Below, piece by piece: positions 1 to 64,000 of a stretch of 64,000 nt of DNA (the first letter of the stretch is position 1; each line of letters opens with the position of its first letter). Origin of the DNA: a virus. The DNA lies in the IMG/VR virus record IMGVR_UViG_3300041411_000080, positions 62,001-126,000 of that record; one strand, 5' to 3'. The notes under the pieces were generated by a model that saw only the letters and a program-made list of their open reading frames with translations, was not told the DNA's origin and did not search any database. The translations under genes were made by a program, and so were the position numbers.

Positions 1-301
1 TATCGAACTGACGAAGGTTTAAGGTAAGCTTTTCACCCAAGTGCATTTGTCGATACATGTACCCACTTATCTCTCGGTCAAATACGTAACCACTCTCTGT
101 TTTAAACAGCCCTTCTAATCGTGCTGTACAACTATGCTTACCACAAGCCTGTACCGTATATTTGTCGATGAAAGTAACCGGTACGTCTTGATGTTTCATG
201 TAGACGTTATTATTCCAAACATAGACCGACCAAGAACTAAGAGTGATGATTAGAAACAATAAGAAAAGACCACTGATATTAAATGTAGATTTACTTGACA
301 T
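1..301 (-). CDS. small membrane-anchored protein, C-terminus cut by window edge
   Basis: Reading leftwards from an ATG at 301, the frame stays open to the window edge (100 codons). Residues about 9-27 form one hydrophobic membrane segment after a short polar N-terminus, so the rest is probably periplasmic. That part has two cysteines about five residues apart and many aromatic residues. I do not recognise the family. A conserved promoter-like element lies 37 bases upstream (338-353), so this may be its own transcription unit expressed early, or the last gene of the small-gene run to its right. Function unknown. Confidence 0.75.
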   Translation of the reverse strand, partial: MSSKSTFNISGLFLLFLIITLSSWSVYVWNNNVYMKHQDVPVTFIDKYTVQACGKHSCTARLEGLFKTESGYVFDREISGYMYRQMHLGEKLTLNLRQFD

Positions 302-337
302 GATTAAACACTCTTAGTGGATAAGTATTGCCCGTCT

Positions 338-353
338 ATGATATAAATCTGAA
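338..353 (-). promoter_or_regulatory. promoter-like element, copy 1
   Basis: On the minus strand this reads TTCAGATTTATATCAT, preceded by an A-rich stretch (CAATAGAAAAAAG). The same 16-mer occurs at 49315-49330, and a one-base variant at 18429-18444. All three lie on the minus strand 30-37 bases before a start codon. The core TATATCAT resembles the TATATTAC early-promoter motif I remember for phiKZ. A promoter role is inferred from position and conservation. Confidence 0.6.
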
Positions 354-360
354 CTTTTTT

Positions 361-582
361 CTATTGCTCATCAACTGGACCACGCTTGAATTCCATGTTA
401 GTCCAGCTGTCATCTTCATCCATTTCAGCTCGACCGTCAACCCAATGACAGTTACGCTGTTCTTCACCTGCACCTAAAGGTCTCCGGGCTTCGGCCTTAC
501 GAATGGTTGTGATATTGTGTTCGGATAACCTTGGGAACACCCCTCTAGCAAATAGGGTTGGTATGCAGTCACGTTTAAACAT
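361..582 (-). CDS. small protein, WxT/NxxxRG family member 1
   Basis: 73 residues, no recognised domain. The C-terminus has W-T-N-M-E-F-K-R-G, which lines up with W-D-T-D-I-K-R-G in the gene at 586-795 and W-A-T-D-V-Q-R-G in the gene at 797-1039. The three look like tandem duplicates that kept this tail. The gene starts three bases from the end of its upstream neighbour, so it is probably translated from a shared messenger. The Shine-Dalgarno match is weak. Charged and hydrophilic, no signal peptide; function unknown. Confidence 0.65.
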   Translation of the reverse strand: MFKRDCIPTLFARGVFPRLSEHNITTIRKAEARRPLGAGEEQRNCHWVDGRAEMDEDDSWTNMEFKRGPVDEQ

Positions 583-585
583 TGA

Positions 586-795
586 TCAGACCTTATATAA
601 CCCACGTTTTATATCTGTGTCCCATATGTACCGATCTATATCCTTCCGGTAGTCATCTGCTCCACAGGTCTCATCATCAAATAACCGCCTACCTTCTAGA
701 GGTCGGTATTCCGTCACACATCGTTCAAAGATTACATGACGTCTTTGGTCAGAGCTACGGTCATTTAAACCAACCCCCTGATAGTCTCTACTCAT
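586..795 (-). CDS. small protein, WxTDxxRG family member 2
   Basis: 69 residues, highly charged. The C-terminus W-D-T-D-I-K-R-G-L closely matches W-A-T-D-V-Q-R-G-L of the gene at 797-1039. A good ribosome binding site (GGTGGTGAT) precedes the ATG. It sits one base after the upstream gene and four bases before the next, typical of a tight phage operon. Two cysteines are present. No known domain; likely a paralogue of its neighbours. Confidence 0.68.
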   Translation of the reverse strand: MSRDYQGVGLNDRSSDQRRHVIFERCVTEYRPLEGRRLFDDETCGADDYRKDIDRYIWDTDIKRGLYKV

Positions 796-796
796 A

Positions 797-1039
797 TCAC
801 CACCACTTGTTGTCTATCAAACCCCGTTGAACATCTGTAGCCCAATCTAATTTATTTTGATCTGTACGGACACCGCTAAGATCGTCGCCATCTAACTCAG
901 TGGTCATCTTTAACCCTTCCGGTTGGATACGTGGATGATCACTCTTACCGCGCTCACCGAACATGCGATAATCCGTTTTCTTATCCTTGATATCCACAGG
1001 TGATGTCGCGCCTGCGGTTTTATCTGAAGTTCTGCCCAT
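797..1039 (-). CDS. small protein, WxTDxxRG family member 3
   Basis: 80 residues, hydrophilic and rich in Asp, Lys and Arg. Near the C-terminus it carries W-A-T-D-V-Q-R-G-L, the shared signature of this tandem family. The middle part (residues about 30-50) is not alignable with confidence to the other two members. Transcribed leftwards in the same run as the genes at 586-795 and 361-582. Function unknown. Confidence 0.65.
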   Translation of the reverse strand: MGRTSDKTAGATSPVDIKDKKTDYRMFGERGKSDHPRIQPEGLKMTTELDGDDLSGVRTDQNKLDWATDVQRGLIDNKWW

Positions 1040-1050
1040 GGGTCGATTAC

Positions 1051-1245
1051 TCAGTAAGTTAAATGTGATGGTCGTTCACAATCAAGTTTTGGATTAGATA
1101 TATCGAAGACAACTGGGCGCCAACTGACATGTTCGGGATTGGAGCGATTACCACTGTCTCTTAAGGATGCTCGTCCACCGACGGTTACATGTCGTCCCGG
1201 CATTAGTCTGGTGTCGAGATAGGTATCTTCTTGCTCTCTACTCAT
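1051..1245 (-). CDS. small hypothetical protein
   Basis: 64 residues, basic and polar. Its ATG overlaps the stop codon of the upstream gene (ATGA overlap at 1242-1245), showing translational coupling. A V-S-W-R-P segment may be a distant trace of the tryptophan motif of the next genes, but this is too weak to assign it to that family. No domain recognised. Confidence 0.6.
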   Translation of the reverse strand: MSREQEDTYLDTRLMPGRHVTVGGRASLRDSGNRSNPEHVSWRPVVFDISNPKLDCERPSHLTY

Positions 1246-1421
1246 CGGAAGCGTCTCTCATTAACGTTAGGTTCATCATTGGTTCTAGAAACGTTTGTAT
1301 CTAGATGTACAAACTCACGGTAACCTTCACCCTTACGTTTGAGTCGCTCCGAGGACAATCCTTGTAGGCGATGAATAACCACATTACCGCGTCCATATTC
1401 TGAATTATAATCTAGTTTCAT
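1242..1421 (-). CDS. small hypothetical protein, first gene of the run
   Basis: 59 residues from the ATG at 1421. An in-frame ATG at 1433 exists, but GAGGT lies just ahead of the ATG at 1421 and nothing comparable precedes 1433, so the shorter start is preferred. The product is basic and polar, with no membrane segment. It heads a compact run of six leftward genes that continues to the window edge. Function unknown. Confidence 0.6.
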   Translation of the reverse strand: MKLDYNSEYGRGNVVIHRLQGLSSERLKRKGEGYREFVHLDTNVSRTNDEPNVNERRFR

Positions 1422-1452
1422 TGTAAACCTCATTTGTTAGTGGCGGCATAAA

Positions 1453-1470
1453 GCTTCCCCGAAGGGAAGC
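1453..1470 (-). terminator. hairpin terminator before the small-gene run
   Basis: Stem GCTTCCC/GGGAAGC with loop CGAA (UUCG on the minus strand), followed on the minus strand by CTTTATG. No gene ends just upstream of it: the nearest minus gene already has its own hairpin at 1680-1699. It may therefore end a non-coding transcript from 1475-1680. Confidence 0.65.
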
Positions 1471-1474
1471 AGTA

Positions 1475-1679
1475 TACCCATTAGATTAGATAAGCCTAAT
1501 GAAAGTCGAAGAAGCACGTAGTTAGGTACTGACGTTAGCTCCCGCTAATGTTCTTAACGTACCAGGTCACCTATGGCTGGATCACCCCCTTGAACGCAGT
1601 GCGTATTTGCACGGACTGCTTCTTGACTATACCATTACACTCAGAGTATTCTTTTAACCAAAAAAAGAAAAGGTATAAC
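1475..1679 (-). ncRNA. possible structured non-coding transcript
   Basis: About 200 bases without a plausible gene on either strand, bounded on the minus strand by one terminator-like hairpin upstream (1680-1699) and another downstream (1453-1470). It contains stem-forming segments, for example GCAG...CTGC with an inner TGC/GCA at 1596-1619, and a CCAG/CTGG pair near 1561-1583. It does not fold as a tRNA by eye: no acceptor stem or T-loop. A short open frame on the plus strand from 1548 runs through the terminator and is not convincing. An RNA gene is an inference from the layout. Confidence 0.3.
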
Positions 1680-1699
1680 GCCCTACCTTACGGTAGGGC
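1680..1699 (-). terminator. hairpin terminator
   Basis: Perfect 8-base stem GCCCTACC/GGTAGGGC with a 4-base loop, just after the stop of the gene at 1706-1942. On the minus strand a pyrimidine-rich tail follows (GTTATACCTTTTCTTTTTTT). Confidence 0.8.
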
Positions 1700-1705
1700 T
1701 ATTAT

Positions 1706-1942
1706 TTATTCTAAGGTGAAGTTTCGGTATAACACAATGTCTTGCTCCAAATCGATAACGGTGTAGTACTTTGCGAACTCGTTATCGATCGGTAAATCGT
1801 AATTGTGATCTACCCATGCTTCCATCTCCTTCTGGGTATTGAAAGAGATCTTAACATAGTGCGTAGGACAGGTACGACCTGGACCCCATGACCGAAGTTT
1901 ATATTCGGCTTCAAACAATGGTTTAACGACTTTATTCTGCAT
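1706..1942 (-). CDS. small hypothetical protein
   Basis: 78 residues, mixed charged and aromatic, no signal peptide or membrane segment. AAAGGA lies ahead of the ATG. The gene stands alone between two hairpins (1965-1984 upstream, 1680-1699 downstream), so it may form a single-gene unit or a stepwise-terminated operon member. No domain recognised. Confidence 0.7.
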   Translation of the reverse strand: MQNKVVKPLFEAEYKLRSWGPGRTCPTHYVKISFNTQKEMEAWVDHNYDLPIDNEFAKYYTVIDLEQDIVLYRNFTLE

Positions 1943-1964
1943 CTTTAAAATCCTTTAAGTTAAC

Positions 1965-1984
1965 GCCTTACCGAATAGTAAGGC
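1965..1984 (-). terminator. hairpin terminator
   Basis: 7-base stem GCCTTAC/GTAAGGC with a 6-base loop, between the genes at 1991-2329 and 1706-1942. Confidence 0.6.
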
Positions 1985-1990
1985 TATTGG

Positions 1991-2329
1991 TTACAGATGG
2001 CTGACTTGTTTCAGATACTTCTTGTAAGCATCGTCAATCATCGGTTGGTTATCACGTTGAGTGATCAAGCCACGCAGACGATCCTCACCCTGCCAGAAGA
2101 ACAGATACGCATCGATACCGTACGTATTGATCTCGTAGATACCCGGCTGGAGTACGGTACGCTGTTTAACGTACGCAATGTCACAGCGTGCATCCATGAA
2201 TCCGTGGTAATAGATGTTCCATGTACCTTCCACCCGAAGGTAGTCTTCACCATTGGTGTTATCGGGATCAGTGTTATGATCGTGACCGAAGTTGAAGAAT
2301 TGAATGTCCAGCTTTCCTGTGATTTCCAT
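1991..2329 (-). CDS. hypothetical protein
   Basis: 112 residues, rich in Asp, Tyr, Trp and Phe with alternating hydrophobic stretches that suggest a small beta-rich domain. An equally long frame exists on the opposite strand, but the minus-strand frame is collinear with both neighbours, has GGACT ahead of its ATG and ends at a hairpin. No family recognised. Confidence 0.72.
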   Translation of the reverse strand: MEITGKLDIQFFNFGHDHNTDPDNTNGEDYLRVEGTWNIYYHGFMDARCDIAYVKQRTVLQPGIYEINTYGIDAYLFFWQGEDRLRGLITQRDNQPMIDDAYKKYLKQVSHL

Positions 2330-2354
2330 TTATAGTCCTTAACTCAAAGTGAAT

Positions 2355-2374
2355 GCCCTCCCGTGTGGGAGGGC
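2355..2374 (-). terminator. hairpin terminator
   Basis: 8-base stem GCCCTCCC/GGGAGGGC with loop GTGT, directly after the gene at 2381-2788. Confidence 0.8.
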
Positions 2375-2380
2375 TATTAT

Positions 2381-2788
2381 TTACATCCCAGCTTTCAAAG
2401 CTTGGATTACCGCATTATCCTGCCCACGCTTATTAGGCATGCGCTCAGGATGTTTGTACAACCACTCGTACTGCTTGAGCAGCACTTCTTTGGTTACCAC
2501 CCAGATACCATCAATCATTACCCGATCACAAGGATCAGCAATATGGAAATCCAGATGATCACCCAACGATACAAACTGACCGGTTATCCCTTTACCCGAT
2601 ACAGCACCTTCCATACACCATACCCAATCAAACACGTGATTGTTAGTATCAACATCAATATCACACGTTTGCTCACGGATACCATGCATTACAGCAGCTG
2701 CACCATACCCAACGGTTAAGCTATTAACATCAGCACCATGGGTAAAGCAGAACTCCAATACAACTTCAGCAATTTGATTCTTTTGCAT
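2381..2788 (-). CDS. nucleotidyltransferase-fold protein
   Basis: 135 residues. Residues 26-45 (G-Y-G-A-A-A-V-M-H-G-I-R-E...D-I-D-V-D) match the core of the DNA polymerase beta-type nucleotidyltransferase fold: a glycine-rich helix start, then a D-x-D metal-binding pair (D43, D45). A third acidic residue could come from the L-D-F-H segment downstream. The protein has little beyond the catalytic core, so the substrate is not predictable; such minimal enzymes modify tRNA, small molecules or proteins, or act in toxin pairs. A strong AAAGGAG precedes the ATG, and a TATATTAC site lies at 2813-2820, suggesting early expression. I am fairly sure of the fold, not of the reaction. Confidence 0.7.
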   Translation of the reverse strand: MQKNQIAEVVLEFCFTHGADVNSLTVGYGAAAVMHGIREQTCDIDVDTNNHVFDWVWCMEGAVSGKGITGQFVSLGDHLDFHIADPCDRVMIDGIWVVTKEVLLKQYEWLYKHPERMPNKRGQDNAVIQALKAGM

Positions 2789-2812
2789 AACAATCTCCTT
2801 TGGTGTCCAACT

Positions 2813-2820
2813 GTAATATA
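2813..2820 (-). promoter_or_regulatory. TATATTAC early-promoter-like site
   Basis: The minus strand reads TATATTAC, 25 bases before the ATG of the nucleotidyltransferase-like gene. This octamer is the early-promoter core I remember for phiKZ. A second copy lies at 43857-43864, also in a leftward intergenic gap. Confidence 0.5.
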
Positions 2821-2973
2821 GCTCTTAAAGATCTTTCAATAATGAGTATTACTGCGTAATAGCTTTTAAATAAACTTTTGGAATTAATCTCCCCTCCTAT
2901 AGACTACCGTATCAGAGTACTTGTCTACTCATTTTATGAATCTTTAATCATACCCCACTAAAGGGAACATCTA

Positions 2974-5103
2974 ATGATCGACTCATTTAGATCGCTTTTC
3001 GGTAATGTTACCGTAAAGGAGACTAACGCTGAGATTGTCGTATCTGGTATCAGAGCCAAAGACATTATCCGAGATATGGATAAGCATTGGAAGACGACTA
3101 GAGTCTCACAGAACATCTTCAACACAGTAAGTGGTGGTTCCTTTAGCTTTGACAAGTTCTTTGCTCCAGAGATCATGTACATTCTGGAGAACATCAAATA
3201 CTACCGTAACCGTTGGACCAGTATTAAAGCTATCAATGCCATCATTGAGGCGATGATGGAACACACGTGGTTACGCAATACCAAACCCGTAGATAAAGTT
3301 ACAACTCCAGGACGACTAGACTTCCGTAAACTGAATAACCTTAAGTTTACAGCTAAACCGTACCAGATGGAGTACTTTGAGAACTATAGTTACCGATTGG
3401 ATCAATACGATCTTAGAGGTGACTTGATGGCAGCCGCAGCAGGCTCTGGGAAGACCTACATGGGTGCTGCATTGGCCGAGATGCTCAATGCTGACCTCGT
3501 CATAGTCTTCTGTCCTAAAGTGGTCCTAGAGTCCGTATGGGTCGACTCCATCAAAGAGATGTTTAAGACACCTCAGACGATCTGGCATTCCGGCACCCCG
3601 ATGGAATACACGGGTCAACGTTGGGTGCTGTGTCACTACGACGCCATGCAGAAGCTGAACGACATCTTCGAAAACCCTAAGCTGTATGAAGGGAAGAAGA
3701 TCGTTACGATTCTAGATGAATCGCACAACATGAACGATCCTAACTCAGCACGTAGTTTGCAATACCAAGCGATGGTTAAGAAGTTCGGGTCACGTGATAA
3801 CATCCAAGGTTCTGGTACACCAGTTAAAGCACTGGGTGCTGAGATCATTACCCTGTTGCGTGTAGTAGATCCATTGTTTACCCCACGAGTAGAAGCAGCC
3901 TTTAAGAAGATGTATGGTAAGGAAGCTTCGAAAGGGTTGGACATCATTCGTCACCGCTTAGGACTGGTTTCGTATAAGGTCGAGAAAGGTGAGATTGACT
4001 CGGAACTACTCCCACCAATTATGCGGGCTTATCCAATCCGTATTCCCGATGGGGAGAAGTTTACATTGCCTGCTATCCGTAAGGTAATGGAAGCCTTCAT
4101 CCGTGAACGAGCTGAGTACTACAAGAATCGTAGACCTGAGGATCTTAAGTTCTGGGACCAATGTGTTAAGAATGCACGTTCTCAATTAAAGAGCAAGCAA
4201 GCTGTAGTAGAGTTCGATGAGTATCTGTATAAGGTACACTTGATCTCTCGTACACCTGACCCTAGATTCTTAGGTGAGGAGATGAAAGCTGCTAACGCTT
4301 TTGAGAAACACGTCTTCGAGAAACTGTTGCCCCGTGATTGGGTACCTCGTTTCCGTGATGTTAAGTCAGTAGTCAAATACGTTAACCTTAAGATCCAAGG
4401 TGAAGTACTGGGTCGAGTGGTAGGCGGCATGCGGATTGAAGCTAACGTAGCTATGATCCCACATATCGACTGGGTAGGGATTGTTGAATCCACTCAGAAG
4501 AAGACCATCATGTTTACCAGCTTTATCGAGGCGGTAGACGCCGCTGAGGCACATACGACTCGTCTGGGTATGAAGCCATTGGTTGTCTACGGAAAGACCT
4601 CTAACGACCTTCCAAACATGGTCAAGCGGTTTGAAGCTGATGATGCACTGAACCCGCTGTTGGCTACTTACGCTTCGCTGTCCACTGGTGTACGACTCAC
4701 CATGGCAGACACGATGATTCTGTTGAACTCTCCTTTCCGAGCTTACATTCTGGAACAGGCGATTTCCCGTATCTATCGTCTTGGTCAAGACTCTCAGACT
4801 TACGTTTACCAGTGTGTTCTCGACACAGGTGAGATCCCTAACATCTCCACACGTTCTGCTGACATCTTGGCTTGGTCTACTGAACAAGTAGAAGCTATCA
4901 TGGGCATCAAGGCACCAATGATCCAAGGCGATACATTTGAAGTAGCTGCTGTGGAATCTATGCAGCACGGCGACTTTGATGACAACCGACTGATGTATAA
5001 ATGTTTGTCTGCTGCATTCGAGCAATACGACATCGAGATCGACTTTAATCAATTCACGTATAAACCAGAAGTTAAACCTATGCTTCCAGCGTGGATGCGT
5101 TAA
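2974..5103 (+). CDS. SNF2-type DNA helicase/translocase
   Basis: 709 residues with the superfamily 2 motif set. Walker A is A-G-S-G-K-T near residues 155-161, motif II is D-E-S-H near 247-250, motif III is G-S-G-T-P near 280, and motif VI is Q-A-I-S-R-I-Y-R-L-G-Q near 595-605. The Q-x3-R-x-x-R-x-G-Q form is typical of SNF2/Rad54-like proteins. An N-terminal region of about 130 residues precedes the helicase core. It should hydrolyse ATP to move along or remodel DNA in phage replication, recombination or transcription. The start has AAAGGGA upstream. It heads a rightward group with two virion-type genes and is divergent from the gene at 2381-2788. Confidence 0.9.
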   Translation: MIDSFRSLFGNVTVKETNAEIVVSGIRAKDIIRDMDKHWKTTRVSQNIFNTVSGGSFSFDKFFAPEIMYILENIKYYRNRWTSIKAINAIIEAMMEHTWLRNTKPVDKVTTPGRLDFRKLNNLKFTAKPYQMEYFENYSYRLDQYDLRGDLMAAAAGSGKTYMGAALAEMLNADLVIVFCPKVVLESVWVDSIKEMFKTPQTIWHSGTPMEYTGQRWVLCHYDAMQKLNDIFENPKLYEGKKIVTILDESHNMNDPNSARSLQYQAMVKKFGSRDNIQGSGTPVKALGAEIITLLRVVDPLFTPRVEAAFKKMYGKEASKGLDIIRHRLGLVSYKVEKGEIDSELLPPIMRAYPIRIPDGEKFTLPAIRKVMEAFIRERAEYYKNRRPEDLKFWDQCVKNARSQLKSKQAVVEFDEYLYKVHLISRTPDPRFLGEEMKAANAFEKHVFEKLLPRDWVPRFRDVKSVVKYVNLKIQGEVLGRVVGGMRIEANVAMIPHIDWVGIVESTQKKTIMFTSFIEAVDAAEAHTTRLGMKPLVVYGKTSNDLPNMVKRFEADDALNPLLATYASLSTGVRLTMADTMILLNSPFRAYILEQAISRIYRLGQDSQTYVYQCVLDTGEIPNISTRSADILAWSTEQVEAIMGIKAPMIQGDTFEVAAVESMQHGDFDDNRLMYKCLSAAFEQYDIEIDFNQFTYKPEVKPMLPAWMR

Positions 5104-5142
5104 TCAACGGGGACTTCGGTCCCCCACTAAAAGGTACAAGAC

Positions 5143-5508
5143 ATGAGCGCTACAGGCAAAGCTTACATGATCGCACAGATGCAAGCATATTTCACTAAGG
5201 TGAAGGCTGCTATTACTAGCGGTGGTGCAGCATCATTTCGATATAAGACCGGTACTGTTCCAGCTAATGGTCAGACGGTTTACGATGCCCCTACTGAACT
5301 GGGTTTCGCTATTGCGGACTATCACCTAGGGTCGATCGGTATCCAACTCAGTATGGTAGATCCAACTGTTCAAACTAACCCACCTATCGTTGATGCATTG
5401 ACGGTACTGCGTTATGAAATCCAAGCTAACGGTCAGATCGTGATCAAGAGCAACTACAATGGGGTAGTCACTTACCACATCCGCGTCACTATGCCAGTTA
5501 AGAAGTAA
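5143..5508 (+). CDS. hypothetical, possible virion protein
   Basis: 121 residues, mostly beta-like with a helical N-terminus (residues 5-25). A good AAAAGGT lies ahead of the ATG. The gene ends 9 bases before the large gene at 5518-7467 and is followed by no terminator, so the two are co-transcribed. A small partner or capping protein of the larger tail protein is a reasonable guess from context only. Confidence 0.7.
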   Translation: MSATGKAYMIAQMQAYFTKVKAAITSGGAASFRYKTGTVPANGQTVYDAPTELGFAIADYHLGSIGIQLSMVDPTVQTNPPIVDALTVLRYEIQANGQIVIKSNYNGVVTYHIRVTMPVKK

Positions 5509-5517
5509 GGTGTACCC

Positions 5518-7467
5518 ATGGCTGAGATCATCTCTTCTCTTGAACCCGGTTGGTATACAACGGGTCAAACGCTTACAGTGAAGTTCCCTGCTGATGCACG
5601 TAGGGTTATTGTTACACGCACAGAACGAAATCCAGTCTTGACTGAGATCTTGGCCTATGACCGTGGTCCTATCACACCAGTACCTGCATTGCCTGAAGGT
5701 GATCCGGGTGCTGGTCCAACCATTGATCGCCCATTCCTAGCTGTCACTCAAGATGGTCGGGGTAACGTTATCTACGACGGGGGCTTTCCTAAGTTCTACA
5801 ATAGTCAGATTGCTGCCTATAACGGGGGTTCTTACCCAGCAACTATCCCAAATACCTTTGCGGGTTTGACTCCAGCAGGTAAGTATCTGTACAATGGATT
5901 GAACTTCATTGCCAACCCACGTAAAGTTGGAGCTGGTAATCGTAAGGTATTGTTCATCGGTGATACGGTTCGTGGTTATAACTTCGTACTAACCGATTCT
6001 CACTATAACCCTAAACCGGGACAGGCTAGTGTCGACGGAGGAACAGGTTTCTTCGATACCATCACAGGTATTTGTCAAGCTGGTAACTGGACGCCTACAT
6101 ACTACGACCTTCCGAATGATACAGCTAAGATCGATTTTGACTTCAACTATCTAGATCAGTTTGCGGCTGTAGTGTTCTTCAGTTTGTACGCAACACCTAC
6201 ACCAGCAGAACGCCGTGTAACTGATCGTTTTGCAAAAGAGCTTGCATCGTATCGAGCAGCGGGTAACGGTATTGCTATCATTACTGACCACTGTGGTGAC
6301 AACTACACTAGTGTTCAAGATGCTGTAACTCGAGGTACTGTATTTGCTACTTCGGCTATTTATCTGACGAAGGAATACGGTTGCTACTATTCGGGCAACG
6401 TAGATCGGAAACCAGTATTGGTATCTGAGATCAAACGTCAGATTGGTGCTCCGGGTCCGCCTGAGACACACCCGCTGTTGGCAGGCTTAGCCGACACAGA
6501 TTCGATCTATGCCGGTCCTTCCGAATCTTTGGTTATGCCAGAGTTGTTTACCGATGAACAAGTTGATCCAACGCAAGACTTGGTAATTCCTTTGACTACA
6601 GCTGGGAAGTATCGGGTTAACGTGTTGGTACAGTTGGATGATGGTAGCATTATCACTAAGCCAATGTTGTTCACGATCATCGATCCTTCAACCACCAACA
6701 TCCGTGATTCCTTTAACCGGTCTGTGTTGGCAACGTCTACGACTTATAAACCAGCCGTGGATTACACGATCAGTCCTGACCCTACGTTTGAAGGTTCATT
6801 GCGTGGTAAGATTTTGATCGATAACAATCTGGTAGGTTTCTTCCAGACGACTGTTAACGCTGGTGTGAGTAACACAACCTACATGCCATTCGGTGGAGCT
6901 AGTGCACCTATGGTACTGAAGACTGGTTCGGTATTGAAGTTCTCGATTACTGATCCATTCGAGTACAACCTGACTACCACTATTAACCTACCTGTCGGTA
7001 CTCCGTATTGGAACGCAAGTGGTGGGCTGTCTACGTTCATTCAGCAGATCCTTCAGCATCCTTACTTCACAGGTCGGTCTGTTGATGAAATGCAGAGTGA
7101 CATGACAGCGTTTGCTGATAAGTACTATCCAGCAGCTACGCATATTGGTGTTACGACTTACAATCAGTGGTGGAAGGTTATTGGTAAAGCCAGACTTCCT
7201 TTCGCTGAGACTGAGTTTAATCCTGTCCGTCTGAGGATCTACGCTAACCTTGCAACATTCAATACGAACAAACCCGCAGTGGGCGCGGTAGGTGATGCAG
7301 TTATTATTGCTGATACCAACCAAGTCTACTACTGGGATGACTTACCGATTGTCTGGACAGCTCACACAGCGAAAGCTAACGTGTTGTTTGGTGTAGATCG
7401 TAAAGCAGTCAACACACTGAATAACTCTAACTGGGTTATTGGTGCTAACTCGACTGTAGCTGTATAA
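5518..7467 (+). CDS. large virion/tail protein with amidotransferase-like (ThuA/GATase1) fold segment
   Basis: 649 residues with no signal peptide. The N-terminal 110 residues look like a small beta domain plus linker. Residues about 140-330 resemble a flavodoxin-like class I amidotransferase or ThuA domain: K-V-L-F-I-G-D-T, then F-F-D-T-I-T, then a strand A-A-V-V-F-F-S, a helix, A-I-I-T-D-H and later H-P-L-L-A-G-L. I see no convincing catalytic Cys-His-Glu triad, so it may be a binding domain. The C-terminal 300 residues look beta-rich, as in tail fibre or baseplate decoration proteins. It ends at a bidirectional terminator. Virion role inferred from size, composition and position. Confidence 0.7.
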   Translation: MAEIISSLEPGWYTTGQTLTVKFPADARRVIVTRTERNPVLTEILAYDRGPITPVPALPEGDPGAGPTIDRPFLAVTQDGRGNVIYDGGFPKFYNSQIAAYNGGSYPATIPNTFAGLTPAGKYLYNGLNFIANPRKVGAGNRKVLFIGDTVRGYNFVLTDSHYNPKPGQASVDGGTGFFDTITGICQAGNWTPTYYDLPNDTAKIDFDFNYLDQFAAVVFFSLYATPTPAERRVTDRFAKELASYRAAGNGIAIITDHCGDNYTSVQDAVTRGTVFATSAIYLTKEYGCYYSGNVDRKPVLVSEIKRQIGAPGPPETHPLLAGLADTDSIYAGPSESLVMPELFTDEQVDPTQDLVIPLTTAGKYRVNVLVQLDDGSIITKPMLFTIIDPSTTNIRDSFNRSVLATSTTYKPAVDYTISPDPTFEGSLRGKILIDNNLVGFFQTTVNAGVSNTTYMPFGGASAPMVLKTGSVLKFSITDPFEYNLTTTINLPVGTPYWNASGGLSTFIQQILQHPYFTGRSVDEMQSDMTAFADKYYPAATHIGVTTYNQWWKVIGKARLPFAETEFNPVRLRIYANLATFNTNKPAVGAVGDAVIIADTNQVYYWDDLPIVWTAHTAKANVLFGVDRKAVNTLNNSNWVIGANSTVAV

Positions 7468-7477
7468 CGTCATAAAG

Positions 7478-7497
7478 CCCCTGCTTAATTGCAGGGG
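7478..7497. terminator. bidirectional terminator between convergent genes
   Basis: 7-base stem CCCCTGC/GCAGGGG with a 6-base loop, flanked by CATAAAG on the left and CTTATG on the right. It lies between the rightward gene ending at 7467 and the leftward gene ending at 7505. Confidence 0.85.
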
Positions 7498-7504
7498 TCT
7501 TATG

Positions 7505-8176
7505 TCATTTCGAACGTGTGCCGTAAATACGTGCTTTCTGATCGAGCAACAGGATTGCATTCTGAGTCAGGATCACATGGAAGTTTTTCTTACGCAGACT
7601 CGAAGACAGTTTATCAATGGCTTCTTTAACCGAAAGATCAGAGTCGACGTTCTCGCGCTTCCCGTTAGGTTTAGAGCGGTCTTGTACCTTATTGCGGTAA
7701 CGCCATGTAGTTCGTTCGATCGTGTCGTTAGGACGCTTAGACTTAACCTGAGAGCGATAGAACAGCTCCAGTAAACGAATGGCTAGACCATCAGCATCTT
7801 CCAATGGTGAATCACCGTTAATCAGGTTGACAGTAGAAGCTGCCATCTGTACATGAGTCTCGGCGCTATCAACAATACCACGCATTGTAGGATCAATGTC
7901 CAAGCACTTAGTGATAACTTTAAGCTCACCGTCTACACGTTTAATTTCAATGCAACGAATGAAGTCGAACAGCGAATAGGAGCGTTCTACTTCACGCATA
8001 GCAGCAGCGTCTAGTTCTAGTTCTGCTTTATCAGTCTGACCACCATGCACCGCGATAGCAAGTGTGAGATCACTCAAGGTAGACTGAGGGTAACTGGTAG
8101 ACATCAGCAACCGTAGGAGCGTCTCAGGACGGCACCGGCGATTTGGTTGTGAAGTCATTTGTTCAAATACTGACAT
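7505..8176 (-). CDS. hypothetical protein
   Basis: 223 residues from the ATG at 8176, chosen because AAGGAAAT lies 5-8 bases upstream and longer starts would overlap the exonuclease gene. It is mainly helical and charged. The last 60 residues are very basic, followed by a short beta-like end. No known domain. It follows the exonuclease gene by 10 bases and may share its messenger. Confidence 0.75.
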   Translation of the reverse strand: MSVFEQMTSQPNRRCRPETLLRLLMSTSYPQSTLSDLTLAIAVHGGQTDKAELELDAAAMREVERSYSLFDFIRCIEIKRVDGELKVITKCLDIDPTMRGIVDSAETHVQMAASTVNLINGDSPLEDADGLAIRLLELFYRSQVKSKRPNDTIERTTWRYRNKVQDRSKPNGKRENVDSDLSVKEAIDKLSSSLRKKNFHVILTQNAILLLDQKARIYGTRSK

Positions 8177-8186
8177 TTCTATTTCC

Positions 8187-8618
8187 TTATTCAAAACCAT
8201 TCTGCCGTATCCAGTCTTCTCTGGTAGCACGGGCATCATGGAGAGCGTTGTGAAGTAACTTAGAACCCTTACCACTTAGTTTGTCATCGACATCAAAGGT
8301 TAGTGGTTGGATCATGATCCACTTACCCTTTTCACCAAGCAACGCTTCGCTAAAATAAATAACGTCGTTAGGGTGGTTTACAATTATGTTCATGCCGGGG
8401 AATTGACCAACGAAGCGTTTCAGGCGTTCCTGAAATTCTTCACGCGAGATCGGTTCCTTTTCCAAAATAGGGATGACGTTAGCCTTTACCCATTCATCTT
8501 GGATGTTAGAGTAGTCGAGTACTTCGTAAAACTCGCGGTTACCGTCGGCGCTCACGATGCCCAAGCTGATTAGGGTCTTAGTAGGTACATCAAATTCTGC
8601 GTCAACAAAGAAGTCCAA
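8187..8618 (-). CDS. DEDDh 3'-5' exonuclease
   Basis: 143 residues. The first strand carries D-A-E-F-D (D6, E8), a middle N-H-P-N-D gives the second aspartate, and the end has H-N-A-L-H-D-A-R, the H-x4-D pattern of DEDDh exonucleases. The protein is short and compact, close in layout to the single-domain Rv2179c-like 3' exonucleases found in phages, which trim RNA or DNA ends with two metal ions. The start codon is TTG: GGAG sits 8 bases ahead of it and no ATG precedes the D-A-E-F-D motif. It is transcribed leftwards with the gene at 7505-8176. Confidence 0.82.
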   Translation of the reverse strand: MDFFVDAEFDVPTKTLISLGIVSADGNREFYEVLDYSNIQDEWVKANVIPILEKEPISREEFQERLKRFVGQFPGMNIIVNHPNDVIYFSEALLGEKGKWIMIQPLTFDVDDKLSGKGSKLLHNALHDARATREDWIRQNGFE

Positions 8619-8668
8619 TTTATTAATCTCCGAGTTATTAATGTGTCATATCAATAAGCAAAATAAAT

Positions 8669-8686
8669 GGAGGACCGTAGTCCCCC
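8669..8686 (-). terminator. hairpin terminator
   Basis: On the minus strand GGGGGAC/GUCCUCC pairs around a UACG loop (one G-U pair), followed by ATTTATTTT. It lies 5 bases after the stop of the gene at 8691-9173. Confidence 0.75.
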
Positions 8687-8690
8687 AAAG

Positions 8691-9173
8691 TTAGAGCTGT
8701 GTTAAGTTCTTGAGGATATTGCAAGCCGCAAGAACCTTCCCATGGTTTAACGTGGTGTAAATCCCGTTAGCCAAACACGCGTTCCGAGGAAGTGTGCTTT
8801 CTAAGATCTCGTCTATAACAAAAGGATCTATGGTAAAATTATCGACCACGAACTTAGCAACACGATGATCCCACCGACGAGGAATTCGTTCGGCAGCCTT
8901 CATGTATTTAAATGCTTGGTCTGGATTAAACCCGATTACCTCAAGCCATCTAAGACGACCTTTCTTGTACAACAACCGAGTCCGTTTATTCGACGGGACT
9001 GCTACGATGAAACCAACGCCTGGGCGATAGTCATCTGGTACAGTCTTAAGATACCAATCCCCAATCTGTTTAGGTATTGTGGATAGATCATCCTCTGTCC
9101 CAAAGTAACCAATAGATGTACCATTAGCTACTTGTATATCAATTTTGTCGACAGTGTTGTATGTAAGCACCAT
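8691..9173 (-). CDS. hypothetical protein
   Basis: 160 residues from the ATG at 9173. The frame extends to an ATG at 9185, but the bases between them (GGAGGGGG) form a strong ribosome binding site for the inner ATG, which decides the start. The N-terminal half is beta-like and the C-terminal half helical. No recognised domain. It stands alone between hairpins at 9243-9262 and 8669-8686. Confidence 0.75.
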   Translation of the reverse strand: MVLTYNTVDKIDIQVANGTSIGYFGTEDDLSTIPKQIGDWYLKTVPDDYRPGVGFIVAVPSNKRTRLLYKKGRLRWLEVIGFNPDQAFKYMKAAERIPRRWDHRVAKFVVDNFTIDPFVIDEILESTLPRNACLANGIYTTLNHGKVLAACNILKNLTQL

Positions 9174-9242
9174 GTCCCCCTCCATTTTCAGAGTGGACTT
9201 ATCTATACACTACATTGAACACAAAAAAAGAAAAGGCATAAA

Positions 9243-9262
9243 GCCAGTCCCGAAGGACTGGC
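9243..9262 (-). terminator. hairpin terminator
   Basis: 8-base stem GCCAGTCC/GGACTGGC with loop CGAA (UUCG on the transcript), flanked by CATAAA and TATG. It follows the gene at 9277-9675. Confidence 0.85.
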
Positions 9263-9276
9263 GATATGTTTGTCAT

Positions 9277-9675
9277 TTACCAACCAGCATCGGTCAGGAT
9301 TTTGTCCAGCGTAGGACTGCTCGCGCGCACAAACCCAAGTCTAAAACCACCGACCGGATTAAAGAGAGCACTACCATCAATAATAGATGGAAGTGTCCAT
9401 GGTGTAGTACCGGTAGTACCAGCCTGCTTCCGAGCCATAAGGCGATCCAGTGCATCGTGAATATTACTATCCTCACTCACACCACGAATTACCCAGTAGT
9501 TACGCTCATCATTGTAATGATCGATGACCTCTTGCATGGTAGGTCCTGGACCCATACCAGATCGTTTATTATCAAACGCCTTGCGAATGATAAGGCGAAG
9601 GTCAGAAGGGCACAGCGATTCCATCTGTTCCTTGGTCAGTTCGTAGAACAGATCTGTAACGGTTACTTCAGACAT
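9277..9675 (-). CDS. hypothetical protein, GPTxxxVIxHY family member A
   Basis: 132 residues from the ATG at 9675 (AAGGA 8 bases ahead); a TTG at 9681 is less likely. Residues about 43-60 contain G-P-G-P-T-M-Q-E-V-I-D-H-Y, matching G-H-G-P-T-L-E-D-V-I-N-H-Y in the next upstream gene (9668-10123). The two are tandem paralogues and overlap by 8 bases. The C-terminal 50 residues differ. Function unknown. Confidence 0.75.
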   Translation of the reverse strand: MSEVTVTDLFYELTKEQMESLCPSDLRLIIRKAFDNKRSGMGPGPTMQEVIDHYNDERNYWVIRGVSEDSNIHDALDRLMARKQAGTTGTTPWTLPSIIDGSALFNPVGGFRLGFVRASSPTLDKILTDAGW

Positions 9676-10123
9676 TGTCAAGTTCCTTAATGAACGGTAG
9701 TGCTGATTTCAATTTAGATACAACGAAGCGTAGATGTGGAGCGATTGTTTCATGGTAGTAAGGTGAGTTCATGAACTTGAACTGACCCATGTTGTAAAGG
9801 TCCATGTGATAACGGAGACTCGCAACTTTGAAACGGGTAGTATCGTTCCATGCCCCTACATCCGTGTACTGCATCGCTTTGTCAAGCATGTGCTGTAGGA
9901 GATCATCCGGTAACAGCCGCAGCTTACCGTAAGCGTATTCGTTCATGTAGTGGTTAATGACATCTTCCAATGTCGGACCATGACCTATACCGATTTCATG
10001 CTTCTGTGGAGACAGTGCCATAAAGACCGCCGTCATTACTTCATTAGGAATCGACCACCCACTGGTAGCTAGATCGATTTCCTCACGAGTCATACCAAAG
10101 AAGAGCTGTTGCATAAGGTTCAT
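9668..10123 (-). CDS. hypothetical protein, GPTxxxVIxHY family member B
   Basis: 151 residues, helical. It carries the G-P-T-L-E-D-V-I-N-H-Y motif shared with the downstream gene. GGAGTAAG lies ahead of the ATG and contains the stop codon of the upstream gene, so the two genes are translationally coupled. No domain known to me. Confidence 0.75.
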   Translation of the reverse strand: MNLMQQLFFGMTREEIDLATSGWSIPNEVMTAVFMALSPQKHEIGIGHGPTLEDVINHYMNEYAYGKLRLLPDDLLQHMLDKAMQYTDVGAWNDTTRFKVASLRYHMDLYNMGQFKFMNSPYYHETIAPHLRFVVSKLKSALPFIKELDNV

Positions 10124-10126
10124 AAC

Positions 10127-10510
10127 TTACTCCAAAACGAAAGGGACTTCAGCCATTAACAAGAGAATCCACAATACCTTACAACCGAGGTGGATGAACT
10201 GATCGGTGTTAAATCCAATCTTACCATCACACTTCAAATAGTCGGTGATCGTGTGAACGATGAATTCTGCCATACCCAAGACAAACGAACCTGTGAAGAA
10301 ATAGACGAACCCACCATGCATCAAACCATGTGACGGTAGAACCCATTTCCAATAGGTCTTACCTAGTTCAGTCGTGTGATTCTTGGCCATAGCCACGAAG
10401 TCGTTTTGCAATGCGTAGTCAGCGAGGACGTGACCAAACATAAGAACGAATAGGTATTCGATGAATCCCCATGTTGAGAAGTGACCTAGTAGCCCGTCTA
10501 AAATTTCCAT
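10127..10510 (-). CDS. DUF3307-like integral membrane protein
   Basis: 127 residues with about four hydrophobic segments. Conserved-looking polar residues sit in or beside the membrane: H27-x3-D31-Y with L-Q after it, H61-x3-H65, and H86-x3-D90-Y-L-K. This H-x3-D...H-x3-H...H-x3-D pattern is the signature I associate with DUF3307, a family of phage and bacterial membrane proteins of unknown activity. The His/Asp clusters could bind a metal. The stop/start junction with the upstream secreted protein has no gap, which suggests they act at the cell envelope together. Confidence 0.72.
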   Translation of the reverse strand: MEILDGLLGHFSTWGFIEYLFVLMFGHVLADYALQNDFVAMAKNHTTELGKTYWKWVLPSHGLMHGGFVYFFTGSFVLGMAEFIVHTITDYLKCDGKIGFNTDQFIHLGCKVLWILLLMAEVPFVLE

Positions 10511-11206
10511 TTAATTCATGTCTCTTGGGTTGAGGCCCGCGATCGTTTGATCTGCATTATAACAGAAGTGTTTATCGCAGTCAGTGGTGAGTACTTTGGG
10601 AATGTATTGTTTCAGTTGAGAGACCAGCATGATACGACCCAGATAGCTGCATTCGTCTGCACGGTTACAATACACATCGTAACGATTCAGAGTATCTTTT
10701 GGTTTCTGTACTTTACCCACAGGTGGGTCTTGATAACCCGGAACGTTCTTAATGTTCTTCATTAGGAAGTAATCTGCACGTGGACCAGTCCCATGCTTGT
10801 ACACACGGGTCTTACCAGTCGATGCATCCATGTAGAAGCCCACAGGAACGTACCAGTACGTAACGCCGGACTCAGCTGATGAACCGTAAGACTCATTGTA
10901 ATTCGTTGCGCAGATCGTGTCTAAGCAGACCACCTCTGTAAACAGACGAACTGCAACACCCACACCTTTATTAGGATCGTCCTTCTGAGTGTAACCTACT
11001 GTCGCTTCTTCGTAGTACTTAGCGTCACCACAGAAACCAAAGGAAGCCCCTTCAGTATAAACGCAATCGAACTCGTTCGGAGTGAACTTAGAGTAGTAGA
11101 TTGGCGTACCGAAGTATTGCATCGGTTCGGCTTTAGCCTTCTGCGAGTGAAGGGTCATAATAACCATGGCCAACACAATAGCTACCGCCCAATAGAACTT
11201 TTTCAT
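10511..11206 (-). CDS. secreted protein with signal peptide
   Basis: 231 residues. The N-terminus has two Lys, a hydrophobic stretch of about 15 residues and A-K-A-E, a typical Sec signal peptide cleaved near residue 26. The mature protein has about ten cysteines, so it is probably disulfide-bonded in the periplasm. No enzyme motif is apparent. AGGAAGG precedes the ATG. It is directly followed by the DUF3307-like membrane protein gene; an envelope role such as blocking superinfection is possible but only inferred. Confidence 0.78.
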   Translation of the reverse strand: MKKFYWAVAIVLAMVIMTLHSQKAKAEPMQYFGTPIYYSKFTPNEFDCVYTEGASFGFCGDAKYYEEATVGYTQKDDPNKGVGVAVRLFTEVVCLDTICATNYNESYGSSAESGVTYWYVPVGFYMDASTGKTRVYKHGTGPRADYFLMKNIKNVPGYQDPPVGKVQKPKDTLNRYDVYCNRADECSYLGRIMLVSQLKQYIPKVLTTDCDKHFCYNADQTIAGLNPRDMN

Positions 11207-11415
11207 TTAACCTTCCTGAAAGTATGATGGTAACGTGTAGTCTGGTTGCTACCTACGCAGTTAGGAGAGAACATAAGTTCCCAACCCAGATCAAGCATCT
11301 CCTGTAATTGGTGTGCCGCCATCGGGTGATCACATTCCATATCGGCGAAGTCTTCGGTGATGCCCATGCAAATGGCACTACCTACTTTCAAAAATACCTT
11401 TAGTTCTTTGTGCAT
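11203..11415 (-). CDS. small protein, GWE family member 1
   Basis: 70 residues. The C-terminal half has L-G-W-E-L...T-R-Y-H-H-T-F-R-K, matching D-G-W-E-I-Y...T-R-Y-K-F-R-T-T-F-K-K in the gene at 11782-12018 and M-G-W-E-I-Y...Y-I-T-T-Y-K-R in 12015-12263. It overlaps the signal-peptide gene by four bases. Function unknown. Confidence 0.68.
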   Translation of the reverse strand: MHKELKVFLKVGSAICMGITEDFADMECDHPMAAHQLQEMLDLGWELMFSPNCVGSNQTTRYHHTFRKVK

Positions 11416-11798
11416 GTTTCATTCCAGTGATAACGGTCATCTGCGGTTACAAGAATCTCGACTGCCCACTCTTCCACCAGATGGGTATAGATCACGCGTT
11501 CGAGTTGCTTGTACAATTTCTTATAATCGTCCTTATAGTGCGTCCAGTCTGCAAAGATCATCTGGTGACCATGTTTCAACTCCAGATGGACATCTCGACA
11601 CTTAGGATCTGAGATAATGAACGTAGTCCATTGGTTACGAGCATTACGACGCCATGATAGTGATAGCTTAACTCCACGACGACAAATCCCGAGCTTAGCT
11701 ACATTAGAACCGTCTACTGCCATTTTGTAGGCTAGGAAGTTACCGACTGATTCTAACAGTAGTTCAGTGCGACGTTTCCAATCATACTTCTGAGCCAT
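11400..11798 (-). CDS. hypothetical protein
   Basis: 132 residues, basic, with several Trp and three Cys. It overlaps both neighbours (16 and 17 bases), as in a tightly packed operon. It sits between members of the small GWE family but does not share their motif. No domain recognised. Confidence 0.7.
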   Translation of the reverse strand: MAQKYDWKRRTELLLESVGNFLAYKMAVDGSNVAKLGICRRGVKLSLSWRRNARNQWTTFIISDPKCRDVHLELKHGHQMIFADWTHYKDDYKKLYKQLERVIYTHLVEEWAVEILVTADDRYHWNETCTKN

Positions 11799-12018
11799 TG
11801 CTAACTACCTTCTTAAAAGTGGTACGGAATTTGTAACGGGTATCGGACTCATGTTTGTAAGTAGTCGGGTTATAGATCTCCCAACCATCACGATAAAAGT
11901 CGGCCAACATGATCGCATCTGGAATCCACTCACTATCAGTAGTAAGGAATCCACCGTAGACACTCACGACAAGGGTATCTTGACCCAGCATGTTACCTTG
12001 CTCATAAACCCAACTCAT
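11782..12018 (-). CDS. small protein, GWE family member 2
   Basis: 78 residues. It has D-G-W-E-I-Y followed by T-R-Y-K-F-R-T-T-F-K-K, the shared tail of this family. The N-terminal part is beta-like. The start overlaps the stop of the gene at 12015-12263 by four bases. Function unknown. Confidence 0.68.
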   Translation of the reverse strand: MSWVYEQGNMLGQDTLVVSVYGGFLTTDSEWIPDAIMLADFYRDGWEIYNPTTYKHESDTRYKFRTTFKKVVSNGSEV

Positions 12019-12263
12019 TTCAAGGTTCTCCGCTTATACGTGGTAATGTAGCAGTCACCGCCACCTCGGTAATCCTTGGAGTAATGCGGTAATGGTTGCA
12101 CGTAAATCTCCCAACCCATGTTCCACATATCAGAACAGCGTAACGCCCCAGGCGGATATTTAGTCATAAACGTTACAAAGTCATCATTGGCAAAGAATAC
12201 TCTTCCGTAATCCTCATTTTCCCAACCGGCTTTAAAGAAGTGTACATCAATTTCTTCAGTCAT
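12015..12263 (-). CDS. small protein, GWE family member 3
   Basis: 82 residues with M-G-W-E-I-Y and Y-I-T-T-Y-K-R near the end. A good GAGGTG precedes the ATG, and this is the first gene after the hairpin at 12285-12302, so it probably heads the messenger that runs to the secreted and membrane protein genes. Function unknown. Confidence 0.68.
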   Translation of the reverse strand: MTEEIDVHFFKAGWENEDYGRVFFANDDFVTFMTKYPPGALRCSDMWNMGWEIYVQPLPHYSKDYRGGGDCYITTYKRRTLK

Positions 12264-12284
12264 CTAACACCTCACGAAATAAAA

Positions 12285-12302
12285 CCCTCTCCGAAGAGAG
12301 GG
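12285..12302 (-). terminator. hairpin terminator
   Basis: 7-base stem CCCTCTC/GAGAGGG with loop CGAA (UUCG on the transcript), followed on the minus strand by TTTTATTTCG. It ends the operon that includes the dTMP kinase gene. Confidence 0.85.
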
Positions 12303-12311
12303 CATTTATGT

Positions 12312-12629
12312 TTACTCGAAAGTAATTGCACCCTTAAGGATGTTAACCACGGTATCTTTCAAGACACGACGTTCTTCGGGTTCACCGAGGATACGTATCT
12401 GGTCATGTCTGACATCGTCTTCCCATACAGAGACAACTAACTCATCACCCTCAAGACCCACGTCCAATTTGTAAGGACATGCGCTAGAGGTCATCAGAAT
12501 TCTGTCACCCAACGGGTGATCATCAGCCTTTACCACAACTTCGATCTCTCGGTCGTGATGCATGAAGTGACAATGTACAGCAGCGATCAGTGTGGAAAGT
12601 GCGATGATGTTACCAGCGGTGGAAATCAT
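12312..12629 (-). CDS. hypothetical protein with hydrophobic N-terminus
   Basis: 105 residues. Residues 5-20 are hydrophobic and could be a weak membrane anchor or uncleaved signal; the rest is acidic and beta-like. It follows the gene at 12632-12871 after two bases. No domain recognised. Confidence 0.7.
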   Translation of the reverse strand: MISTAGNIIALSTLIAAVHCHFMHHDREIEVVVKADDHPLGDRILMTSSACPYKLDVGLEGDELVVSVWEDDVRHDQIRILGEPEERRVLKDTVVNILKGAITFE

Positions 12630-12631
12630 GA

Positions 12632-12871
12632 TTAGCCCTTCTGCGGCAGTTCGTAGAATTTGAGGAACTTATTCAGTGGCAAGCTAAACTTGTCCTGACG
12701 TTCAGTCGTATACTCAAGGTACACGGTGTTGTTCTTTACTTCGTTCAACTTCACTGCTTTTACTGCACCGTTCTTACGAATGATGAAAGTCCGGGTCAGA
12801 TAGTCCTCGAGGTTACCCAGTTCGCTTGCACGAATGTATTTCGGGGTAGGGAGGGAGAGGATGTCAGCCAT
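12632..12871 (-). CDS. small beta-rich protein, paralogue of the next upstream gene
   Basis: 79 residues. Alternating hydrophobic and charged residues suggest a small beta barrel, ending in F-S-L-P-L-N-K-F-L-K-F-Y. The gene at 12886-13086 ends in Y-K-I-K-L-K-S-F-L-D-S-F after a similar strand pattern, so the two look like diverged duplicates. Function unknown. Confidence 0.7.
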   Translation of the reverse strand: MADILSLPTPKYIRASELGNLEDYLTRTFIIRKNGAVKAVKLNEVKNNTVYLEYTTERQDKFSLPLNKFLKFYELPQKG

Positions 12872-12885
12872 GCTACAAAGATTCC

Positions 12886-13086
12886 TTATTTGATTAGGGT
12901 AAAGCTATCGAGAAACGATTTGAGTTTGATCTTGTAAGTATTGCATCGGTGGTAGTAGTTGCACACGGTAACGTTCTTAGAGTCTGAAGACTTAAAGATT
13001 ACACGCATCTTCTGACCACCGACATCGGCGTGGAACTCACAGCCCTCGTACTTCCAAAGATCTGAATTTGGAATGTCTACGGGCAT
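12886..13086 (-). CDS. small beta-rich protein
   Basis: 66 residues with the same strand pattern and similar K-S-F-L-x-S-F end as the neighbour at 12632-12871. Three cysteines. It starts three bases after the kinase gene, with only a weak ribosome binding site, so it depends on coupling. Function unknown. Confidence 0.68.
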   Translation of the reverse strand: MPVDIPNSDLWKYEGCEFHADVGGQKMRVIFKSSDSKNVTVCNYYHRCNTYKIKLKSFLDSFTLIK

Positions 13087-13089
13087 CGG

Positions 13090-14148
13090 TTATTCAGCGG
13101 GTTTGATCCCTTCGCGATCGAAGAGTTCGTTCCACTGCTCCTTCATGAAGCTGGAGTTCAGGACAGTGTGAACCTTCTGGTTAATCTGTCCGATACGGGA
13201 TGGATGGAAAATAGTACGGTCTTCACCGGACTTCAAGTATACGGCCTTAGCTGCGCGGAAGGCGAAGACTTCGGCTTCTTGGGTATAACGAGCCAAGGTC
13301 TCAGCATCAACGCCTGGGAACAAGCGATCAGCTACGACGGTGATGTGATCACGTACGTACTCGGTACATTTGGTATCGAGGTCCCATTCAGGATCAGCGG
13401 CCATCTCATCACGCAGTTCTTGCATGCGTTCTTCAGCGGTCAACTTCTTCTCTTCGACAACCGAAGTACGGGCCTGTTCCGATTCCAGTTGTTCTTGGAG
13501 TTGCTCGTTGAAAGCTTTGACGGTTTCGAGCATTTGTTCAACGAGTTCTTCGGTAGTTTTGGTACCATCAAGGAACACGCAGCTTGGTGCTGCACGAAGC
13601 TGATCATAAGCTGCTTCAATGCGGTCGTGCACGTCTTTAGCTTGGGATTCATAACGGTCCTTCTTACGTTCATCAGAAGCTGCACGGGCATCACGGATCT
13701 CACGTGGAGTATCCAGAATGAAAGTCAGCGGCTCAGGAATACCTTTGATGACGTAAGGCATCAACCCGTAGAAAATCTCAACCAGATGCGGATGAGTTGG
13801 CAGGTTGGCTTGAACGTTCAGGCACCATGTCGAGAAGATGAAGCGATCGGAGATGACCCACTTACCTGCATCCAACGCTGGCTTGATTACGTTCTTGACG
13901 TTCTGGATACGGTAACCCATATGCAGCATTACGTCAGTTTCAGGATGTACAACTTCATCACGCTTAGCGATCAGAGTAGCACGAATTTCCTCAGCAAGGG
14001 AAGGTTGACCATCAACACTACCCGGTTCACGAATAGCGACGTGTTCGATTTGATCACGTTCCAGGCGCGCGAGGAATGCTTTCATGAGTGTAGATTTGCC
14101 GGAAAAGTCTGGACCATCAACTACAACGAAAGTACGGTTGTTCGACAT
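13090..14148 (-). CDS. thymidylate kinase-like protein with C-terminal extension
   Basis: 352 residues. Residues 1-210 match the dTMP kinase fold: P-loop G-P-D-F-S-G-K-S-T at 12-20, R-E-P-G near 40-43, D-R-F-x4-T near 101-108, and an arginine-rich lid segment near 163-175. It should phosphorylate dTMP to dTDP with ATP for phage DNA synthesis. Usual dTMP kinases have about 210 residues; here some 140 extra helical residues follow (from about 215), beginning with a charged coiled-coil stretch. The extension could mediate assembly or bind another enzyme. AGGAA precedes the ATG, and a terminator lies just upstream. Confidence 0.88.
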   Translation of the reverse strand: MSNNRTFVVVDGPDFSGKSTLMKAFLARLERDQIEHVAIREPGSVDGQPSLAEEIRATLIAKRDEVVHPETDVMLHMGYRIQNVKNVIKPALDAGKWVISDRFIFSTWCLNVQANLPTHPHLVEIFYGLMPYVIKGIPEPLTFILDTPREIRDARAASDERKKDRYESQAKDVHDRIEAAYDQLRAAPSCVFLDGTKTTEELVEQMLETVKAFNEQLQEQLESEQARTSVVEEKKLTAEERMQELRDEMAADPEWDLDTKCTEYVRDHITVVADRLFPGVDAETLARYTQEAEVFAFRAAKAVYLKSGEDRTIFHPSRIGQINQKVHTVLNSSFMKEQWNELFDREGIKPAE

Positions 14149-14184
14149 TGCAAATTCCTATCGATAACAAAAAATTAAAGTAAT

Positions 14185-14213
14185 CTGTAGGAGCCCGTTA
14201 GGAACTCCTACAG
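14185..14213 (-). terminator. hairpin terminator
   Basis: 9-base perfect stem CTGTAGGAG/CTCCTACAG with an 11-base loop, followed on the minus strand by ATTACTTTAATTTTTTG. It separates the gene ending at 14231 from the kinase operon. Confidence 0.85.
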
Positions 14214-14230
14214 TATACCTAGAGCAAGTA

Positions 14231-14575
14231 TTAATTAACTCGGCACGCCGTGGTCAGACAGTTATGCGCAAAGTAATGTTTAACAGGTGGAACAGGAGCA
14301 CCATACAAAGCGGACTCCTTATATTCATACTCCTTACCCAGACGCATGCTACCCACTTCAGCATGCATCGCAAACTTCAAGGCTTGAGAACCCAAGAGAG
14401 CTTCAGTACGATCTTTCTCGGACTGACTGGTATCTTTAGCGAAGTCAATAAACCAACGCCGCAGAAAGATATAGCGGTGGTAGTTCTCTTTGAAGTTAGG
14501 TTCTTTAAGAAACTCTTCAACATCCTTAAACCGTTGCTGGAGATCTTCAACGGTTAACTGTGCTGCTGGAATCAT
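14231..14575 (-). CDS. hypothetical protein
   Basis: 114 residues, mainly helical and charged. Its start overlaps the stop of the gene at 14572-14886 by four bases. It ends at the strong hairpin 14185-14213, so it is the last gene of its operon. No domain recognised. Confidence 0.72.
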   Translation of the reverse strand: MIPAAQLTVEDLQQRFKDVEEFLKEPNFKENYHRYIFLRRWFIDFAKDTSQSEKDRTEALLGSQALKFAMHAEVGSMRLGKEYEYKESALYGAPVPPVKHYFAHNCLTTACRVN

Positions 14576-14886
14576 GAACTTACCTTTTCCCAGATCTCCC
14601 TGAGAAGATCATTGGTTGTGTCACCCGGTTGGTTAATCCGACGGTAGTCATAATACGTAACTGGTTCCTTATCAGGAATAGCTACATACTCGACAGGATA
14701 GATGCGGTACTCGGCAGCACTACCTGCCCGTGAGTCAGTCAACCGTAAGAAGACTTCTGTTGCCATATGCATACCGAGTATAAAGGCTGGAAGCTTTTCA
14801 GGTGAGAGGTCCATAGACCCCTTCACCATCTCAACCTTTTCCTTTAATGCTTCGGATGCATCTTGAATGAATGCACCGCGACTCAT
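14572..14886 (-). CDS. hypothetical protein
   Basis: 104 residues, helical N-terminal half and a Tyr-rich beta-like second half. It follows the gene at 14891-15316 after four bases and overlaps the next by four. No domain recognised. Confidence 0.72.
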   Translation of the reverse strand: MSRGAFIQDASEALKEKVEMVKGSMDLSPEKLPAFILGMHMATEVFLRLTDSRAGSAAEYRIYPVEYVAIPDKEPVTYYDYRRINQPGDTTNDLLREIWEKVSS

Positions 14887-14890
14887 TAAC

Positions 14891-15316
14891 TCAGCTCTCT
14901 ACTTCAGCGAACAGCGAATCGATGTGGGACAGCACACGCTTCATTTCAGCGGTATGGATCTTCGAGTTCACTTGAACCACGGTGTCTTTACCACGGGTGA
15001 ACACAGCGGACAGAGTCTGCGAACCACCCATAGGGATGCTCATGGAGATCTCGGTCAGATCAGGGTTCTGCTTGAAGCGTTCAGCAGAAGCTTCGCCACC
15101 AAGCAGTACGGATGCCGATACGAACTCACCATCCAACTTGTCTTTCTTCTTCAGCTGGTCCAGAGTGATACCGCACTTCTCCAGTACGACAGTGTTATAC
15201 AGATCAGCAGCAATACCGTCGAAACTGTTTGCTTCGCTCAGGACGTAGTGTTCGCCCAGGTTGTTAGCTTCAGCGAAAGCGCGGGATTTCAGATCGGTGT
15301 TGTTAGTCTTAGCCAT
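14891..15316 (-). CDS. hypothetical protein
   Basis: 141 residues, with a good AGGAAA ribosome binding site. The middle has a glycine/serine-rich stretch, and the C-terminus is helical. It lies downstream of three genes that look like a structural or assembly cluster (15352-17142). Function unknown. Confidence 0.74.
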   Translation of the reverse strand: MAKTNNTDLKSRAFAEANNLGEHYVLSEANSFDGIAADLYNTVVLEKCGITLDQLKKKDKLDGEFVSASVLLGGEASAERFKQNPDLTEISMSIPMGGSQTLSAVFTRGKDTVVQVNSKIHTAEMKRVLSHIDSLFAEVES

Positions 15317-15351
15317 GGTACGTATTTCCTATTTAGTAAAGTGAGGGGTGT

Positions 15352-16014
15352 TTAAGCTACGGAGGATTTGAAAGTGAAGGCAACTACTTTAGTAGATTCC
15401 GTCAACAGTTTTGCAAACTTGGTTTGGTGGTTTCTAGGACCACCCATACTGCAACTGGTAACATCAGCGCCGAAAGTACACGTACCTCGAGCCGGGGATA
15501 CTGAACCGTTAACGCGATATTCGATTATGACGCCTGATTCAGCTTCAGCCTTCAGCAGAGGTAGCCAAAAAGGTTTCTCACCGAAATAGTTGAGAGAATC
15601 CTCATCAATCACTTGATTCGAATGAAGTGCAACCAGTAACAGTTGAGGTACCGCTTCTACAGAGGTAACTGCTCTGGCTTCATTCAGGTCAGATACGTCG
15701 ATTGCGAAGAGTTCACCCATTACTTCGATGAACACCTGTGCCAGACTGAAGTCTTCAGACAACGTATCTGTAATCTTGATCTGGCCACTTTGGACCAGAA
15801 GATTCATGTTTGAGTTGCCCATCAGATCGAAGGTCGTCCCCACTTTCAACGGGGCTGTTTCGAAAACATGATCACGAGTATTGTACGTCTGGATCAACGA
15901 TAGTTTATCGTGTTTCAGTAGGAACAGCGAGTCATTACTTCCCGCCGGATCGATCACCGGAAACACCGGAATGGATCGTGGGTAAAGGGCATGCTGGCTA
16001 TTTACGATGGACAT
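15352..16014 (-). CDS. hypothetical, possible virion protein
   Basis: 220 residues from the ATG at 16014; GGGGGA lies ahead of it and longer frames would overlap the upstream gene extensively. Beta-rich with few charged clusters, three cysteines near the C-terminus. It starts two bases from the stop of the gene at 16016-16636. No family recognised. Confidence 0.74.
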   Translation of the reverse strand: MSIVNSQHALYPRSIPVFPVIDPAGSNDSLFLLKHDKLSLIQTYNTRDHVFETAPLKVGTTFDLMGNSNMNLLVQSGQIKITDTLSEDFSLAQVFIEVMGELFAIDVSDLNEARAVTSVEAVPQLLLVALHSNQVIDEDSLNYFGEKPFWLPLLKAEAESGVIIEYRVNGSVSPARGTCTFGADVTSCSMGGPRNHQTKFAKLLTESTKVVAFTFKSSVA

Positions 16015-16015
16015 G

Positions 16016-16636
16016 TCATTCCCCCGCCAGTTTGATAGAGGTTTCTTTGAACCACTCGTTGAATCGTGTCGCAGTGGTACCGAGCCCGATTCGCTTGTTT
16101 TGAGTGATGTTGTGCACCCACACCTGCTCACTGTCAAGGGAGCTAAGGTAGTACCGGATAACGTCAGTAATCTCGTAGCTATTAAGGGCACCGGCTGTAC
16201 GAAACGTTTCACGTGTAGCAAGGTTAGCTGCCTCACGCACACGGGGATCATTCAACTCGATAGTCCAGGTATCGTCATTGCACTTACGCAATGGGAAGTT
16301 GTACTTATCGAATACTGGAAGATCTACATCCACCATGACACGACCTAGTGGCGGGATGACGGCTGGTTCAATCGAACCAACTGTGTCTTGACCTACCAGC
16401 TTATTACCGTCCACACCGAACTGCTTACGGAGTTCATCACATTGAGCTTCGGCGTTAGCACGGAAGGTTAGGCCTTGACCACGGTCATTATCTTCGCGTG
16501 ACACGGCCGCTTTGAGTTCAGCAAACTCACCTGCTGGTAAAAGCTTGAGGAAGAATGGGTTAGTAACCAACTTAACCAGCCCTTCCATCAAGGTGTTACC
16601 GGCAAAACGTTTAAAGGTATCTTGGATATCGTTCAT
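16016..16636 (-). CDS. hypothetical protein
   Basis: 206 residues, helical N-terminal third and beta-like middle with a V-D-V-D-L-P segment. It overlaps the upstream gene by four bases. The fixed order with 15352-16014 and 16633-17142 suggests a joint role. No domain recognised. Confidence 0.74.
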   Translation of the reverse strand: MNDIQDTFKRFAGNTLMEGLVKLVTNPFFLKLLPAGEFAELKAAVSREDNDRGQGLTFRANAEAQCDELRKQFGVDGNKLVGQDTVGSIEPAVIPPLGRVMVDVDLPVFDKYNFPLRKCNDDTWTIELNDPRVREAANLATRETFRTAGALNSYEITDVIRYYLSSLDSEQVWVHNITQNKRIGLGTTATRFNEWFKETSIKLAGE

Positions 16637-17142
16637 ACGGTCAATACATCCTGCGGGAGAAAAGTTTTACCATCTTCAAGACCGACATATGCAGTCAGGT
16701 CTTCGAACACGTTAGATTGAGTAACGCACTGCATTGCGATCTGACCTTTATAGTTCACGATCTCATAGCTGACGTAGCCAGCTGCATCTTCTACCCAACC
16801 ATCAATACCACGGAAGCTATCACCATCCTTGAAGATCGAATAGATACCACCCAAGGAGTTGATCGATTCAGGATCTGGATTAGGGACGAATACATTCAAT
16901 GTAAGGTCGACCTGATATACAGCATGGTCACAACGCAGTACTTTGATCACAACGCGCTTGGTAGCACATTCAACCATTGGCTTACCATGTTCTTTACTGG
17001 CAGCATCTTCCGCCAGTTTAGTCAGACGCTTCTGCAAAATACCGATCACAGCTTTTGCATCGCTTGCGCCAGTATGACTGTAAGCATCTGGGCAAGTGCA
17101 AGGATGACCGCAATAACCAGTAGGGCAAGGACCCATTCCCAT
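16633..17142 (-). CDS. hypothetical protein with N-terminal cysteine cluster
   Basis: 169 residues. The first 20 residues hold C6, C11, C15 and C17 with a histidine at 13, a spacing that could bind zinc or an iron-sulfur cluster, although the ring is too small for a classical zinc finger. The rest is beta-like. GGAG lies ahead of the ATG. Its last codon overlaps the next gene. Function unknown. Confidence 0.72.
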   Translation of the reverse strand: MGMGPCPTGYCGHPCTCPDAYSHTGASDAKAVIGILQKRLTKLAEDAASKEHGKPMVECATKRVVIKVLRCDHAVYQVDLTLNVFVPNPDPESINSLGGIYSIFKDGDSFRGIDGWVEDAAGYVSYEIVNYKGQIAMQCVTQSNVFEDLTAYVGLEDGKTFLPQDVLTV

Positions 17143-17456
17143 TATGATGTTCTCCGAATATGGTGGTAATCAAGTGGCGTATTGTGAGCGTATTCGTAGT
17201 GGTAACGTTTAGCCTGGAGTTTCAACTGTCGCAGGCTAGTCATTGGAATCCAGTGACCCTTAGCTTTATACCGACCACGATAACTCAGGTGGTGGAGATC
17301 GGTTACCGGAGTGATATGGAAATGAAGTCCACAGCACAACCAGAAGATATCGCCATTAGGTAAAACTCGGATGACCCGACCATAAAAAATGTGGTCACCC
17401 TCTTTATAGGTAACCACTGAATTACGGCGGATAGGACGCTTACACAGTTCTGGCAA
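17142..17456 (-). CDS. basic His-rich hypothetical protein (TTG start)
   Basis: 104 residues, very basic, rich in His, Tyr and Arg. The only plausible start is TTG at 17456 (GGTGA ahead of it); the next in-frame ATG would remove two-thirds of the protein. An S-V-V-T-Y-K-E-G-D-H segment near residue 13 resembles a small beta-barrel. It may bind nucleic acid, judging only from charge. Confidence 0.65.
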   Translation of the reverse strand: MPELCKRPIRRNSVVTYKEGDHIFYGRVIRVLPNGDIFWLCCGLHFHITPVTDLHHLSYRGRYKAKGHWIPMTSLRQLKLQAKRYHYEYAHNTPLDYHHIRRTS

Positions 17457-17625
17457 TTGGATTCACCGTAATGCGAACGATGGTATTACCTTTACGGATT
17501 CGATCTTGCAACCGGTCACGTGGGATAATACGTTTGAGAGTTTCCTCGTTGTTCAGACCACCAACTTCACAGCTGGCATCTTGAGCATCGACGAACAGAA
17601 TGAATTGATGATGGTAATAACTCAT
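17440..17625 (-). CDS. small hypothetical protein
   Basis: 61 residues, basic C-terminal half. It starts in an ATGA overlap with the stop of the gene at 17622-18059 and overlaps the next gene by 17 bases. No domain recognised. Confidence 0.62.
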   Translation of the reverse strand: MSYYHHQFILFVDAQDASCEVGGLNNEETLKRIIPRDRLQDRIRKGNTIVRITVNPIARTV

Positions 17626-18059
17626 GCAGGCATACCAGTATGCCAGCTGTAAGTTTTTGGACCGTCTTCACCGTCTTCGAAATTCTTAACCCACTCACGA
17701 TAACCTGGACCAGTCAAGGCACGGACCATCTGATCGATAGCGTAGTCCTTGTGATGTGCGCCATCATGACCAGCGTGACTGAAGGCCCGGTTGAGAGCTT
17801 CTTCAACACGTTGTTCTGGAGTTACGGCGCATACCGGTTTATGGGTGATGGTTGGATCAAGCCCTTTAGCCCAATAGTCAATCTTCTCTGCTACCTGTGC
17901 AGTGGTCAGACCGTCTTGGGTGTACAGGTTGTAGATCGCTGTACCGAGACTATCGGATACATCGCCACCTTGCTGCTCAACTACCAGATCAAAGAGTTGT
18001 TCCTGTTCGTCCAGGTAAACTCTACGACGGGCGTTGTATTCAGGGGATTGGTAATCCAT
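17622..18059 (-). CDS. hypothetical protein
   Basis: 145 residues, acidic and helical, with a His-rich stretch (H-A-G-H-D-G-A-H-H) near residue 93. GGAGTAATC lies ahead of the ATG. It follows the gene at 18062-18397 by two bases. The His cluster could bind metal. Function unknown. Confidence 0.72.
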   Translation of the reverse strand: MDYQSPEYNARRRVYLDEQEQLFDLVVEQQGGDVSDSLGTAIYNLYTQDGLTTAQVAEKIDYWAKGLDPTITHKPVCAVTPEQRVEEALNRAFSHAGHDGAHHKDYAIDQMVRALTGPGYREWVKNFEDGEDGPKTYSWHTGMPA

Positions 18060-18061
18060 GA

Positions 18062-18397
18062 TTACTCCTTAATTATCTTTACGATCTCTTTGAGTTTATA
18101 TGCCCAACGCCAGTACACACGTTTGTACCACGGTGGTGGCATAGTGCGAGTACCGAATGGTTCCAACTCAGCGGCATAACGCTGTATTATTTCCACCGCT
18201 TCATTATTGACTCGCTCAGATGTTTCTTGGGCAACCAGTTCTAGACGACGTTTCTCAGTTGCGGCATCTTGTTCGTTATGGCGAATTTGATGAGACTCCA
18301 GAGTTGGAGCTTTATCAATACAACTCACGTAACTAGGATCAATGATTAGTGTTGACAGCGCACCATCTGGTCCTCCAATCAATTCTCTCGACATCAT
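18062..18397 (-). CDS. hypothetical protein, first gene behind promoter copy 2
   Basis: 111 residues, with a charged helical centre and a basic, Trp/Tyr-rich amphipathic C-terminus (residues 85-111) that could bind a membrane surface. Two adjacent ATG codons are possible starts. It is the first gene after the terminator 18467-18484 and the promoter-like element 18429-18444, so it probably heads the leftward operon of small genes. Function unknown. Confidence 0.7.
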   Translation of the reverse strand: MMSRELIGGPDGALSTLIIDPSYVSCIDKAPTLESHQIRHNEQDAATEKRRLELVAQETSERVNNEAVEIIQRYAAELEPFGTRTMPPPWYKRVYWRWAYKLKEIVKIIKE

Positions 18398-18428
18398 TTA
18401 ACCTGCTATTGGTTTTAGATACACCTGA

Positions 18429-18444
18429 ATGATATAAATCTCAA
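18429..18444 (-). promoter_or_regulatory. promoter-like element, copy 2
   Basis: The minus strand reads TTGAGATTTATATCAT, one base different from the copies at 338-353 and 49315-49330, with the same CAATAGAAAAAAG stretch upstream as copy 1. It lies between a terminator and the gene starting at 18397. Confidence 0.65.
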
Positions 18445-18466
18445 CTTTTTTCTATTGCGTCATAAA

Positions 18467-18484
18467 GCCTCCCCGAAGGGAGGC
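18467..18484 (-). terminator. hairpin terminator
   Basis: 7-base stem GCCTCCC/GGGAGGC with loop CGAA, flanked by CATAAA and TATG. It ends the gene at 18491-19099. The same sequence recurs at 43894-43911 and 49354-49371. Confidence 0.88.
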
Positions 18485-18490
18485 AGTATG

Positions 18491-19099
18491 TCAGTTACCC
18501 TGCATGGTACCTTCTGTACCTTCGGACGCACGACGTTGGAAACGCTTAGCGATTGCAGCTTGAGCTGCACGAATGTGTTGCAGAACTTCTTCGTTCTCTT
18601 CACAAGCGAACTGGCCTTCTTGGAAGCAGACGTAAGTTTCTTCTACTACTTTAAGCAGGTCTTCGGCAGTAACGCCGTTTACACCCACTTCACTCAGAGG
18701 ACCGCTTTGCAGCAAGATCACACATGCATTCAGGTTATCACCAGCTTCAGCAGCATCGTTAGTCTGTGCATCGAAACCACTGATTACGAAACGCTTAGGA
18801 GCATTCGAACGTGGATCGATAGCGAAGGCTTCAATTACCTTACCACCTTCATCGCCCGATACGATACCAGCTTCGTGATCTTCGATAGAACCCACGATGT
18901 CATGATTGGTATCAGCATTAACTTCATCTCCACCATCGGTGAGAGTTTTGGTTTCGGTATCGCTGTCTTTAACGTCCTTAGGATCAACATCATCGATATC
19001 GATAGAGGACTTTACATTCGTGACGTCTACTACCTGAGCAGTACCGTCTTGTTCGGACTCGAGGCTATTTGCCCAAGCCATAGTTGCAGAAAGACTCAT
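18491..19099 (-). CDS. probable virion protein with acidic leader
   Basis: 202 residues from the ATG at 19099 (AAGGAA upstream). The N-terminal 75 residues are very acidic and contain D-G-T-A-Q-V-V-D-V...S-I-D-I-D-D-V, which lines up with D-G-T-A-Q-T-V-D-V...S-M-D-V-S-D-V in the 608-residue virion-type protein at 54893-56719. Such shared leaders can be capsid-targeting propeptides removed by the phage protease. The C-terminal half is helical with several cysteines. It stands as a single gene between two hairpins. Role as a head or inner-body protein is inferred from the shared leader. Confidence 0.72.
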   Translation of the reverse strand: MSLSATMAWANSLESEQDGTAQVVDVTNVKSSIDIDDVDPKDVKDSDTETKTLTDGGDEVNADTNHDIVGSIEDHEAGIVSGDEGGKVIEAFAIDPRSNAPKRFVISGFDAQTNDAAEAGDNLNACVILLQSGPLSEVGVNGVTAEDLLKVVEETYVCFQEGQFACEENEEVLQHIRAAQAAIAKRFQRRASEGTEGTMQGN

Positions 19100-19145
19100 T
19101 GGGAATTCCTTGGTTAATGGATTACATAACATAACTGGGAATAAA

Positions 19146-19163
19146 GTCCTCCCGAAGGAGGAC
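19146..19163 (-). terminator. hairpin terminator
   Basis: 7-base stem GTCCTCC/GGAGGAC with loop CGAA, following the gene at 19171-19713. Confidence 0.85.
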
Positions 19164-19170
19164 AGAATTC

Positions 19171-19713
19171 TTAACCTACGTGCAGTGCCAGCTCAGTCAG
19201 CTGAGCAGCACGATCACTGTTCAGACCCGGCAGTTGAGCGATGATTGCTTTACGCACAATCGAACGACGCTTGATGAAGTTACCTTCAGTTCGAGCTTCA
19301 GTCAGTGCCAGAGCAATCGAAGTCAGCAGTTGACCAGCTTCACCACCAGATACCAGTTGCGCTGCATCTTGGTTAGCAGCGGTGGTCGGTTCGGCATTGT
19401 GATCAGCGATGATCTTACCCATAGCAGCGATAGCGTAGTACTCTGGAGCAGAGTTACGACGGACTTGGCTACGGCACAGTTGCAGGAAGCTACCAGCACG
19501 GTAGTGAGTCAGCAGCAGATCAGTAGCCGCGGCAAGGGCACCCGTATACTCTTTGCTACCCGGAGACAGCAGAGGAGCTTCTTTCTTGAAGAAGCTAATC
19601 GCCATGTCCGCGTTCTCACCGACAGTTTGTTGTGCCAGCAGCCCCGGTAGCAGATCTTCTTTGGTCAGGAAACGGTTAGCGAGGTATTTTACAACGGTTT
19701 TGATAACGGACAT
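19171..19713 (-). CDS. helical protein, duplicate of upstream gene
   Basis: 180 residues, helical. The N-terminus (V-V-K-Y-L-A-N-R-F-L-T-K) matches I-I-A-W-L-A-T-R-F-L-T-K of the gene at 19713-20210, and both are about the same length, so they are tandem duplicates. GGAGA precedes the ATG. They lie just downstream of large structural genes, which suggests a virion or assembly role. Function unknown. Confidence 0.75.
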   Translation of the reverse strand: MSVIKTVVKYLANRFLTKEDLLPGLLAQQTVGENADMAISFFKKEAPLLSPGSKEYTGALAAATDLLLTHYRAGSFLQLCRSQVRRNSAPEYYAIAAMGKIIADHNAEPTTAANQDAAQLVSGGEAGQLLTSIALALTEARTEGNFIKRRSIVRKAIIAQLPGLNSDRAAQLTELALHVG

Positions 19714-20210
19714 TAGATAGTCTCCAGGAATTTAGCATCGGCTTCGTAGTTAGTGTGGTTGATGGTCATTGCAATGTTAGCAAGAACACCGATTTCGGTT
19801 TCAGTGAGGCTATGTAGATTCTCACGCAGGATCGTCTTGTAAGTGGCCAGACGTTTCATCGGATTAGCGGCGTCATTGGCGACGAGTTTCTTAAACAGCT
19901 CTTTGTGGTCCTCGCATTCGGCAGACGGACAAAGCATGATGTTTTCTTTGATCGTTTTGTAATACACGAACTTAGCCAGTTCGCCCGTACGGAACGATTG
20001 AAAGAGATGGTTCATTGCTACCGCGTTCAGGTTCTTGCCTGGAGCACTCGAAGGGACATCGTCCAGTGAGTTGTAACGGGCAAACAAACCGCGAAGCACC
20101 TGTACTTCATTGTTACCCTTGACGACCTGATCAATGAAAAGGTCTTGAACATGATACTTAGTCAGGAACCGAGTTGCCAACCAAGCGATAATGCGTTGAA
20201 TCAGATTCAT
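19713..20210 (-). CDS. helical protein, duplicate of downstream gene
   Basis: 165 residues from the ATG at 20210 (GGAG upstream); longer frames would overlap the structural gene ending at 20284. It shares the L-A-x-R-F-L-T-K N-terminal motif with 19171-19713. Their stop and start share one base. A cysteine pair (C-P-S-A-E-C) is found mid-protein. Function unknown. Confidence 0.75.
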   Translation of the reverse strand: MNLIQRIIAWLATRFLTKYHVQDLFIDQVVKGNNEVQVLRGLFARYNSLDDVPSSAPGKNLNAVAMNHLFQSFRTGELAKFVYYKTIKENIMLCPSAECEDHKELFKKLVANDAANPMKRLATYKTILRENLHSLTETEIGVLANIAMTINHTNYEADAKFLETI

Positions 20211-20283
20211 TAGGAATCTCCACGAGAGGGAATAAGAGTTAGGGATGCTAGATCCTCTACAGAATCTAACACCCCAGTATTTC

Positions 20284-22305
20284 TTAGAACCGATCAGTGG
20301 TAATTGTAAATGCCGACAGAGTACGTGCAACATCTCCGTCCAAGATCCAAGAAGCAAAGTTGGCAGGAGAGCGCCAAGATTTGAAAGCTTGTACCGAACG
20401 AGTAATGTTAAGGTTCAAACGTTTACCAGCGTAGTAAAGGTCAGAGTAACTCTGAGAGCACAGGGTCGCTACGTAATCGTTGAACAGAGATTGTTCATCC
20501 CATACAGCACCATCTGTTACCGCCAGAGCTGCACCTAGCCCAGCTTCACCACCAACAGCTTCTGCTGCTGTAGCAGTAGCCCACTTAGCACCCGTACCAA
20601 TCCAGCTAGGAGAAGCGAAGCCACCTTTAATAGGAATGTGCATGATCTTCGATAGATCTTTAATTCCGATCGTTACTTCACAACCTAACATGTCGTGGTT
20701 AGCGTTGAAACCTACGTTGCCTGTACCACGACGGATCTGGATAGAGTCAACTATACCCAGCTGACGTTGTACGCGTCCTTTGTGGAAGAGTTGTACGATA
20801 AATGGTGCAGTGTATGCCGATCGACCTGCCGAGCGCGGTAGACCCATTGGAAGGATCATAGCGAGTGGTAGATAGATGTTAAGGAATCGAGAGATTACGT
20901 TACCGTAAGGGGTAATCAAAGGAATCGTGTATTGTGCAGTAGGGAGACTAGCCATAGCTGTATCCCAATACTCAGGTACGTCAACAAACGCAGAACCCGT
21001 AAGTACTGCCAGACCACCTAGGTTCACACTATCCAAAGCACCAGTCGCAAAGTCAAGTAGTCCGCCAGTAACAGCACCTAAACCTTCAGTGATGTTACCA
21101 CCCATGAATTCGAAAGCTTTGTTACGACCTTCACTAACCTTCGTGTTCAACGTTTGGATTACCCCAACGTCTTTAGTCGAGTTAGTAAAGCTTTCGGATA
21201 CCTCACCGTTGTAGTCAGCCCGCAAGGTAACGAATTGTGCACCGTCGTGTTGTGCACCAACGATGTATTTGTACATGTGTGTCAGATCGGACCAACTGGA
21301 GAAGAAGTCGTTATCGATAACCCCGGTCTCATCTTTACTGCCACTGCCTTTCTTATCTTTCTTCAGATAGTCTAAGTAATAAGCTCGTGCATCTTGACCC
21401 GGATTAGGATCGACTACTGCTTGACTCATTGCCTTCTCAGTTGAGTTACGAAGTTCCTCAATAGATCTAGCCTTCTCAGCCATTGCCTTAAATTCACGGT
21501 TTGACGCATCCGCCATTCGTTGAGCACGACCTGCCAGTGCCATTACGTCAACACCGCCATCTGGACGGAACAATTGTGGGAAGATCCGGTGAAGCTCTTT
21601 CATATCTTGCAGAGTACCTTGCGCACCCGGCATGGTACTATCAGCGGTAACCCTTAGTTGTCCTGGGTCAGTACCGGGCGCTGATTCGTTAGCCCAGAAC
21701 CAAGGAGTAATACCGAGACCGATTGCAAATTCGTTTGCAAGGGTGTTAACCGAAGACCAGTAAGTGTGCATGGTCGGTTTAAAGTAGAACCACTTAGAAG
21801 GCTGAGACTTAGTCAAGAAACTAATAACGTTCATTGTACCAGTCAAGCCGAGGATAAACGGCTGTGCCGGCAAAGATACCAACAGACCAGCAGCGTTACC
21901 CAGGTTATACCACAGTCCAGTACCTGCACCAGTGTTGGCCATCGATGCTGCACTACGGTCGTAAAAGTTGGTGAAGAAACTCGACCAGCTACTGAATCGA
22001 GGTACACCGAAAGACATGTGGATTTCTTGCTTAGTATCGTCATGGGCTTCAGAGTAATACCGTCCCATGCCTAGAAATCGGTCTTCATAGCTACGTCCAC
22101 GACCCGGCTGACGAATGTCGCAGTAACGGGTATATTGCGGCAGCATGTTAATTGGGAAGCTACCACCGGGGGACGTATTCGTAAATTTGAATGCGGCAGA
22201 GTTTGCTCTTCGGCGTTTGGTATTGGAACCATAACTGCCTTTTTCATAACTGACTGGAAGCATGAAAGCCTTCCGTAGCCAGATGGGTTGTAAGTCTTCG
22301 GCCAT
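20284..22305 (-). CDS. large virion structural protein
   Basis: 673 residues without signal peptide. The first 60 residues are basic; the middle has hydrophobic, glycine-rich stretches (near 130-165 and 440-500), and the C-terminal 170 residues are beta-like. Size and position directly after the tail lysozyme gene, separated only by a hairpin, support a tail or baseplate component, probably the lysozyme's partner in the virion. I do not recognise a named domain. GAGG precedes the ATG. Confidence 0.75.
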
Positions 22306-22330
22306 GATTGAAACCTCAAGGGGAAATAAA

Positions 22331-22350
22331 GCCGGTCCAAATGGACCGGC
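22331..22350 (-). terminator. hairpin terminator
   Basis: Perfect 8-base stem GCCGGTCC/GGACCGGC with loop AAAT, then TTTATTTCC on the minus strand. It ends the tail lysozyme gene. Confidence 0.88.
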
Positions 22351-22357
22351 CTATGAA

Positions 22358-25300
22358 TTACTTCAACGTCAGTGCACTCGGTCTCTGAGCGGCTGAACGG
22401 TTCTGTATGCCAGACGGGGTCATATTATTACCCGATTGCCCTTGAGAACCTCCACCACCTGAACCACCATTACCCGATTTGTTACCAATCTGCTCGAACG
22501 CAACTTTCAAGAAGTCGCGAATCTCATACAACACGTTCAGTTGTTTAGTCTGAACATCGTTTGCTTCGCTAGCAGTTTTCTGTTCGCGACGAACCTCTGC
22601 CTCACGGCGAGCATTCTGAGATTGAGCGGTATCCATCTGAGCTTGACGATTAGCATCAATAGCACCACCGCCAGAATCGGCGCCTTCTGCATTAACACTA
22701 GAACTAGGCGTACTTGAACCGCCACCGGAAGCTGGAGCACCCGGCATTGGAGCAGTATCACTAGCGACAGACGCTACGGTAGGTTGTGCATTGGGAACGT
22801 CCGATGGATCTTGGCCGCTACCACTTTTACCGACACCGTCTTGGTCTTTTGCATCTTCCTTCAGACTTGCCGTGAGTTGTTCCGCATCAGCTTTCGCTGG
22901 CGAGGTTTCAGCTCCCGGAGTTTGTGCTTCAGGTACACCAGATGCAGCAGCACCTTCACTAGACCGATATCCCTTACCGGTAGTTGCCCAGAACTTCTCA
23001 ATCTTCTTCTGGAACATTTGGTACATCTCGGAGATAGTCCGAGGTTGAGATGGTCGTCCACCCACAAAGAACAGAGGCATGTTCGCAGAGTATTCTTTCT
23101 TGAAGATCTTGTAGCCGTAGGCATTAGGATCAGCACGAAGGAATTTCAATGCACCGCCGAGACCCAAGAAGTGAGCCATGTACACATCGGTATCAGTGAT
23201 GTTATCGCGACCCAATCCTTTCTTCAGTCCTTCCCAGTTATCCCGAGTGAACTGTGCACCGAGCAATGCGTTGATCCGAGGATCGTTACGAGCTGCCCGA
23301 GACTTGCTAGGATCAGGTGGGAGACCGAACAGCTTAATCCCCTTAGCGTACATCATGTCCCATGTACTATCGATGAATTGGAACCAGCCAGTAGCCGAAC
23401 TCGTAGCAGCTTTAACGGTGTACCGGAAACCGGACTCCAAGCCAACGATAGCCAACAGCCAATCCAATGGAACACCCGTCATTCCAGATACAGCTTTAAG
23501 TGTAGGCAAAGCATCGCGGATAGAACCACTCGATGCAGGCATCGGAATAGCTTCCCACTTACCGCCATTACCCGCAGTTACAGTACCCTTGTTACCAGCG
23601 GACTGAATTGCACCACCTTTAGCCTTACCATCCCCACCGTAGTCGGCACCCATACCCAAAGCCATCTTGGCACTAGCGGCAGTATCACCAATAGCGTCAG
23701 CAGCATTGTTCAAAGTAGTAGAGACCGTTTCCTTCGTGGATTCCCAAGTATCTTTAATACCGGAGATTACGTTGTCTACGAAACTACCACCTTTATCAGC
23801 AGCATTCTTACCTGCTACTTGGTCAGATGCTTTCTGAGTAGGTGTACCAACAGCTTCCTTCTCAGCTTCTTTCTGCAACGATACGAGATCAGCGTCAGCC
23901 AGTTTCTTCAGGTCTTTAGGATTACCCTTAATTTCGAACAACGAAGGTTGATCCCAAACAGAGCGAGCGAAACCATCCACTGCACCCAGCATGGCGTTAG
24001 CCACAGAAACCTTTTCACTAGCCTTAAGCTTAGACTCCAAGCCGGACAGGTTCGCCGATGGTTGAGCACGCAATGCAGTGCCGTAGTAAGCACGGAACAC
24101 TGGAGCAAAACGGTTGGTCAACCAGCCATGCAGTTCGTAACGGTCGTCAGCACCAATAGTAGTGTCTTTACCAAACAACTGACCAGCTTCCTTCAACAGG
24201 GCACCGGCATCACCACTATAGTCAACACTGTATTCACTAACCTGCAAGTCTTTCGCATAGAAAGCTTCCAGAGCCAGTGCGGCCTTAACGTTGGTTACTG
24301 TCAAGAACTCCATACCGTACGCACGCATACGGATTGCTTGAAGGGCAGTTAGAGTACGACCGATCTTAGCGCTGAGGTCAGCGATGGTACCACTCAATGT
24401 ACCAGCAGCAGCCGTAGCTGCAACACCAGCACCTGCGCCCGGAGTATTAAAGGTATCAGCTTTTGCTTTATCTGCTTTATTAGCTTCATCGGCTAATTTC
24501 TGAGCAGCAGACATTGCACCTGCCCCCGTAGCAACAGCGCCAGTAGTGGCAGCAGCTGTAGTACCAGCAGCAGCACCTTCCTTCTTGACCGTCATCTCTT
24601 CGCCAGGCTTACCAGTAGCAGCCTTAGCTTCCGCTTCCTTCTTCTTAAGACCGTACTTCTCTTTTAATGTGTCGAACATCTTAGAGATTACGTCCATGTT
24701 GTTAGGGAGTGGATAGCTAGGAGCGAATGGGTTATCCGTTACCCCGTATGGCGAATCGTTGTTGTAAGGGAATCGAATGGTTTCCAAGAAATCGCCTTTC
24801 AGCTCTTCTGGAACTTTGTCATCGACTTCGTTGATGTTAACCGAACCTTGACCGATCTTCTGCAAACCTGCAATCCACTGGAGGTAGACTGGTTTAAAGC
24901 GCTTCTGCATCCAACGAGCGAATACCATTACGGATTCTTCATCTTCTAGGTCAATGCCCATGATGTTAAGCGTTTCAGTTGCAGCTTCAGGAGGTAGAGT
25001 AAACCCAGGCTTTTCACTATCTTTGGTTGTGTATTTCTCAAGTAAGCCCTCAAGCTTAAGAACCTTGACCTTATCACCACCCAGACTGAACATGCTCAGG
25101 GACGTGATCGAATCGATCAGACCTTTCTCAACAGGTTTATCAACACCATACTGAGCCAGACGCAGTTCACGGAATTCACCGGAGATATCCTTGTAACGAT
25201 TGTAGCCCAAGTAAGCAGCACCTGCGGTCACAGCAATAGCTGCACCAGCAATCAGTACCGGCGCACTCAACAGACCAGCAATAGCTGTACCTGCCATCAT

Positions 25301-28300
25301 AGCACCACGAGCGAGCAATGAACCACCCATTCGACCGATCAGTTGACCACCCTTAGAGCTGGCCATACGACTTGCCATTTTACCAAGGCGTCCACCACCC
25401 ATCCGTCCAAGCTTCCCAGCTTTACGGTTACGGCGACGTTCATTGTGGTCACCAACAGCATCACCGATGTCAGCAATGTCTGCCACATCGCTCAGGATAC
25501 CACCGTCATCATCGTCTTCCTCTTCGGACTCGTCCTTCTTCTTACCGAGACCGAGCATACCTGCAATACCAGCCAGGCCACGCTTGAAGAAACCACCCTT
25601 CTTGTCTTCTGCTTTGGCTTGAGCCTCTTCCGATTCTTCCTCAGTCGCTTTCTTCGCATCCTTGTCTTGCCAGCTACCCTTACGGATTTCTTTAGGACGT
25701 TGTTCACGAAGTTCGTTAAGGATTTCTTGGAGACCTTCGACTACAGGCTGGTTAGCCATCGATGCACCGGCAGCCGTAGCTTCCATAGCACCACGTTGCT
25801 CTTCAGGGATCTTCTCGAACATCTTGCTGAGGATATTACCACCAGCCTTAGAGAATCCACCGAGTGTCTTCTTACCAGCCCAAGCACCTACAGCCATAGT
25901 CTTCTTACCAAGCCACTTGTAGTAGTTCTTGGTTGCCCGACCATAGGCATTACGAAGTGCCCGCATAGGACGCATTACGAGCTTACCCCAGATACGCTTG
26001 TTCTTCGCCAACACGTGACGAGTACCATCGTAGTTCTTAAGTAGCTTATATTGCTCAGCAGGAATAACTGGTTCACCTTTAGCGTCATGGATAATGGAGT
26101 ACACATCCACAAAGTCTTCGATTACTTGACCCTTGTCGTCATAGTACTCACCGTTCTGCAAAGCACGACGAGTCAAGACTGGGATACGGTCACCTTCCAG
26201 ATAGGCGTTCTGGTTATCAGCGATAATGTTGAACAAACGAGAGCCAATACCGAGTGCAGCTTTACCCATGAACTTGGCGGCGCCCCACGCAATATTGCCT
26301 GTGGATTGACCAGAGAACTTGGCAGCTTTACCTACACCGCGCAACAACTTAGCAAAGCCTTTAGTTGGGCGATAACGAGTACCTGTACGACGAGACCACA
26401 ATCCGTTAGCGAATTCTTTAGCACTGATAACCAAGTTACCAGATCTATCGAATACGTCACTAGCGATTTCCTTGATCGAGGTTACCACTTTACCAGCAGC
26501 ATCGTAGTATTCACCGCTAGCCAGACCACGAGCTGTGATGACAGGGTCTTCACCCGGCCCCAGAGCCCAATCCTGACTGTTTAGCTTCTCATCCGAGTTA
26601 GGATCAGCAGCCTCACTTGATTCAACGCCACCGAGCTTAGGCTCGCTCTTAGCAATAGCCTCAGCAACCTTACTGTTAGCTTGAGAATCAACCTTAAGGA
26701 CAATGTCGCCGTTAGCATTCATCAAACCGGCAGCCAGTTCGTTAGCTGACAACATTACGTCGCCATTGGCGTTGATCAACTTACCGGTAATGTCACTGAG
26801 TTTGGTCACAACCTTTTTGGTGTTGTAATCGATCAGCGAACCATTGGTGAAATCCCTAACCCGAATAGCTGGGTAGTTCTTATCGAACTTGGTGTACAGG
26901 TCGGTGATTACTTCATCCGAACGGTTAGCCATTTTACTGGCGCCGTCATTTACAACGTCAGAAGCTTTAGCGGTAAACTGGTTAAACCCAGCCAGACCGG
27001 CATCGAGCATACCCGACATCTGACCTTTATACTGGCCCGACAGCATCGCACCATAACCACCTGCCGCAGCAGCTTGTTGCTGCATGTTAGCAAAGTGACC
27101 CGGAATACCGTTAGCGAAACCTTGTACGTGAGCAGCAGCGGCACCGAAGCGACCACGCATACCCTTCAGTTCTTTAGCCATCCGATCACGGGCAGCTTGT
27201 TCTTCAGGGCTATACTTGGTGCGTAGACGACGAGCAGCATTCAAACCACGAGTGGCAGCATCAGGAACAGTAGGACCCATGAAGTCACGGTGACCCGACT
27301 CACCCGAGCGATCATCCCGATAAGGATCATCACCATTACCACCTGGACCATACGGGTTGTGATCAGTTACACCACCACGCAGGATTTCCCAGATACGCGG
27401 ATAGTTGATCTTATCGAAACCGTCTTCAGTAATAATGATCCCGATTGCACGCAAAGGTTCAGTATGACCGGAATCGATCATCTTCTGAATTTCTTTGATT
27501 GGGTCACGAGAGATACTACGGATATCCAAGAAGACTTGGGAGAACTCTTGACGCAGTTTATGGTTGTCTGCGTTATCAGCCATCTTACCATCGGAGTCCA
27601 TCTTGAACTTGCTATTAAAGAACCCTTCGAGTTCCTTAGCTACTTCAGGAGGCATGTCCTTGGCATAACCCTTCGACTTGATATAAGCCTCTGGATCAAA
27701 GCGACGGTTAGTGGAAGCATCTCGAAGCATACGTTCAGCCAAAGCCTTACGTGCTTGTGGGCTAAGCTTACCATCTTCATCCATCGTGTTGAGTGCATCG
27801 TTAATAGTAGTCGATGCAGAACGGATAGCGTTCTTAGGAACGATCTTGTTCTGAAGGTTGTCATGAGCTGTAGTTTCCAGCGTAAACTTACCTGTAGTTG
27901 CATCAAATACTTCACGACCTACGTCTTCACTACCAGTCTTGATCTGACGAAGCGTTTGGAGAATCCGAGCCAAATAGCCGGGGATTGCATCAACGATCGT
28001 ACGCTGCGTCATTTGGTTAAACTGCGCAGCTTGGTCAATTGTTTGATAGTTCGAACCATTGGTACGATCTTGGAGACCGAACTGGGGAACATAAGGGGCG
28101 ATCATATTACGGATCTTGCCTTTCATCCCATGCGAGTTCTGGTTGTTGTTAACAAACTCCTGCAAGAACGCAGGCATGTTATCCAAGTAGTAACCGATCT
28201 GGTTATGCTTACCACCCATGTGCTTGTTAGACAAGTTAGTCAAGCCAGGACGAGCTTCACGACCCAACATCGGGATCAGTTGATCCATGATGAAGTCGCC

Positions 28301-29449
28301 CGCAGCACCACCAGCGAACTGGCCGGCCATCTTGTACTTGTCCTTCCACATGTTGCCACCAGAACCTTCACCCATCTTCATCGCCATTACGGCTAAGCTG
28401 AGTTTCTGGCTCATGTCACTGGTGATCTTACCCTGTGCGTTTCCACCGTAGTCACCGAGGAAGTGAGAAAGAGTTTTGCTAGCTGCTTTCTGAGCAATGC
28501 CGCCAACAAAGCCCTGTCTTGCTCCAGCCTTACCCATCGTCCCAAGGTCATTACGACCATTCTTCTGGAAGTCGGTCATACCGGTGTTACGAATCATCGC
28601 ATTGAAAGCCTGAGCATTCAGCTCAAGGTTAGCTTCCTGTAATTTGATGAGTTCCTTAATACCGATATAGCTACGGAATTGGAGTTCCAGACCTTTACGT
28701 TGGAACCCGTAGTTAACCTGTGTGTTATACCCATTAAGTTGTTGAAGATTGTCAACCGCCATACCCATGGCTTTAGCGGTAAAATCAAATCGTTTGGTTT
28801 TGAGAAGATCACGAACACTGTTCTCAGCACGCATTTGGTTATGACGTGCTTGGGCACCTTGCTCGGCCCGGTTATGGTTCACTTTACCCGAGAGGGCAAT
28901 GTTGTCCAACGCCGTTTCGATATCACTGGTGTCTTTACGATCTTGAGCAGCACGACGGATTGCAGTCTGATCACGCTGAGACTGAATCGTGTAGTCATAC
29001 TCGTCAATCTTATTCTCTAGACCCTGACTAATGTCATTGTAAAGACCCTTAGGTGCGTATTCTTCAAGCTTAGGCAAAAGAGCCTGTGCTCGTTTAGCGA
29101 TGTATTTTAAGTCAGACGCGTTAGTACGCTCGAGAGAGTCTTTGATATCCCGAGATGCGCTTACAGCCTCATCGGCAAAGCCCATCAGGTTAGAGATACC
29201 ATCAGGAGCAGCCGAGCGTAAAAAGTTTCTGACAACATCTTTAGTACGAATGCGATCGCTGAATGATTCTTTAATCCCTTCCCAGACTTCGCTGAGTGGT
29301 CCACTCTTACCTGAAGAATCACTCTCCAGTGGACCAAACATATCGTCGAAATCTCCAAGGTCGAGAACCATTGGACCGCCCGATACTTTGATGTTTCCCT
29401 GACCGTCGGTCCCTTTAGGAGCGGCGATGGGAATAGTCTTTTTAGCCAT
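22358..29449 (-). CDS. giant virion lysozyme (lytic transglycosylase), gp181-like
   Basis: 2363 residues, by far the largest gene here. Residues about 1980-2110 form an SLT-type lytic transglycosylase domain: the catalytic Glu is in G-L-E-S-G-F-R, followed by A-T-G-W-F-Q-F, the usual second motif. It should cut peptidoglycan during DNA injection. Upstream lie three imperfect repeats of about 50 residues (near 865-920, 968-1018 and 1090-1140) built on G-x-Y-Y-D-x-x-G-x-V-I, then an acidic linker (K-K-D-E-S-E-E-E-D-D-D-D) and a strongly hydrophobic segment near 1385-1425 that could insert into the inner membrane. Position next to the RNA polymerase genes matches phiKZ gp181. Long opposite-strand frames inside it are codon-bias shadows. 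Confidence 0.92.
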   Translation of the reverse strand: MAKKTIPIAAPKGTDGQGNIKVSGGPMVLDLGDFDDMFGPLESDSSGKSGPLSEVWEGIKESFSDRIRTKDVVRNFLRSAAPDGISNLMGFADEAVSASRDIKDSLERTNASDLKYIAKRAQALLPKLEEYAPKGLYNDISQGLENKIDEYDYTIQSQRDQTAIRRAAQDRKDTSDIETALDNIALSGKVNHNRAEQGAQARHNQMRAENSVRDLLKTKRFDFTAKAMGMAVDNLQQLNGYNTQVNYGFQRKGLELQFRSYIGIKELIKLQEANLELNAQAFNAMIRNTGMTDFQKNGRNDLGTMGKAGARQGFVGGIAQKAASKTLSHFLGDYGGNAQGKITSDMSQKLSLAVMAMKMGEGSGGNMWKDKYKMAGQFAGGAAGDFIMDQLIPMLGREARPGLTNLSNKHMGGKHNQIGYYLDNMPAFLQEFVNNNQNSHGMKGKIRNMIAPYVPQFGLQDRTNGSNYQTIDQAAQFNQMTQRTIVDAIPGYLARILQTLRQIKTGSEDVGREVFDATTGKFTLETTAHDNLQNKIVPKNAIRSASTTINDALNTMDEDGKLSPQARKALAERMLRDASTNRRFDPEAYIKSKGYAKDMPPEVAKELEGFFNSKFKMDSDGKMADNADNHKLRQEFSQVFLDIRSISRDPIKEIQKMIDSGHTEPLRAIGIIITEDGFDKINYPRIWEILRGGVTDHNPYGPGGNGDDPYRDDRSGESGHRDFMGPTVPDAATRGLNAARRLRTKYSPEEQAARDRMAKELKGMRGRFGAAAAHVQGFANGIPGHFANMQQQAAAAGGYGAMLSGQYKGQMSGMLDAGLAGFNQFTAKASDVVNDGASKMANRSDEVITDLYTKFDKNYPAIRVRDFTNGSLIDYNTKKVVTKLSDITGKLINANGDVMLSANELAAGLMNANGDIVLKVDSQANSKVAEAIAKSEPKLGGVESSEAADPNSDEKLNSQDWALGPGEDPVITARGLASGEYYDAAGKVVTSIKEIASDVFDRSGNLVISAKEFANGLWSRRTGTRYRPTKGFAKLLRGVGKAAKFSGQSTGNIAWGAAKFMGKAALGIGSRLFNIIADNQNAYLEGDRIPVLTRRALQNGEYYDDKGQVIEDFVDVYSIIHDAKGEPVIPAEQYKLLKNYDGTRHVLAKNKRIWGKLVMRPMRALRNAYGRATKNYYKWLGKKTMAVGAWAGKKTLGGFSKAGGNILSKMFEKIPEEQRGAMEATAAGASMANQPVVEGLQEILNELREQRPKEIRKGSWQDKDAKKATEEESEEAQAKAEDKKGGFFKRGLAGIAGMLGLGKKKDESEEEDDDDGGILSDVADIADIGDAVGDHNERRRNRKAGKLGRMGGGRLGKMASRMASSKGGQLIGRMGGSLLARGAMMAGTAIAGLLSAPVLIAGAAIAVTAGAAYLGYNRYKDISGEFRELRLAQYGVDKPVEKGLIDSITSLSMFSLGGDKVKVLKLEGLLEKYTTKDSEKPGFTLPPEAATETLNIMGIDLEDEESVMVFARWMQKRFKPVYLQWIAGLQKIGQGSVNINEVDDKVPEELKGDFLETIRFPYNNDSPYGVTDNPFAPSYPLPNNMDVISKMFDTLKEKYGLKKKEAEAKAATGKPGEEMTVKKEGAAAGTTAAATTGAVATGAGAMSAAQKLADEANKADKAKADTFNTPGAGAGVAATAAAGTLSGTIADLSAKIGRTLTALQAIRMRAYGMEFLTVTNVKAALALEAFYAKDLQVSEYSVDYSGDAGALLKEAGQLFGKDTTIGADDRYELHGWLTNRFAPVFRAYYGTALRAQPSANLSGLESKLKASEKVSVANAMLGAVDGFARSVWDQPSLFEIKGNPKDLKKLADADLVSLQKEAEKEAVGTPTQKASDQVAGKNAADKGGSFVDNVISGIKDTWESTKETVSTTLNNAADAIGDTAASAKMALGMGADYGGDGKAKGGAIQSAGNKGTVTAGNGGKWEAIPMPASSGSIRDALPTLKAVSGMTGVPLDWLLAIVGLESGFRYTVKAATSSATGWFQFIDSTWDMMYAKGIKLFGLPPDPSKSRAARNDPRINALLGAQFTRDNWEGLKKGLGRDNITDTDVYMAHFLGLGGALKFLRADPNAYGYKIFKKEYSANMPLFFVGGRPSQPRTISEMYQMFQKKIEKFWATTGKGYRSSEGAAASGVPEAQTPGAETSPAKADAEQLTASLKEDAKDQDGVGKSGSGQDPSDVPNAQPTVASVASDTAPMPGAPASGGGSSTPSSSVNAEGADSGGGAIDANRQAQMDTAQSQNARREAEVRREQKTASEANDVQTKQLNVLYEIRDFLKVAFEQIGNKSGNGGSGGGGSQGQSGNNMTPSGIQNRSAAQRPSALTLK

Positions 29450-29463
29450 GTTGATAACTCCAT

Positions 29464-29484
29464 CGATATCAATTAATCATATCG
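29464..29484. promoter_or_regulatory. inverted repeat between divergent lysozyme and RNA polymerase genes
   Basis: CGATAT (29464-29469) and ATATCG (29479-29484) form an inverted repeat with an AT-rich 9-base centre. It lies in the 67-base gap that must hold the start signals for both the leftward lysozyme gene and the rightward RNA polymerase operon. A protein-binding or promoter role is inferred only from symmetry and position. Confidence 0.3.
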
Positions 29485-29516
29485 TTGCCATGTAAATCCC
29501 CCACTGAGGAAATAAA

Positions 29517-31169
29517 ATGAAAAAGGCATTGTTGCCCTTCAACATCTCACTACTGATTCCGACCAAGGCACAACTTGGTTTTCTGGGTCAAGTAACGAGT
29601 CATGAGATCTTTGAAGGCTTAGGTGGTAACTTCCACGAGAAGGGTTTGTTCTCTACCGAGATCTTCGGTCGGATCAGTTCTAACGAACGTGAATCTCGCT
29701 TCGGTTACATAGAACTAGGTTTACCCGTAATCCATCCGGTAGTCTATCGGAACATTCTTAAGCTCAAGGGTTTCTATGAAGACATCATCCTCGGTAAAGC
29801 TTTTGCAACCTTCGATAAAGAACTGAAAGACTTCATTCCCGCAAACGAATTGAATGGTACTACCGGTTACACATTCTTCTTTGACAACTGGAAAGACGTT
29901 GAGTTTAAATCGACGGGTTCTGGTATCCGATTGAACCGTTTGCAGCTGATCGACAAATATAAAGATAACTGTATCCTGAAACAGTTCCTTGTAGCCCCTG
30001 CTGCGTTCCGTGAGGTCGAGATCGATGCTTATGGTCGCACCACTATGGATGAAGTAAATGAACTCTACAGGCGGCTTCTCCAGCAGTCTCGTGACATCCC
30101 TGAATACTTCGGTCCTAATGACGATCTGAGTATCTACGATCGTAAACGGGTTGCTTTGCAGAACACCGTAGTTGAGATCTATAACCACTACGAACGTCTG
30201 CTGTCCGGTAAAGGTGGTTTCATTCAATCCAACTGGGCTTCTCGTAAAGTCTTTAACGGTACTCGAAATGTAATCTCCTCGTTGGATACTAACGCTGCTG
30301 ACTTGGATCTACCGAACCGACCTAAGTTTAAGGACGTCGCTATCGGTCTGTATCAAGGCGCCGTGTCGGTTAAACCTAAGACGATCTATGGCCTGCGTAG
30401 TTCGGTTATTGGTGATGTGTTTGATTCTCTGACTCAACGGGTAGAACTTATCAACAAGAAGACCCTTAAGTTGGAATGGGTTGATGTAGGTACAGACGTG
30501 CTTGACCGTTGGGCTACTCCAGATGGCTTGGAGAAAGTTATCAACGAGTTGAAGGTGGTGGATCAACGTTCTCGAGCAATTGAGATCGAAGGTCATTATC
30601 TGGCGCTGATCTACAAAGACAAGGATTCTAACTTCAAGATCTTCCGGGATATCACCAGTTTCCCTAAGCACCTGAACAAAGAGTTTATCTACCCACTGAC
30701 CTATGCCGAGCTAGTATACCTGAGCGGCTTATCTATGTGGAACACCACAGTTGGGTTTGTTACTCGTTACCCGATTGAGAACTACAACAGTTCTATTCCC
30801 TGCCGTATGTATCTCAAGACCACCGTTAAAGGTGAGCTTCGTCACCAACTGGGTTGGGACTGGAAGCGTGATCCTGATTTGCCACTGGCATTGGAATTCC
30901 CAGTGTTCGAGCTGAACAAGCCTGCACAATGGCACGACTCCATTTCAGTACCTCCAGCAACACTCGCTCCACTAACAGCTGACTTCGACGGTGACACCAC
31001 CTCGTGGATTGCATGTTATTCGAATGAGTCGATTGCTGAATGCAATAAATTCTTTAAGTCCCGTTTGGCATATATCCGAGCTGGTGGTGGTATTGCGTTC
31101 TCACTGAACATCCATACCCTTAACCTCACACTCCGGTACATGACAGGCGATCCTCAGCCAAGGAAATAA
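29517..31169 (+). CDS. virion RNA polymerase beta' subunit, N-terminal half
   Basis: 550 residues. Near residues 487-498 it has T-A-D-F-D-G-D-T, the catalytic magnesium motif of multisubunit RNA polymerases (N-A-D-F-D-G-D in bacterial beta') with all three aspartates. The N-terminal part (G-L-F-S-T-E-I-F-G-R) resembles the beta' start. The chain stops about 60 residues after the motif, so trigger loop, bridge helix and C-terminal half must be encoded elsewhere, as in phiKZ-type polymerases whose beta' is split. The stop lies three bases before the beta gene. Position beside the lysozyme fits the virion-packaged enzyme, which transcribes early genes after injection. Confidence 0.9.
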   Translation: MKKALLPFNISLLIPTKAQLGFLGQVTSHEIFEGLGGNFHEKGLFSTEIFGRISSNERESRFGYIELGLPVIHPVVYRNILKLKGFYEDIILGKAFATFDKELKDFIPANELNGTTGYTFFFDNWKDVEFKSTGSGIRLNRLQLIDKYKDNCILKQFLVAPAAFREVEIDAYGRTTMDEVNELYRRLLQQSRDIPEYFGPNDDLSIYDRKRVALQNTVVEIYNHYERLLSGKGGFIQSNWASRKVFNGTRNVISSLDTNAADLDLPNRPKFKDVAIGLYQGAVSVKPKTIYGLRSSVIGDVFDSLTQRVELINKKTLKLEWVDVGTDVLDRWATPDGLEKVINELKVVDQRSRAIEIEGHYLALIYKDKDSNFKIFRDITSFPKHLNKEFIYPLTYAELVYLSGLSMWNTTVGFVTRYPIENYNSSIPCRMYLKTTVKGELRHQLGWDWKRDPDLPLALEFPVFELNKPAQWHDSISVPPATLAPLTADFDGDTTSWIACYSNESIAECNKFFKSRLAYIRAGGGIAFSLNIHTLNLTLRYMTGDPQPRK

Positions 31170-31172
31170 TTC

Positions 31173-34100
31173 ATGCGCTTAAAAATCATACAGTTTCTTA
31201 GAGACTACGGTCTCCGTCAGATTGGGGAGCTTCAGTCTCCTCGTCTGCACGCGATTAAGAAATTCGACTTCCCGATGGAAACCATCTATCACTTCTGGGA
31301 TGACAACACTGCTGTAATCGGACCGAGTCAAGTTGATCCCATTATTGCTAAGCTGAAAGGTAAGGTGTTCATTGAACACTTTACTCAACTGGAAACTCTG
31401 GATGGTAGTCCTAAGCGCACGGGGGTGTTGCCAATCACCCTCCTGAACGACTTCCGTAAGCAACACCGTTTCTTTAAACCGCTTCGTCGGGATGAGTCTG
31501 TACGTCTGAACCAACAGAACGTTGCGTTGTTTAACTACAACATGCTCAACCCACTGTATCGCTACATCGCCAGCTATAAAGCTACCTACTACCGTTGGTG
31601 TAACAATGCTGCAACGATGTGGACTGGTGTGGCGAATGCGGTTGAACGTTTCCCTCAGTGGAACCACTTCATCGAGCTGCATGTACCTGAACGGATTCCT
31701 ACTATCGCTCAGTTCAAACAACTCGAGACTTCACAGAACCAACACCTACTGGAATTGTTCAATACCGGTAGTTTGCTGAATCTGTTTGATCTGTATCGTT
31801 ACTTAGGTTTGGAACGTAAGACTAGTTACATCTCTAAGATCCCTAAGGCAGCGCTGGCACAGATTAACTTCTTTGTCCGTGTCCAAGGTAGCTTCTTTGT
31901 TATCAACCTTGGTAAGCTCGATGAGTGGCGTACACAGACCGAGGAAGAAGCGGAAGCTGATGCTATCGAAGCAGCTGCTCAGAAGGTAGCTCTTGAGAAC
32001 AACGATAAAGAAGCTCTGTTTGCAATGGGCTTTGAATCGTACATCGATGACTTCGGTATGGAAGCTTATTTCAAACCTGAAGTGTTGCAGCGTCGTTTCA
32101 TTAGTTTGATGACGACTCTGGTTGAATACGCACATGGCGGTGGCACACTCATTGAGAATGACGCTAACGTACAAGGTAACAACCTGCTGCAAGCGTTCAA
32201 AGAGATCACTGAAGAACAACCGGTTGCTCCAGTTGATCCTGATGATGAGGAAGAGTTGGATGAAGAGAAGCCTAAGGTTGTAGAGGAAGAAGTCGTTGAG
32301 GTAGATGCTACTGAAGTGGGTGAACCTCTCAGTAAGGTCTATAAACAGTTTGACCTCGATATCCTGCAAGTTACCTTTGAACCTCCTCCCGAGTTGGATC
32401 TTGAACGGACTACACTGCATATCGAAAACGATGAGATGTCTGAGGCTGCGGTTAAGACACTTAAAGTAGAAGAACGTAAACCGGGTACACCTGCACGTCA
32501 GGAAGAGTTCACTACTGGCGATGAGATGTTGGATGGTGTTGCTAAGCGAGCTTATCGTCTGGCTAAGACCAACATGATTTCTGAACGTAGTTTCGAACAA
32601 GCCGTTGACCAAGCTATGTCTTACGAGACAATGCCTGATCCGTTCGGTTCTGGGTTGACCGTTAAAGAAGCCATGCAGTATTCGGCTGAAGACTTCACTG
32701 TTCCAGTAGACGCGTTCCCGGACAAAGCTACGATCATGGACAAGGCAATGCTGAAGTCGGTTCACAAACCGATGATGCGTAAGTACGTCAAGACACTGCT
32801 ACCGAAAGACATCCTCAACGCAATCATGTTTGTACAGCGTCAAGGTGTATCGGTAACCGATATCAAGATTCGTGAAAACGAAGACGTGATGAACCATACT
32901 CAAACGTTCACCGTTACTGTTAAACCAGTACGGGCTCCAGCGAGTAACTTGGAATTCACTATCCCGGTTATCGACAAAGACGGTCGCTTCTTGTCTAACG
33001 GTGTTACTTACCGTCAGCGTATTCAACGTGCTGATATTCCAATCCGTAAAGTTAACCCAATGAAAGTTGCGTTGACCAGCTATACGAACAAGACATTCGT
33101 ATTGCGTTCGGAACGGGCTGATAACAACTACGATAAGTGGTTGACCCGTCAGTTGGATGTTAAGGCTCGTGATGAGTCTAACAACATTATCTCTAACCCT
33201 AAGTTTGCTGAGATTGATCTGAGTGAGTTCCAAGGGCTGCCGCGTGTGTACACTGCTCTGGCTACTAAGTTCAGTGCGTTCGACAACGGCGATATTCACT
33301 TCTACTTCAACTACCCTAAACGGGAAGAACACTTCCAGACTAAATACGGTATCACAGCTTCTAATGTGGAACGTGACGGGATGGTGTTGGTGGGTGCTTA
33401 TAACAACACCCCAGTAGTTGTGGATCAGCAAGGCGTGTTCTATCTCCAGGAGTCTATGACTGATCTGGAACCAATGGGGACTATCGTTGACCTCGCTGGA
33501 TTGAACCTGACCAAAGCTCCACTGGAATCGGTAGACGTTAAGATCGGTGGTAAAGACATTCCTCTGGGTCTGGTACTGGGTTATCAGTTTGGTTTCAATA
33601 ACCTGCTTGACAAACTCGGTGTTGAGTACACTGCTTATCCTCGTGGTACTAAAGGTGTAGTGATTCAACCAGATGAATGGGTATTGGCATTTAACGATGA
33701 AGTGTTGGTATTCCCACGCTCTGATTATAAGGCCATGTTGGTATTGGGTGGGATGCGTCGTTATCACAAGTCGCTACGTAACTACTCCCGCTATGACTTC
33801 AACCGTAAGGACGTTTACTTCCGTATCCTTGCTGAGCAAGACATGGGCGCTCGATTCTTGAAAGAGATCGAATTCCTGTTCGAAGCTTGGTTAGACCCTA
33901 TCACTAAGGGTCTGTTGGAGGAGATGGGTGAGCCAACTGACTTTGAAGGGTTGCTGTACCGCTCTGTAGAGCTGCTGATGAACGATTGGTCTCCTAATGA
34001 GGTAGACGGTGCTTACATGCGTTATCGTGGCTACGAACGTATTGCAGGCCAAGTCTTCAGTAGTCTGTCCAAGGCTGTGAAACGCTTTAACAACCGTGAA

Positions 34101-35618
34101 GGTTCCGCTGATCAGAAAGTGATTCTTGATCGTCATGAAGTATGGCGCGAGTTGAACGATCCGACAGTTGCCACCATCGAAGACTCGAACCCAATTGCTA
34201 ACCTGCGTGAGCAAGAAGCAATGACCTATCGTGGGTCGGGTGGTCGAGCTGCTGTATCGATGGTTGCTCGTACCCGTGTGTATGGTGATAACGATCGGGG
34301 GATTATCTCTGAATCGACAGTTGACTCTGGTGACGTAGGTATTATTGCTTACATGACTCCTGATGCTAACTTCACTTCCATGCGTGGTTTGACTCGCACG
34401 TTTGATGAGTCTGTTGATGCTAAGTCTAAGTTGTTCTCTACCTCTGCACTCTTGGGTGTAGGTATGGCACACGATGACATGAAGCGTATCGGCTTTGCGT
34501 CGATTCAACAGCAACAAGGTTTGTATGCAGATGGTTACGACCTCTCTCCAGTTCGTACTGGTTATGAGCAAGTGATCGCACAACGTACATCGAGTATCTT
34601 TGCGACCTCAGCTGATCAAGACGGTGAAGTTATCTCCGTTGACAAACATGCTGTACTTGTGAAGTATGCCGATGGTGAAATTGAATCTGCTCCACTGGGC
34701 ACGATTCATGGTTCTGCTGCTGGTGTGGTTTATCCACATGACTTGGTGACCGATCTTAAGAAAGGTGACAAAGTAAAACGCGGTGACACAATCTCATACA
34801 ACCGTAAGTATTTCAAGAAGGATCGCTACAACCCTAATCAAGCATCTTGGATGCCTGGGGTTATTGGCGTGGTTGTATTTAGTGACAACCTCGATACCCT
34901 CGAGGACGGATCTGTTGTTTCGGAATCCATGGCTGTTAAGTTGAACACACAGACCGCTGACGTGAAGAACGTTATCGTTCGGTTCGACCAACATGTCCGG
35001 GATCTGGTTAAAGTGGGTGACCACCTCGACCTGAATTCAATTCTATGTATTATTGAAGATCCTGAAACTGCGGGTAACACGCTGTTTGATGAAGCTTCTA
35101 TTGAGACACTCAAACGTCTCTCGGCTGCCACACCTACTGCTAAGGTAGTTGGTACGGTATCTCGAATCGAATGTTTCTATCACGGTGACCTAGATGACAT
35201 GTCTGACAACCTGCGTTCAATCGCAGAACGTTCAGATGAAGAACGTGCTGAAGCTGCACGTCAACGAGGGCGCAATGCTCACTCCGGTGAAGTAGATTCC
35301 TCCTTCCGTATTAAAGGTCAAGTGCTGGAACCAGATAGCATGGTTATTCGTATTTACATCGACCATGATATTCCATTCGGTACGGGTGACAAAGCTGTAC
35401 TGTGTAACCAGATGAAGACTGTTATCTCTCGTGTGATGACTGGTACTAACACTCTGGAAGATGGCACGCCAATCGATATCATCTTCGGCAATACGTCTGT
35501 AGAAGAACGGATGGTAATGTCTCCGAAACTAATCGCAACCACTAGCATGCTCTTGAAGCAACTCTCCAAACACATTGCTGGTGTATACCGAGGAACTAAA
35601 CATGCAAAAGCAAAGTAA
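31173..35618 (+). CDS. virion RNA polymerase beta subunit
   Basis: 1481 residues. The region near 610-640 (F-L-S-N-G-V-T-Y-R-Q-R) matches the beta lobe/fork start (F-x-I-N-G-x-E-R). Near residues 1405-1420, G-D-K-A-V-L-C-N-Q-M-K-T-V-I-S-R matches bacterial G-D-K-M-A-G-R-H-G-N-K-G-x-V-S-R, with both active-site lysines kept exactly eight residues apart, followed by D-G-T-P-I-D-I-I-F-G-N (bacterial G-x-P-V-D-I-V-L-N-P). Unusual is an acidic insertion near 350-385 (D-D-E-E-E-L-D-E-E) and a Glu-rich helix near 265. AAGGAAA precedes the ATG. Expressed with beta' as one unit. Confidence 0.92.
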   Translation: MRLKIIQFLRDYGLRQIGELQSPRLHAIKKFDFPMETIYHFWDDNTAVIGPSQVDPIIAKLKGKVFIEHFTQLETLDGSPKRTGVLPITLLNDFRKQHRFFKPLRRDESVRLNQQNVALFNYNMLNPLYRYIASYKATYYRWCNNAATMWTGVANAVERFPQWNHFIELHVPERIPTIAQFKQLETSQNQHLLELFNTGSLLNLFDLYRYLGLERKTSYISKIPKAALAQINFFVRVQGSFFVINLGKLDEWRTQTEEEAEADAIEAAAQKVALENNDKEALFAMGFESYIDDFGMEAYFKPEVLQRRFISLMTTLVEYAHGGGTLIENDANVQGNNLLQAFKEITEEQPVAPVDPDDEEELDEEKPKVVEEEVVEVDATEVGEPLSKVYKQFDLDILQVTFEPPPELDLERTTLHIENDEMSEAAVKTLKVEERKPGTPARQEEFTTGDEMLDGVAKRAYRLAKTNMISERSFEQAVDQAMSYETMPDPFGSGLTVKEAMQYSAEDFTVPVDAFPDKATIMDKAMLKSVHKPMMRKYVKTLLPKDILNAIMFVQRQGVSVTDIKIRENEDVMNHTQTFTVTVKPVRAPASNLEFTIPVIDKDGRFLSNGVTYRQRIQRADIPIRKVNPMKVALTSYTNKTFVLRSERADNNYDKWLTRQLDVKARDESNNIISNPKFAEIDLSEFQGLPRVYTALATKFSAFDNGDIHFYFNYPKREEHFQTKYGITASNVERDGMVLVGAYNNTPVVVDQQGVFYLQESMTDLEPMGTIVDLAGLNLTKAPLESVDVKIGGKDIPLGLVLGYQFGFNNLLDKLGVEYTAYPRGTKGVVIQPDEWVLAFNDEVLVFPRSDYKAMLVLGGMRRYHKSLRNYSRYDFNRKDVYFRILAEQDMGARFLKEIEFLFEAWLDPITKGLLEEMGEPTDFEGLLYRSVELLMNDWSPNEVDGAYMRYRGYERIAGQVFSSLSKAVKRFNNREGSADQKVILDRHEVWRELNDPTVATIEDSNPIANLREQEAMTYRGSGGRAAVSMVARTRVYGDNDRGIISESTVDSGDVGIIAYMTPDANFTSMRGLTRTFDESVDAKSKLFSTSALLGVGMAHDDMKRIGFASIQQQQGLYADGYDLSPVRTGYEQVIAQRTSSIFATSADQDGEVISVDKHAVLVKYADGEIESAPLGTIHGSAAGVVYPHDLVTDLKKGDKVKRGDTISYNRKYFKKDRYNPNQASWMPGVIGVVVFSDNLDTLEDGSVVSESMAVKLNTQTADVKNVIVRFDQHVRDLVKVGDHLDLNSILCIIEDPETAGNTLFDEASIETLKRLSAATPTAKVVGTVSRIECFYHGDLDDMSDNLRSIAERSDEERAEAARQRGRNAHSGEVDSSFRIKGQVLEPDSMVIRIYIDHDIPFGTGDKAVLCNQMKTVISRVMTGTNTLEDGTPIDIIFGNTSVEERMVMSPKLIATTSMLLKQLSKHIAGVYRGTKHAKAK

Positions 35619-35799
35619 CAACGTAGTCTTCGGACAGAACCTTGCCGTTCTGACCGCTGCTGCTGAACTGGGCACAGAAGCAATTCTGCGCTCCCTGGGC
35701 TCCGAATCGGCTGCCAACACCATCGAAGGCGAATCGCTCTCCGCTGCGGATATTAAAGCCGCATTGGTTGGTCGTATGCTTAAACAACTGAACTGCTAA
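35602..35799 (+). CDS. small hypothetical protein overlapping beta end
   Basis: 65 residues, from the ATG at 35602, which has GAGGAAC upstream; an earlier TTG at 35575 lies inside the beta gene and lacks such a site. It overlaps the beta gene by 17 bases. It is Ala/Leu/Ser-rich and helical, with little charge. It sits between the polymerase and the acidic virion protein. A small helical virion or assembly factor is possible; no family known. Confidence 0.72.
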   Translation: MQKQSNNVVFGQNLAVLTAAAELGTEAILRSLGSESAANTIEGESLSAADIKAALVGRMLKQLNC

Positions 35800-35811
35800 T
35801 TAGGAGCTATC

Positions 35812-37803
35812 ATGTACCAATCCGAAACTATGGACGCTGTCCGTGACGCAGCCCAGACGTTGACTCGGGAAGGTAAAGTACTGACCATGGGGAACCCTGA
35901 GTTCCCTTTGGCTGTATTCGCCGACACCTACAAAGTTGACGCAGAGCCGACCAACACTGCGCTCCCTGATGAAGAGATCGTAGCTGTTGAAGAACACTTC
36001 GATGAGATCAACCAAGACACCACTCCGGCTGAAGATGATTCCCGTGAAGGTATTGTTGCTAACTTGGGCCAAGCTGTAGCCAAGGTTCAGTTCAACACTA
36101 CCAACGTGATTATCCCTGCTATTAAAGCAATGCATCAAGCTTACGCTAGTATGCAAGCTGCTTCTTGCCAACCTGAGTACTCGGTTAAGGCTTGGCGTTA
36201 TCTGGCTCCTCACAACAGCGCTACGCTGGTTAACCACATCAACACTCGGTACACTACCGTTCGTCCGAAAGACTCTTATAAGTCGTTCGCTCTGGAAGGC
36301 CAGTCTGCTGAAGCCATTATCGAAATGATGGCGGTCAACAACCCACACCTCGAACAAGAGGAAGTAACTGAGTGGGCTCTGGAAGTTGGTAGTGCTCGTG
36401 TTGAAGCTGTGTGGAACTCGCTGTTTACCACTGGCCATGTAATGCCGGGTGGTCTGCCTTACCTTTCAGCTCAATCTGCACCGTTTAACGTTGACGACAT
36501 TCTGGTTGCTTATCTGATTTGCGGCCACTACATCGACAACCCAGTTGTGGTTCCTAACATCTCCGTTGATCTGGAAGAGTGGGAACACACCATGAAACTG
36601 TTGCACGAAATGTTCGGCTTCTATCTGATGCGCGCTTACGTGCGTCGTGCTGACATGCGTGAACAGGGTGTGATGATCCTGAAGAACGAGGCTACCAACC
36701 CAATCGCTACCCGTAAAGCAGTTGTTACTGTTAACGGTGACGTGTTCGATCCATGGGTTGTAGGTGGTGGTGACATTCAAGCTATTCTGGGCGCTGCTGT
36801 TGAGAACACTGGCGTCACTGACGTTAAGTATCTGGACGCCGCTGCACACAAGTTCATTGAACGCTGGCATGAAGTTTACCCACTGATTCAACAAGCGGCT
36901 ATCGACTATTCTGATCGTCAGCGGATGAACAACGTTATTACTACCTTCCGTGAAATCGGTCGTAGTGAACTGTTGAAAGACCGTTACACTCCAGAAACTG
37001 AAACTGCTCTGATTGATGCACTCCGTTACGTACGTCGTGACGATTACGAGAATCCATACAAGGTCTTCTCGAATCTGATCTGCCGTGTTTACTTCCCTGA
37101 ATCGACTTACCTCGAATATCTGGATGCTATCGATCAACATGGTCAAACCTTTACCAAGGCTTCTGTTCGTGAACTGGCTACCCAAGCGATGATCTCGCTG
37201 GTTGCTATCTTCCAAGCGAAGCAGATCAAGGTTGAAGGGTTTATCCCTGAGATTGATCCAGAAGGTTCGGCTGGTGGTCCTATTGATGACTCCGGTCTCT
37301 TGGCGATTACTGATGATGAAGCTCCTGAAGAAACCGCTGATGGCATTGAAGGTGAAATCGGTGACACTGGCGAAGTGGGTGATACCGGCGTGGTTGATGA
37401 TCTCACTGGCGATGATGCTGGCATGGACGATCTTGCTGGCGGCACTGACGGTGGTCTGGACGATGCAGCTGATAGCTTGGGTGGTGATGACACTGCTCTC
37501 GATACCGATCTCGGTGGGACTGATACTGAAGCGGCTGTAGGTGAAGCTACTGATGTAGAAGAAGACTTCTCTGCTGAACCAGAGGAAGAAGATCCATACG
37601 CTGAACTGGAAACCGGTGAAGCTGATGACGTGGAAGAAGAGTCGGAAGAAGTTGAATCTGAGGAAACTACAGAAGAGACCGAAGAAGAATCTGAGTCCGC
37701 TGAGGTAGAAGAAGAATCCGAAGAGACTACTGAGGAAACTGACGTCGAAGAGACTGAAGAATCCGAGGAAGAAACTGAAGAAGACGACACCCCTTTAGCG
37801 TAA
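35812..37803 (+). CDS. virion-type protein with long acidic tail; zero-frame product of a likely -1 frameshift gene
   Basis: 663 residues in the zero frame. Residues 1-475 are a helical globular region with no known domain. From about residue 480 to the end the chain is almost only Asp, Glu, Gly, Thr, Ser and Val, a disordered acidic tail of some 180 residues. The zero frame ends with P-L-A-stop. Two codons earlier the heptamer C-CCT-TTA is in register for -1 slippage and a hairpin follows, so part of the ribosomes should continue into the frame ending at 38903 (see those entries). AGGAG precedes the ATG. Its place between beta and the prohead protease matches phiKZ gp177, a virion protein as I remember it. 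Confidence 0.85.
   Translation: MYQSETMDAVRDAAQTLTREGKVLTMGNPEFPLAVFADTYKVDAEPTNTALPDEEIVAVEEHFDEINQDTTPAEDDSREGIVANLGQAVAKVQFNTTNVIIPAIKAMHQAYASMQAASCQPEYSVKAWRYLAPHNSATLVNHINTRYTTVRPKDSYKSFALEGQSAEAIIEMMAVNNPHLEQEEVTEWALEVGSARVEAVWNSLFTTGHVMPGGLPYLSAQSAPFNVDDILVAYLICGHYIDNPVVVPNISVDLEEWEHTMKLLHEMFGFYLMRAYVRRADMREQGVMILKNEATNPIATRKAVVTVNGDVFDPWVVGGGDIQAILGAAVENTGVTDVKYLDAAAHKFIERWHEVYPLIQQAAIDYSDRQRMNNVITTFREIGRSELLKDRYTPETETALIDALRYVRRDDYENPYKVFSNLICRVYFPESTYLEYLDAIDQHGQTFTKASVRELATQAMISLVAIFQAKQIKVEGFIPEIDPEGSAGGPIDDSGLLAITDDEAPEETADGIEGEIGDTGEVGDTGVVDDLTGDDAGMDDLAGGTDGGLDDAADSLGGDDTALDTDLGGTDTEAAVGEATDVEEDFSAEPEEEDPYAELETGEADDVEEESEEVESEETTEETEEESESAEVEEESEETTEETDVEETEESEEETEEDDTPLA
37791..37797 (+). 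promoter_or_regulatory. putative -1 ribosomal frameshift site CCCTTTA
   Basis: The sequence C-CCT-TTA is a perfect X-XXY-YYZ heptamer, with CCT (Pro) and TTA (Leu) as zero-frame codons 661 and 662 of the gene at 35812-37803. Re-pairing on CCC and TTT moves the ribosome back one base. It then enters a frame open to 38903 instead of meeting the TAA two codons later. Confidence 0.7.
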
Positions 37804-38903
37804 GCCAGCCTTCAAAAGAAGCTTGGAGTCCTGAGGAAATTAAGCGCCGTCTCGCTAGGCTAGATGCCCGGCGAAGCGGTCGCCCTTATCCCGCTTGGAC
37901 CGAAAGCCAGGGCGCTGGCAAAGAATACACTGAAGGTCCTGAGAGTAAGTTCACGCACCAAGGTTCCGTCTACAGTGTAGATGAACTGCTGAAGCTTACG
38001 AAGGGTTTACCAACGATTGATCTTCCAATCAAGAAGTTGCTGTGGATGCTTGACGGGGTTACCCAATTTGACGATGAACGCATCAGTAAGGTAGACCTGA
38101 GCTATCCAGTGATCGTTCAACAGCTTTCTCGTGGCTTAGGTCGATACGTAACCTTAGATGGTTTCCATCGTGTGGTACGTGCTGCTAGCGAAGGTCACAC
38201 GACTATTAAAGCGATCGTAGTAGACGATGCATTAATCGCCAAGCTTACACACCAGACACTCAGTACTGAAGGGTTCATTACTATCGATGAAGCGCGTGAG
38301 CGTGCACAAAGAGAATGTGATGCTGAAGGTATTGATCCTACTCTAAGTAATGCTGAACGTTGCACTCGTTTGATTGACATTCAACAGGGTTCTCCTTTGA
38401 TGCAAGAAGAACGTGAACGTAAGGCAGCTTACGCCGAGAGTCCTAACTGGAATCGTTTTAAAGCACATTCCATGCGAGTGATTAAAGAACTACCGCCTTC
38501 GATCGCAGAACGTCAAGCAGCTGATAAGTTCCATCGGGATCTTAAAGCTAAACTAGGTCAAACCAATGGAGTTCCAGCTATGGAAAAGTTTAACTCTAAG
38601 AATCTCTTCTCTATGTCGATAAGTAACGAGGCTGTAGCTCGTGATCCATTATGGCAACAACTCTTAGATGCTGATTGCTATTCTACATCGATTGCAGTAG
38701 CTGTACGGGAACATCCTGTTGAAGGTAAGGTTCTTGCTGATCTGTATACGAAGTTGAACGACCTTAGTAAAGGTGATGGCAAACGTGAATCAGCTTACGA
38801 TGCTTACTGTAATACTTGGTACGGCAAAGATGAAGACGATAAACTGAAGCTCATCAAAGACACGACCAAAGCTTTGAAAGCTCTTGAGAAAACATTTAAA
38901 TAA
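37797..38903 (+). CDS. -1 frame extension with ParB/sulfiredoxin-like domain
   Basis: 368 residues read from the frameshift site. The frame is open from 37779 but has no ATG, GTG or TTG before 38037 (TTG). The 80 codons between read as normal protein (W-S-P-E-E-I-K-R-R-L-A-R-L; V-Y-S-V-D-E-L-L-K-L) and supply the first strand of a ParB/Srx-like domain, whose core is R-Y-V-T-L-D-G-F-H-R-V-V-R-A. Starting at 38037 would cut this domain. ParB/Srx folds include DNA-binding, nuclease and CTP- or ATP-using enzymes; which applies is unclear. A helical region of about 220 residues follows. The expected fusion with the upstream gene has about 1030 residues. An alternative is a non-standard start codon or a sequencing indel. 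Confidence 0.75.
   Translation, partial: SVSQPSKEAWSPEEIKRRLARLDARRSGRPYPAWTESQGAGKEYTEGPESKFTHQGSVYSVDELLKLTKGLPTIDLPIKKLLWMLDGVTQFDDERISKVDLSYPVIVQQLSRGLGRYVTLDGFHRVVRAASEGHTTIKAIVVDDALIAKLTHQTLSTEGFITIDEARERAQRECDAEGIDPTLSNAERCTRLIDIQQGSPLMQEERERKAAYAESPNWNRFKAHSMRVIKELPPSIAERQAADKFHRDLKAKLGQTNGVPAMEKFNSKNLFSMSISNEAVARDPLWQQLLDADCYSTSIAVAVREHPVEGKVLADLYTKLNDLSKGDGKRESAYDAYCNTWYGKDEDDKLKLIKDTTKALKALEKTFK
37805..37826 (+). promoter_or_regulatory. hairpin downstream of the frameshift site
   Basis: CCAGCCTTC and GAAGCTTGG pair around an AAAA loop with a single C-C mismatch and one G-U pair. It begins 7 bases after the slippery heptamer, within the 5-9 base spacing usual for stimulatory structures. 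It has no U-tail and lies inside the open -1 frame, so it is not a terminator. Confidence 0.6.
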
Positions 38904-38912
38904 AGGTGACCC

Positions 38913-39632
38913 ATGAACACACCAAATCTGATTCGTGATGCTGACTTTGTACTTAGTCGGCTTTCAGAAGAGTCTGATGGAAGTGTCGTTACTACTGTTC
39001 CATGCACGGTACAGATCCCAGAAAGTTTTGCAGCTAAGAACCTTGCTGTTATCGGCAGTGAGGTTTTTATCTTTGGTTTCTTCCCGATCATCATGGGTGA
39101 CCGATATGCTGTAAACAAAGCTATCGCAATGATGCGGATCTGTCCTAGCTCTACGCAGAAGATCGTAGTTAACGAGACACCATACATCGAGTTCCAGTTT
39201 GAAGCTGGTGACACACTAATCTACACAACTGCTCTGGTTGTGACGGATACACTTAGTTACTACATGTACGACGAGTTCATTGCTAAAGGGAATATCCCTT
39301 GGTACATGGATTACTTTGACATGGCAAATATGTTCGACACAGCAAAAGAGCATGCCGGGGTTGACCTCGGTGGTCGTTCGATTATCGAGTTGATTATTTC
39401 AACTATCGCTCGAGATCCGAATGATATGACTCGGCTGTATCGGCACATCCTTGCACGCCCGGAAGACCTCAGGCTTAAACCCCCTGTTACGGTTCCCTTC
39501 CGTTCTGTTATTTGGAACACTTCCGATACAACGTCTAAACTAAACGGCGCTTACTACGATCACGGTATCAACTCAGCTTTGGTTAACCAATCTGAGTCTG
39601 TTGAAATGCTCGAGGAACTGCTCCGAACTTAA
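38913..39632 (+). CDS. probable virion protein, gp176-like position
   Basis: 239 residues, mixed alpha/beta, without signal peptide. An aromatic stretch (W-Y-M-D-Y-F-D) lies mid-protein. AAAGGTGACC precedes the ATG, nine bases after the previous stop. It lies between the frameshifted virion gene and the prohead protease, the place of phiKZ gp176. I recognise no domain; virion role is inferred from synteny. Confidence 0.75.
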   Translation: MNTPNLIRDADFVLSRLSEESDGSVVTTVPCTVQIPESFAAKNLAVIGSEVFIFGFFPIIMGDRYAVNKAIAMMRICPSSTQKIVVNETPYIEFQFEAGDTLIYTTALVVTDTLSYYMYDEFIAKGNIPWYMDYFDMANMFDTAKEHAGVDLGGRSIIELIISTIARDPNDMTRLYRHILARPEDLRLKPPVTVPFRSVIWNTSDTTSKLNGAYYDHGINSALVNQSESVEMLEELLRT

Positions 39633-39645
39633 TTGGAAGTGGCAT

Positions 39646-40515
39646 ATGAACCTAGGTATTATCCGAGGGAGAACGATCCCTAACCCATCTGGCCAAGTAC
39701 CTCTGTCTCAGACAGCGGTTACTGTTGGCTGTGCAATGCTGGCTGGTACTAATAAGCGAGGCATCCTACCTGCGGATGCCAGCGGTTACTACACTCTCGT
39801 AGTGGGTAGCTATGGTACACATAACTCAGCTGGTATGTTTTATGATGAAGCATCTGGCTGTGCAATGTTTGAGCCTTCGAGTTCTTTGATGAGACGTCTT
39901 AAGAAAGGCGTGTTGTTCATGGAGTTCAAACACCCTGAACCATTCCAAGATCTGATGATCGATGGTCGGGTTGTCCGCAGACCAATGTCGGATGCTGAGT
40001 ACCTGATGCGCATTCGTCAAATCGACGATAACCGTGTATGTGCACACATTCGTAATCTGACTATCGTTGATGGTATTAACGAACAGGGTAAACCAGTTAA
40101 GATGGTCGTGGCTGAAGTTAAGCCTTACGGTCCATACGCTAAAGTCTTCCAAGACTCTCTGGATAACCCAAGCATCAACACTTACTGCTCGGTTCGTTCG
40201 ATCACTCAAGACGATCAATACCGTGGCATTAAGTACACTCGTGAAATCGCTACTTGGGACTTCGTGGGTGAAGGTGGTATCTTTACCGCTAACAAATATA
40301 CTTCTCCTGGACTGGAGAACTATACTGCTGAAGAAGCAATGATTATCCCTGAACGTCAGATCACACCAGACGTACTTTGGAAGATCCAAGATGACAACCA
40401 AAAGCGAACCTTGCTTGGGTTGGAATCTGCTGAACACCGTGATGTATCGGAGCTGATCAAGATTCTTGATTGGGATCGGTCTAAAGGTGTTCGTCGTCCT
40501 AACTACCTCCGTTAA
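39646..40515 (+). CDS. prohead protease (gp21/S78-type, gp175-like)
   Basis: 289 residues from the ATG at 39646 (GGAAGTGG upstream). The catalytic pair of the herpesvirus/T4 gp21 protease fold is visible: His96 in M-E-F-K-H-P and Ser182 in Y-C-S-V-R-S, separated by the usual strands. In phiKZ-related phages this enzyme matures the head by cutting many virion proteins after S/A/G-x-E. Candidate substrates here are the acidic-leader proteins at 18491-19099 and 54893-56719. It is the last gene of the rightward operon that starts with RNA polymerase beta', and a bidirectional terminator follows. Confidence 0.85.
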   Translation: MNLGIIRGRTIPNPSGQVPLSQTAVTVGCAMLAGTNKRGILPADASGYYTLVVGSYGTHNSAGMFYDEASGCAMFEPSSSLMRRLKKGVLFMEFKHPEPFQDLMIDGRVVRRPMSDAEYLMRIRQIDDNRVCAHIRNLTIVDGINEQGKPVKMVVAEVKPYGPYAKVFQDSLDNPSINTYCSVRSITQDDQYRGIKYTREIATWDFVGEGGIFTANKYTSPGLENYTAEEAMIIPERQITPDVLWKIQDDNQKRTLLGLESAEHRDVSELIKILDWDRSKGVRRPNYLR

Positions 40516-40540
40516 GACGAAAAAAAAAAATAAAGCATAT

Positions 40541-40562
40541 GCCCTCTCCGATTGGAGAGGGC
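40541..40562. terminator. bidirectional terminator between convergent genes
   Basis: Perfect 9-base stem GCCCTCTCC/GGAGAGGGC with loop GATT. To the right it is followed by TTTATG; to the left lies an A-run (40520-40530) that becomes a long U-run for leftward transcripts. Confidence 0.9.
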
Positions 40563-40573
40563 TTTATGTCGTC

Positions 40574-41062
40574 TTAGAGGAGCGAAGACTTTGGATCAGG
40601 GAGGCTATCAGGCGAGGCCGTGTTGTGCACGACTTCAGCTGGTGGCATGGCCAGGGTTTTGCCGAGGTCTTGAACCATCTGCAAACCGCGTTGGTGAACT
40701 GCTGCCTGCCGATCAATAACTTCGACATGCCATTCCAGAGTTTTGATCTGGATAGCTTTACTCAGCATGGCGATGATGATCGATGCTGCCGATTCAGGAA
40801 GGTTATCAATCGCCTCAACTTCCAGATCGCCTTCACGGCTTTCGTAGGCAGTCATCAGGCGTACACCATCGAACTCAGCTACGAAGTAACGGGAATCTTC
40901 ACGGTGGAAGAACAGAACCGATTCGCCCTGCTTGCTACCGATCAGATCGATCAGCTGCTTCAGCGCTAAGCGACGATCCTTTACACGTCCCATGCACGAG
41001 GCCAGCACGGTGTAATGGGTCAGTTGGTTGTATACAACGTGGTCAGTCAGTTTGCCGAACAT
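40574..41062 (-). CDS. hypothetical protein
   Basis: 162 residues, alpha/beta with a helical centre (residues about 75-125). AAGGAG precedes the ATG. Last gene of a leftward group of five, the others being small related proteins. The beta-strand pattern in the first half vaguely resembles its neighbours. No domain recognised. Confidence 0.75.
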   Translation of the reverse strand: MFGKLTDHVVYNQLTHYTVLASCMGRVKDRRLALKQLIDLIGSKQGESVLFFHREDSRYFVAEFDGVRLMTAYESREGDLEVEAIDNLPESAASIIIAMLSKAIQIKTLEWHVEVIDRQAAVHQRGLQMVQDLGKTLAMPPAEVVHNTASPDSLPDPKSSLL

Positions 41063-41089
41063 GGTATTGCTCCTTGGGGTTGGGGTTGA

Positions 41090-41455
41090 TTAATGCATTA
41101 CGTTTTCGGAAGGGAAGCCTTGAGCTTCCGCGTACTTCACCAGCTGATAATGCATCTCAGCAGTTACGTCTGACAGGATGTCCGCCAGTTCACCATAGGT
41201 AGCCTTACGACCACCCAGCTCGATGTACGAATTAGTCCACGATCCACCTTGGCAACGAGAGAAGAACTTAACTTCCTGACCGTTTACGTTCACCACGAAA
41301 GTGAAGACCGTACGACGAGGAGCTTCTTCTGCTTCAAAGCGGATGTTCGGGTCACGTGCTACCAACTTTACATGCTCGTCGGCTTCGAACCACTGAACGT
41401 AGATATCGAAGACGGCATCGAATTGGAGTGCGATCAGTTTGTTAGCTAAGTCCAC
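41090..41455 (-). CDS. hypothetical protein (GTG start)
   Basis: 121 residues. The start is GTG at 41455 with AAAGGAC upstream. Layout (helix, several strands, C-terminal helix) resembles the three paralogues to its right, but sequence similarity is too low to include it in their family with confidence. Confidence 0.7.
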   Translation of the reverse strand: MDLANKLIALQFDAVFDIYVQWFEADEHVKLVARDPNIRFEAEEAPRRTVFTFVVNVNGQEVKFFSRCQGGSWTNSYIELGGRKATYGELADILSDVTAEMHYQLVKYAEAQGFPSENVMH

Positions 41456-41480
41456 GGATAAAGTCCTTTAATGGGTTGGG

Positions 41481-41783
41481 TTAAAACATGTCGTGAGGAC
41501 GAACCAGATATTCCTTGATTTGCTTAGCCCACTTATCGAGGTCAGCATCATCTTCGATCAACATCTCAGTATCGTACTTCTCGTGTTGATCCATGAACAC
41601 TACCAGCAAATGATGGTTAGGCTCGATGTAGATCTTGACGTGTTGCTTTTTAGCAACGGGTCCAATGATGAACCCGAATCGATCAGACAACAACCGCGCG
41701 AACAACTTGAAATCGCTAGACTCCAGCTGTTCGAGACGGTTGATCAACGACATTACATTTTTCAGTTCAGGAGCGATCAGCAT
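41481..41783 (-). CDS. small paralogue, member 1 of tandem triplet
   Basis: 100 residues: an N-terminal helix (L-I-N-R-L-E-Q-L), four or five strands, and a C-terminal helix ending K-E-Y-L-V-R-P-H-D-M-F. The genes at 41767-42108 and 42111-42419 have the same layout and end in G-Y-L-K-S-P-S-I-F and D-Y-L-H-N-P-T-Q-A-F. It overlaps its neighbour by 17 bases. Function unknown. Confidence 0.72.
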   Translation of the reverse strand: MLIAPELKNVMSLINRLEQLESSDFKLFARLLSDRFGFIIGPVAKKQHVKIYIEPNHHLLVVFMDQHEKYDTEMLIEDDADLDKWAKQIKEYLVRPHDMF

Positions 41784-42108
41784 TTTTGTACCTGTCGAAA
41801 ATGGATGGGCTTTTGAGGTAGCCGACGATAACTTCGGCAGTCTTCCAGTGATCCACCGGCCCGTGAAGCGTGAGCTTATCGGTCACTTTACCTTCTTCAT
41901 TGTGCAGCTCTACCGAGAGACCTTCCCCCGGAGCAATGATCACCTTGGCTTGTTGCGGCAGCCCTACTGGAGTTACCACGTAGATCCAGACTAGTCCTTG
42001 GAACCGTGGCTCTTCGATGAAGGCTTTGAGTTCGAAGTTCTTGTTATCCAGAGTGTGGATACACTCGATCAGCTTAAGGCCGTTTTGCAGTTCTTCAGCG
42101 ATATGCAT
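41767..42108 (-). CDS. small paralogue, member 2 of tandem triplet
   Basis: 113 residues with the same helix-strands-helix layout; N-terminal L-I-E-C-I-H-T-L-D-N-K-N-F-E-L parallels L-I-K-E-L-N-R-L-D-R-K-N-H-E-I of member 3. AAGGAG precedes the ATG. The last 12 residues extend past the shared domain and overlap the next gene. Function unknown. Confidence 0.74.
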   Translation of the reverse strand: MHIAEELQNGLKLIECIHTLDNKNFELKAFIEEPRFQGLVWIYVVTPVGLPQQAKVIIAPGEGLSVELHNEEGKVTDKLTLHGPVDHWKTAEVIVGYLKSPSIFDRYKNADRS

Positions 42109-42110
42109 TA

Positions 42111-42419
42111 TTACTCCTTGAACGCTTGGGTTGGGTTATGCAGATAATCGATAATCTGCTGGGCTGATTCTTTGATATTACTTTCGGTGACTTCCAAACC
42201 CGTGTCGTATTCACCCTTGGCATTCCAGAGTGTTACGGTACAGGCTTCACCTTCGATTACTTTGATGAGTGCGCGAGCGCCTTCATCGATCAAGTGCAAC
42301 GTTACCGAATGTGCTGCACCGGTGTTGGCCAACAAGACAATCTCGTGGTTTTTCCGGTCCAGCCTATTCAGTTCCTTAATCAGGGCAAAGTAATTCGCTA
42401 CCATGACAGAAACTTTCAT
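42111..42419 (-). CDS. small paralogue, member 3 of tandem triplet
   Basis: 102 residues, same family as the two genes to its left (shared L-D-x-K-N-x-E and Y-L-x-x-P motifs). GGAG lies ahead of the ATG. It is first in the leftward group, just after the hairpin 42449-42468. Such recent-looking tandem copies in phages often target host proteins, but nothing here shows the target. Confidence 0.74.
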   Translation of the reverse strand: MKVSVMVANYFALIKELNRLDRKNHEIVLLANTGAAHSVTLHLIDEGARALIKVIEGEACTVTLWNAKGEYDTGLEVTESNIKESAQQIIDYLHNPTQAFKE

Positions 42420-42448
42420 GACGTATACTCCAACGGAAGGTTATAAAA

Positions 42449-42468
42449 GCCCCCTCCGAAGAGGGGGC
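42449..42468 (-). terminator. hairpin terminator
   Basis: Perfect 8-base stem GCCCCCTC/GAGGGGGC with loop CGAA, followed on the minus strand by TTTTATAACC. It ends the gene at 42478-43269. Confidence 0.9.
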
Positions 42469-42477
42469 TAAATGTTA

Positions 42478-43269
42478 TTACCAGGTACGATGACCGGTGG
42501 CAACAACCTCGATATCATCACCGAGTTCAACCTTAACGATCTGAGGTAACTCCACGGCATCTTCGATCGTTTCTTCAATGTGACGCAACAGCTCTTCGTT
42601 TTTCCGAGTGGCCTCCTCGACCACATGTACTGACTCATTGGAGGTATGCATCATTACTGCTACAGCCGCGATCGTGGTAGTTACCGCCAGAATGGTGGGA
42701 GCATTCTCGACTATTACATCGCCGAACGGAACAAGGTAGTTATCCTTGAAACGCTTATACCACGAATCGTTTTCAGCAGGAGCAGGTTCTGGTTTCTTTT
42801 TGGGCGTATCGGTGAATGGAGTCTTACGATAATCACCTCGCCCGTTCTCGTAAATACGATAGCACGGTGCGACGTGATCGCTCGACTTGCTCATCGAGGG
42901 ACCAAAGGACTGTAGTTCTTTTTCAAGTTCTACGATCGAGTAACCAGCTACATCAACGACAGGCTGAAAAGCTTGAACCCACGGCCAGTTCTCCCATGGG
43001 AAACCAGTCAGGTCTTCCTTAAGTGCATCAAGGTTGACATCGACCAGTTCCTTACGCAGGTAACGATCACCGCGTTGATCACCCAGCATCCTGAAGGAGT
43101 AGGTAATCAGCTGTTCAGGGTTTTCGACATGGTTAGACAACAGAGCACCTTTAATGCGCTCAGTCAGCATCTCATATCGGTCAATCACTTCAGCCATATT
43201 GACGGTTCGGTAGTTAGCCGTCTCGCCATACGTGTCGATCACGTAGTGTACAGTGTAGATTTTTTCCAT
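42478..43269 (-). CDS. membrane protein with C-terminal TM plus coiled-coil module
   Basis: 263 residues from the ATG at 43269 (GGTGGA upstream). The first 150 residues are a soluble, Tyr-rich domain; a Pro/Lys linker follows; then W-Y-K-R-F-K, a transmembrane segment near 200-220 (I-L-A-V-T-T-T-I-A-A-V-A-V-M-M), a Glu-rich helix and a last strand V-K-V-E-L-G-D-D-I-E-V. The final 95 residues match the whole 90-residue protein at 48454-48726. The topology suggests a cytoplasmic head and a periplasmic or opposite-side coiled coil. It is behind two tiny membrane-protein genes in one unit. Function unknown. Confidence 0.78.
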   Translation of the reverse strand: MEKIYTVHYVIDTYGETANYRTVNMAEVIDRYEMLTERIKGALLSNHVENPEQLITYSFRMLGDQRGDRYLRKELVDVNLDALKEDLTGFPWENWPWVQAFQPVVDVAGYSIVELEKELQSFGPSMSKSSDHVAPCYRIYENGRGDYRKTPFTDTPKKKPEPAPAENDSWYKRFKDNYLVPFGDVIVENAPTILAVTTTIAAVAVMMHTSNESVHVVEEATRKNEELLRHIEETIEDAVELPQIVKVELGDDIEVVATGHRTW

Positions 43270-43370
43270 GGTCCACCTATTGAATTTACTTGATTGAATT
43301 GTTGAAAATGGGGGGTTCCCCAACCCCCCTCACCGCAAGTCAATAACCCAATAGATGCCGCGGCTATCTA

Positions 43371-43508
43371 TCAGCTCTTGTTATCGGTGAATTTACGATA
43401 GGCTTTTATGCCCAAGTAAGTACAAGCTGCCGCTGTAATACATGCCTCCAGCATGCGGCGGGTTTTCTTAACGTTATCCTTTTTATGTTCCTTGTTGTCT
43501 TGTTGCAT
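43371..43508 (-). CDS. 45-residue membrane microprotein
   Basis: Start at 43508, GAGGT upstream. The N-terminal 18 residues are extremely basic and polar (K-E-H-K-K-D-N-V-K-K-T-R-R), followed by a hydrophobic helix of about 15 residues with two cysteines and a basic end. This looks like a small single-span or peripheral membrane protein. It shares the AGAGGTAATA ribosome binding context with the gene at 43656-43772. Function unknown. Confidence 0.6.
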   Translation of the reverse strand: MQQDNKEHKKDNVKKTRRMLEACITAAACTYLGIKAYRKFTDNKS

Positions 43509-43655
43509 GTGGATCTATTACCTCTTAGTGAATGTAACAACATGTAGAAACGGCTGCTCTTAGGGGCAGTTTTCCCCCACCGTTCCTAACGTCCCCCTGA
43601 GAAACTACCCAGAGGACCGGCACTACAGAGTTAAATCCAACTTAACCCCTATTGG
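43509..43655. other. gene-free gap between two microprotein genes
   Basis: No plausible gene on either strand. It holds only the ribosome binding site of the 45-residue gene and G/C-rich runs (around 43558-43600) that may fold. I see no clear terminator or promoter. Confidence 0.4.
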
Positions 43656-43772
43656 TTACGTGTCCATCCTTACCGCGATGGTATCACGGGCTACATAGAG
43701 AACCGACAGTGTCGTTGCGACAGCGCCGGCGGTGATGATTACAGCAATTTGCCACTTTTGCTTAGTGCTCAT
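43656..43772 (-). CDS. 38-residue membrane microprotein
   Basis: Start at 43772 with AGAGGTAATA upstream. A short polar N-terminus (M-S-T-K-Q-K-W) leads into a hydrophobic helix of about 20 residues and a short charged end, a clear single-span pattern. It is the first gene after the TATATTAC site at 43857-43864. Holin-like or regulatory membrane microproteins have this form, but no function can be assigned. Confidence 0.6.
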   Translation of the reverse strand: MSTKQKWQIAVIITAGAVATTLSVLYVARDTIAVRMDT

Positions 43773-43856
43773 CTTTTATTACCTCTAGGTTATTGGTACC
43801 AATAGCACATGGATTGACTCAGCAAACAACACTTTATCTTTCCATTATGCACAAAA

Positions 43857-43864
43857 GTAATATA
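43857..43864 (-). promoter_or_regulatory. TATATTAC early-promoter-like site
   Basis: The minus strand reads TATATTAC in an AT-rich gap, between a terminator (43894-43911) and three membrane-protein genes. It is identical to the site at 2813-2820. Confidence 0.5.
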
Positions 43865-43893
43865 GCGTTTAAAAGGGTTCTAATAACATAAAA

Positions 43894-43911
43894 GCCTCCC
43901 CGAAGGGAGGC
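43894..43911 (-). terminator. hairpin terminator
   Basis: 7-base stem GCCTCCC/GGGAGGC with loop CGAA, flanked by CATAAA and TATG; follows the gene at 43916-45085. Confidence 0.88.
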
Positions 43912-43915
43912 TATG

Positions 43916-45085
43916 TCAATTGGAGGACTCAACGAAGTACGGATATAGGTTTTTAAGGAGCCCTATGCCCGATTCTACGCGATAGAACGGTGCAGCCAGT
44001 AAAGCGTCACGGTATTTAGCATCGGTCGACAGAACGGCTTTAGCGGCGTCTGAGGCGGTGTTGATATATTGGAAGGTCCATACCTTATCTACCCGCCACG
44101 GTGCATCAGGGTTACCGGTTGCTACAGTACGATCCACTTCAAACCAACCTGACATCAAGCGATTCATGATACTCACGAGCTTACGTGCTTCATCTACGTA
44201 GTTAGGTACAGTCTGGGCGCCACTAGGATCTGGGATTGCTGGGCCAGTTGGGTTATTAGGGTCGGGGATCATCACCGGATATGGGCCGCCGGGATGGATA
44301 CCTTCAGGGAATACGTAACCTGCCAACAACGTTTGTGGGAATAGTGGGTTGTCGGCAACGAGAGCGGCGTCACCACCATGTTCCATCAATCGGTCAATTA
44401 CGGCAAGGCTGGTAGACGGTGAGATAGAATCAGATGCACGTTTAGTGACACTGAATCGGAATTCATCGTCATAGTTGTAGTCGTATGTGTTCTTCTCAGC
44501 GTTCCACTTCGCTCCAAAGGTTTCGTCAACCAGTTGAGGGATACCCCAATCAGACACTTCACCGAGGATACCTTTAACCAGCGCAGCTTGTGCCCCTAGG
44601 TCAAACACCCCGATCAAACGGTTACCCGATAGATCACCGATGAAGTCTACGATACCCGATACGTTCTTGAAGTTACCATCTTTGAAAGTACGAGTAGCCC
44701 CATCATACACCATCTTAACGGAATCGATCATGGTATTAGCGCCACGAACGTAACCAGTACCTTCATCAATACCCGTCAGGTCTCCGAAGATGCTACGCTC
44801 GACGCCTTCGGCCAAGTCTGAGATGGCAGCACGGGAACCACCCAACGCGTCTTTAATACGCTGCTGAGCGGCTGGTAGATCTATACCGCTAGCCTTGAGT
44901 TGGTTACCAATCCCCTTGACCATTTTGGTAGCACTACCAATGATACCACCTAGGTCAGTATCGAATGCTGAAATCTTTGAAGCTAATTTATTCTTGAGTT
45001 CTGGGTTGGCATCTGTATAGACATCAACCTCAGCAATCTTGTCTGTAGGTAGACCGGTAAAAGTTGGAAGAGTTAATGGTAACAT
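43916..45085 (-). CDS. probable virion structural protein
   Basis: 389 residues from the ATG at 45085; longer frames run back through the terminator at 45118-45135 and are unlikely. The first 100 residues are helical, and the rest is mixed, with a Pro-rich loop (P-D-P-N-N-P-T-G-P) near residue 285. No signal peptide. Size, composition and single-gene placement suggest a virion component; no domain recognised. Confidence 0.72.
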   Translation of the reverse strand: MLPLTLPTFTGLPTDKIAEVDVYTDANPELKNKLASKISAFDTDLGGIIGSATKMVKGIGNQLKASGIDLPAAQQRIKDALGGSRAAISDLAEGVERSIFGDLTGIDEGTGYVRGANTMIDSVKMVYDGATRTFKDGNFKNVSGIVDFIGDLSGNRLIGVFDLGAQAALVKGILGEVSDWGIPQLVDETFGAKWNAEKNTYDYNYDDEFRFSVTKRASDSISPSTSLAVIDRLMEHGGDAALVADNPLFPQTLLAGYVFPEGIHPGGPYPVMIPDPNNPTGPAIPDPSGAQTVPNYVDEARKLVSIMNRLMSGWFEVDRTVATGNPDAPWRVDKVWTFQYINTASDAAKAVLSTDAKYRDALLAAPFYRVESGIGLLKNLYPYFVESSN

Positions 45086-45117
45086 TGGATTCACCCAAAA
45101 AAGAAAGGACATAAAAT

Positions 45118-45135
45118 GGGGCACCGAAGTGCCCC
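45118..45135 (-). terminator. hairpin terminator
   Basis: 7-base stem GGGGCAC/GTGCCCC with loop CGAA, then ATTTTATG and a T-rich run on the minus strand. It ends the gene at 45147-46031. Confidence 0.85.
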
Positions 45136-45146
45136 AGATTACTTGG

Positions 45147-46031
45147 TTATTTAAACGCAACTGCTGGCCAAGGAGTAATCCATGCAATCGTGGTACCAAT
45201 GTCAGTGTTCTCAGCAAACACAATTCGAGTACGGATATCAGACGCTTTTTGTCCAAAGGTCATGTAACGGTTTACGTTTACTACCCCATAACCTGCACAA
45301 CGCATATCGTCAATGATCTTTTCAGCCTTACCTTTGAAGAGCGCTAGTTCTTCATCACTGTACGTGTGGTCAGGTAAGTTAGCACTTAGCTTCAACTTCC
45401 GTGACACTGAAAGATCCATTGCATCCAAAACTCGAGCCGGGTATGTACCGAAATGCAGATGTACCTTAGCGACCTCATCTATCTTTACACTGTGCGACAG
45501 ACCAGCACGACCCGTCATGCGATCCCAAGCCCAGTGTGGGCAATTGAGCTGCTGGAGATGATCTAAATGGCAGGTTGGTACCACATCTGTCAATCCCTCA
45601 TTTACCAGTGAGGCGAACAGAGTATCATGTGCAGTGCGGTATGCGGTAGATAGGATATCCAGAAAGGAATCGGCATATACCTCATTCAGTATTTTACGAT
45701 GTACGTCACGTTCGATCAAAGTACATGTATCTTTTCGAGCAGTGATCAATACCGCAGCTACCTGACGGGGATTGAGGTATTTACGGAGCCAATCAGGAAG
45801 TTTGCCGTCGACCACGAAGATCTGTAGCTTAATACCTAACTTGGCGGTGTCGTCAACGCCATGGATCAGAAAAGCCATTACCTCTTGAGCTTTTGCCACA
45901 CCTGTGCGCAGAGCAGAGGCCAACTGTTGAATAGTGACACGCTTTTCTTCCACCAGTTGTTTATGGGTCCAGATCATAGCCTTCTTTTGCAGGGCCACTT
46001 CAGCTTGAACGAGATCACGTACATTAGTCAT
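45147..46031 (-). CDS. hypothetical protein
   Basis: 294 residues, helical N-terminal half with an amphipathic start, and a Cys/His-containing centre (C-H-L-D-H-L, then C-P-H-W) near residues 150-165 that could bind zinc. AAGGTAG precedes the ATG. It forms a single-gene unit before the hairpin at 45118-45135. Function unknown. Confidence 0.75.
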   Translation of the reverse strand: MTNVRDLVQAEVALQKKAMIWTHKQLVEEKRVTIQQLASALRTGVAKAQEVMAFLIHGVDDTAKLGIKLQIFVVDGKLPDWLRKYLNPRQVAAVLITARKDTCTLIERDVHRKILNEVYADSFLDILSTAYRTAHDTLFASLVNEGLTDVVPTCHLDHLQQLNCPHWAWDRMTGRAGLSHSVKIDEVAKVHLHFGTYPARVLDAMDLSVSRKLKLSANLPDHTYSDEELALFKGKAEKIIDDMRCAGYGVVNVNRYMTFGQKASDIRTRIVFAENTDIGTTIAWITPWPAVAFK

Positions 46032-46077
46032 GTTTACTACCTTTTAGTTTAAGAGGTTATACGAAATGGATAACCTG

Positions 46078-46458
46078 TTATTGTTCCGAGAGGACTTTCC
46101 GAACGATAGCAACCCACTCTTGTTCAGCAGGGGTGATACCGTACTTAGTCCAAACGATTTCAGTGTGTTTGGTTAGCTTGAGTTTCAACATTGGAAACTT
46201 AGCAAGGTGTAGCTTCAATGCATCGGCCAACTGTGCATGTAGGTCTTCCACATACACATACGTTGGCTTAACATTCTGATCCATGTAGGCAGACGAGCCG
46301 GTAAGGTACCGACCGTCTTTCTTATCTGTGATCAGGTACATCCTAAGCCCAGCAAAGCTCAGGAATGGTAACCCCGTGCCAGTACGTTTCGGTGAGTCAT
46401 GATAGAATCGAATCTGCTCAGGGCAGGTAGTCTCGCAACTCATGTCGATTGTATTCAT
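46078..46458 (-). CDS. hypothetical protein
   Basis: 126 residues from the ATG at 46458, which has GAGGA at a proper distance; an ATG six bases earlier abuts that site. Alpha/beta, with C-E-T-T-C near the N-terminus. The start overlaps the stop of the gene at 46455-47216 by four bases. No domain recognised. Confidence 0.72.
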   Translation of the reverse strand: MNTIDMSCETTCPEQIRFYHDSPKRTGTGLPFLSFAGLRMYLITDKKDGRYLTGSSAYMDQNVKPTYVYVEDLHAQLADALKLHLAKFPMLKLKLTKHTEIVWTKYGITPAEQEWVAIVRKVLSEQ

Positions 46459-47216
46459 GCACATTCCTCAAAGTACGGATCTTCTACATAGACGGGGTGA
46501 ACTGTATCCGGGAGAGTTTTCTTCAGTTGTTCGTTGTCGGTCCACTCTAGCGTAAGGGTGTATTCTTCCGCTTTAGGACGCAGGAGGTGTAATCCTCGAC
46601 GAAAACCGTTCCAACTCAAACGGGGGTCAATCAAGGTGCGACGGAGTTGTTGGACATTTTTGTTGATCTCATTCTGATTCAAGCCAACAACGTTAGCTGG
46701 GTTCTTCGTGTAATCATCAAAAAGCTTTTCATACCAGACAGCGATGTCTGGGTGCTTTGAGCCCTCGGTATTAACAATGTGACGGAACACATGACCCATC
46801 AGCAAAGATGGAGCTTTAGTTCCTTTGAAGAGTTCACAGTCTTTCCAGTTGAATTCATTAGCTGTTGGTTTGGCTTCATCATCGGTCGGGTCAACATTGA
46901 TCCGATAGACGCTTTCGCTTCCATCACGCCAGTGCAACTTGATATCCAAGTATGCTTTGTGCGGGTTGAGGAAATCGATTGCTTTGTTGAAGGCAGACCA
47001 ATTCATGTCATCTGCTTTAAGCGCCTTATTCAGATTACCCTTATCTGGGTTCTCTGCGTTGTGCGGTTTCTCGAAGTACATTGTCAGCAACCGGTTCCAA
47101 GTGAACCAGTTTACTTTGCGCCACAACAATACTTCACGGAACAGATAACACAAAATACCCTGAGCGTGTTTCTTACCCTTCAGGGGATCAGCAAGCAAGT
47201 CTTTTACAGAATCCAT
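46455..47216 (-). CDS. hypothetical protein with internal repeat
   Basis: 253 residues, Trp-rich. It may contain two related halves: D-D-M-N-W-S-A-F-N-K-A-I-D-F-L-N-P followed by D-I-K-L-H-W-R-D-G near residue 70, and D-P-R-L-S-W-N-G-F-R-R-G-L-H-L-L-R-P followed by L-T-L-E-W-T-D-N near residue 200. This suggests an internal duplication. No known family. Confidence 0.74.
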   Translation of the reverse strand: MDSVKDLLADPLKGKKHAQGILCYLFREVLLWRKVNWFTWNRLLTMYFEKPHNAENPDKGNLNKALKADDMNWSAFNKAIDFLNPHKAYLDIKLHWRDGSESVYRINVDPTDDEAKPTANEFNWKDCELFKGTKAPSLLMGHVFRHIVNTEGSKHPDIAVWYEKLFDDYTKNPANVVGLNQNEINKNVQQLRRTLIDPRLSWNGFRRGLHLLRPKAEEYTLTLEWTDNEQLKKTLPDTVHPVYVEDPYFEECA

Positions 47217-47279
47217 TAGCTCTACACCTACGGTGGTTGTATCGGGGTTTGCTGTTAATTAAACCAAAGATCTGATTGG

Positions 47280-47816
47280 TTATTCCTCCGGCATGTTTTC
47301 GATGATCACTTTGGTTATGTACAGGATATCATTGTACATCCGATTCATAACTCGTGAGTGAAAGGTTGGGTTCAAGTTTTCGATGCCCAATCCGTGCAGG
47401 ATAATGGCATTTTTCAGGTCGAGTACACCCTCTCGGAAAGAGAGTGATCCACCATCTGCACCAGCGAAATAATCGTCCAGAGTCATTTTGCGTACAGCGG
47501 CAAACTGTTCTTTGGAGATATCCATCACTGTTGCATCATCTTCTTGTACCAATGCACCGGTAACAAGATTCATCAAACGACAAAGTTCTCCAAGAGAAGC
47601 ATGTCGTGTTTCAACATCAATGTACATCATGTCACGTGGGGTTGGACCATTCGTGAAATGATCTGGTTTCACACGTTGCCAGAATTCAACTAGCATTCCA
47701 GGAAGATTTACGATACCTACTTGAGGAGCATCGAACTGCTCAAACAGCTTCAGGTAAGTTTTCTTGGGAGTAGTACCAGTCCAGCGAGCCACTAAACGCT
47801 CAATAAATTCAATCAT
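47280..47816 (-). CDS. hypothetical protein with GPT motif
   Basis: 178 residues. It contains N-G-P-T-P-R-D-M-M near residue 56, loosely like the G-P-T-x-x-x-V-I motif of the pair at 9277-10123, but I would not call it the same family. Helical C-terminus. Weak ribosome binding site. It is divergent from the gene at 47877-48416. Function unknown. Confidence 0.72.
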   Translation of the reverse strand: MIEFIERLVARWTGTTPKKTYLKLFEQFDAPQVGIVNLPGMLVEFWQRVKPDHFTNGPTPRDMMYIDVETRHASLGELCRLMNLVTGALVQEDDATVMDISKEQFAAVRKMTLDDYFAGADGGSLSFREGVLDLKNAIILHGLGIENLNPTFHSRVMNRMYNDILYITKVIIENMPEE

Positions 47817-47876
47817 TGTATAGACCCTTAATCAATTTTTGTCCTAAGACATAGGCTTATTCAGTCAGGTATTTTT

Positions 47877-48416
47877 ATGGAAGACATCAACAACGTATTC
47901 ATTGACCCAGAAGTTCCAGAAGTAGATTACGCTGAACTGGAATTCGATCAGCAGCTTAAACATACGCAACGCATCAAAGGACGATTGCTGCATAAACTGG
48001 TTTACTCTAATCCAGATGGTTCTATCCCGACGGATAAGGACACTGTCGAACTCATGCTCAAGGTGACTGATTCGATGGATAAGGTTGCAATCAACAAGAA
48101 ACGTATTTCTGTTGATGAGAAATCGGGTAACTCGGCACTCAGCATTCTTCAGGGTATTGCCCAGTTGGTTGCAACGAGTGGTAACGAGAACATGTTTACT
48201 GCCGGTGCTAAGGGTAAACCTAACACCAATCAAGACATTGGTGAGCTACCAGACTTTAGTGGTGAGCATGCCAATGGTGAAGCAGAGATCGGCGTGATCT
48301 CTGAGATTTCGGATTCGTTTAACGCTCGTATGATCGAAGTCAATAAACTCGATCAACAACGTCGTGAAGCGGAGATGGGTCTTAGTGGTATTGAACTACC
48401 AACTGAAACTCCGTAA
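47877..48416 (+). CDS. hypothetical protein
   Basis: 179 residues, acidic and helical at both ends with a Gly/Asn-rich loop mid-protein. It is a lone rightward gene among leftward ones, starting after CAGGTATTTTT and ending at a bidirectional terminator. The size and helix pattern would suit a small packaging or scaffold protein, but there is no specific motif to support that. Confidence 0.74.
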   Translation: MEDINNVFIDPEVPEVDYAELEFDQQLKHTQRIKGRLLHKLVYSNPDGSIPTDKDTVELMLKVTDSMDKVAINKKRISVDEKSGNSALSILQGIAQLVATSGNENMFTAGAKGKPNTNQDIGELPDFSGEHANGEAEIGVISEISDSFNARMIEVNKLDQQRREAEMGLSGIELPTETP

Positions 48417-48426
48417 CAGCATATTA

Positions 48427-48447
48427 GCCCTCCCATTTAAGGAGGGC
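48427..48447. terminator. bidirectional terminator between convergent genes
   Basis: 7-base stem GCCCTCC/GGAGGGC with a 7-base loop, flanked by CATA on the left and TTTATG on the right. Confidence 0.85.
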
Positions 48448-48453
48448 TTTATG

Positions 48454-48726
48454 TCAGTCTGTCCGGTTACCATGTCCTATGACTTCAAAGTTATCGCCTA
48501 TCTCGACTCTAACTATTGAGGGGACTTCCATTGCTATTTGAATCTTTTCTTCGATGTTATCTAAAACTGTTTGATTACGTCTTGCTGACTCGTCTGCATC
48601 ATTAGAAGCTTTCAACATCATACCTACGGCAATGACAGATGTTGCTGTAGCTATTACTACTGGAATGTTCTCTGATAGCGTATTCTTAATTCTGTTGTAC
48701 CATGAAGGTACTCTTTGTGCTGTCAT
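48454..48726 (-). CDS. small membrane protein, TM plus coiled-coil module
   Basis: 90 residues: W-Y-N-R-I-K, a transmembrane helix (V-V-I-A-T-A-T-S-V-I-A-V-G-M-M), a charged helix, and I-V-R-V-E-I-G-D-N-F-E-V at the end. It is a stand-alone version of the last 95 residues of the gene at 42478-43269, so the two are paralogues. It is the second gene behind promoter copy 3. Function unknown; probably acts at the inner membrane. Confidence 0.78.
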   Translation of the reverse strand: MTAQRVPSWYNRIKNTLSENIPVVIATATSVIAVGMMLKASNDADESARRNQTVLDNIEEKIQIAMEVPSIVRVEIGDNFEVIGHGNRTD

Positions 48727-48820
48727 GTTAGTGGACCTTATGCTAGTCTATTACTAAAGGGATAAGGAATAAAGAGTTTGATCCGAATTCCCCCTACCTA
48801 TAGCAATGACTACCCGAGTA

Positions 48821-49285
48821 TTATTTCTTCCCTTTAGTAGGGTTACTACTATCACTCATGAAACGTTTGTAAAGTACAGATGCAGTAACAGCTATAGCTA
48901 AACCGATTACGATGAGTTGTGAAGCGTCTTCAACCCCAGCATTAGGGTTAGGTGGTTTTATGTTGTTATCAGGCTCTTGTGGTGTCACAGGTACCTCATA
49001 GTTGATCTTGTATGGAATACCGAGTAGTCGATTGTGATCTACTTCCCGGATAGTGAATTCAGTTACAGTATCTACAGTTAATTGACGATAGACGAACCCT
49101 GTTGCGATTGACGCATAAATGAATCGATAGCTTGCGCCACCATCTACAGACACAGCCTTCACACGCATACCGCGGTAATACGTATCTACGCTGTACACCT
49201 TAGCTCTAAGCAATGGATCATGAAACATATCCATCGGATGCTTACAACCAAGTTTTCTCATAGTCCCAAACAACGATTGATCCAT
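48821..49285 (-). CDS. tail-anchored membrane protein
   Basis: 154 residues: a soluble N-terminal domain with beta-like pattern, a Pro-rich linker (P-D-N-N-I-K-P-P-N-P), then one membrane segment near 122-138 and a basic end. It starts 30 bases after promoter copy 3, with the paralogous membrane protein gene 95 bases downstream. Function unknown; early expression and membrane location suggest host take-over or defence against other phages, which is inference. Confidence 0.76.
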   Translation of the reverse strand: MDQSLFGTMRKLGCKHPMDMFHDPLLRAKVYSVDTYYRGMRVKAVSVDGGASYRFIYASIATGFVYRQLTVDTVTEFTIREVDHNRLLGIPYKINYEVPVTPQEPDNNIKPPNPNAGVEDASQLIVIGLAIAVTASVLYKRFMSDSSNPTKGKK

Positions 49286-49314
49286 AAGGACTTCTCTATT
49301 ACTATTGCCCGAGT

Positions 49315-49330
49315 ATGATATAAATCTGAA
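49315..49330 (-). promoter_or_regulatory. promoter-like element, copy 3
   Basis: The minus strand reads TTCAGATTTATATCAT, identical to copy 1 at 338-353, 30 bases before the ATG at 49285 and directly after a terminator. Confidence 0.65.
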
Positions 49331-49353
49331 ATAAAATCTATTGCCGTCATAAA

Positions 49354-49371
49354 GCCTCCCCGAAGGGAGGC
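49354..49371 (-). terminator. hairpin terminator
   Basis: Stem GCCTCCC/GGGAGGC with loop CGAA, flanked by CATAAA and TATG, identical to 18467-18484. It lies 53 bases after the stop of the gene at 49425-49991. Confidence 0.88.
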
Positions 49372-49424
49372 AGTATGTCTGTGAGGCTCTGTAACGCGAT
49401 TACAGCGATTAGATCATGTGCAGC

Positions 49425-49991
49425 TCAGTCGTCGGTAGGGAGAACACGAATCGACTCTATACGGTCATTACGTTCATCCACCTTCTTCTGTAGGATTCGA
49501 GCAACTTCGAGCCGATCTTTATAGTCATGGAGGTCGTTAGTTTTCGTGTGGTCACCACGAGTGGAGTTTTCTTTTTCAGGCAACCATGAATGGACAAACG
49601 TATGAAGCGCATGGAGACAGAAGCTCTTCTCTTCAAGAATCAGTTTGTAGAGCTTACGTTCGTTCTTGACACGACTAAAGAAAGCTTTCCGATCGAGGCA
49701 CCGTTGAGCACGTTTAAGGTCCCGGATGGTCAGATAAGATTTCTTAAAGTCTGGGCGTTCATCCATGTCACTACCATTAGCCATGAGTCTTGGACGTGGT
49801 GAACCGGAATATGCTCCACCTGGATCAATGAATCGACAGAAGATGTATGCATTCCCTAGTGGGGTCAGTATCTTAAAGCGTGAATACAATTCCCCGAACC
49901 GTTTAAGCAAAAGGGATTTGTTTTGATCAGAACCTTTAAAACTATGGACCCCCAAAGGGTCCACTAATTTACTGATGGGAGCGATAATCAT
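49425..49991 (-). CDS. hypothetical protein downstream of SbcC
   Basis: 188 residues, very basic (many Lys and Arg), helical C-terminal half. It starts 7 bases after the SbcC gene and was probably co-opted into the same unit. Basic charge fits nucleic acid binding, but it does not resemble the SbcD nuclease (no D-x-H or G-N-H-D motifs). Function unknown. Confidence 0.75.
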   Translation of the reverse strand: MIIAPISKLVDPLGVHSFKGSDQNKSLLLKRFGELYSRFKILTPLGNAYIFCRFIDPGGAYSGSPRPRLMANGSDMDERPDFKKSYLTIRDLKRAQRCLDRKAFFSRVKNERKLYKLILEEKSFCLHALHTFVHSWLPEKENSTRGDHTKTNDLHDYKDRLEVARILQKKVDERNDRIESIRVLPTDD

Positions 49992-49998
49992 GTTTCAC

Positions 49999-52488
49999 CT
50001 ATTTCAGTTGGACGTTCTTGTTATACTGCTCTGGGACGGTAATGTTGGTTGGATCTAATACCATGTACTCGGCCTGATTGAATGCACCATGTGTACTAAC
50101 GAAGTGGGAGATGTAAAAGATCTGTGCAAACTGACCATTCTCAATCAAACGACTAATGAACGGGATCAGGTTATCACGATGCTGCTCATCGAAGGTACGA
50201 CCGAATTCATCGATGAACAACGGGTATTGTTCTAGATGCAGGAACTTACGCATAGCTTGGCAGAAGCTGAAGTTGACCATCTCCAACTGAGAGTCAGAAC
50301 CCTTAGAGATGTCTGGAGCGACTACGGCACCATTCGAGATGTTGAGCGGGAAATTATAATCGAGTTCATCCTTCTCAACCTTAGACGGCAATACTTCCAT
50401 CTTGTAGGTCCAGACTTCATCGATGTACGCGTTCACCAGTGTCACTACGCCCTGCATGAACCCCATCAGGTATTTACCCAGCAGACCACCATTCGGAGAC
50501 AGAGCTTTAATCAGCAAGGTTAGATCTGCTTGGACTTCTCGGGAGTTCTCAACTTCGTTTTCAAGTACCCGCAAGCTATGTTCACGCTGCTCCAAAGTAT
50601 TAAGCCGACGGGTACCTTCCGCCAATCGAATTTGGATTTCTTTGATTTCATTTTCAAATGCCTTATCCAGCAACCATTCACAATGCTGCATAGCACGTGC
50701 GCGCCATTGCTGGTAATCGTTCAGGATGGTTTCAATTTCACGGTTCTGTTTACGGATACTAACTTCACCTGCTTGGATCTGTTGCAGGTACTGAGCCATG
50801 GTAGTATGCGATTCGTACTTGGTAGCGATATCGTGTTCCAACATCGAAATACGATTACGGTTGTATGCTACTGCATCACGGTCGATCTCATCCAGTGTAG
50901 CCTTACGACGAGCCAGACGTTCTGCCTGAGCTTGGTCCTTATGTAGGGAAATGATCAAGGACATCTGGGTTTGCCATTTCGTCAGATCCATCTTAATAGC
51001 AGACGGAGTACGGAACATCAGCTGATGCTCGGCAATGTAATCCCACAGAGGAGCGAAGTCGTTATACTCACGAGTCAGCTGAACGAAGTTGTGTACGTGA
51101 CCACGATAGTCTTTAGCTGCTTCCAGATACTCCTCTTCTTTCAAGATATCTAGATCAACGGCTTCCAACTTAATACGGATCTGTGACAGGTATTCTTCAA
51201 GCTTCTCACCTTCAGTAGCATCTACACCCGGTTTGAAGTCATGTTCGCACTTAGGACATACTACCGTGTCACAAGCTTTAAAGCGGGACAGCCTTTGAGA
51301 AGCAGTTTGATCCGCTTGATCAAGTTGACGACGCAGTGCCAGCAGATTCTGTAGCGATTGACGTGTTTGTTCGATAACGTGATTGGAGAAGTAACCTGTG
51401 GTGTTATCTGGGAAACCGTTTACGATTTCATACAGACGACTGAACATGCTGGTCAAACGACCTTCAGGGTTATTGGAGATATCCAAGTTAACCAAAGGGA
51501 ACACTACTGGATTATCATTCAGTTCCTGTAACTTAGATGCAATAGATGCATTCAGCGTTACAACTTCGTTCTCTAGGTCTTTCAGCTGCTCTGGTGATAC
51601 TTCCATATCAGCCGTGTTAATGCCCCGCAACGATTCAAGTTCTTCTGCCATCTGATTGATAGCGCCTTGGATAGCTGCACACTGAGCTGAGATCAGTTGT
51701 TTCTCTTCGAGGAATCCTTCTTCGTTCCGGGCTTTGACTCTTTCAGGTATTGTCGGGTAAGAGTGCAGAATAGCTTTAGCTCTGCCCAAAAGGTTATCGA
51801 GGTATTGAATAGCTTCGGCTTCATTATTGAATCCTTGACGTGCATTAGGTTGACGTGCCATGAACAAACCGTTAAGGCGTTCAGACAACTCACCGTTCTC
51901 TTCCTTTAACAGACTGAGTTCAGCATCAGTTGGTAGATCGTGATTCTCATTACTGAGGCGCTTAGTGATCGTATCGACTGTACCTTTCTGTGAACGATGT
52001 TCTTGCTTGAGCAGGTTGAAGATATGGAATGCATGACTCAGGTCCACTACGGACATCTTAGTCAGGATCTCACGACGCTTAGCCGTAGACATCTCAGTGA
52101 ACTTGATACGACCTGTAAGGATATCATGGAACTCACGAGTCAAACCGAACTCTTGGAAACACAGATCTTCTTGGATCTTAAAAGTACCGCCTGAGTTAAG
52201 TTCTTCGTCCCCACGCATGAACGAGTGTTTACCCGTACCATGACCATACTCAGACTTTAGGACATAAAGGCTACCATTGTGGTAGCAGTGAAATTCTTTC
52301 TCACCAGCGGGACCGAAGTTCTTATGTGGTGAAGGGAGTGGTGACAACTCATCCATAATGGACGACTTACCTGAACCATTAGAACCGATCATGATCATCA
52401 GCTGCTTGGTCGGAGTCCACTCGAACTCTTGAATGTTAGATCGCATCAAACGTTTATAACGCTTAAGACGGATGAGCTTAATGTGCAT
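49999..52488 (-). CDS. SbcC/Rad50-like ATPase (gp46-like)
   Basis: 829 residues. Walker A G-S-N-G-S-G-K-S at 35-42, two long coiled coils, and a central C-P-K-C near residue 410 forming a zinc hook. The ABC end has P-L-F-I-D-E-F-G-R-T (Walker B) near 755 and a switch histidine in I-S-H-F-V. This is the Rad50/SbcC/T4 gp46 layout. Such proteins work with an SbcD/Mre11 nuclease in end processing and recombination-dependent replication. No nuclease partner lies next to it, so it must be elsewhere in the genome. AAGGAA precedes the ATG. Confidence 0.92.
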   Translation of the reverse strand: MHIKLIRLKRYKRLMRSNIQEFEWTPTKQLMIMIGSNGSGKSSIMDELSPLPSPHKNFGPAGEKEFHCYHNGSLYVLKSEYGHGTGKHSFMRGDEELNSGGTFKIQEDLCFQEFGLTREFHDILTGRIKFTEMSTAKRREILTKMSVVDLSHAFHIFNLLKQEHRSQKGTVDTITKRLSNENHDLPTDAELSLLKEENGELSERLNGLFMARQPNARQGFNNEAEAIQYLDNLLGRAKAILHSYPTIPERVKARNEEGFLEEKQLISAQCAAIQGAINQMAEELESLRGINTADMEVSPEQLKDLENEVVTLNASIASKLQELNDNPVVFPLVNLDISNNPEGRLTSMFSRLYEIVNGFPDNTTGYFSNHVIEQTRQSLQNLLALRRQLDQADQTASQRLSRFKACDTVVCPKCEHDFKPGVDATEGEKLEEYLSQIRIKLEAVDLDILKEEEYLEAAKDYRGHVHNFVQLTREYNDFAPLWDYIAEHQLMFRTPSAIKMDLTKWQTQMSLIISLHKDQAQAERLARRKATLDEIDRDAVAYNRNRISMLEHDIATKYESHTTMAQYLQQIQAGEVSIRKQNREIETILNDYQQWRARAMQHCEWLLDKAFENEIKEIQIRLAEGTRRLNTLEQREHSLRVLENEVENSREVQADLTLLIKALSPNGGLLGKYLMGFMQGVVTLVNAYIDEVWTYKMEVLPSKVEKDELDYNFPLNISNGAVVAPDISKGSDSQLEMVNFSFCQAMRKFLHLEQYPLFIDEFGRTFDEQHRDNLIPFISRLIENGQFAQIFYISHFVSTHGAFNQAEYMVLDPTNITVPEQYNKNVQLK

Positions 52489-52547
52489 TGCGCCATTCCT
52501 TAATTAATCCTATAGATACAGACATTCAAGTAAATTAATGGTGGACT

Positions 52548-53372
52548 ATGAAAAGTAAAGAAATGGTATCCTCTCTGACGTTTTTCAGTGTGGGTTACGT
52601 GACCATAAACAAGCCACGTAATAGCCGAATGATTCAAGCACTCCCAGTAGAATCTGCATCAGGTACCGATGGGGAAGTAACGCATAACCCGGTAGAGCAG
52701 ATCCTTAAAGGTGTCGATAAAGAGGGTAATGCTTACGAGGTTAAAGGCACTGCAACTCGTGACCTAGAATGCGATTGGTTACCTCACGAAGATAACCGCG
52801 TTACTCCACCCGATGTACGTAGGGGTGAGCTGGTGGCTATCTATCGCTTAGCTAACACGAGTCAGTACTTCTGGCGTTGCATGGGCTTTCGAAACGGTCT
52901 ACGTACGCTAGAGCACGTTGTACTGGCATTTGGTGGTAGTCCTAAGCCCGGTGGCTCAGGTGTTGACTTTACCAACTGCTACACCATGACGTTCTCACCA
53001 ATGGACGGCCACATTACAATCCAAACAACCAAGGCTAACAAAGAACCCTACGCGTATACGTTCCAGATCAATACCAAAGACGGTTTGATCGGTATGCAGG
53101 ACGATGTAGGTAACTTCTTTGAACTGAACTCTAAAGAGACTAGGCTGAAGCTACAAAACGCTGATTCCAGTTTCCTACAAATCGAGAAGCAGAAGATCGA
53201 TTTGAATGCAGCTCAGTCGATTAAGTTCACAGTGGGTGGTACAGTCATGGAATTAACTCCTAGCACTATTACCACTAAGACTCAACAGACTTCGATGGAA
53301 TCTAATTCGTTCGCTATCAAGACTGCAACAGGTACAGTGAATGCAGGTCGATGGGATTTCATTATTGGGTGA
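52548..53372 (+). CDS. baseplate central spike protein (gp5/VgrG-like)
   Basis: 274 residues. The N-terminal half looks like an OB-fold domain. From about residue 150 the chain consists of short regular strands (I-T-I-Q-T-T-K, Y-T-F-Q-I-N-T-K-D-G, I-K-F-T-V-G-G-T-V), the pattern of the trimeric beta-helix that forms the membrane-piercing spike of contractile tails. No lysozyme domain is present, unlike T4 gp5. The PAAR tip gene follows after three bases. GGTGG precedes the ATG. Confidence 0.85.
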   Translation: MKSKEMVSSLTFFSVGYVTINKPRNSRMIQALPVESASGTDGEVTHNPVEQILKGVDKEGNAYEVKGTATRDLECDWLPHEDNRVTPPDVRRGELVAIYRLANTSQYFWRCMGFRNGLRTLEHVVLAFGGSPKPGGSGVDFTNCYTMTFSPMDGHITIQTTKANKEPYAYTFQINTKDGLIGMQDDVGNFFELNSKETRLKLQNADSSFLQIEKQKIDLNAAQSIKFTVGGTVMELTPSTITTKTQQTSMESNSFAIKTATGTVNAGRWDFIIG

Positions 53373-53375
53373 TCT

Positions 53376-53642
53376 ATGCCAGGCATCGCAGTATGTAATA
53401 TGGACTCAGCCGGTGGGATGATCAGAACAGGTCCTAACGTCGGTGTGACTTATAATGGGCAACCTCTAGCAGTAGTGGGTTGTCCTGTTGAGGATCACGG
53501 TAGTGGTCAACATAGATCCGCTACTATGATTCAAGGTTCAGTTGGATTGGCCATCAATGGTCTACCAGTTTGTTATGCTGGTTCACGAGCCAGTTGTAAT
53601 GACGTAGCTACAGGTCGCCCCAATCTGACGGTTAGTGCATGA
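53376..53642 (+). CDS. PAAR-repeat spike tip protein
   Basis: 88 residues with G-x-x-N-G-x-P-x-A-x-x-G pattern repeats ([21 protein letters not shown]) and candidate zinc ligands C36, H41, H46, C66 and C74. PAAR proteins sharpen the tip of the tail spike. It follows the spike gene by three bases and ends at a terminator. Confidence 0.9.
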
Positions 53643-53652
53643 CAACATAAAG

Positions 53653-53671
53653 CCCCTGCTAATCGCAGGGG
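53653..53671. terminator. bidirectional terminator between convergent genes
   Basis: 7-base stem CCCCTGC/GCAGGGG with a 5-base loop, flanked by CATAAAG and CTTATG, nearly the same as 7478-7497. Confidence 0.87.
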
Positions 53672-53681
53672 TCTTATGATG

Positions 53682-54878
53682 TTACACACCAGTTGTTTCG
53701 TAGTGATCGATACAGTGGTTGATGAAGGTAAGCCAAACACTCAGAGTAATAGCCAGCCAGTGAGTGAAGTTATCCAATGGCTCAGCGAGCTTCTTGGAGA
53801 TCTCCCCTGTGATCTGGAGTACAAGGTTAGAGGCTGGAACGGTTTCACCCGAATCAGTCTTTTCCATGATCTGACGAATGGAATCATCTACTACTGTTTT
53901 AACCGTATCGAAATCCCGACGACCAGCTTCAGCTTTCTCAGCCAGAGTCAGTACACGAGAGATCTCTTCTGTCAACAGAGTCAAGTCCCGAACAGAGGGA
54001 ACATCGATTTCGCGTTCAGAGCGGTCAGCTACGTTCAACTGAAGTTCAGTGAAGTGCATGATAAAGCTAGAACTTACGATATCTGCCGGATCAGTCTTAC
54101 CACGACGCAAAGCTTCAGTCATGCCTTCTGGAGACATATAAACGAAGGCTCTGTTACCAGCCAGTACATCACTACGACGATGGTTCTTCTTATCGAGTCC
54201 ACTCATCTCTCCCGATTTAACTTCAGTAGCACCCGGTGGAGCACGGAAGTTAGTTTGGAATACATCAATGAATGTTTCGATTACATCGTGTGCAGTTTGC
54301 TGACGTTCTTGACCTTCAGCGTTTTCGAGAATGTTAAGGAACTTACGACTGCAATTACGAGCGATCTGCGTTACGCTCTTTGGATAGATGTTCAGGCAAT
54401 AGTTGGTGAGTTGCTTGATGTCCTCAATGGCACTTTGCTCCACACCTACGAACTTACCGTCTACCGACAAGCGTTGTACACCTGCTACCGCCATCGTAGA
54501 TTGAAGTGAGGTCTTAGACCCCAGCTTACCCAAACGACGAATAGTGGACTCTTGGCTACGACGTACCCGACGGATACTACCCGTAAACTTAATGTACATC
54601 GCGTTAAGGAATTGCCAGATCTGTTTAATGATCTTCCATGCTGCACTTGCCCCAGCAGAGATGGCTTCCTTAATTGCACGCAATGTAATGGCACCACCCT
54701 CTTTGATATCGAACTCAGGGTCGATGTTCTCAAGAGCAGTACTCATTACAAATGCGATGTCGTCACTCGCTCTTTCCTGTCCAGCTAGGAGTTGTTCATA
54801 GCGTTCCAAGGATTGAGTGAGTCGTACCACCTTGTCCCAATTCTCAAGCAAAGGCTTCAATTCAGATGTTGGGTTCAT
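53682..54878 (-). CDS. virion inner-body-type protein, paralogue of upstream gene
   Basis: 398 residues. Several segments line up in order with the protein at 54893-56719: A-L-E-N-I-D (there A-L-E-D-I-D), a W-K-I-I-K-Q-I-W hydrophobic helix (there F-W-R-M-V-N-M-V), K-F-V-G-V-E-Q-S-A-I (there E-F-V-G-D-S-S-K-A-I) and Y-P-K-S-V-T-Q-I-A (there W-P-N-S-L-A-K-I-I). This copy lacks the acidic leader. phiKZ-type phages carry such paralogous families in the head inner body. A-L-E is a possible cut site for the prohead protease. The C-terminus has a hydrophobic helix near 375-390. GGAAG precedes the ATG. Confidence 0.78.
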   Translation of the reverse strand: MNPTSELKPLLENWDKVVRLTQSLERYEQLLAGQERASDDIAFVMSTALENIDPEFDIKEGGAITLRAIKEAISAGASAAWKIIKQIWQFLNAMYIKFTGSIRRVRRSQESTIRRLGKLGSKTSLQSTMAVAGVQRLSVDGKFVGVEQSAIEDIKQLTNYCLNIYPKSVTQIARNCSRKFLNILENAEGQERQQTAHDVIETFIDVFQTNFRAPPGATEVKSGEMSGLDKKNHRRSDVLAGNRAFVYMSPEGMTEALRRGKTDPADIVSSSFIMHFTELQLNVADRSEREIDVPSVRDLTLLTEEISRVLTLAEKAEAGRRDFDTVKTVVDDSIRQIMEKTDSGETVPASNLVLQITGEISKKLAEPLDNFTHWLAITLSVWLTFINHCIDHYETTGV

Positions 54879-54892
54879 GTGGTACTTCCTTA

Positions 54893-56719
54893 TTAAGCGT
54901 CGATGGTATTGCCAGCAGCTTCCGCCTTGAGCGAAGCTTCAAGGAAACCAATGTAAGCTTTGATCATGTTGATCAGGTAACCCAAGAAACGATGTTGCGA
55001 TTCAGTAGAGGTCTTAGCCAGATTCATCACCATGATACCAGCAACTTGACCTTCAGCACCACCAGAACCGGTGAACAGATCCATGAACGCGTCTTGGTTA
55101 GCACCCTGAGTGAACTTCTTCAGTTCACGCATGCCATCTTTAGAATCCTGGATGAATTGGCAGAGTTTCTCCAGCTCACGGATTACCGATACAGCTTCAC
55201 CAGCCGATGGAGTAGTTACAGGAGTGTCGCTCGAACGCGAGTCACCACCTGGGATCAGGCTGAAGTTCAGAGTTACAGCGTTCTGAGCATCTTCCATCGA
55301 ACCTTCGACGCCAGCTTTACCCGAGTTAGCGATGCCAGCGTAAAGAGCCATGTTACCAGGCATTGGACCGGTCCAATGCAGACGATCTACACCCAAGAAG
55401 CCAGACGGTACTTTGTCTTTGTCACCGGAGTTCAGTTGATCGAAGCTACGGAAGGCACGGTCAAGTGCGGTATCCAAGCCACCGATAACAGCACCCATTG
55501 CAGCGCCACCATTACCACCGAAGATACCACGACCTTTCTCCCAGTCTTGGATAATCTTAGCGAGGCTATTAGGCCAGTTCATCAGAAGTTCTTGGGAGAC
55601 CTTATGCACTTGGGCAATAGCCTTCGAAGAGTCACCTACGAACTCATCGCCAATCATCAGACGACCAGGGTTCTTCATGGTGAATTCTTTATCACCTTCA
55701 AGAACGTTAACACGTTTACGCAGGTCAACCAAGTGCTGCTTGATCTTACCAGTGTCGGTAGCCAAGGAAGCGATCAGGTCGGAAACCATGTTAACCATAC
55801 GCCAGAAAATCTTAACGCCGGCTTTAAACATTTCTTTGAGCTTGCCACCAAGACCTTTGGATACTTCACCTGGATCTGCGCCGTCATCAATAGTACCGGA
55901 CTTACCAGCACCAACTGCACCTACAGCGTTAGCTTCCAGAGATACACGTGCTTCTGGGTTAAACGATTCCAGAGCAACACGTTCACGAAGGAACATCTGC
56001 GAGTCGATATCTTCCAGTGCCCACGAGATCGATTGACGGAGTTCATCCGACATATAACGACCTTCGTTATGCATACGTACCATCAGACCGTGATATTTCT
56101 CAACAGTAGCGGTAGCTTTGCTCAGGGATTCAGCTTTAGCAGCAACCGAGTCTACTTCAGCCAGCTTCGATTCAGCTGCATCGGTCATACCGGTAACTTG
56201 CAGTTCTTCACCGTCAAGGTCCATAACCAGATCGTCAGCTTTCTCGATCTCTTCAGCGCCCGAGGCGTCGATGGATTTCAGTTCGGTGGATTCAGCGTTG
56301 TCACCACCTTCTTCCTCTTCACCCGAGTGTTCTTCTACCGAAGTAGAGATGTCACTCTTAGACAGACCGTCTTTGGCTTTGACATCGTTAGGCAGGGTGT
56401 CGATATCACGACCACCGTTCTGATCACGATTCAGGTTTTCGTTGACGTCACTAACGTCCATCGAAGTAGTAGCAGTCTTAACGTCTACAGTTTGAGCGGT
56501 ACCATCACCACCACCATTCTCAGGACCGGGTTCGGTAGTCTTGGTGTTGGTAGCATCAGCTTTCGGCAGGTCGTCTGCTTCCAGTGGCTTAGGATCGTTG
56601 GTGGCGTTGGATGGGATGTCTTTAGAAGCGTCCAGTGCAACGTTATCTACGTTGGCGGTGGAAATGCTTTCTTTGGAAACAATGGAGTTAACCATTTCGA
56701 AAATACTTAGGCGAGCCAT
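54893..56719 (-). CDS. virion inner-body-type protein with acidic leader
   Basis: 608 residues. Residues 1-170 are a strongly acidic, low-complexity leader containing D-G-T-A-Q-T-V-D-V, shared with the protein at 18491-19099. Helices and A-L-E-D-I-D follow near 235, and V-A-L-E and V-S-L-E near 250-262 are possible protease cut sites of the S/A/G-x-E type. From about 285 the protein parallels its paralogue at 53682-54878. The most likely role is an abundant head or inner-body protein whose leader directs it into the prohead and is then removed. GGAG precedes the ATG. A 614-codon opposite-strand frame is a shadow. Confidence 0.8.
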   Translation of the reverse strand: MARLSIFEMVNSIVSKESISTANVDNVALDASKDIPSNATNDPKPLEADDLPKADATNTKTTEPGPENGGGDGTAQTVDVKTATTSMDVSDVNENLNRDQNGGRDIDTLPNDVKAKDGLSKSDISTSVEEHSGEEEEGGDNAESTELKSIDASGAEEIEKADDLVMDLDGEELQVTGMTDAAESKLAEVDSVAAKAESLSKATATVEKYHGLMVRMHNEGRYMSDELRQSISWALEDIDSQMFLRERVALESFNPEARVSLEANAVGAVGAGKSGTIDDGADPGEVSKGLGGKLKEMFKAGVKIFWRMVNMVSDLIASLATDTGKIKQHLVDLRKRVNVLEGDKEFTMKNPGRLMIGDEFVGDSSKAIAQVHKVSQELLMNWPNSLAKIIQDWEKGRGIFGGNGGAAMGAVIGGLDTALDRAFRSFDQLNSGDKDKVPSGFLGVDRLHWTGPMPGNMALYAGIANSGKAGVEGSMEDAQNAVTLNFSLIPGGDSRSSDTPVTTPSAGEAVSVIRELEKLCQFIQDSKDGMRELKKFTQGANQDAFMDLFTGSGGAEGQVAGIMVMNLAKTSTESQHRFLGYLINMIKAYIGFLEASLKAEAAGNTIDA

Positions 56720-56766
56720 ATCTTACTCCAGTAAGAGAGAGGGGTGGTTAGTTCTACATAAGGTTG

Positions 56767-57387
56767 TCAAGGGAGTAGACCGTTGTCGATAATGATCTTC
56801 TCAAGGATTGCGTTCCGCTGCTGAAGCAAAGCGATGGTCGCTTGGGCTTCATAAAGACGAGCATAGTCGGTGTCTCTGTTAGCGATCAAACCTTGACGAG
56901 CAGCTTCCCGGTTGTCATGTTCTTCGGGAGTAATTACGTCGGTAAGTGGCATGAAAGCAACATGCACTTCTGGTCTGAAACCTAGGAAGTCACTACATGT
57001 GTTCTGCAAAGCATTAATAGTCGGGTCGAACAGGGTATCCTCTGGTAATGGACCACAGCTAAGAACCATGATGTATTGGTTGTAAGGCTTGTATGCTAGA
57101 TCAGGGAACTGGACGTAAGACGATGGTACATACAACGGAGCAGAGGTCGGTGACATCAAAGTGATGAGCAACGAACCAGCTGTTCGATCGGCAGCTACGT
57201 CTTGTTCAGTTAAGTTGAACGGCTTATAAAACAGTTCAAAGATGTTTTGACCCAAGGTCTCAATCTCATCGAACCGTCGTACGGCCGTCATGGTGTACAA
57301 AGTGTTCGGGGTCATAGCTGCACGGAACGGATCTTTTAACGTGAACCGTCCACGTGTACCTACGGCGGGGATATTGTTGTTTGCCAT
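56767..57387 (-). CDS. probable virion protein
   Basis: 206 residues, no signal peptide, Pro/Thr-rich with a helical, coiled-coil-like end (residues 160-200). It lies in the same leftward cluster as the inner-body-type proteins. AAGGG precedes the ATG. No domain recognised. Confidence 0.75.
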   Translation of the reverse strand: MANNNIPAVGTRGRFTLKDPFRAAMTPNTLYTMTAVRRFDEIETLGQNIFELFYKPFNLTEQDVAADRTAGSLLITLMSPTSAPLYVPSSYVQFPDLAYKPYNQYIMVLSCGPLPEDTLFDPTINALQNTCSDFLGFRPEVHVAFMPLTDVITPEEHDNREAARQGLIANRDTDYARLYEAQATIALLQQRNAILEKIIIDNGLLP

Positions 57388-57425
57388 CTTAAGGCCCTTT
57401 GGTGTCAGTTATAAGATTAGGGACC

Positions 57426-57902
57426 TCAGTGCAAATGCACGATCATCTCACCCCACAATCCTAAGGCGCTGAACTGTGATTTCATTAACCAATTAGGTTG
57501 CGTAGTACCGCCAGTATAATCGGTCGAGTTGGGACTCACCCAGAAATCATCCGGGGTAAAAGCTACGTTCCATTTCTTAGCAATGTAATCCAGCATATCC
57601 TCAGAGTTATCCATTGCCTTTAGTGCATTCTTATCTTCAACGGTTAGCGCAGGCTTACCGGCTGCGATATCATTGACTTCATGACGACCATAGATAAATT
57701 CATAACTGTCATCACCTTTCTGGATATGCAGGTAGCCCAACGATTCTCTAGCCGGATCACCATAAGGGATGCTCTTCAACAACTTGCAATTTTCTTTGGT
57801 GAGTTGAAGAGTTGGATTGATACGGTTGGCGCTGTCTAAGATCAGCTGCCATTTATCTACGCCATACGTCATAGCTGTATAATCGATCTCTGTGTATAGC
57901 AT
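57426..57902 (-). CDS. hypothetical, possible virion protein
   Basis: 158 residues, mixed alpha/beta. The middle segment (Y-L-H-I-Q-K-G-D-D-S-Y-E-F) is beta-like, and the end is aromatic. GAGGTT precedes the ATG, and the gene starts just after a strong hairpin. No domain recognised; virion role from the neighbourhood only. Confidence 0.72.
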   Translation of the reverse strand: MLYTEIDYTAMTYGVDKWQLILDSANRINPTLQLTKENCKLLKSIPYGDPARESLGYLHIQKGDDSYEFIYGRHEVNDIAAGKPALTVEDKNALKAMDNSEDMLDYIAKKWNVAFTPDDFWVSPNSTDYTGGTTQPNWLMKSQFSALGLWGEMIVHLH

Positions 57903-57919
57903 GTGAACCTCGTTATAAA

Positions 57920-57941
57920 AAGGAGAGGTTTCCCTCTCCTT
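57920..57941. terminator. strong terminator
   Basis: Perfect 9-base stem AAGGAGAGG/CCTCTCCTT with loop TTTC, followed by TTTTTATAACG on the minus strand and AGTTTTTTA on the plus strand. It ends the gene at 57948-59255. Confidence 0.92.
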
Positions 57942-57947
57942 AGTTTT

Positions 57948-59255
57948 TTAAACAATTGCTTCAACCGAAGACTTAGCCGCAACCAAATAGTTAACGTTCT
58001 TGAAGAATGCCGAAGCATACACAATACCGTCACGTTTCATTCGGGAGATACCTTGTGGAACCGAGGTGTATTGAGTCATTGTCTCAGCAGCTTTAATAAG
58101 CTTCGAGAACAACATCATCCATTCCAGGGTTTCAGGATCAACACGGTTAGCATCACCACTACCCACTTCTGTTACCAGATACTCAGGATACTGCTGGGTA
58201 AACTTACGGATACCGTTACGGTTCTGAGGGTTACCGATTACACCAAAGCCGAGGGACTTATAGATGTTAACGCCGGTCTGATAGTTCGAACGTACATAGG
58301 TCTCAGTATAAGCTGGGCCACGAGCCGTACGCAGGATCAGTTTCAGGTCTACGTTTGGATCGTAGACTGGAGAATAGATACCGGTACGAAAGTCAGCGTT
58401 AGGAACTGAGTACTTGGTCCACAGTGGAGTGAAGATGAATTCTGTAGTCAGAAACAAATCGGGCAGAATAACTTCCCAGTCTTCCCGTGGACGATCCGAT
58501 TGATCGAGGATATCTTTTACGATAGCGTCTTTGATCAGGTCAGGGTTGTTACCGGCTTCACCGTAGATCAGTACAATCCACTTAGCTGGCCAACGTTGAG
58601 CATTGTTAGCTGGGTTAACGTAGTCGAACTCAAATGCACGCAGGTGAGTGTATGGGTATTGAGCCCGCTCAGCTTGTGCCTCTTCCAGCTTTTCAACGAT
58701 GCTATAAGAATCCAACAGACCTTTAACGATCAGTGGATCTTTGAAGAAATCATCTACTGGTAGAATCGGTTGGATTACCTTGATGATGTAACCATCGTAC
58801 TGAGCAGCAAACGAATCGTCTGCCAGCCAGATAATGATCCGGTTGTCTTCTGCACCAACCAGTTTGAATTCGATCCACTCAGGCATCCACACCTGACCGT
58901 TGTTCTTCATGACGCCCGAACTAAAGGAGTCCAGAATACCATTGAATTCTGCCATGACCATTTGACGAAGAGCGGTTGGGTTATTTGTAATAACGCCATC
59001 GATCGCCTGATCATAAAGATACTGACCCAGCTTCAGAGTCTGTTCGAGGTAATTACCCTCGACCTGAACGACTGTTTCATCCCTTACGCTATGAAATGAG
59101 ATGAGACCCACATTTGGGGTGGACGACCCGGTCAGGATGGATTTGTCTTTTGCATAGGTAAGGCTGTTGTCGGAAATCTCACCGAGCAAAGCCGTCTGAT
59201 CAGTTGCGTTGTTAATAAACGCAGCGATCTCATAGAAACCTTTTAATTCGTACAT
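57948..59255 (-). CDS. probable virion structural protein
   Basis: 435 residues, alpha/beta with no signal peptide or membrane segment. The size, even composition and strong upstream and downstream signals fit an abundant virion protein. Tail-sheath or tube identity was considered, but I see no sheath motif. The ATG at 59255 has GAGGATAG upstream. It is divergent from the gene at 59444-59728. Confidence 0.74.
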   Translation of the reverse strand: MYELKGFYEIAAFINNATDQTALLGEISDNSLTYAKDKSILTGSSTPNVGLISFHSVRDETVVQVEGNYLEQTLKLGQYLYDQAIDGVITNNPTALRQMVMAEFNGILDSFSSGVMKNNGQVWMPEWIEFKLVGAEDNRIIIWLADDSFAAQYDGYIIKVIQPILPVDDFFKDPLIVKGLLDSYSIVEKLEEAQAERAQYPYTHLRAFEFDYVNPANNAQRWPAKWIVLIYGEAGNNPDLIKDAIVKDILDQSDRPREDWEVILPDLFLTTEFIFTPLWTKYSVPNADFRTGIYSPVYDPNVDLKLILRTARGPAYTETYVRSNYQTGVNIYKSLGFGVIGNPQNRNGIRKFTQQYPEYLVTEVGSGDANRVDPETLEWMMLFSKLIKAAETMTQYTSVPQGISRMKRDGIVYASAFFKNVNYLVAAKSSVEAIV

Positions 59256-59443
59256 TTGCTATCCTCACGAGTAGAGCTTTTTGATGGTCTACCATCTATA
59301 GAATCTGTCATTCTACTTGTGCTAACATAAATCGTCGGGTATGGTGGTATGCAATGTACTACTAATACTGTCATCAAGTCTATACTTCTGCCTTTACGGT
59401 TATATGGGTAGGCTTAGTTTATTACTGACCTGAGGATAATCCG

Positions 59444-59728
59444 GTGAGTTTAGCTATCAAAGCCTTGCTCCTGTTTTGGCCCTTCTTCAAACGTGCTCTT
59501 TTCGGGGATCGCACTATAAAAGAAGTTGTGCTGGCTAATAGACACATTACCGTGGTAAATGCTTGCTTGGTACTTATGTTCCTTGCATTCATGAACGCGA
59601 CTATTGAGTTGAGCGTAGTTAAGTCAGAGAACATCCGGTTGCGCGAGCAGTCGGCGCTGGTATGCGAAGTTCCTAAGGCCAAAAGCCTGATCGATCGTCG
59701 TAAACTACTGGGCGACATTCTGAAATAA
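59444..59728 (+). CDS. inner-membrane protein, possible spanin-type partner
   Basis: 94 residues, GTG start with GAGGATAATCCG upstream. A basic cytoplasmic N-terminus (about 35 residues) is followed by one transmembrane helix near 36-55, then a short charged helix in the periplasm. The next gene codes for a lipoprotein, a pairing that resembles inner and outer spanins, but the periplasmic part is short for an i-spanin. Function uncertain. Confidence 0.72.
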   Translation: MSLAIKALLLFWPFFKRALFGDRTIKEVVLANRHITVVNACLVLMFLAFMNATIELSVVKSENIRLREQSALVCEVPKAKSLIDRRKLLGDILK

Positions 59729-59751
59729 AACCGATATGGGAAATGAACCAC

Positions 59752-60180
59752 ATGTTTAAACCTTTCTTTCTTGCATCCGTATGCTTAACTCTTTCTGCGT
59801 GCGTGATTTATGCACCTACATACGTTTCGCAACCGAGTACAACGGTGGTTCATTATGAATCATCCTCCACAGTGGATTCTCATCAGTCTACTGTGACAAA
59901 ACAAACGAATGAGGTATCGGAACGGGTAGAGCCGAAAGCGCCGTTACCAAGCACTCAGCGCTCGTTAGCTGCTTGCGGAGCTTTTACCCTTCCCCGTGAA
60001 GCTGTTCCAGAATTCCTTACCGATGAGATGATGGCCGTGGCCAAAGACTCTGACGAACTGGACGCTGTTTTGGGTAACCAGATCAGCGGGCTTCAAACAT
60101 ACATCGGTAGCATACATTCCAAAGTTGAGCAAGCCCACCAAAAGTGGTTGGAATCCTGTAATCAGAAACTACTGGACTAG
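59752..60180 (+). CDS. outer-membrane lipoprotein, possible o-spanin
   Basis: 142 residues from the ATG at 59752; an ATG at 59743 is possible but abuts its Shine-Dalgarno. The N-terminus is a lipoprotein signal with lipobox L-S-A-C (Cys about 17 residues in), followed by a Ser/Thr/Val-rich linker and a helical C-terminal domain with two cysteines. Position after a single-span inner-membrane protein suggests a lysis pair or another envelope-bridging pair. The lipoprotein call is firm; the role is inferred. Confidence 0.8.
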   Translation: MFKPFFLASVCLTLSACVIYAPTYVSQPSTTVVHYESSSTVDSHQSTVTKQTNEVSERVEPKAPLPSTQRSLAACGAFTLPREAVPEFLTDEMMAVAKDSDELDAVLGNQISGLQTYIGSIHSKVEQAHQKWLESCNQKLLD

Positions 60181-60216
60181 TTAATGATCTAGTAAGTTCT
60201 GAATGAGGTATTATCG

Positions 60217-61662
60217 ATGTGTGATGGGATTGTGTTATACACGGACGGGTCATTCCGTCACAACGTAGCTGGATGGGGGGTTCACGGTTATACGTTTAAG
60301 GACGAACCAATGAAAACCAAAGCTGCTTCCAAACAGCAGCCCACCAGTGAAGGCTATAAAGATGTACCGCTCGAAGAGACCTGTACGGTCATTGAATATT
60401 TCGATGCGTTTGGACGAGTTGAAGGACGGGCAACCAACAACACAGCTGAGTTAACAGCTGCCATTGAAGGTTTCCGTATCGCGTTAAAGTCTGGTGCTAC
60501 TAACCTGATCTTCCGCATGGACTCCGAGTATGTTCGTAAGGGCATGACTCAGTGGGTTGAAAAGTGGATCAGGGAGAAGTGGCTTAAAACAGATGGTACT
60601 CCACGCGAGAACAAAGAGTTGTGGCTCGAACTGCTTGCAGCTAAGAAGCAGTGGGAAGATCGTGGCTATACGTTTAATGCGATCTGGGTCAAGGGACATA
60701 GTAACGATTTAGGTAACGATAAAGCCGACCTGAACGCTGCACGTGGTGGTGGTTGTGCACCTGATGCGACTATCGAAGTCAAGCAGGAAGGTGCAAAAGT
60801 CAACAAGCTCAAGAAGAAGCCGGTTTCTCCGCTCATTCTTGAAACCCGGATGATCTTTGGTATCAACTCGGGTAAGGAGCCTGACGGCTACTACTACACC
60901 TATAACCTTGGCCGGATGCATAACGCTGGCCACAAGCCCCGAGACACAGCGAAAGATAAGTTGGCTAAATCGGATCTACTCTTCGGACGAAGGATTGCCG
61001 AAGCAACTTATTGCGTGTACAAGGCGAATGAACTCGATGAATACCTCGAGCACATTCAACAGCTCCATGCCGGTGTTTACGGTACGGAGAATCCAGAACT
61101 AGCTATCGTCAACCTTGCTAACGCCTGTAATGCTAAGCAACGAAATAACATTGAGTTGTTAGGCGCAGACGGTTTACTGAAGTTCGATGATATCTACTGC
61201 CTGGCAACTCCAGAGATGGGGTTGATTAGTCGGACACTCAACCCACCACGTATGGCTAATGATGGAATCCGTGAGTTTAACGCCATGGAGATCCGTCTGA
61301 ATGAATACATGGCTGGGAAGCTTGGTTCGTCGGTAGATGTAATTGACATTACCTCGCACTTTTACGAAGTGGTCGAAGGTAAGAAGACGGTAACTCAACT
61401 CAAGAAGTCTATTACTCAGAACGTCCCGCACATGGACGTACCTGTTAAGTATAAGGGTCGGCAGATTAACATCAAGCTTGTGCTTGGTATTGATATCCCA
61501 TCTCGTAATCAACTTAACCGGATCACGTGTGAAGGTGTTAAAGTCGAGTTGTTGATTTCTCCGTTGGGTCCGTGTGCCTATTCGTACTCAACTGTGTTTG
61601 TGACCGAAGATGGTTCTGCTATCTTTAGTGCACCATACGCACAGTTCTTGTTTAAAAAATAG
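60217..61662 (+). CDS. ribonuclease H with large C-terminal extension
   Basis: 481 residues. Residues 1-180 form RNase HI: D10 in Y-T-D-G-S-F, E78 in N-T-A-E-L, D102 in M-D-S-E-Y-V, H161 in V-K-G-H-S-N and D171 in N-D-K-A-D, the full catalytic set. It cuts RNA in RNA-DNA hybrids, for primer removal or R-loop control. An unusual 30-residue insertion follows the first strand. About 300 further residues (from 190) have no domain I know; they are alpha/beta with a K-x-G-R-Q-I-N-I-K segment. GAGGT precedes the ATG. Confidence 0.92.
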   Translation: MCDGIVLYTDGSFRHNVAGWGVHGYTFKDEPMKTKAASKQQPTSEGYKDVPLEETCTVIEYFDAFGRVEGRATNNTAELTAAIEGFRIALKSGATNLIFRMDSEYVRKGMTQWVEKWIREKWLKTDGTPRENKELWLELLAAKKQWEDRGYTFNAIWVKGHSNDLGNDKADLNAARGGGCAPDATIEVKQEGAKVNKLKKKPVSPLILETRMIFGINSGKEPDGYYYTYNLGRMHNAGHKPRDTAKDKLAKSDLLFGRRIAEATYCVYKANELDEYLEHIQQLHAGVYGTENPELAIVNLANACNAKQRNNIELLGADGLLKFDDIYCLATPEMGLISRTLNPPRMANDGIREFNAMEIRLNEYMAGKLGSSVDVIDITSHFYEVVEGKKTVTQLKKSITQNVPHMDVPVKYKGRQINIKLVLGIDIPSRNQLNRITCEGVKVELLISPLGPCAYSYSTVFVTEDGSAIFSAPYAQFLFKK

Positions 61663-61672
61663 TGGGTAACTC

Positions 61673-62080
61673 ATGAATCTATTTACTAGATTCCGAGAAT
61701 ACGTACGTGGTCGAGTAGTCGCGATCTGGAATTGGTTGTGGCTACAAAGCGACGTAAGTTTTCGAAGAATGTGTGTAATGGCTTCATTGCATGCTCAGTT
61801 GGCTAAATGCGAGACTGGTGACTGCGGTGCAATAGCACGTCTTAATCAGCATATGAGTTTGGTGAATGACTCCAACGCTATGAAACTTCCAACGTTGTTT
61901 GCAGGGGTGATCTGGAAAAACCTCCCGACCATCGACAAGTTGGATACAGACAGCGACAAGTTAATTCATCGTATTAAACGACTTACACCATGCTGGTTAA
62001 ACTATGCGTCTGATGACCGGTTCGAGTCGGACATTAAGGACCTGCTGGGCTTCTGTGAAGAAGCTCACAAAGCGAAGTGA
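61673..62080 (+). CDS. hypothetical protein
   Basis: 135 residues, basic and helical, with a Trp-rich amphipathic stretch (residues 15-27) that could touch a membrane and four cysteines. It follows the RNase H gene by 10 bases and ends at a bidirectional terminator, so it is likely the last gene of that unit. Function unknown. Confidence 0.72.
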   Translation: MNLFTRFREYVRGRVVAIWNWLWLQSDVSFRRMCVMASLHAQLAKCETGDCGAIARLNQHMSLVNDSNAMKLPTLFAGVIWKNLPTIDKLDTDSDKLIHRIKRLTPCWLNYASDDRFESDIKDLLGFCEEAHKAK

Positions 62081-62089
62081 TGACATATT

Positions 62090-62111
62090 GCCCCTGCTTA
62101 ATCGCAGGGGC
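62090..62111. terminator. bidirectional terminator between convergent genes
   Basis: 8-base stem GCCCCTGC/GCAGGGGC with a 6-base loop, flanked by CATA and TATG. Confidence 0.87.
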
Positions 62112-62122
62112 TCTATGACGTA

Positions 62123-63037
62123 TTACAACTTCAGAATAGCTTTCTCGATTTCAAACAGTACGTTGTTAGTCTCGATGATCCGAGTCATCTGAGCTGCGTA
62201 CCATTCTACCCAACGACCTACTTCAGTCAGTTGGTCTGCAACCATCTTAGCGAATTCGTTAGAGTTGGTTACTTTGTCTTCGGACATGCGTCGTACCAGT
62301 GCACTAGCAGTCTGCACGAGAGCTTGTACAGCTTTCTTCACATCTTCGGTGCCACCACCATTCAGCATGGTGTTAACAGTCTGCATGTTACGCTCAGCTT
62401 CTACAAAGTCACTGAACGAGTTGAACACTTTACCCAGTGTAGTTTGAGCTGCACGGTTACCGGTAAAGAACTTAGCTTCTTCAGCAATGAGACGATCGCG
62501 GTCATCACTGATGTGTACGCCGAATTCAAAGTCACGACGTTCAGCACGATCAAACGGAACAGTCAGGTAGTGACCGAAACGAGATGTAGCTGGGCGAATA
62601 ACTTCAGTCAGTACTTTCTGCATAACCTTGGCATGATCTACCAGCATGGCGGTCAGTGGAAGGATCTCACCTTTCAGACCGTTAGGTTGTGCCACTGGAA
62701 GACTATCATGTTCCAAGAAATCAAGACTGTTGGTGAAGGTGTTCAGATTAGATGGATGTAGGGTTTCCATCGGATCGTAGTTGTACGTGGTCAGATACTT
62801 GAAGCCTTCCTGAATAGATACACTCAGGTTATCAACCTTACGACCGAAGTACTTGGAGATGTTACCCATCACCATAGCTTCTGTAGAGATCGTACCGAGG
62901 TCTTTGAAGAGTTGGTTAGACGGTGAGTCGTCTATTACTAAAGGTTCAGCTGTGGACTCCGCTGGGGCGCCCCACTCGTCCGCAATATTCTCTTTGGACG
63001 GGCGTTCTACGTATTGATCAAAAATTCCGAATTTCAT
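62123..63037 (-). CDS. probable virion protein
   Basis: 304 residues, helical, with an acidic N-terminal 45 residues (E-S-T-A-E-P-L-V-I-D-D) that may be a short leader. The body is made of long helices with few cysteines, like other head-internal proteins of this phage group. Its single-gene placement and convergent terminator add little. I do not recognise a named domain. Confidence 0.72.
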   Translation of the reverse strand: MKFGIFDQYVERPSKENIADEWGAPAESTAEPLVIDDSPSNQLFKDLGTISTEAMVMGNISKYFGRKVDNLSVSIQEGFKYLTTYNYDPMETLHPSNLNTFTNSLDFLEHDSLPVAQPNGLKGEILPLTAMLVDHAKVMQKVLTEVIRPATSRFGHYLTVPFDRAERRDFEFGVHISDDRDRLIAEEAKFFTGNRAAQTTLGKVFNSFSDFVEAERNMQTVNTMLNGGGTEDVKKAVQALVQTASALVRRMSEDKVTNSNEFAKMVADQLTEVGRWVEWYAAQMTRIIETNNVLFEIEKAILKL

Positions 63038-63061
63038 TTCAAGGTACCTTATAAATGTTTA

Positions 63062-63077
63062 AGAAACAGTCGCGACA
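63062..63077. promoter_or_regulatory. short inverted repeat in divergent intergenic gap
   Basis: ACAGT and ACTGT flank a six-base centre (ACAGTCGCGACACTGT) in the 105-base gap between the leftward gene at 62123-63037 and the rightward UvsX-like gene. Could be an operator; no other support. Confidence 0.2.
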
Positions 63078-63142
63078 CTGTAAACATAAAATTACACATG
63101 AACCCAATGAAGTGTAGCTCCCATCCAACCAAGGAATCAAAA

Positions 63143-64000
63143 ATGTTTGCAAACCATTTTGAACGACCTGCCTTTCGTCCTGCCCTGAATATCGGGTGCA
63201 TGATGGATATTCCAACAGGCAAATATGAACAGGGTAAACACGGTGAGATGATCATGAACGGTGGCCTCGGGTCACTGACTGGTATCGCATCGCGCCCTAA
63301 CAACTTTAAGACTGCTCTTGGCGTGTACATGCTCGCTATGATCCGTCGTGCCTTTCCAGGCAGCTCTGCTCTGATCTACGATACTGAGGGTACGCTTAAC
63401 CCAGTAGCTCGTTTCAGTTCTCTGGCTAAGTCCATTGAAGAGATCCGTTCCGTAGATTGGGAAAACGATGATCAGTTCGTATTCACTGACTTGTCGCGTT
63501 ACACCGGTGATGAATTCTTCAGTATCTTCCGTAAGGCTCTTGGCGAGAAAGAGAAAGATCAGAAGTCTCACATGCGCACTACTCCATTCTTGGATATGAA
63601 CGGTGCACCACGTAAGTGCCTGTATCCAACAACTGGTTTCATCGACAGCTTCTCGAAGTTTATCGTTACTGCTGTATCGGACATGTACGAGAAGAACGCC
63701 ATTGGTGCATCGGGTAACAACACCGACGCTATGACCAACGGTAAAGCTAAGAACCAACTGTTTAACCAACTACCTCAGGTATGTGCCAAGACTGGTACTT
63801 ACATGATCCTGACTGCACACGTTGGTGATATCATCCAGATGGAGATGTATCCTACCGATAAGCGTAACCTTTCTGAGATGAAGAAAGATACCGTGCTTAA
63901 GGGTGTGTCGTCTGGTTTCTATTCTCTGCCAAACAACGTCTGGGACATTATGTCTAACAAGGTGTTGCTGAACAAAGATAAGATGCCGATCTACCCACTG
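63143..64000 (+). CDS. UvsX/RecA-like recombinase, C-terminus cut by window edge
   Basis: The ATG at 63143 has AAGGA upstream, and the frame is open to the window end (286 codons). The Walker A region reads S-R-P-N-N-F-K-T, a loose form as in T4 UvsX (G-P-S-K-S-F-K-S), followed by a helix. Walker B is S-A-L-I-Y-D-T-E-G-T, with the D-x-E-G typical of RecA-family phage recombinases. It should bind single-stranded DNA and promote strand exchange during recombination-driven replication and repair. C-terminal DNA-binding parts lie beyond the window. Confident family, incomplete gene. Confidence 0.85.
   Translation, partial: MFANHFERPAFRPALNIGCMMDIPTGKYEQGKHGEMIMNGGLGSLTGIASRPNNFKTALGVYMLAMIRRAFPGSSALIYDTEGTLNPVARFSSLAKSIEEIRSVDWENDDQFVFTDLSRYTGDEFFSIFRKALGEKEKDQKSHMRTTPFLDMNGAPRKCLYPTTGFIDSFSKFIVTAVSDMYEKNAIGASGNNTDAMTNGKAKNQLFNQLPQVCAKTGTYMILTAHVGDIIQMEMYPTDKRNLSEMKKDTVLKGVSSGFYSLPNNVWDIMSNKVLLNKDKMPIYPL

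What the first reader, a model, noticed from the sequence alone, without database searches (positions are those of the whole stretch)
37779..38903. Probable programmed -1 frameshift that adds a ParB/sulfiredoxin-like domain to a virion protein
The zero frame of the acidic-tailed gene ends at 37803. Two codons before its stop lies C-CCT-TTA (37791-37797), in correct register for -1 slippage, followed after 7 bases by a hairpin (37805-37826). The -1 frame is open from 37779 to 38903 and has no ATG, GTG or TTG until 38037. The 80 codons from the site to 38037 read as normal protein and supply the start of the domain whose core is T-L-D-G-F-H-R-V-V-R-A. Three independent features (heptamer, hairpin, missing start) agree. 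The expected product has about 1030 residues beside the 663-residue form. I know of no description of frameshifting at this locus in phiKZ-like phages.
Basis: partly seen in the sequence, partly recalled or inferred. Interest (0 to 1): 0.92.

Follow-up and report, generated by a model that had tools for sequence, protein, structure and literature searches.

The report
Frameshift tacks cargo onto injected protein
Giant Pseudomonas phages of the phiKZ kind appear to make some copies of a protein that they inject into the host with an extra tail, by having the ribosome slip back one base just before the stop codon; the slip site is conserved across many related phages and recurs, in another form, on a second internal head protein, which looks like a way to load extra proteins into the virus head.

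Summary
The zero-frame gene is the homologue of phiKZ gp177, a head protein injected into the host. In 11 of 11 distinct phages whose -1 frame continues past the stop, an in-register X_XXY_YYZ heptamer lies exactly one codon before that stop: CCCTTTA/G in seven, GGGAAAG in four. Eleven relatives without an extension have none. Codons between the stop and the first possible start evolve as protein in the -1 frame. In two phages the shift must fall within 13 nt around the heptamer.

The downstream hairpin is not supported: it is no more stable than shuffles and is not conserved. The ParB/sulfiredoxin-like domain is real by fold prediction, but it is an insertion into an older extension; one relative adds an acetyltransferase-like domain.

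New here: the same ParB-like domain follows internal head proteins in other phages, again in the -1 frame, at A_AAG-type shift sites.

Junctions carry the S-x-E motif of the prohead protease. I propose that frameshifting attaches low-copy cargo to a packaged, injected carrier, and that the protease may release it, as in retroviral Gag-Pol. The frameshift is near-certain by inference; cargo function and cleavage are untested.

The parts
35812..37803 (+). Carrier gene, zero frame, 663 aa: homologue of phiKZ gp177 / 201phi2-1 gp271 / SPN3US gp243
   Evidence: phrog_3841 E 1e-128; 70% identical to 201phi2-1 gp271 over residues 1-509; gp271 noted as similar to phiKZ gp177 and identified by MS
35983..35991 (+). 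AVE (residues 58-60), the propeptide cleavage site equivalent to 201phi2-1 AVE-61 / phiKZ SVE-60
   Evidence: cleavage sites from PMC5694885; AlphaFold2 model of low confidence (mostly <50) over residues 1-76 and ordered from about 78
37290..37788 (+). Acidic (Asp/Glu-rich), variable C-terminal tail leading to the shift site; approximate limits
   Evidence: sequence; tblastn matches to relatives end near residue 483-509
37791..37797 (+). Slippery heptamer C_CCT_TTA, in register, one codon before the stop
   Evidence: CCCTTTA/G in 7 of 7 clade-I phages, GGGAAAG at the same place in 4 clade-II phages
37801..37803 (+). Zero-frame stop TAA
37805..37826 (+).
   Evidence: z = -0.39 against shuffles; not formed in Phabio, PhiPA3 or L007
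37797..38903 (+). -1-frame extension (368 codons after the slip, then stop)
37797..37904 (+). N-terminal module of the extension, SxSQPSxEAWxPEEIxRRLARLxxRR...
   Evidence: conserved in 201phi2-1, Viktualia, Phabio, PhiPA3, L007, L008
37812..37820 (+). S-K-E at the junction; S-x-E invariant in 7/7 clade-I phages; matches the prohead protease motif (S/A/G)-X-E
   Evidence: motif from PMC10449902 and PMC5694885
37935..38246 (+). ParB/sulfiredoxin-like domain, an insertion within the extension
   Evidence: AlphaFold2 block means of pLDDT 81-97 over extension residues about 51-150; Foldseek: Noc 7ol9 E 2.1e-4, ParB 7bnk E 1e-3, sulfiredoxin 6ky4 E 2.3e-3; phrog_17560 E 1e-24
38037..38039 (+). First possible start codon (TTG) in the -1 frame; a start here would remove the first strands (residues 53-79) of the ParB-like fold
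38259..38270 (+). L-S-T-E after the ParB-like domain (possible protease site; V-S-K-E in L008)
   Evidence: inference
38277..38558 (+). Core module of the extension (CDAEGIDPTLSNAERCTRLIDIQQGSPLMQEERxRKAAY...), shared with 201phi2-1 gp270 and PHABIO_260
38622..38900 (+). C-terminal helical module, preceded by S-N-E; homologous to the whole extension of the Psa21 clade and to Viktualia CDS0481

Best explanation
A -1 programmed ribosomal frameshift at C_CCU_UUA, one codon before the stop of the phiKZ-gp177-type gene, makes a minority form of this injected head protein with a 368-residue C-terminal extension (ParB/sulfiredoxin-like domain plus helical modules). Inferred: the N-terminal propeptide and core carry the fusion into the prohead with the internal-head proteins. 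This puts a set, low number of cargo copies into the head and on into the host cell. Inferred and less certain: the prohead protease cuts at the S-x-E just after the junction and frees the cargo, a Gag-Pol-like arrangement. Supported by sequence evidence: the shift site, the coding -1 frame, the carrier's identity. Not shown: frameshift efficiency, presence of the long form in virions, the cleavage, and the biochemical role of the cargo. My separate confidences: frameshift real 0.95; extension acts as packaged cargo 0.65; released by the protease 0.45.
For: 11 of 11 distinct phages with a -1 extension have an in-register X_XXY_YYZ exactly one codon before the stop, of two unrelated kinds; 0 of 11 without an extension do. 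Parsimony steps between stop and first start fall on codon positions 1/2/3 of the -1 frame as 16/8/31 (clade I, p = 4e-4), 4/6/10 (clade II, p = 0.09) and 8/9/32 (internal-head-protein locus, p = 5e-6), with no -1-frame stops. In Viktualia and L007 the shift must occur within 13 nt holding the heptamer. TTA is 4 of 165 Leu codons in this gene and its large neighbour, yet is used here. The frame change occurs in five sequenced isolates (201phi2-1, Viktualia, Phabio, PhiPA3, Psa21), so it is not a sequencing error. The same ParB-like domain follows internal head proteins (PF12699 in D6, RVTF4, L042, L044, L046, L047) in the -1 frame at G_GGA_AAG, C_CCA_AAG or N_NNA_AAG; G_GGA_AAG, C_CCA_AAG, A_AAA_AAG and A_AAG are known to be shift-prone in E. 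coli (PMC5009743). Carrier: C-terminally 3xFLAG-tagged phiKZ gp177 is packaged and injected (PMC10449902); without SPN3US gp243 the ejection proteins gp53/54 are missing from heads (PMC5694885). Junction S-x-E: 7/7 clade I, 8/8 internal-head-protein locus, and just before the slip in clade II; 201phi2-1 gp238 is cut at STE-64.
Against: No direct evidence of the fusion. In the 201phi2-1 record gp271 and gp269 carry mass-spectrometry notes and gp270 (the extension) does not, so the long form is rare, removed, or not in virions. No stimulatory RNA structure is conserved. S-x-E is a loose motif and is not enriched overall in the extensions. Many relatives, phiKZ-type phages included, lack the extension, so it is dispensable in general. 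Five of the eight junctions at the internal-head-protein locus have only A_AAG with poor P-site re-pairing, and in Psa21 and L048 the upstream ORF there is short; L048's has no PF12699 match.
Confidence: 0.75

Rival explanations
1. The -1 ORF is a separate downstream gene started at a non-standard or distant codon, by coupling to the upstream stop or by its own ribosome binding site.
For: Annotators placed genes at the ATG about 92 nt after the stop in 201phi2-1, Viktualia and Phabio; Viktualia has GAGGAAACT before that ATG; one AUU at 37839 in the window has SD-like bases upstream.
Against: No start is conserved: the clade-I ATG and TTG are missing in the window and L008, and the AUU is CTA, CTT or ATA in most relatives. 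-1-frame coding constraint runs back towards the heptamer. Heptamer presence tracks the extension perfectly and switches type. Starting at TTG 38037 would cut the ParB-like fold.
Confidence: 0.04
2. A real frameshift, but the extension has a structural or regulatory job on the carrier itself (for example tuning inner-body assembly), rather than being cargo that is delivered or released.
For: A carrier homologue is needed to build the ejection-protein mass; the shortest extensions (about 90-120 aa) match no enzyme family; in T7 and T3 frameshifting extends the coat protein (PMC5009743).
Against: Extension content is variable and modular, with ParB/sulfiredoxin-like and GNAT-like domains in some phages only; the same ParB-like module sits on a second carrier; conserved S-x-E at the junctions.
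Confidence: 0.3
3. The frame change is produced by RNA polymerase slippage rather than ribosomal slippage.
For: These phages use their own multisubunit RNA polymerases, whose slippage behaviour was not examined here.
Against: Sites are CCCCTTTR, CGGGAAAG, CCCCAAAG and so on: short runs of 3-4 bases whose common feature is tandem or A-site tRNA re-pairing.
Confidence: 0.02
4. Decayed remnant or sequencing error: a formerly in-frame fusion broken by an indel.
For: Frame changes at gene ends can arise by indel.
Against: The same frame change in 11 phages with purifying selection downstream.
Confidence: 0.01

Closest known systems
T7 gene 10A/10B and T3, A118/A500/PSA, Lactobacillus A2 capsid or tail extensions by frameshifting
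   Same: A frameshift near the end of a virion-protein gene makes a minority C-terminally extended form (PMC5009743)
   Different: Those carriers are shell or tail proteins; here the carrier is an ejected head protein, the extension is modular, and there is a candidate protease site at the junction
Lambda G / G-T tail chaperone frameshift
   Same: Same kind of -1 heptamer; clade II and D6 use G_GGA_AAG, the lambda heptamer (that identity from my own knowledge)
   Different: Lambda G and G-T are assembly chaperones absent from the virion
Retroviral Gag-Pol (and totivirus capsid-polymerase) fusions
   Same: A -1 frameshift attaches low-copy cargo to a packaged protein; CCCUUUA has been proposed as the Giardiavirus slip site, though that paper's own sequences dispute it (PMC8230311)
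   Different: No homology; protease cleavage of the phage fusion is inferred only; the protease is a separate gene product (phiKZ gp175 type)
T4 capsid-targeting sequence, Alt and internal proteins; phiKZ inner-body proteins
   Same: Propeptide-directed packaging and protease maturation of proteins destined for ejection (PMC5694885)
   Different: No frameshift reported there
phiKZ gp177 / 201phi2-1 gp271 / SPN3US gp243
   Same: Homologous carrier
   Different: phiKZ-type members end without extension or heptamer

Membership tests
-1 programmed ribosomal frameshift site | In-register X_XXY_YYZ (or Z_ZZN) within the overlap of the two frames | tested here: met
   C_CCT_TTA 37791-37797
-1 programmed ribosomal frameshift site | Conservation of the site with a downstream -1 frame under coding selection | tested here: met
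   11/11 against 0/11 phages; codon-position bias
-1 programmed ribosomal frameshift site | Stimulator: 3' structure or upstream Shine-Dalgarno-like element (usual, not required) | tested here: inconclusive
   Hairpin z = -0.39 and not conserved; GAGG-like bases upstream in 5/7 clade-I sites but not in the window or L008, and expected in a Glu-rich tail
-1 programmed ribosomal frameshift site | Measured frameshifting or a junction peptide | not testable with these tools
   needs a reporter, ribosome profiling or mass spectrometry
phiKZ gp177 (phrog_3841) head/ejection protein | Homology over the whole core | tested here: met
   E 1e-128; alignments A3, A8
phiKZ gp177 (phrog_3841) head/ejection protein | N-terminal propeptide with (S/A)-V-E near residue 60 | tested here: met
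   AVE ends at residue 60
ParB / sulfiredoxin-like fold | Predicted fold and D-G-x-H-R type motif | tested here: met
   DGFHRVVRA at extension residues 123-131
ParB / sulfiredoxin-like fold | Nucleotide binding, CTPase or kinase activity | not testable with these tools
   no assay; Pfam gives no match, NCBIfam ParB only E 0.07
Gag-Pol-like strategy | Protease cleavage at the fusion junction and cargo in particles | tested here: inconclusive
   invariant S-x-E at the junction, but a loose motif and no cleavage data

The most novel reading that the evidence does not exclude
Nucleus-forming jumbo phages use a Gag-Pol-like system. A -1 frameshift at the ends of genes for at least two ejected head proteins fuses swappable cargo domains (ParB/sulfiredoxin-like, acetyltransferase-like, helical modules) to the carriers at low ratio. 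The prohead protease cuts at S-x-E junctions, and the freed cargo is injected with the genome to act on the host.
Probability: 0.4. Interest if true: 0.92.

Novelty: new variant of a known kind. Interest (0 to 1): 0.8.

Why it matters
How giant phages decide which proteins, and how many copies, go into the head and are injected at the start of infection is open. A frameshift that fuses variable domains to an injected carrier would be a simple answer, and it is directly testable in cultured phages (201phi2-1, PhiPA3, Phabio). It also shows that annotators have cut these fusions into unexplained 'hypothetical' genes (201phi2-1 gp270, PHABIO_260, Viktualia CDS0482, PSA21_241, PSA21_219) missing their true N-termini.

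Tried and rejected
Hairpin as stimulator: folded in all relatives with shuffles; no excess stability and not conserved in clade I. Clade II has a more stable hairpin (z about -1.3 to -2.6) but roughly 30 nt downstream, beyond the usual spacing. Sequence search of solved structures with the carrier: no hit; with the ParB alignment: only short Pizza-protein matches and SbnI at E 0.19. Fold search of the carrier: no solved structure; only uncharacterised jumbo-phage proteins, mostly about 450-510 aa. Bacterial genome contigs: no relative. Literature: no description of frameshifting in phiKZ-like phages found; the key 201phi2-1 and phiKZ proteomics papers are not held. Overall enrichment of S-x-E in the extensions: not found, so only the junction positions are argued. 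Transcriptional slippage and sequencing error were rejected as explained under rivals.
Full report
WHAT WAS CHECKED. The gene at 35812-37803 (663 aa) ends ACC CCT TTA GCG TAA; C_CCT_TTA (37791-37797) is in register; the -1 frame is open 37779-38903 without ATG, GTG or TTG before 38037. Of 115 ORFs of 100 aa or more in the window, this is the only one with both a heptamer in the last 10 codons and 60 or more open -1 codons beyond the stop. CCCTTTRNNNTAA occurs once in the 320,858-base virus record.

THE CARRIER. The gene is homologous to 201phi2-1 gp271, PhiPA3 gp208 and phiKZ gp177 (phrog_3841 E 1e-128). It lies just after the virion RNA polymerase beta subunit gene and before homologues of phiKZ gp176 and the prohead protease gp175. 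From papers: phiKZ gp177 interacts with inner-body proteins and, tagged with 3xFLAG at its C-terminus, is packaged and injected (PMC10449902). 201phi2-1 gp271 and phiKZ gp177 are cut by the prohead protease at AVE-61 and SVE-60. The SPN3US homologue gp243 is essential, and without it the abundant ejection proteins gp53/54 are missing from heads (PMC5694885). The window protein has AVE ending at residue 60, and its model is of low confidence before about residue 77. The fold resembles only other jumbo-phage proteins.

COMPARATIVE TEST OF THE FRAMESHIFT. I collected gp177-type loci from annotated phages and IMG/VR. Eleven distinct phages have a -1 frame that stays open well past the stop: this one, L008, L007, 201phi2-1, Viktualia, Phabio, PhiPA3, Psa21, L033, L034 and L035. 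All eleven have a canonical heptamer exactly one codon before the stop, CCCTTTA/G in the first seven (clade I) and GGGAAAG in the last four (clade II). Eleven phages lack an extension (KTN4, PA7, PA1C, Noxifer, RVTF4, D6, L030, L036-L039) and none has a heptamer in the last 20 codons. Replacement of one slippery sequence by an unrelated one at the same position points to selection for slipping rather than for the sequence. These phages are related (L037 and L038 are alike at this place, KTN4 and PA7 too), so these are not independent events; two heptamer types are the minimum.

CODING EVIDENCE BEFORE ANY START CODON. Between the zero-frame stop and the first possible start, parsimony changes fall on -1-frame codon positions 1/2/3 as 16/8/31 in clade I (p = 4e-4), 4/6/10 in clade II (p = 0.09) and 8/9/32 at the internal-head-protein locus (p = 5e-6). 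There are no stops in that frame, against 2-3 and 11-17 in the others. The conserved residues P-F-x-[LV]-[SN]-Q-x-S-x-E begin at the slip itself. In Viktualia and L007 the shift can only occur within 13 nt (TACCCCTTTAGCT and AACCCCTTTGACC). Starts used by annotators (ATG 92 nt after the stop) are absent from this window and L008.

HAIRPIN. It can form, but it is no more stable than shuffled sequence (z = -0.39) and fails in Phabio, PhiPA3 and L007. I do not count it as evidence. GAGG-like bases shortly upstream in five of seven clade-I phages could act as a Shine-Dalgarno-like stimulator, but they are expected in a Glu-rich tail.

WHAT THE EXTENSION IS. AlphaFold2 (16 sequences) gives high confidence over about residues 51-150 of the extension, and Foldseek finds ParB/Noc/KorB, sulfiredoxin and SbnI-type folds. 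A start at TTG 38037 would remove its first strands. Alignment shows that the ParB-like domain is an insertion into an older extension of about 110-120 residues. L008 has the ParB-like domain and a GNAT-like C-terminus (Pfam E 3e-4, just under the curated cut-off). The C-terminal module of the window protein is the whole extension in the Psa21 clade and a separate ORF overlapping by ATGA in Viktualia.

A SECOND SITE. The same ParB-like domain occurs in D6, RVTF4, Psa21 and IMG/VR phages L042, L044, L046, L047 and L048, directly after another ORF and again in the -1 frame, with conserved -1-frame residues before the first ATG. In D6, RVTF4, L042, L044, L046 and L047 the upstream ORF is a PF12699 internal head protein. 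The junctions are G_GGA_AAG, C_CCA_AAG, A_AAA_AAG or N_NNA_AAG right before the stop. The first three, and A_AAG alone, are reported as shift-prone in E. coli (PMC5009743). Several phages (Psa21 and the L033-L035 contigs) carry both sites. The two carriers are linked: the gp177 family is needed for packaging PF12699 proteins in SPN3US.

HOW IT MAY WORK. Near-certain by inference: -1 slippage makes a minority long form. Inferred: the long form is packaged through the carrier's propeptide and core, and its tail is delivered. Inferred, weaker: the prohead protease ((S/A/G)-X-E; 201phi2-1 gp238 is cut at STE-64) cuts at the junction, where S-x-E is invariant in 7/7 clade-I and 8/8 internal-head-protein fusions and lies just before the slip in clade II. 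L050, where the ParB-like gene has its own ATG, lacks the motif. The motif is loose and not enriched overall. Against: the 201phi2-1 record carries mass-spectrometry notes for gp271 and gp269, not gp270.

PLACE AMONG KNOWN SYSTEMS. Frameshift-extended virion proteins are known (T7 10B, T3, A118), and so is the lambda G-T chaperone (PMC5009743). An ejected-protein carrier with modular cargo and a candidate protease junction is, as far as the library searched shows, undescribed; most subscription papers were not searchable. I class it as a new variant of a known kind.

Noticed in passing
L011 4040-4381 (phage D6), L013 3974-4324 (RVTF4), L012 3992-4336 (Psa21), L042/L044/L046/L047/L048 near 3974-4336: Second set of probable -1 frameshift junctions that attach the ParB-like domain to internal head proteins; annotated as separate hypothetical genes.
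   Followed up: partly
L008 7964-8230: C-terminus of this relative's extension is a GNAT-like acetyltransferase domain (Pfam E 3e-4, sub-threshold), suggesting swappable cargo.
   Followed up: partly
G000:C1:317008-317280 (-), locus L010 1486-1827: Stand-alone ParB/sulfiredoxin-like gene (113 aa, own ATG) in the same phage genome, 32% identical to the frameshifted domain.
   Followed up: partly
L016 3590-4339 (phage PA5oct): A ParB-like domain inside a 249-aa protein annotated as structural by mass spectrometry, outside the phiKZ group.
   Followed up: no
L002 7279-7602 (Viktualia), L004 7102-7788 (PhiPA3): The ORF after the extension overlaps its stop as ATGA; in the window the Viktualia-type module is instead fused in frame to the extension.
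   Followed up: partly
L012 2903-4001 (Psa21 genes 217/218): Where D6 has one internal-head-type ORF, Psa21 has two shorter overlapping ORFs (2903-3466 and 3459-4001); possibly another frame change, or divergence.
   Followed up: no
window 37143-37790 (-): Long open frame on the minus strand opposite the acidic tail (Ser-rich), almost certainly a by-product of the GAA/GAG-rich sequence.
   Followed up: no
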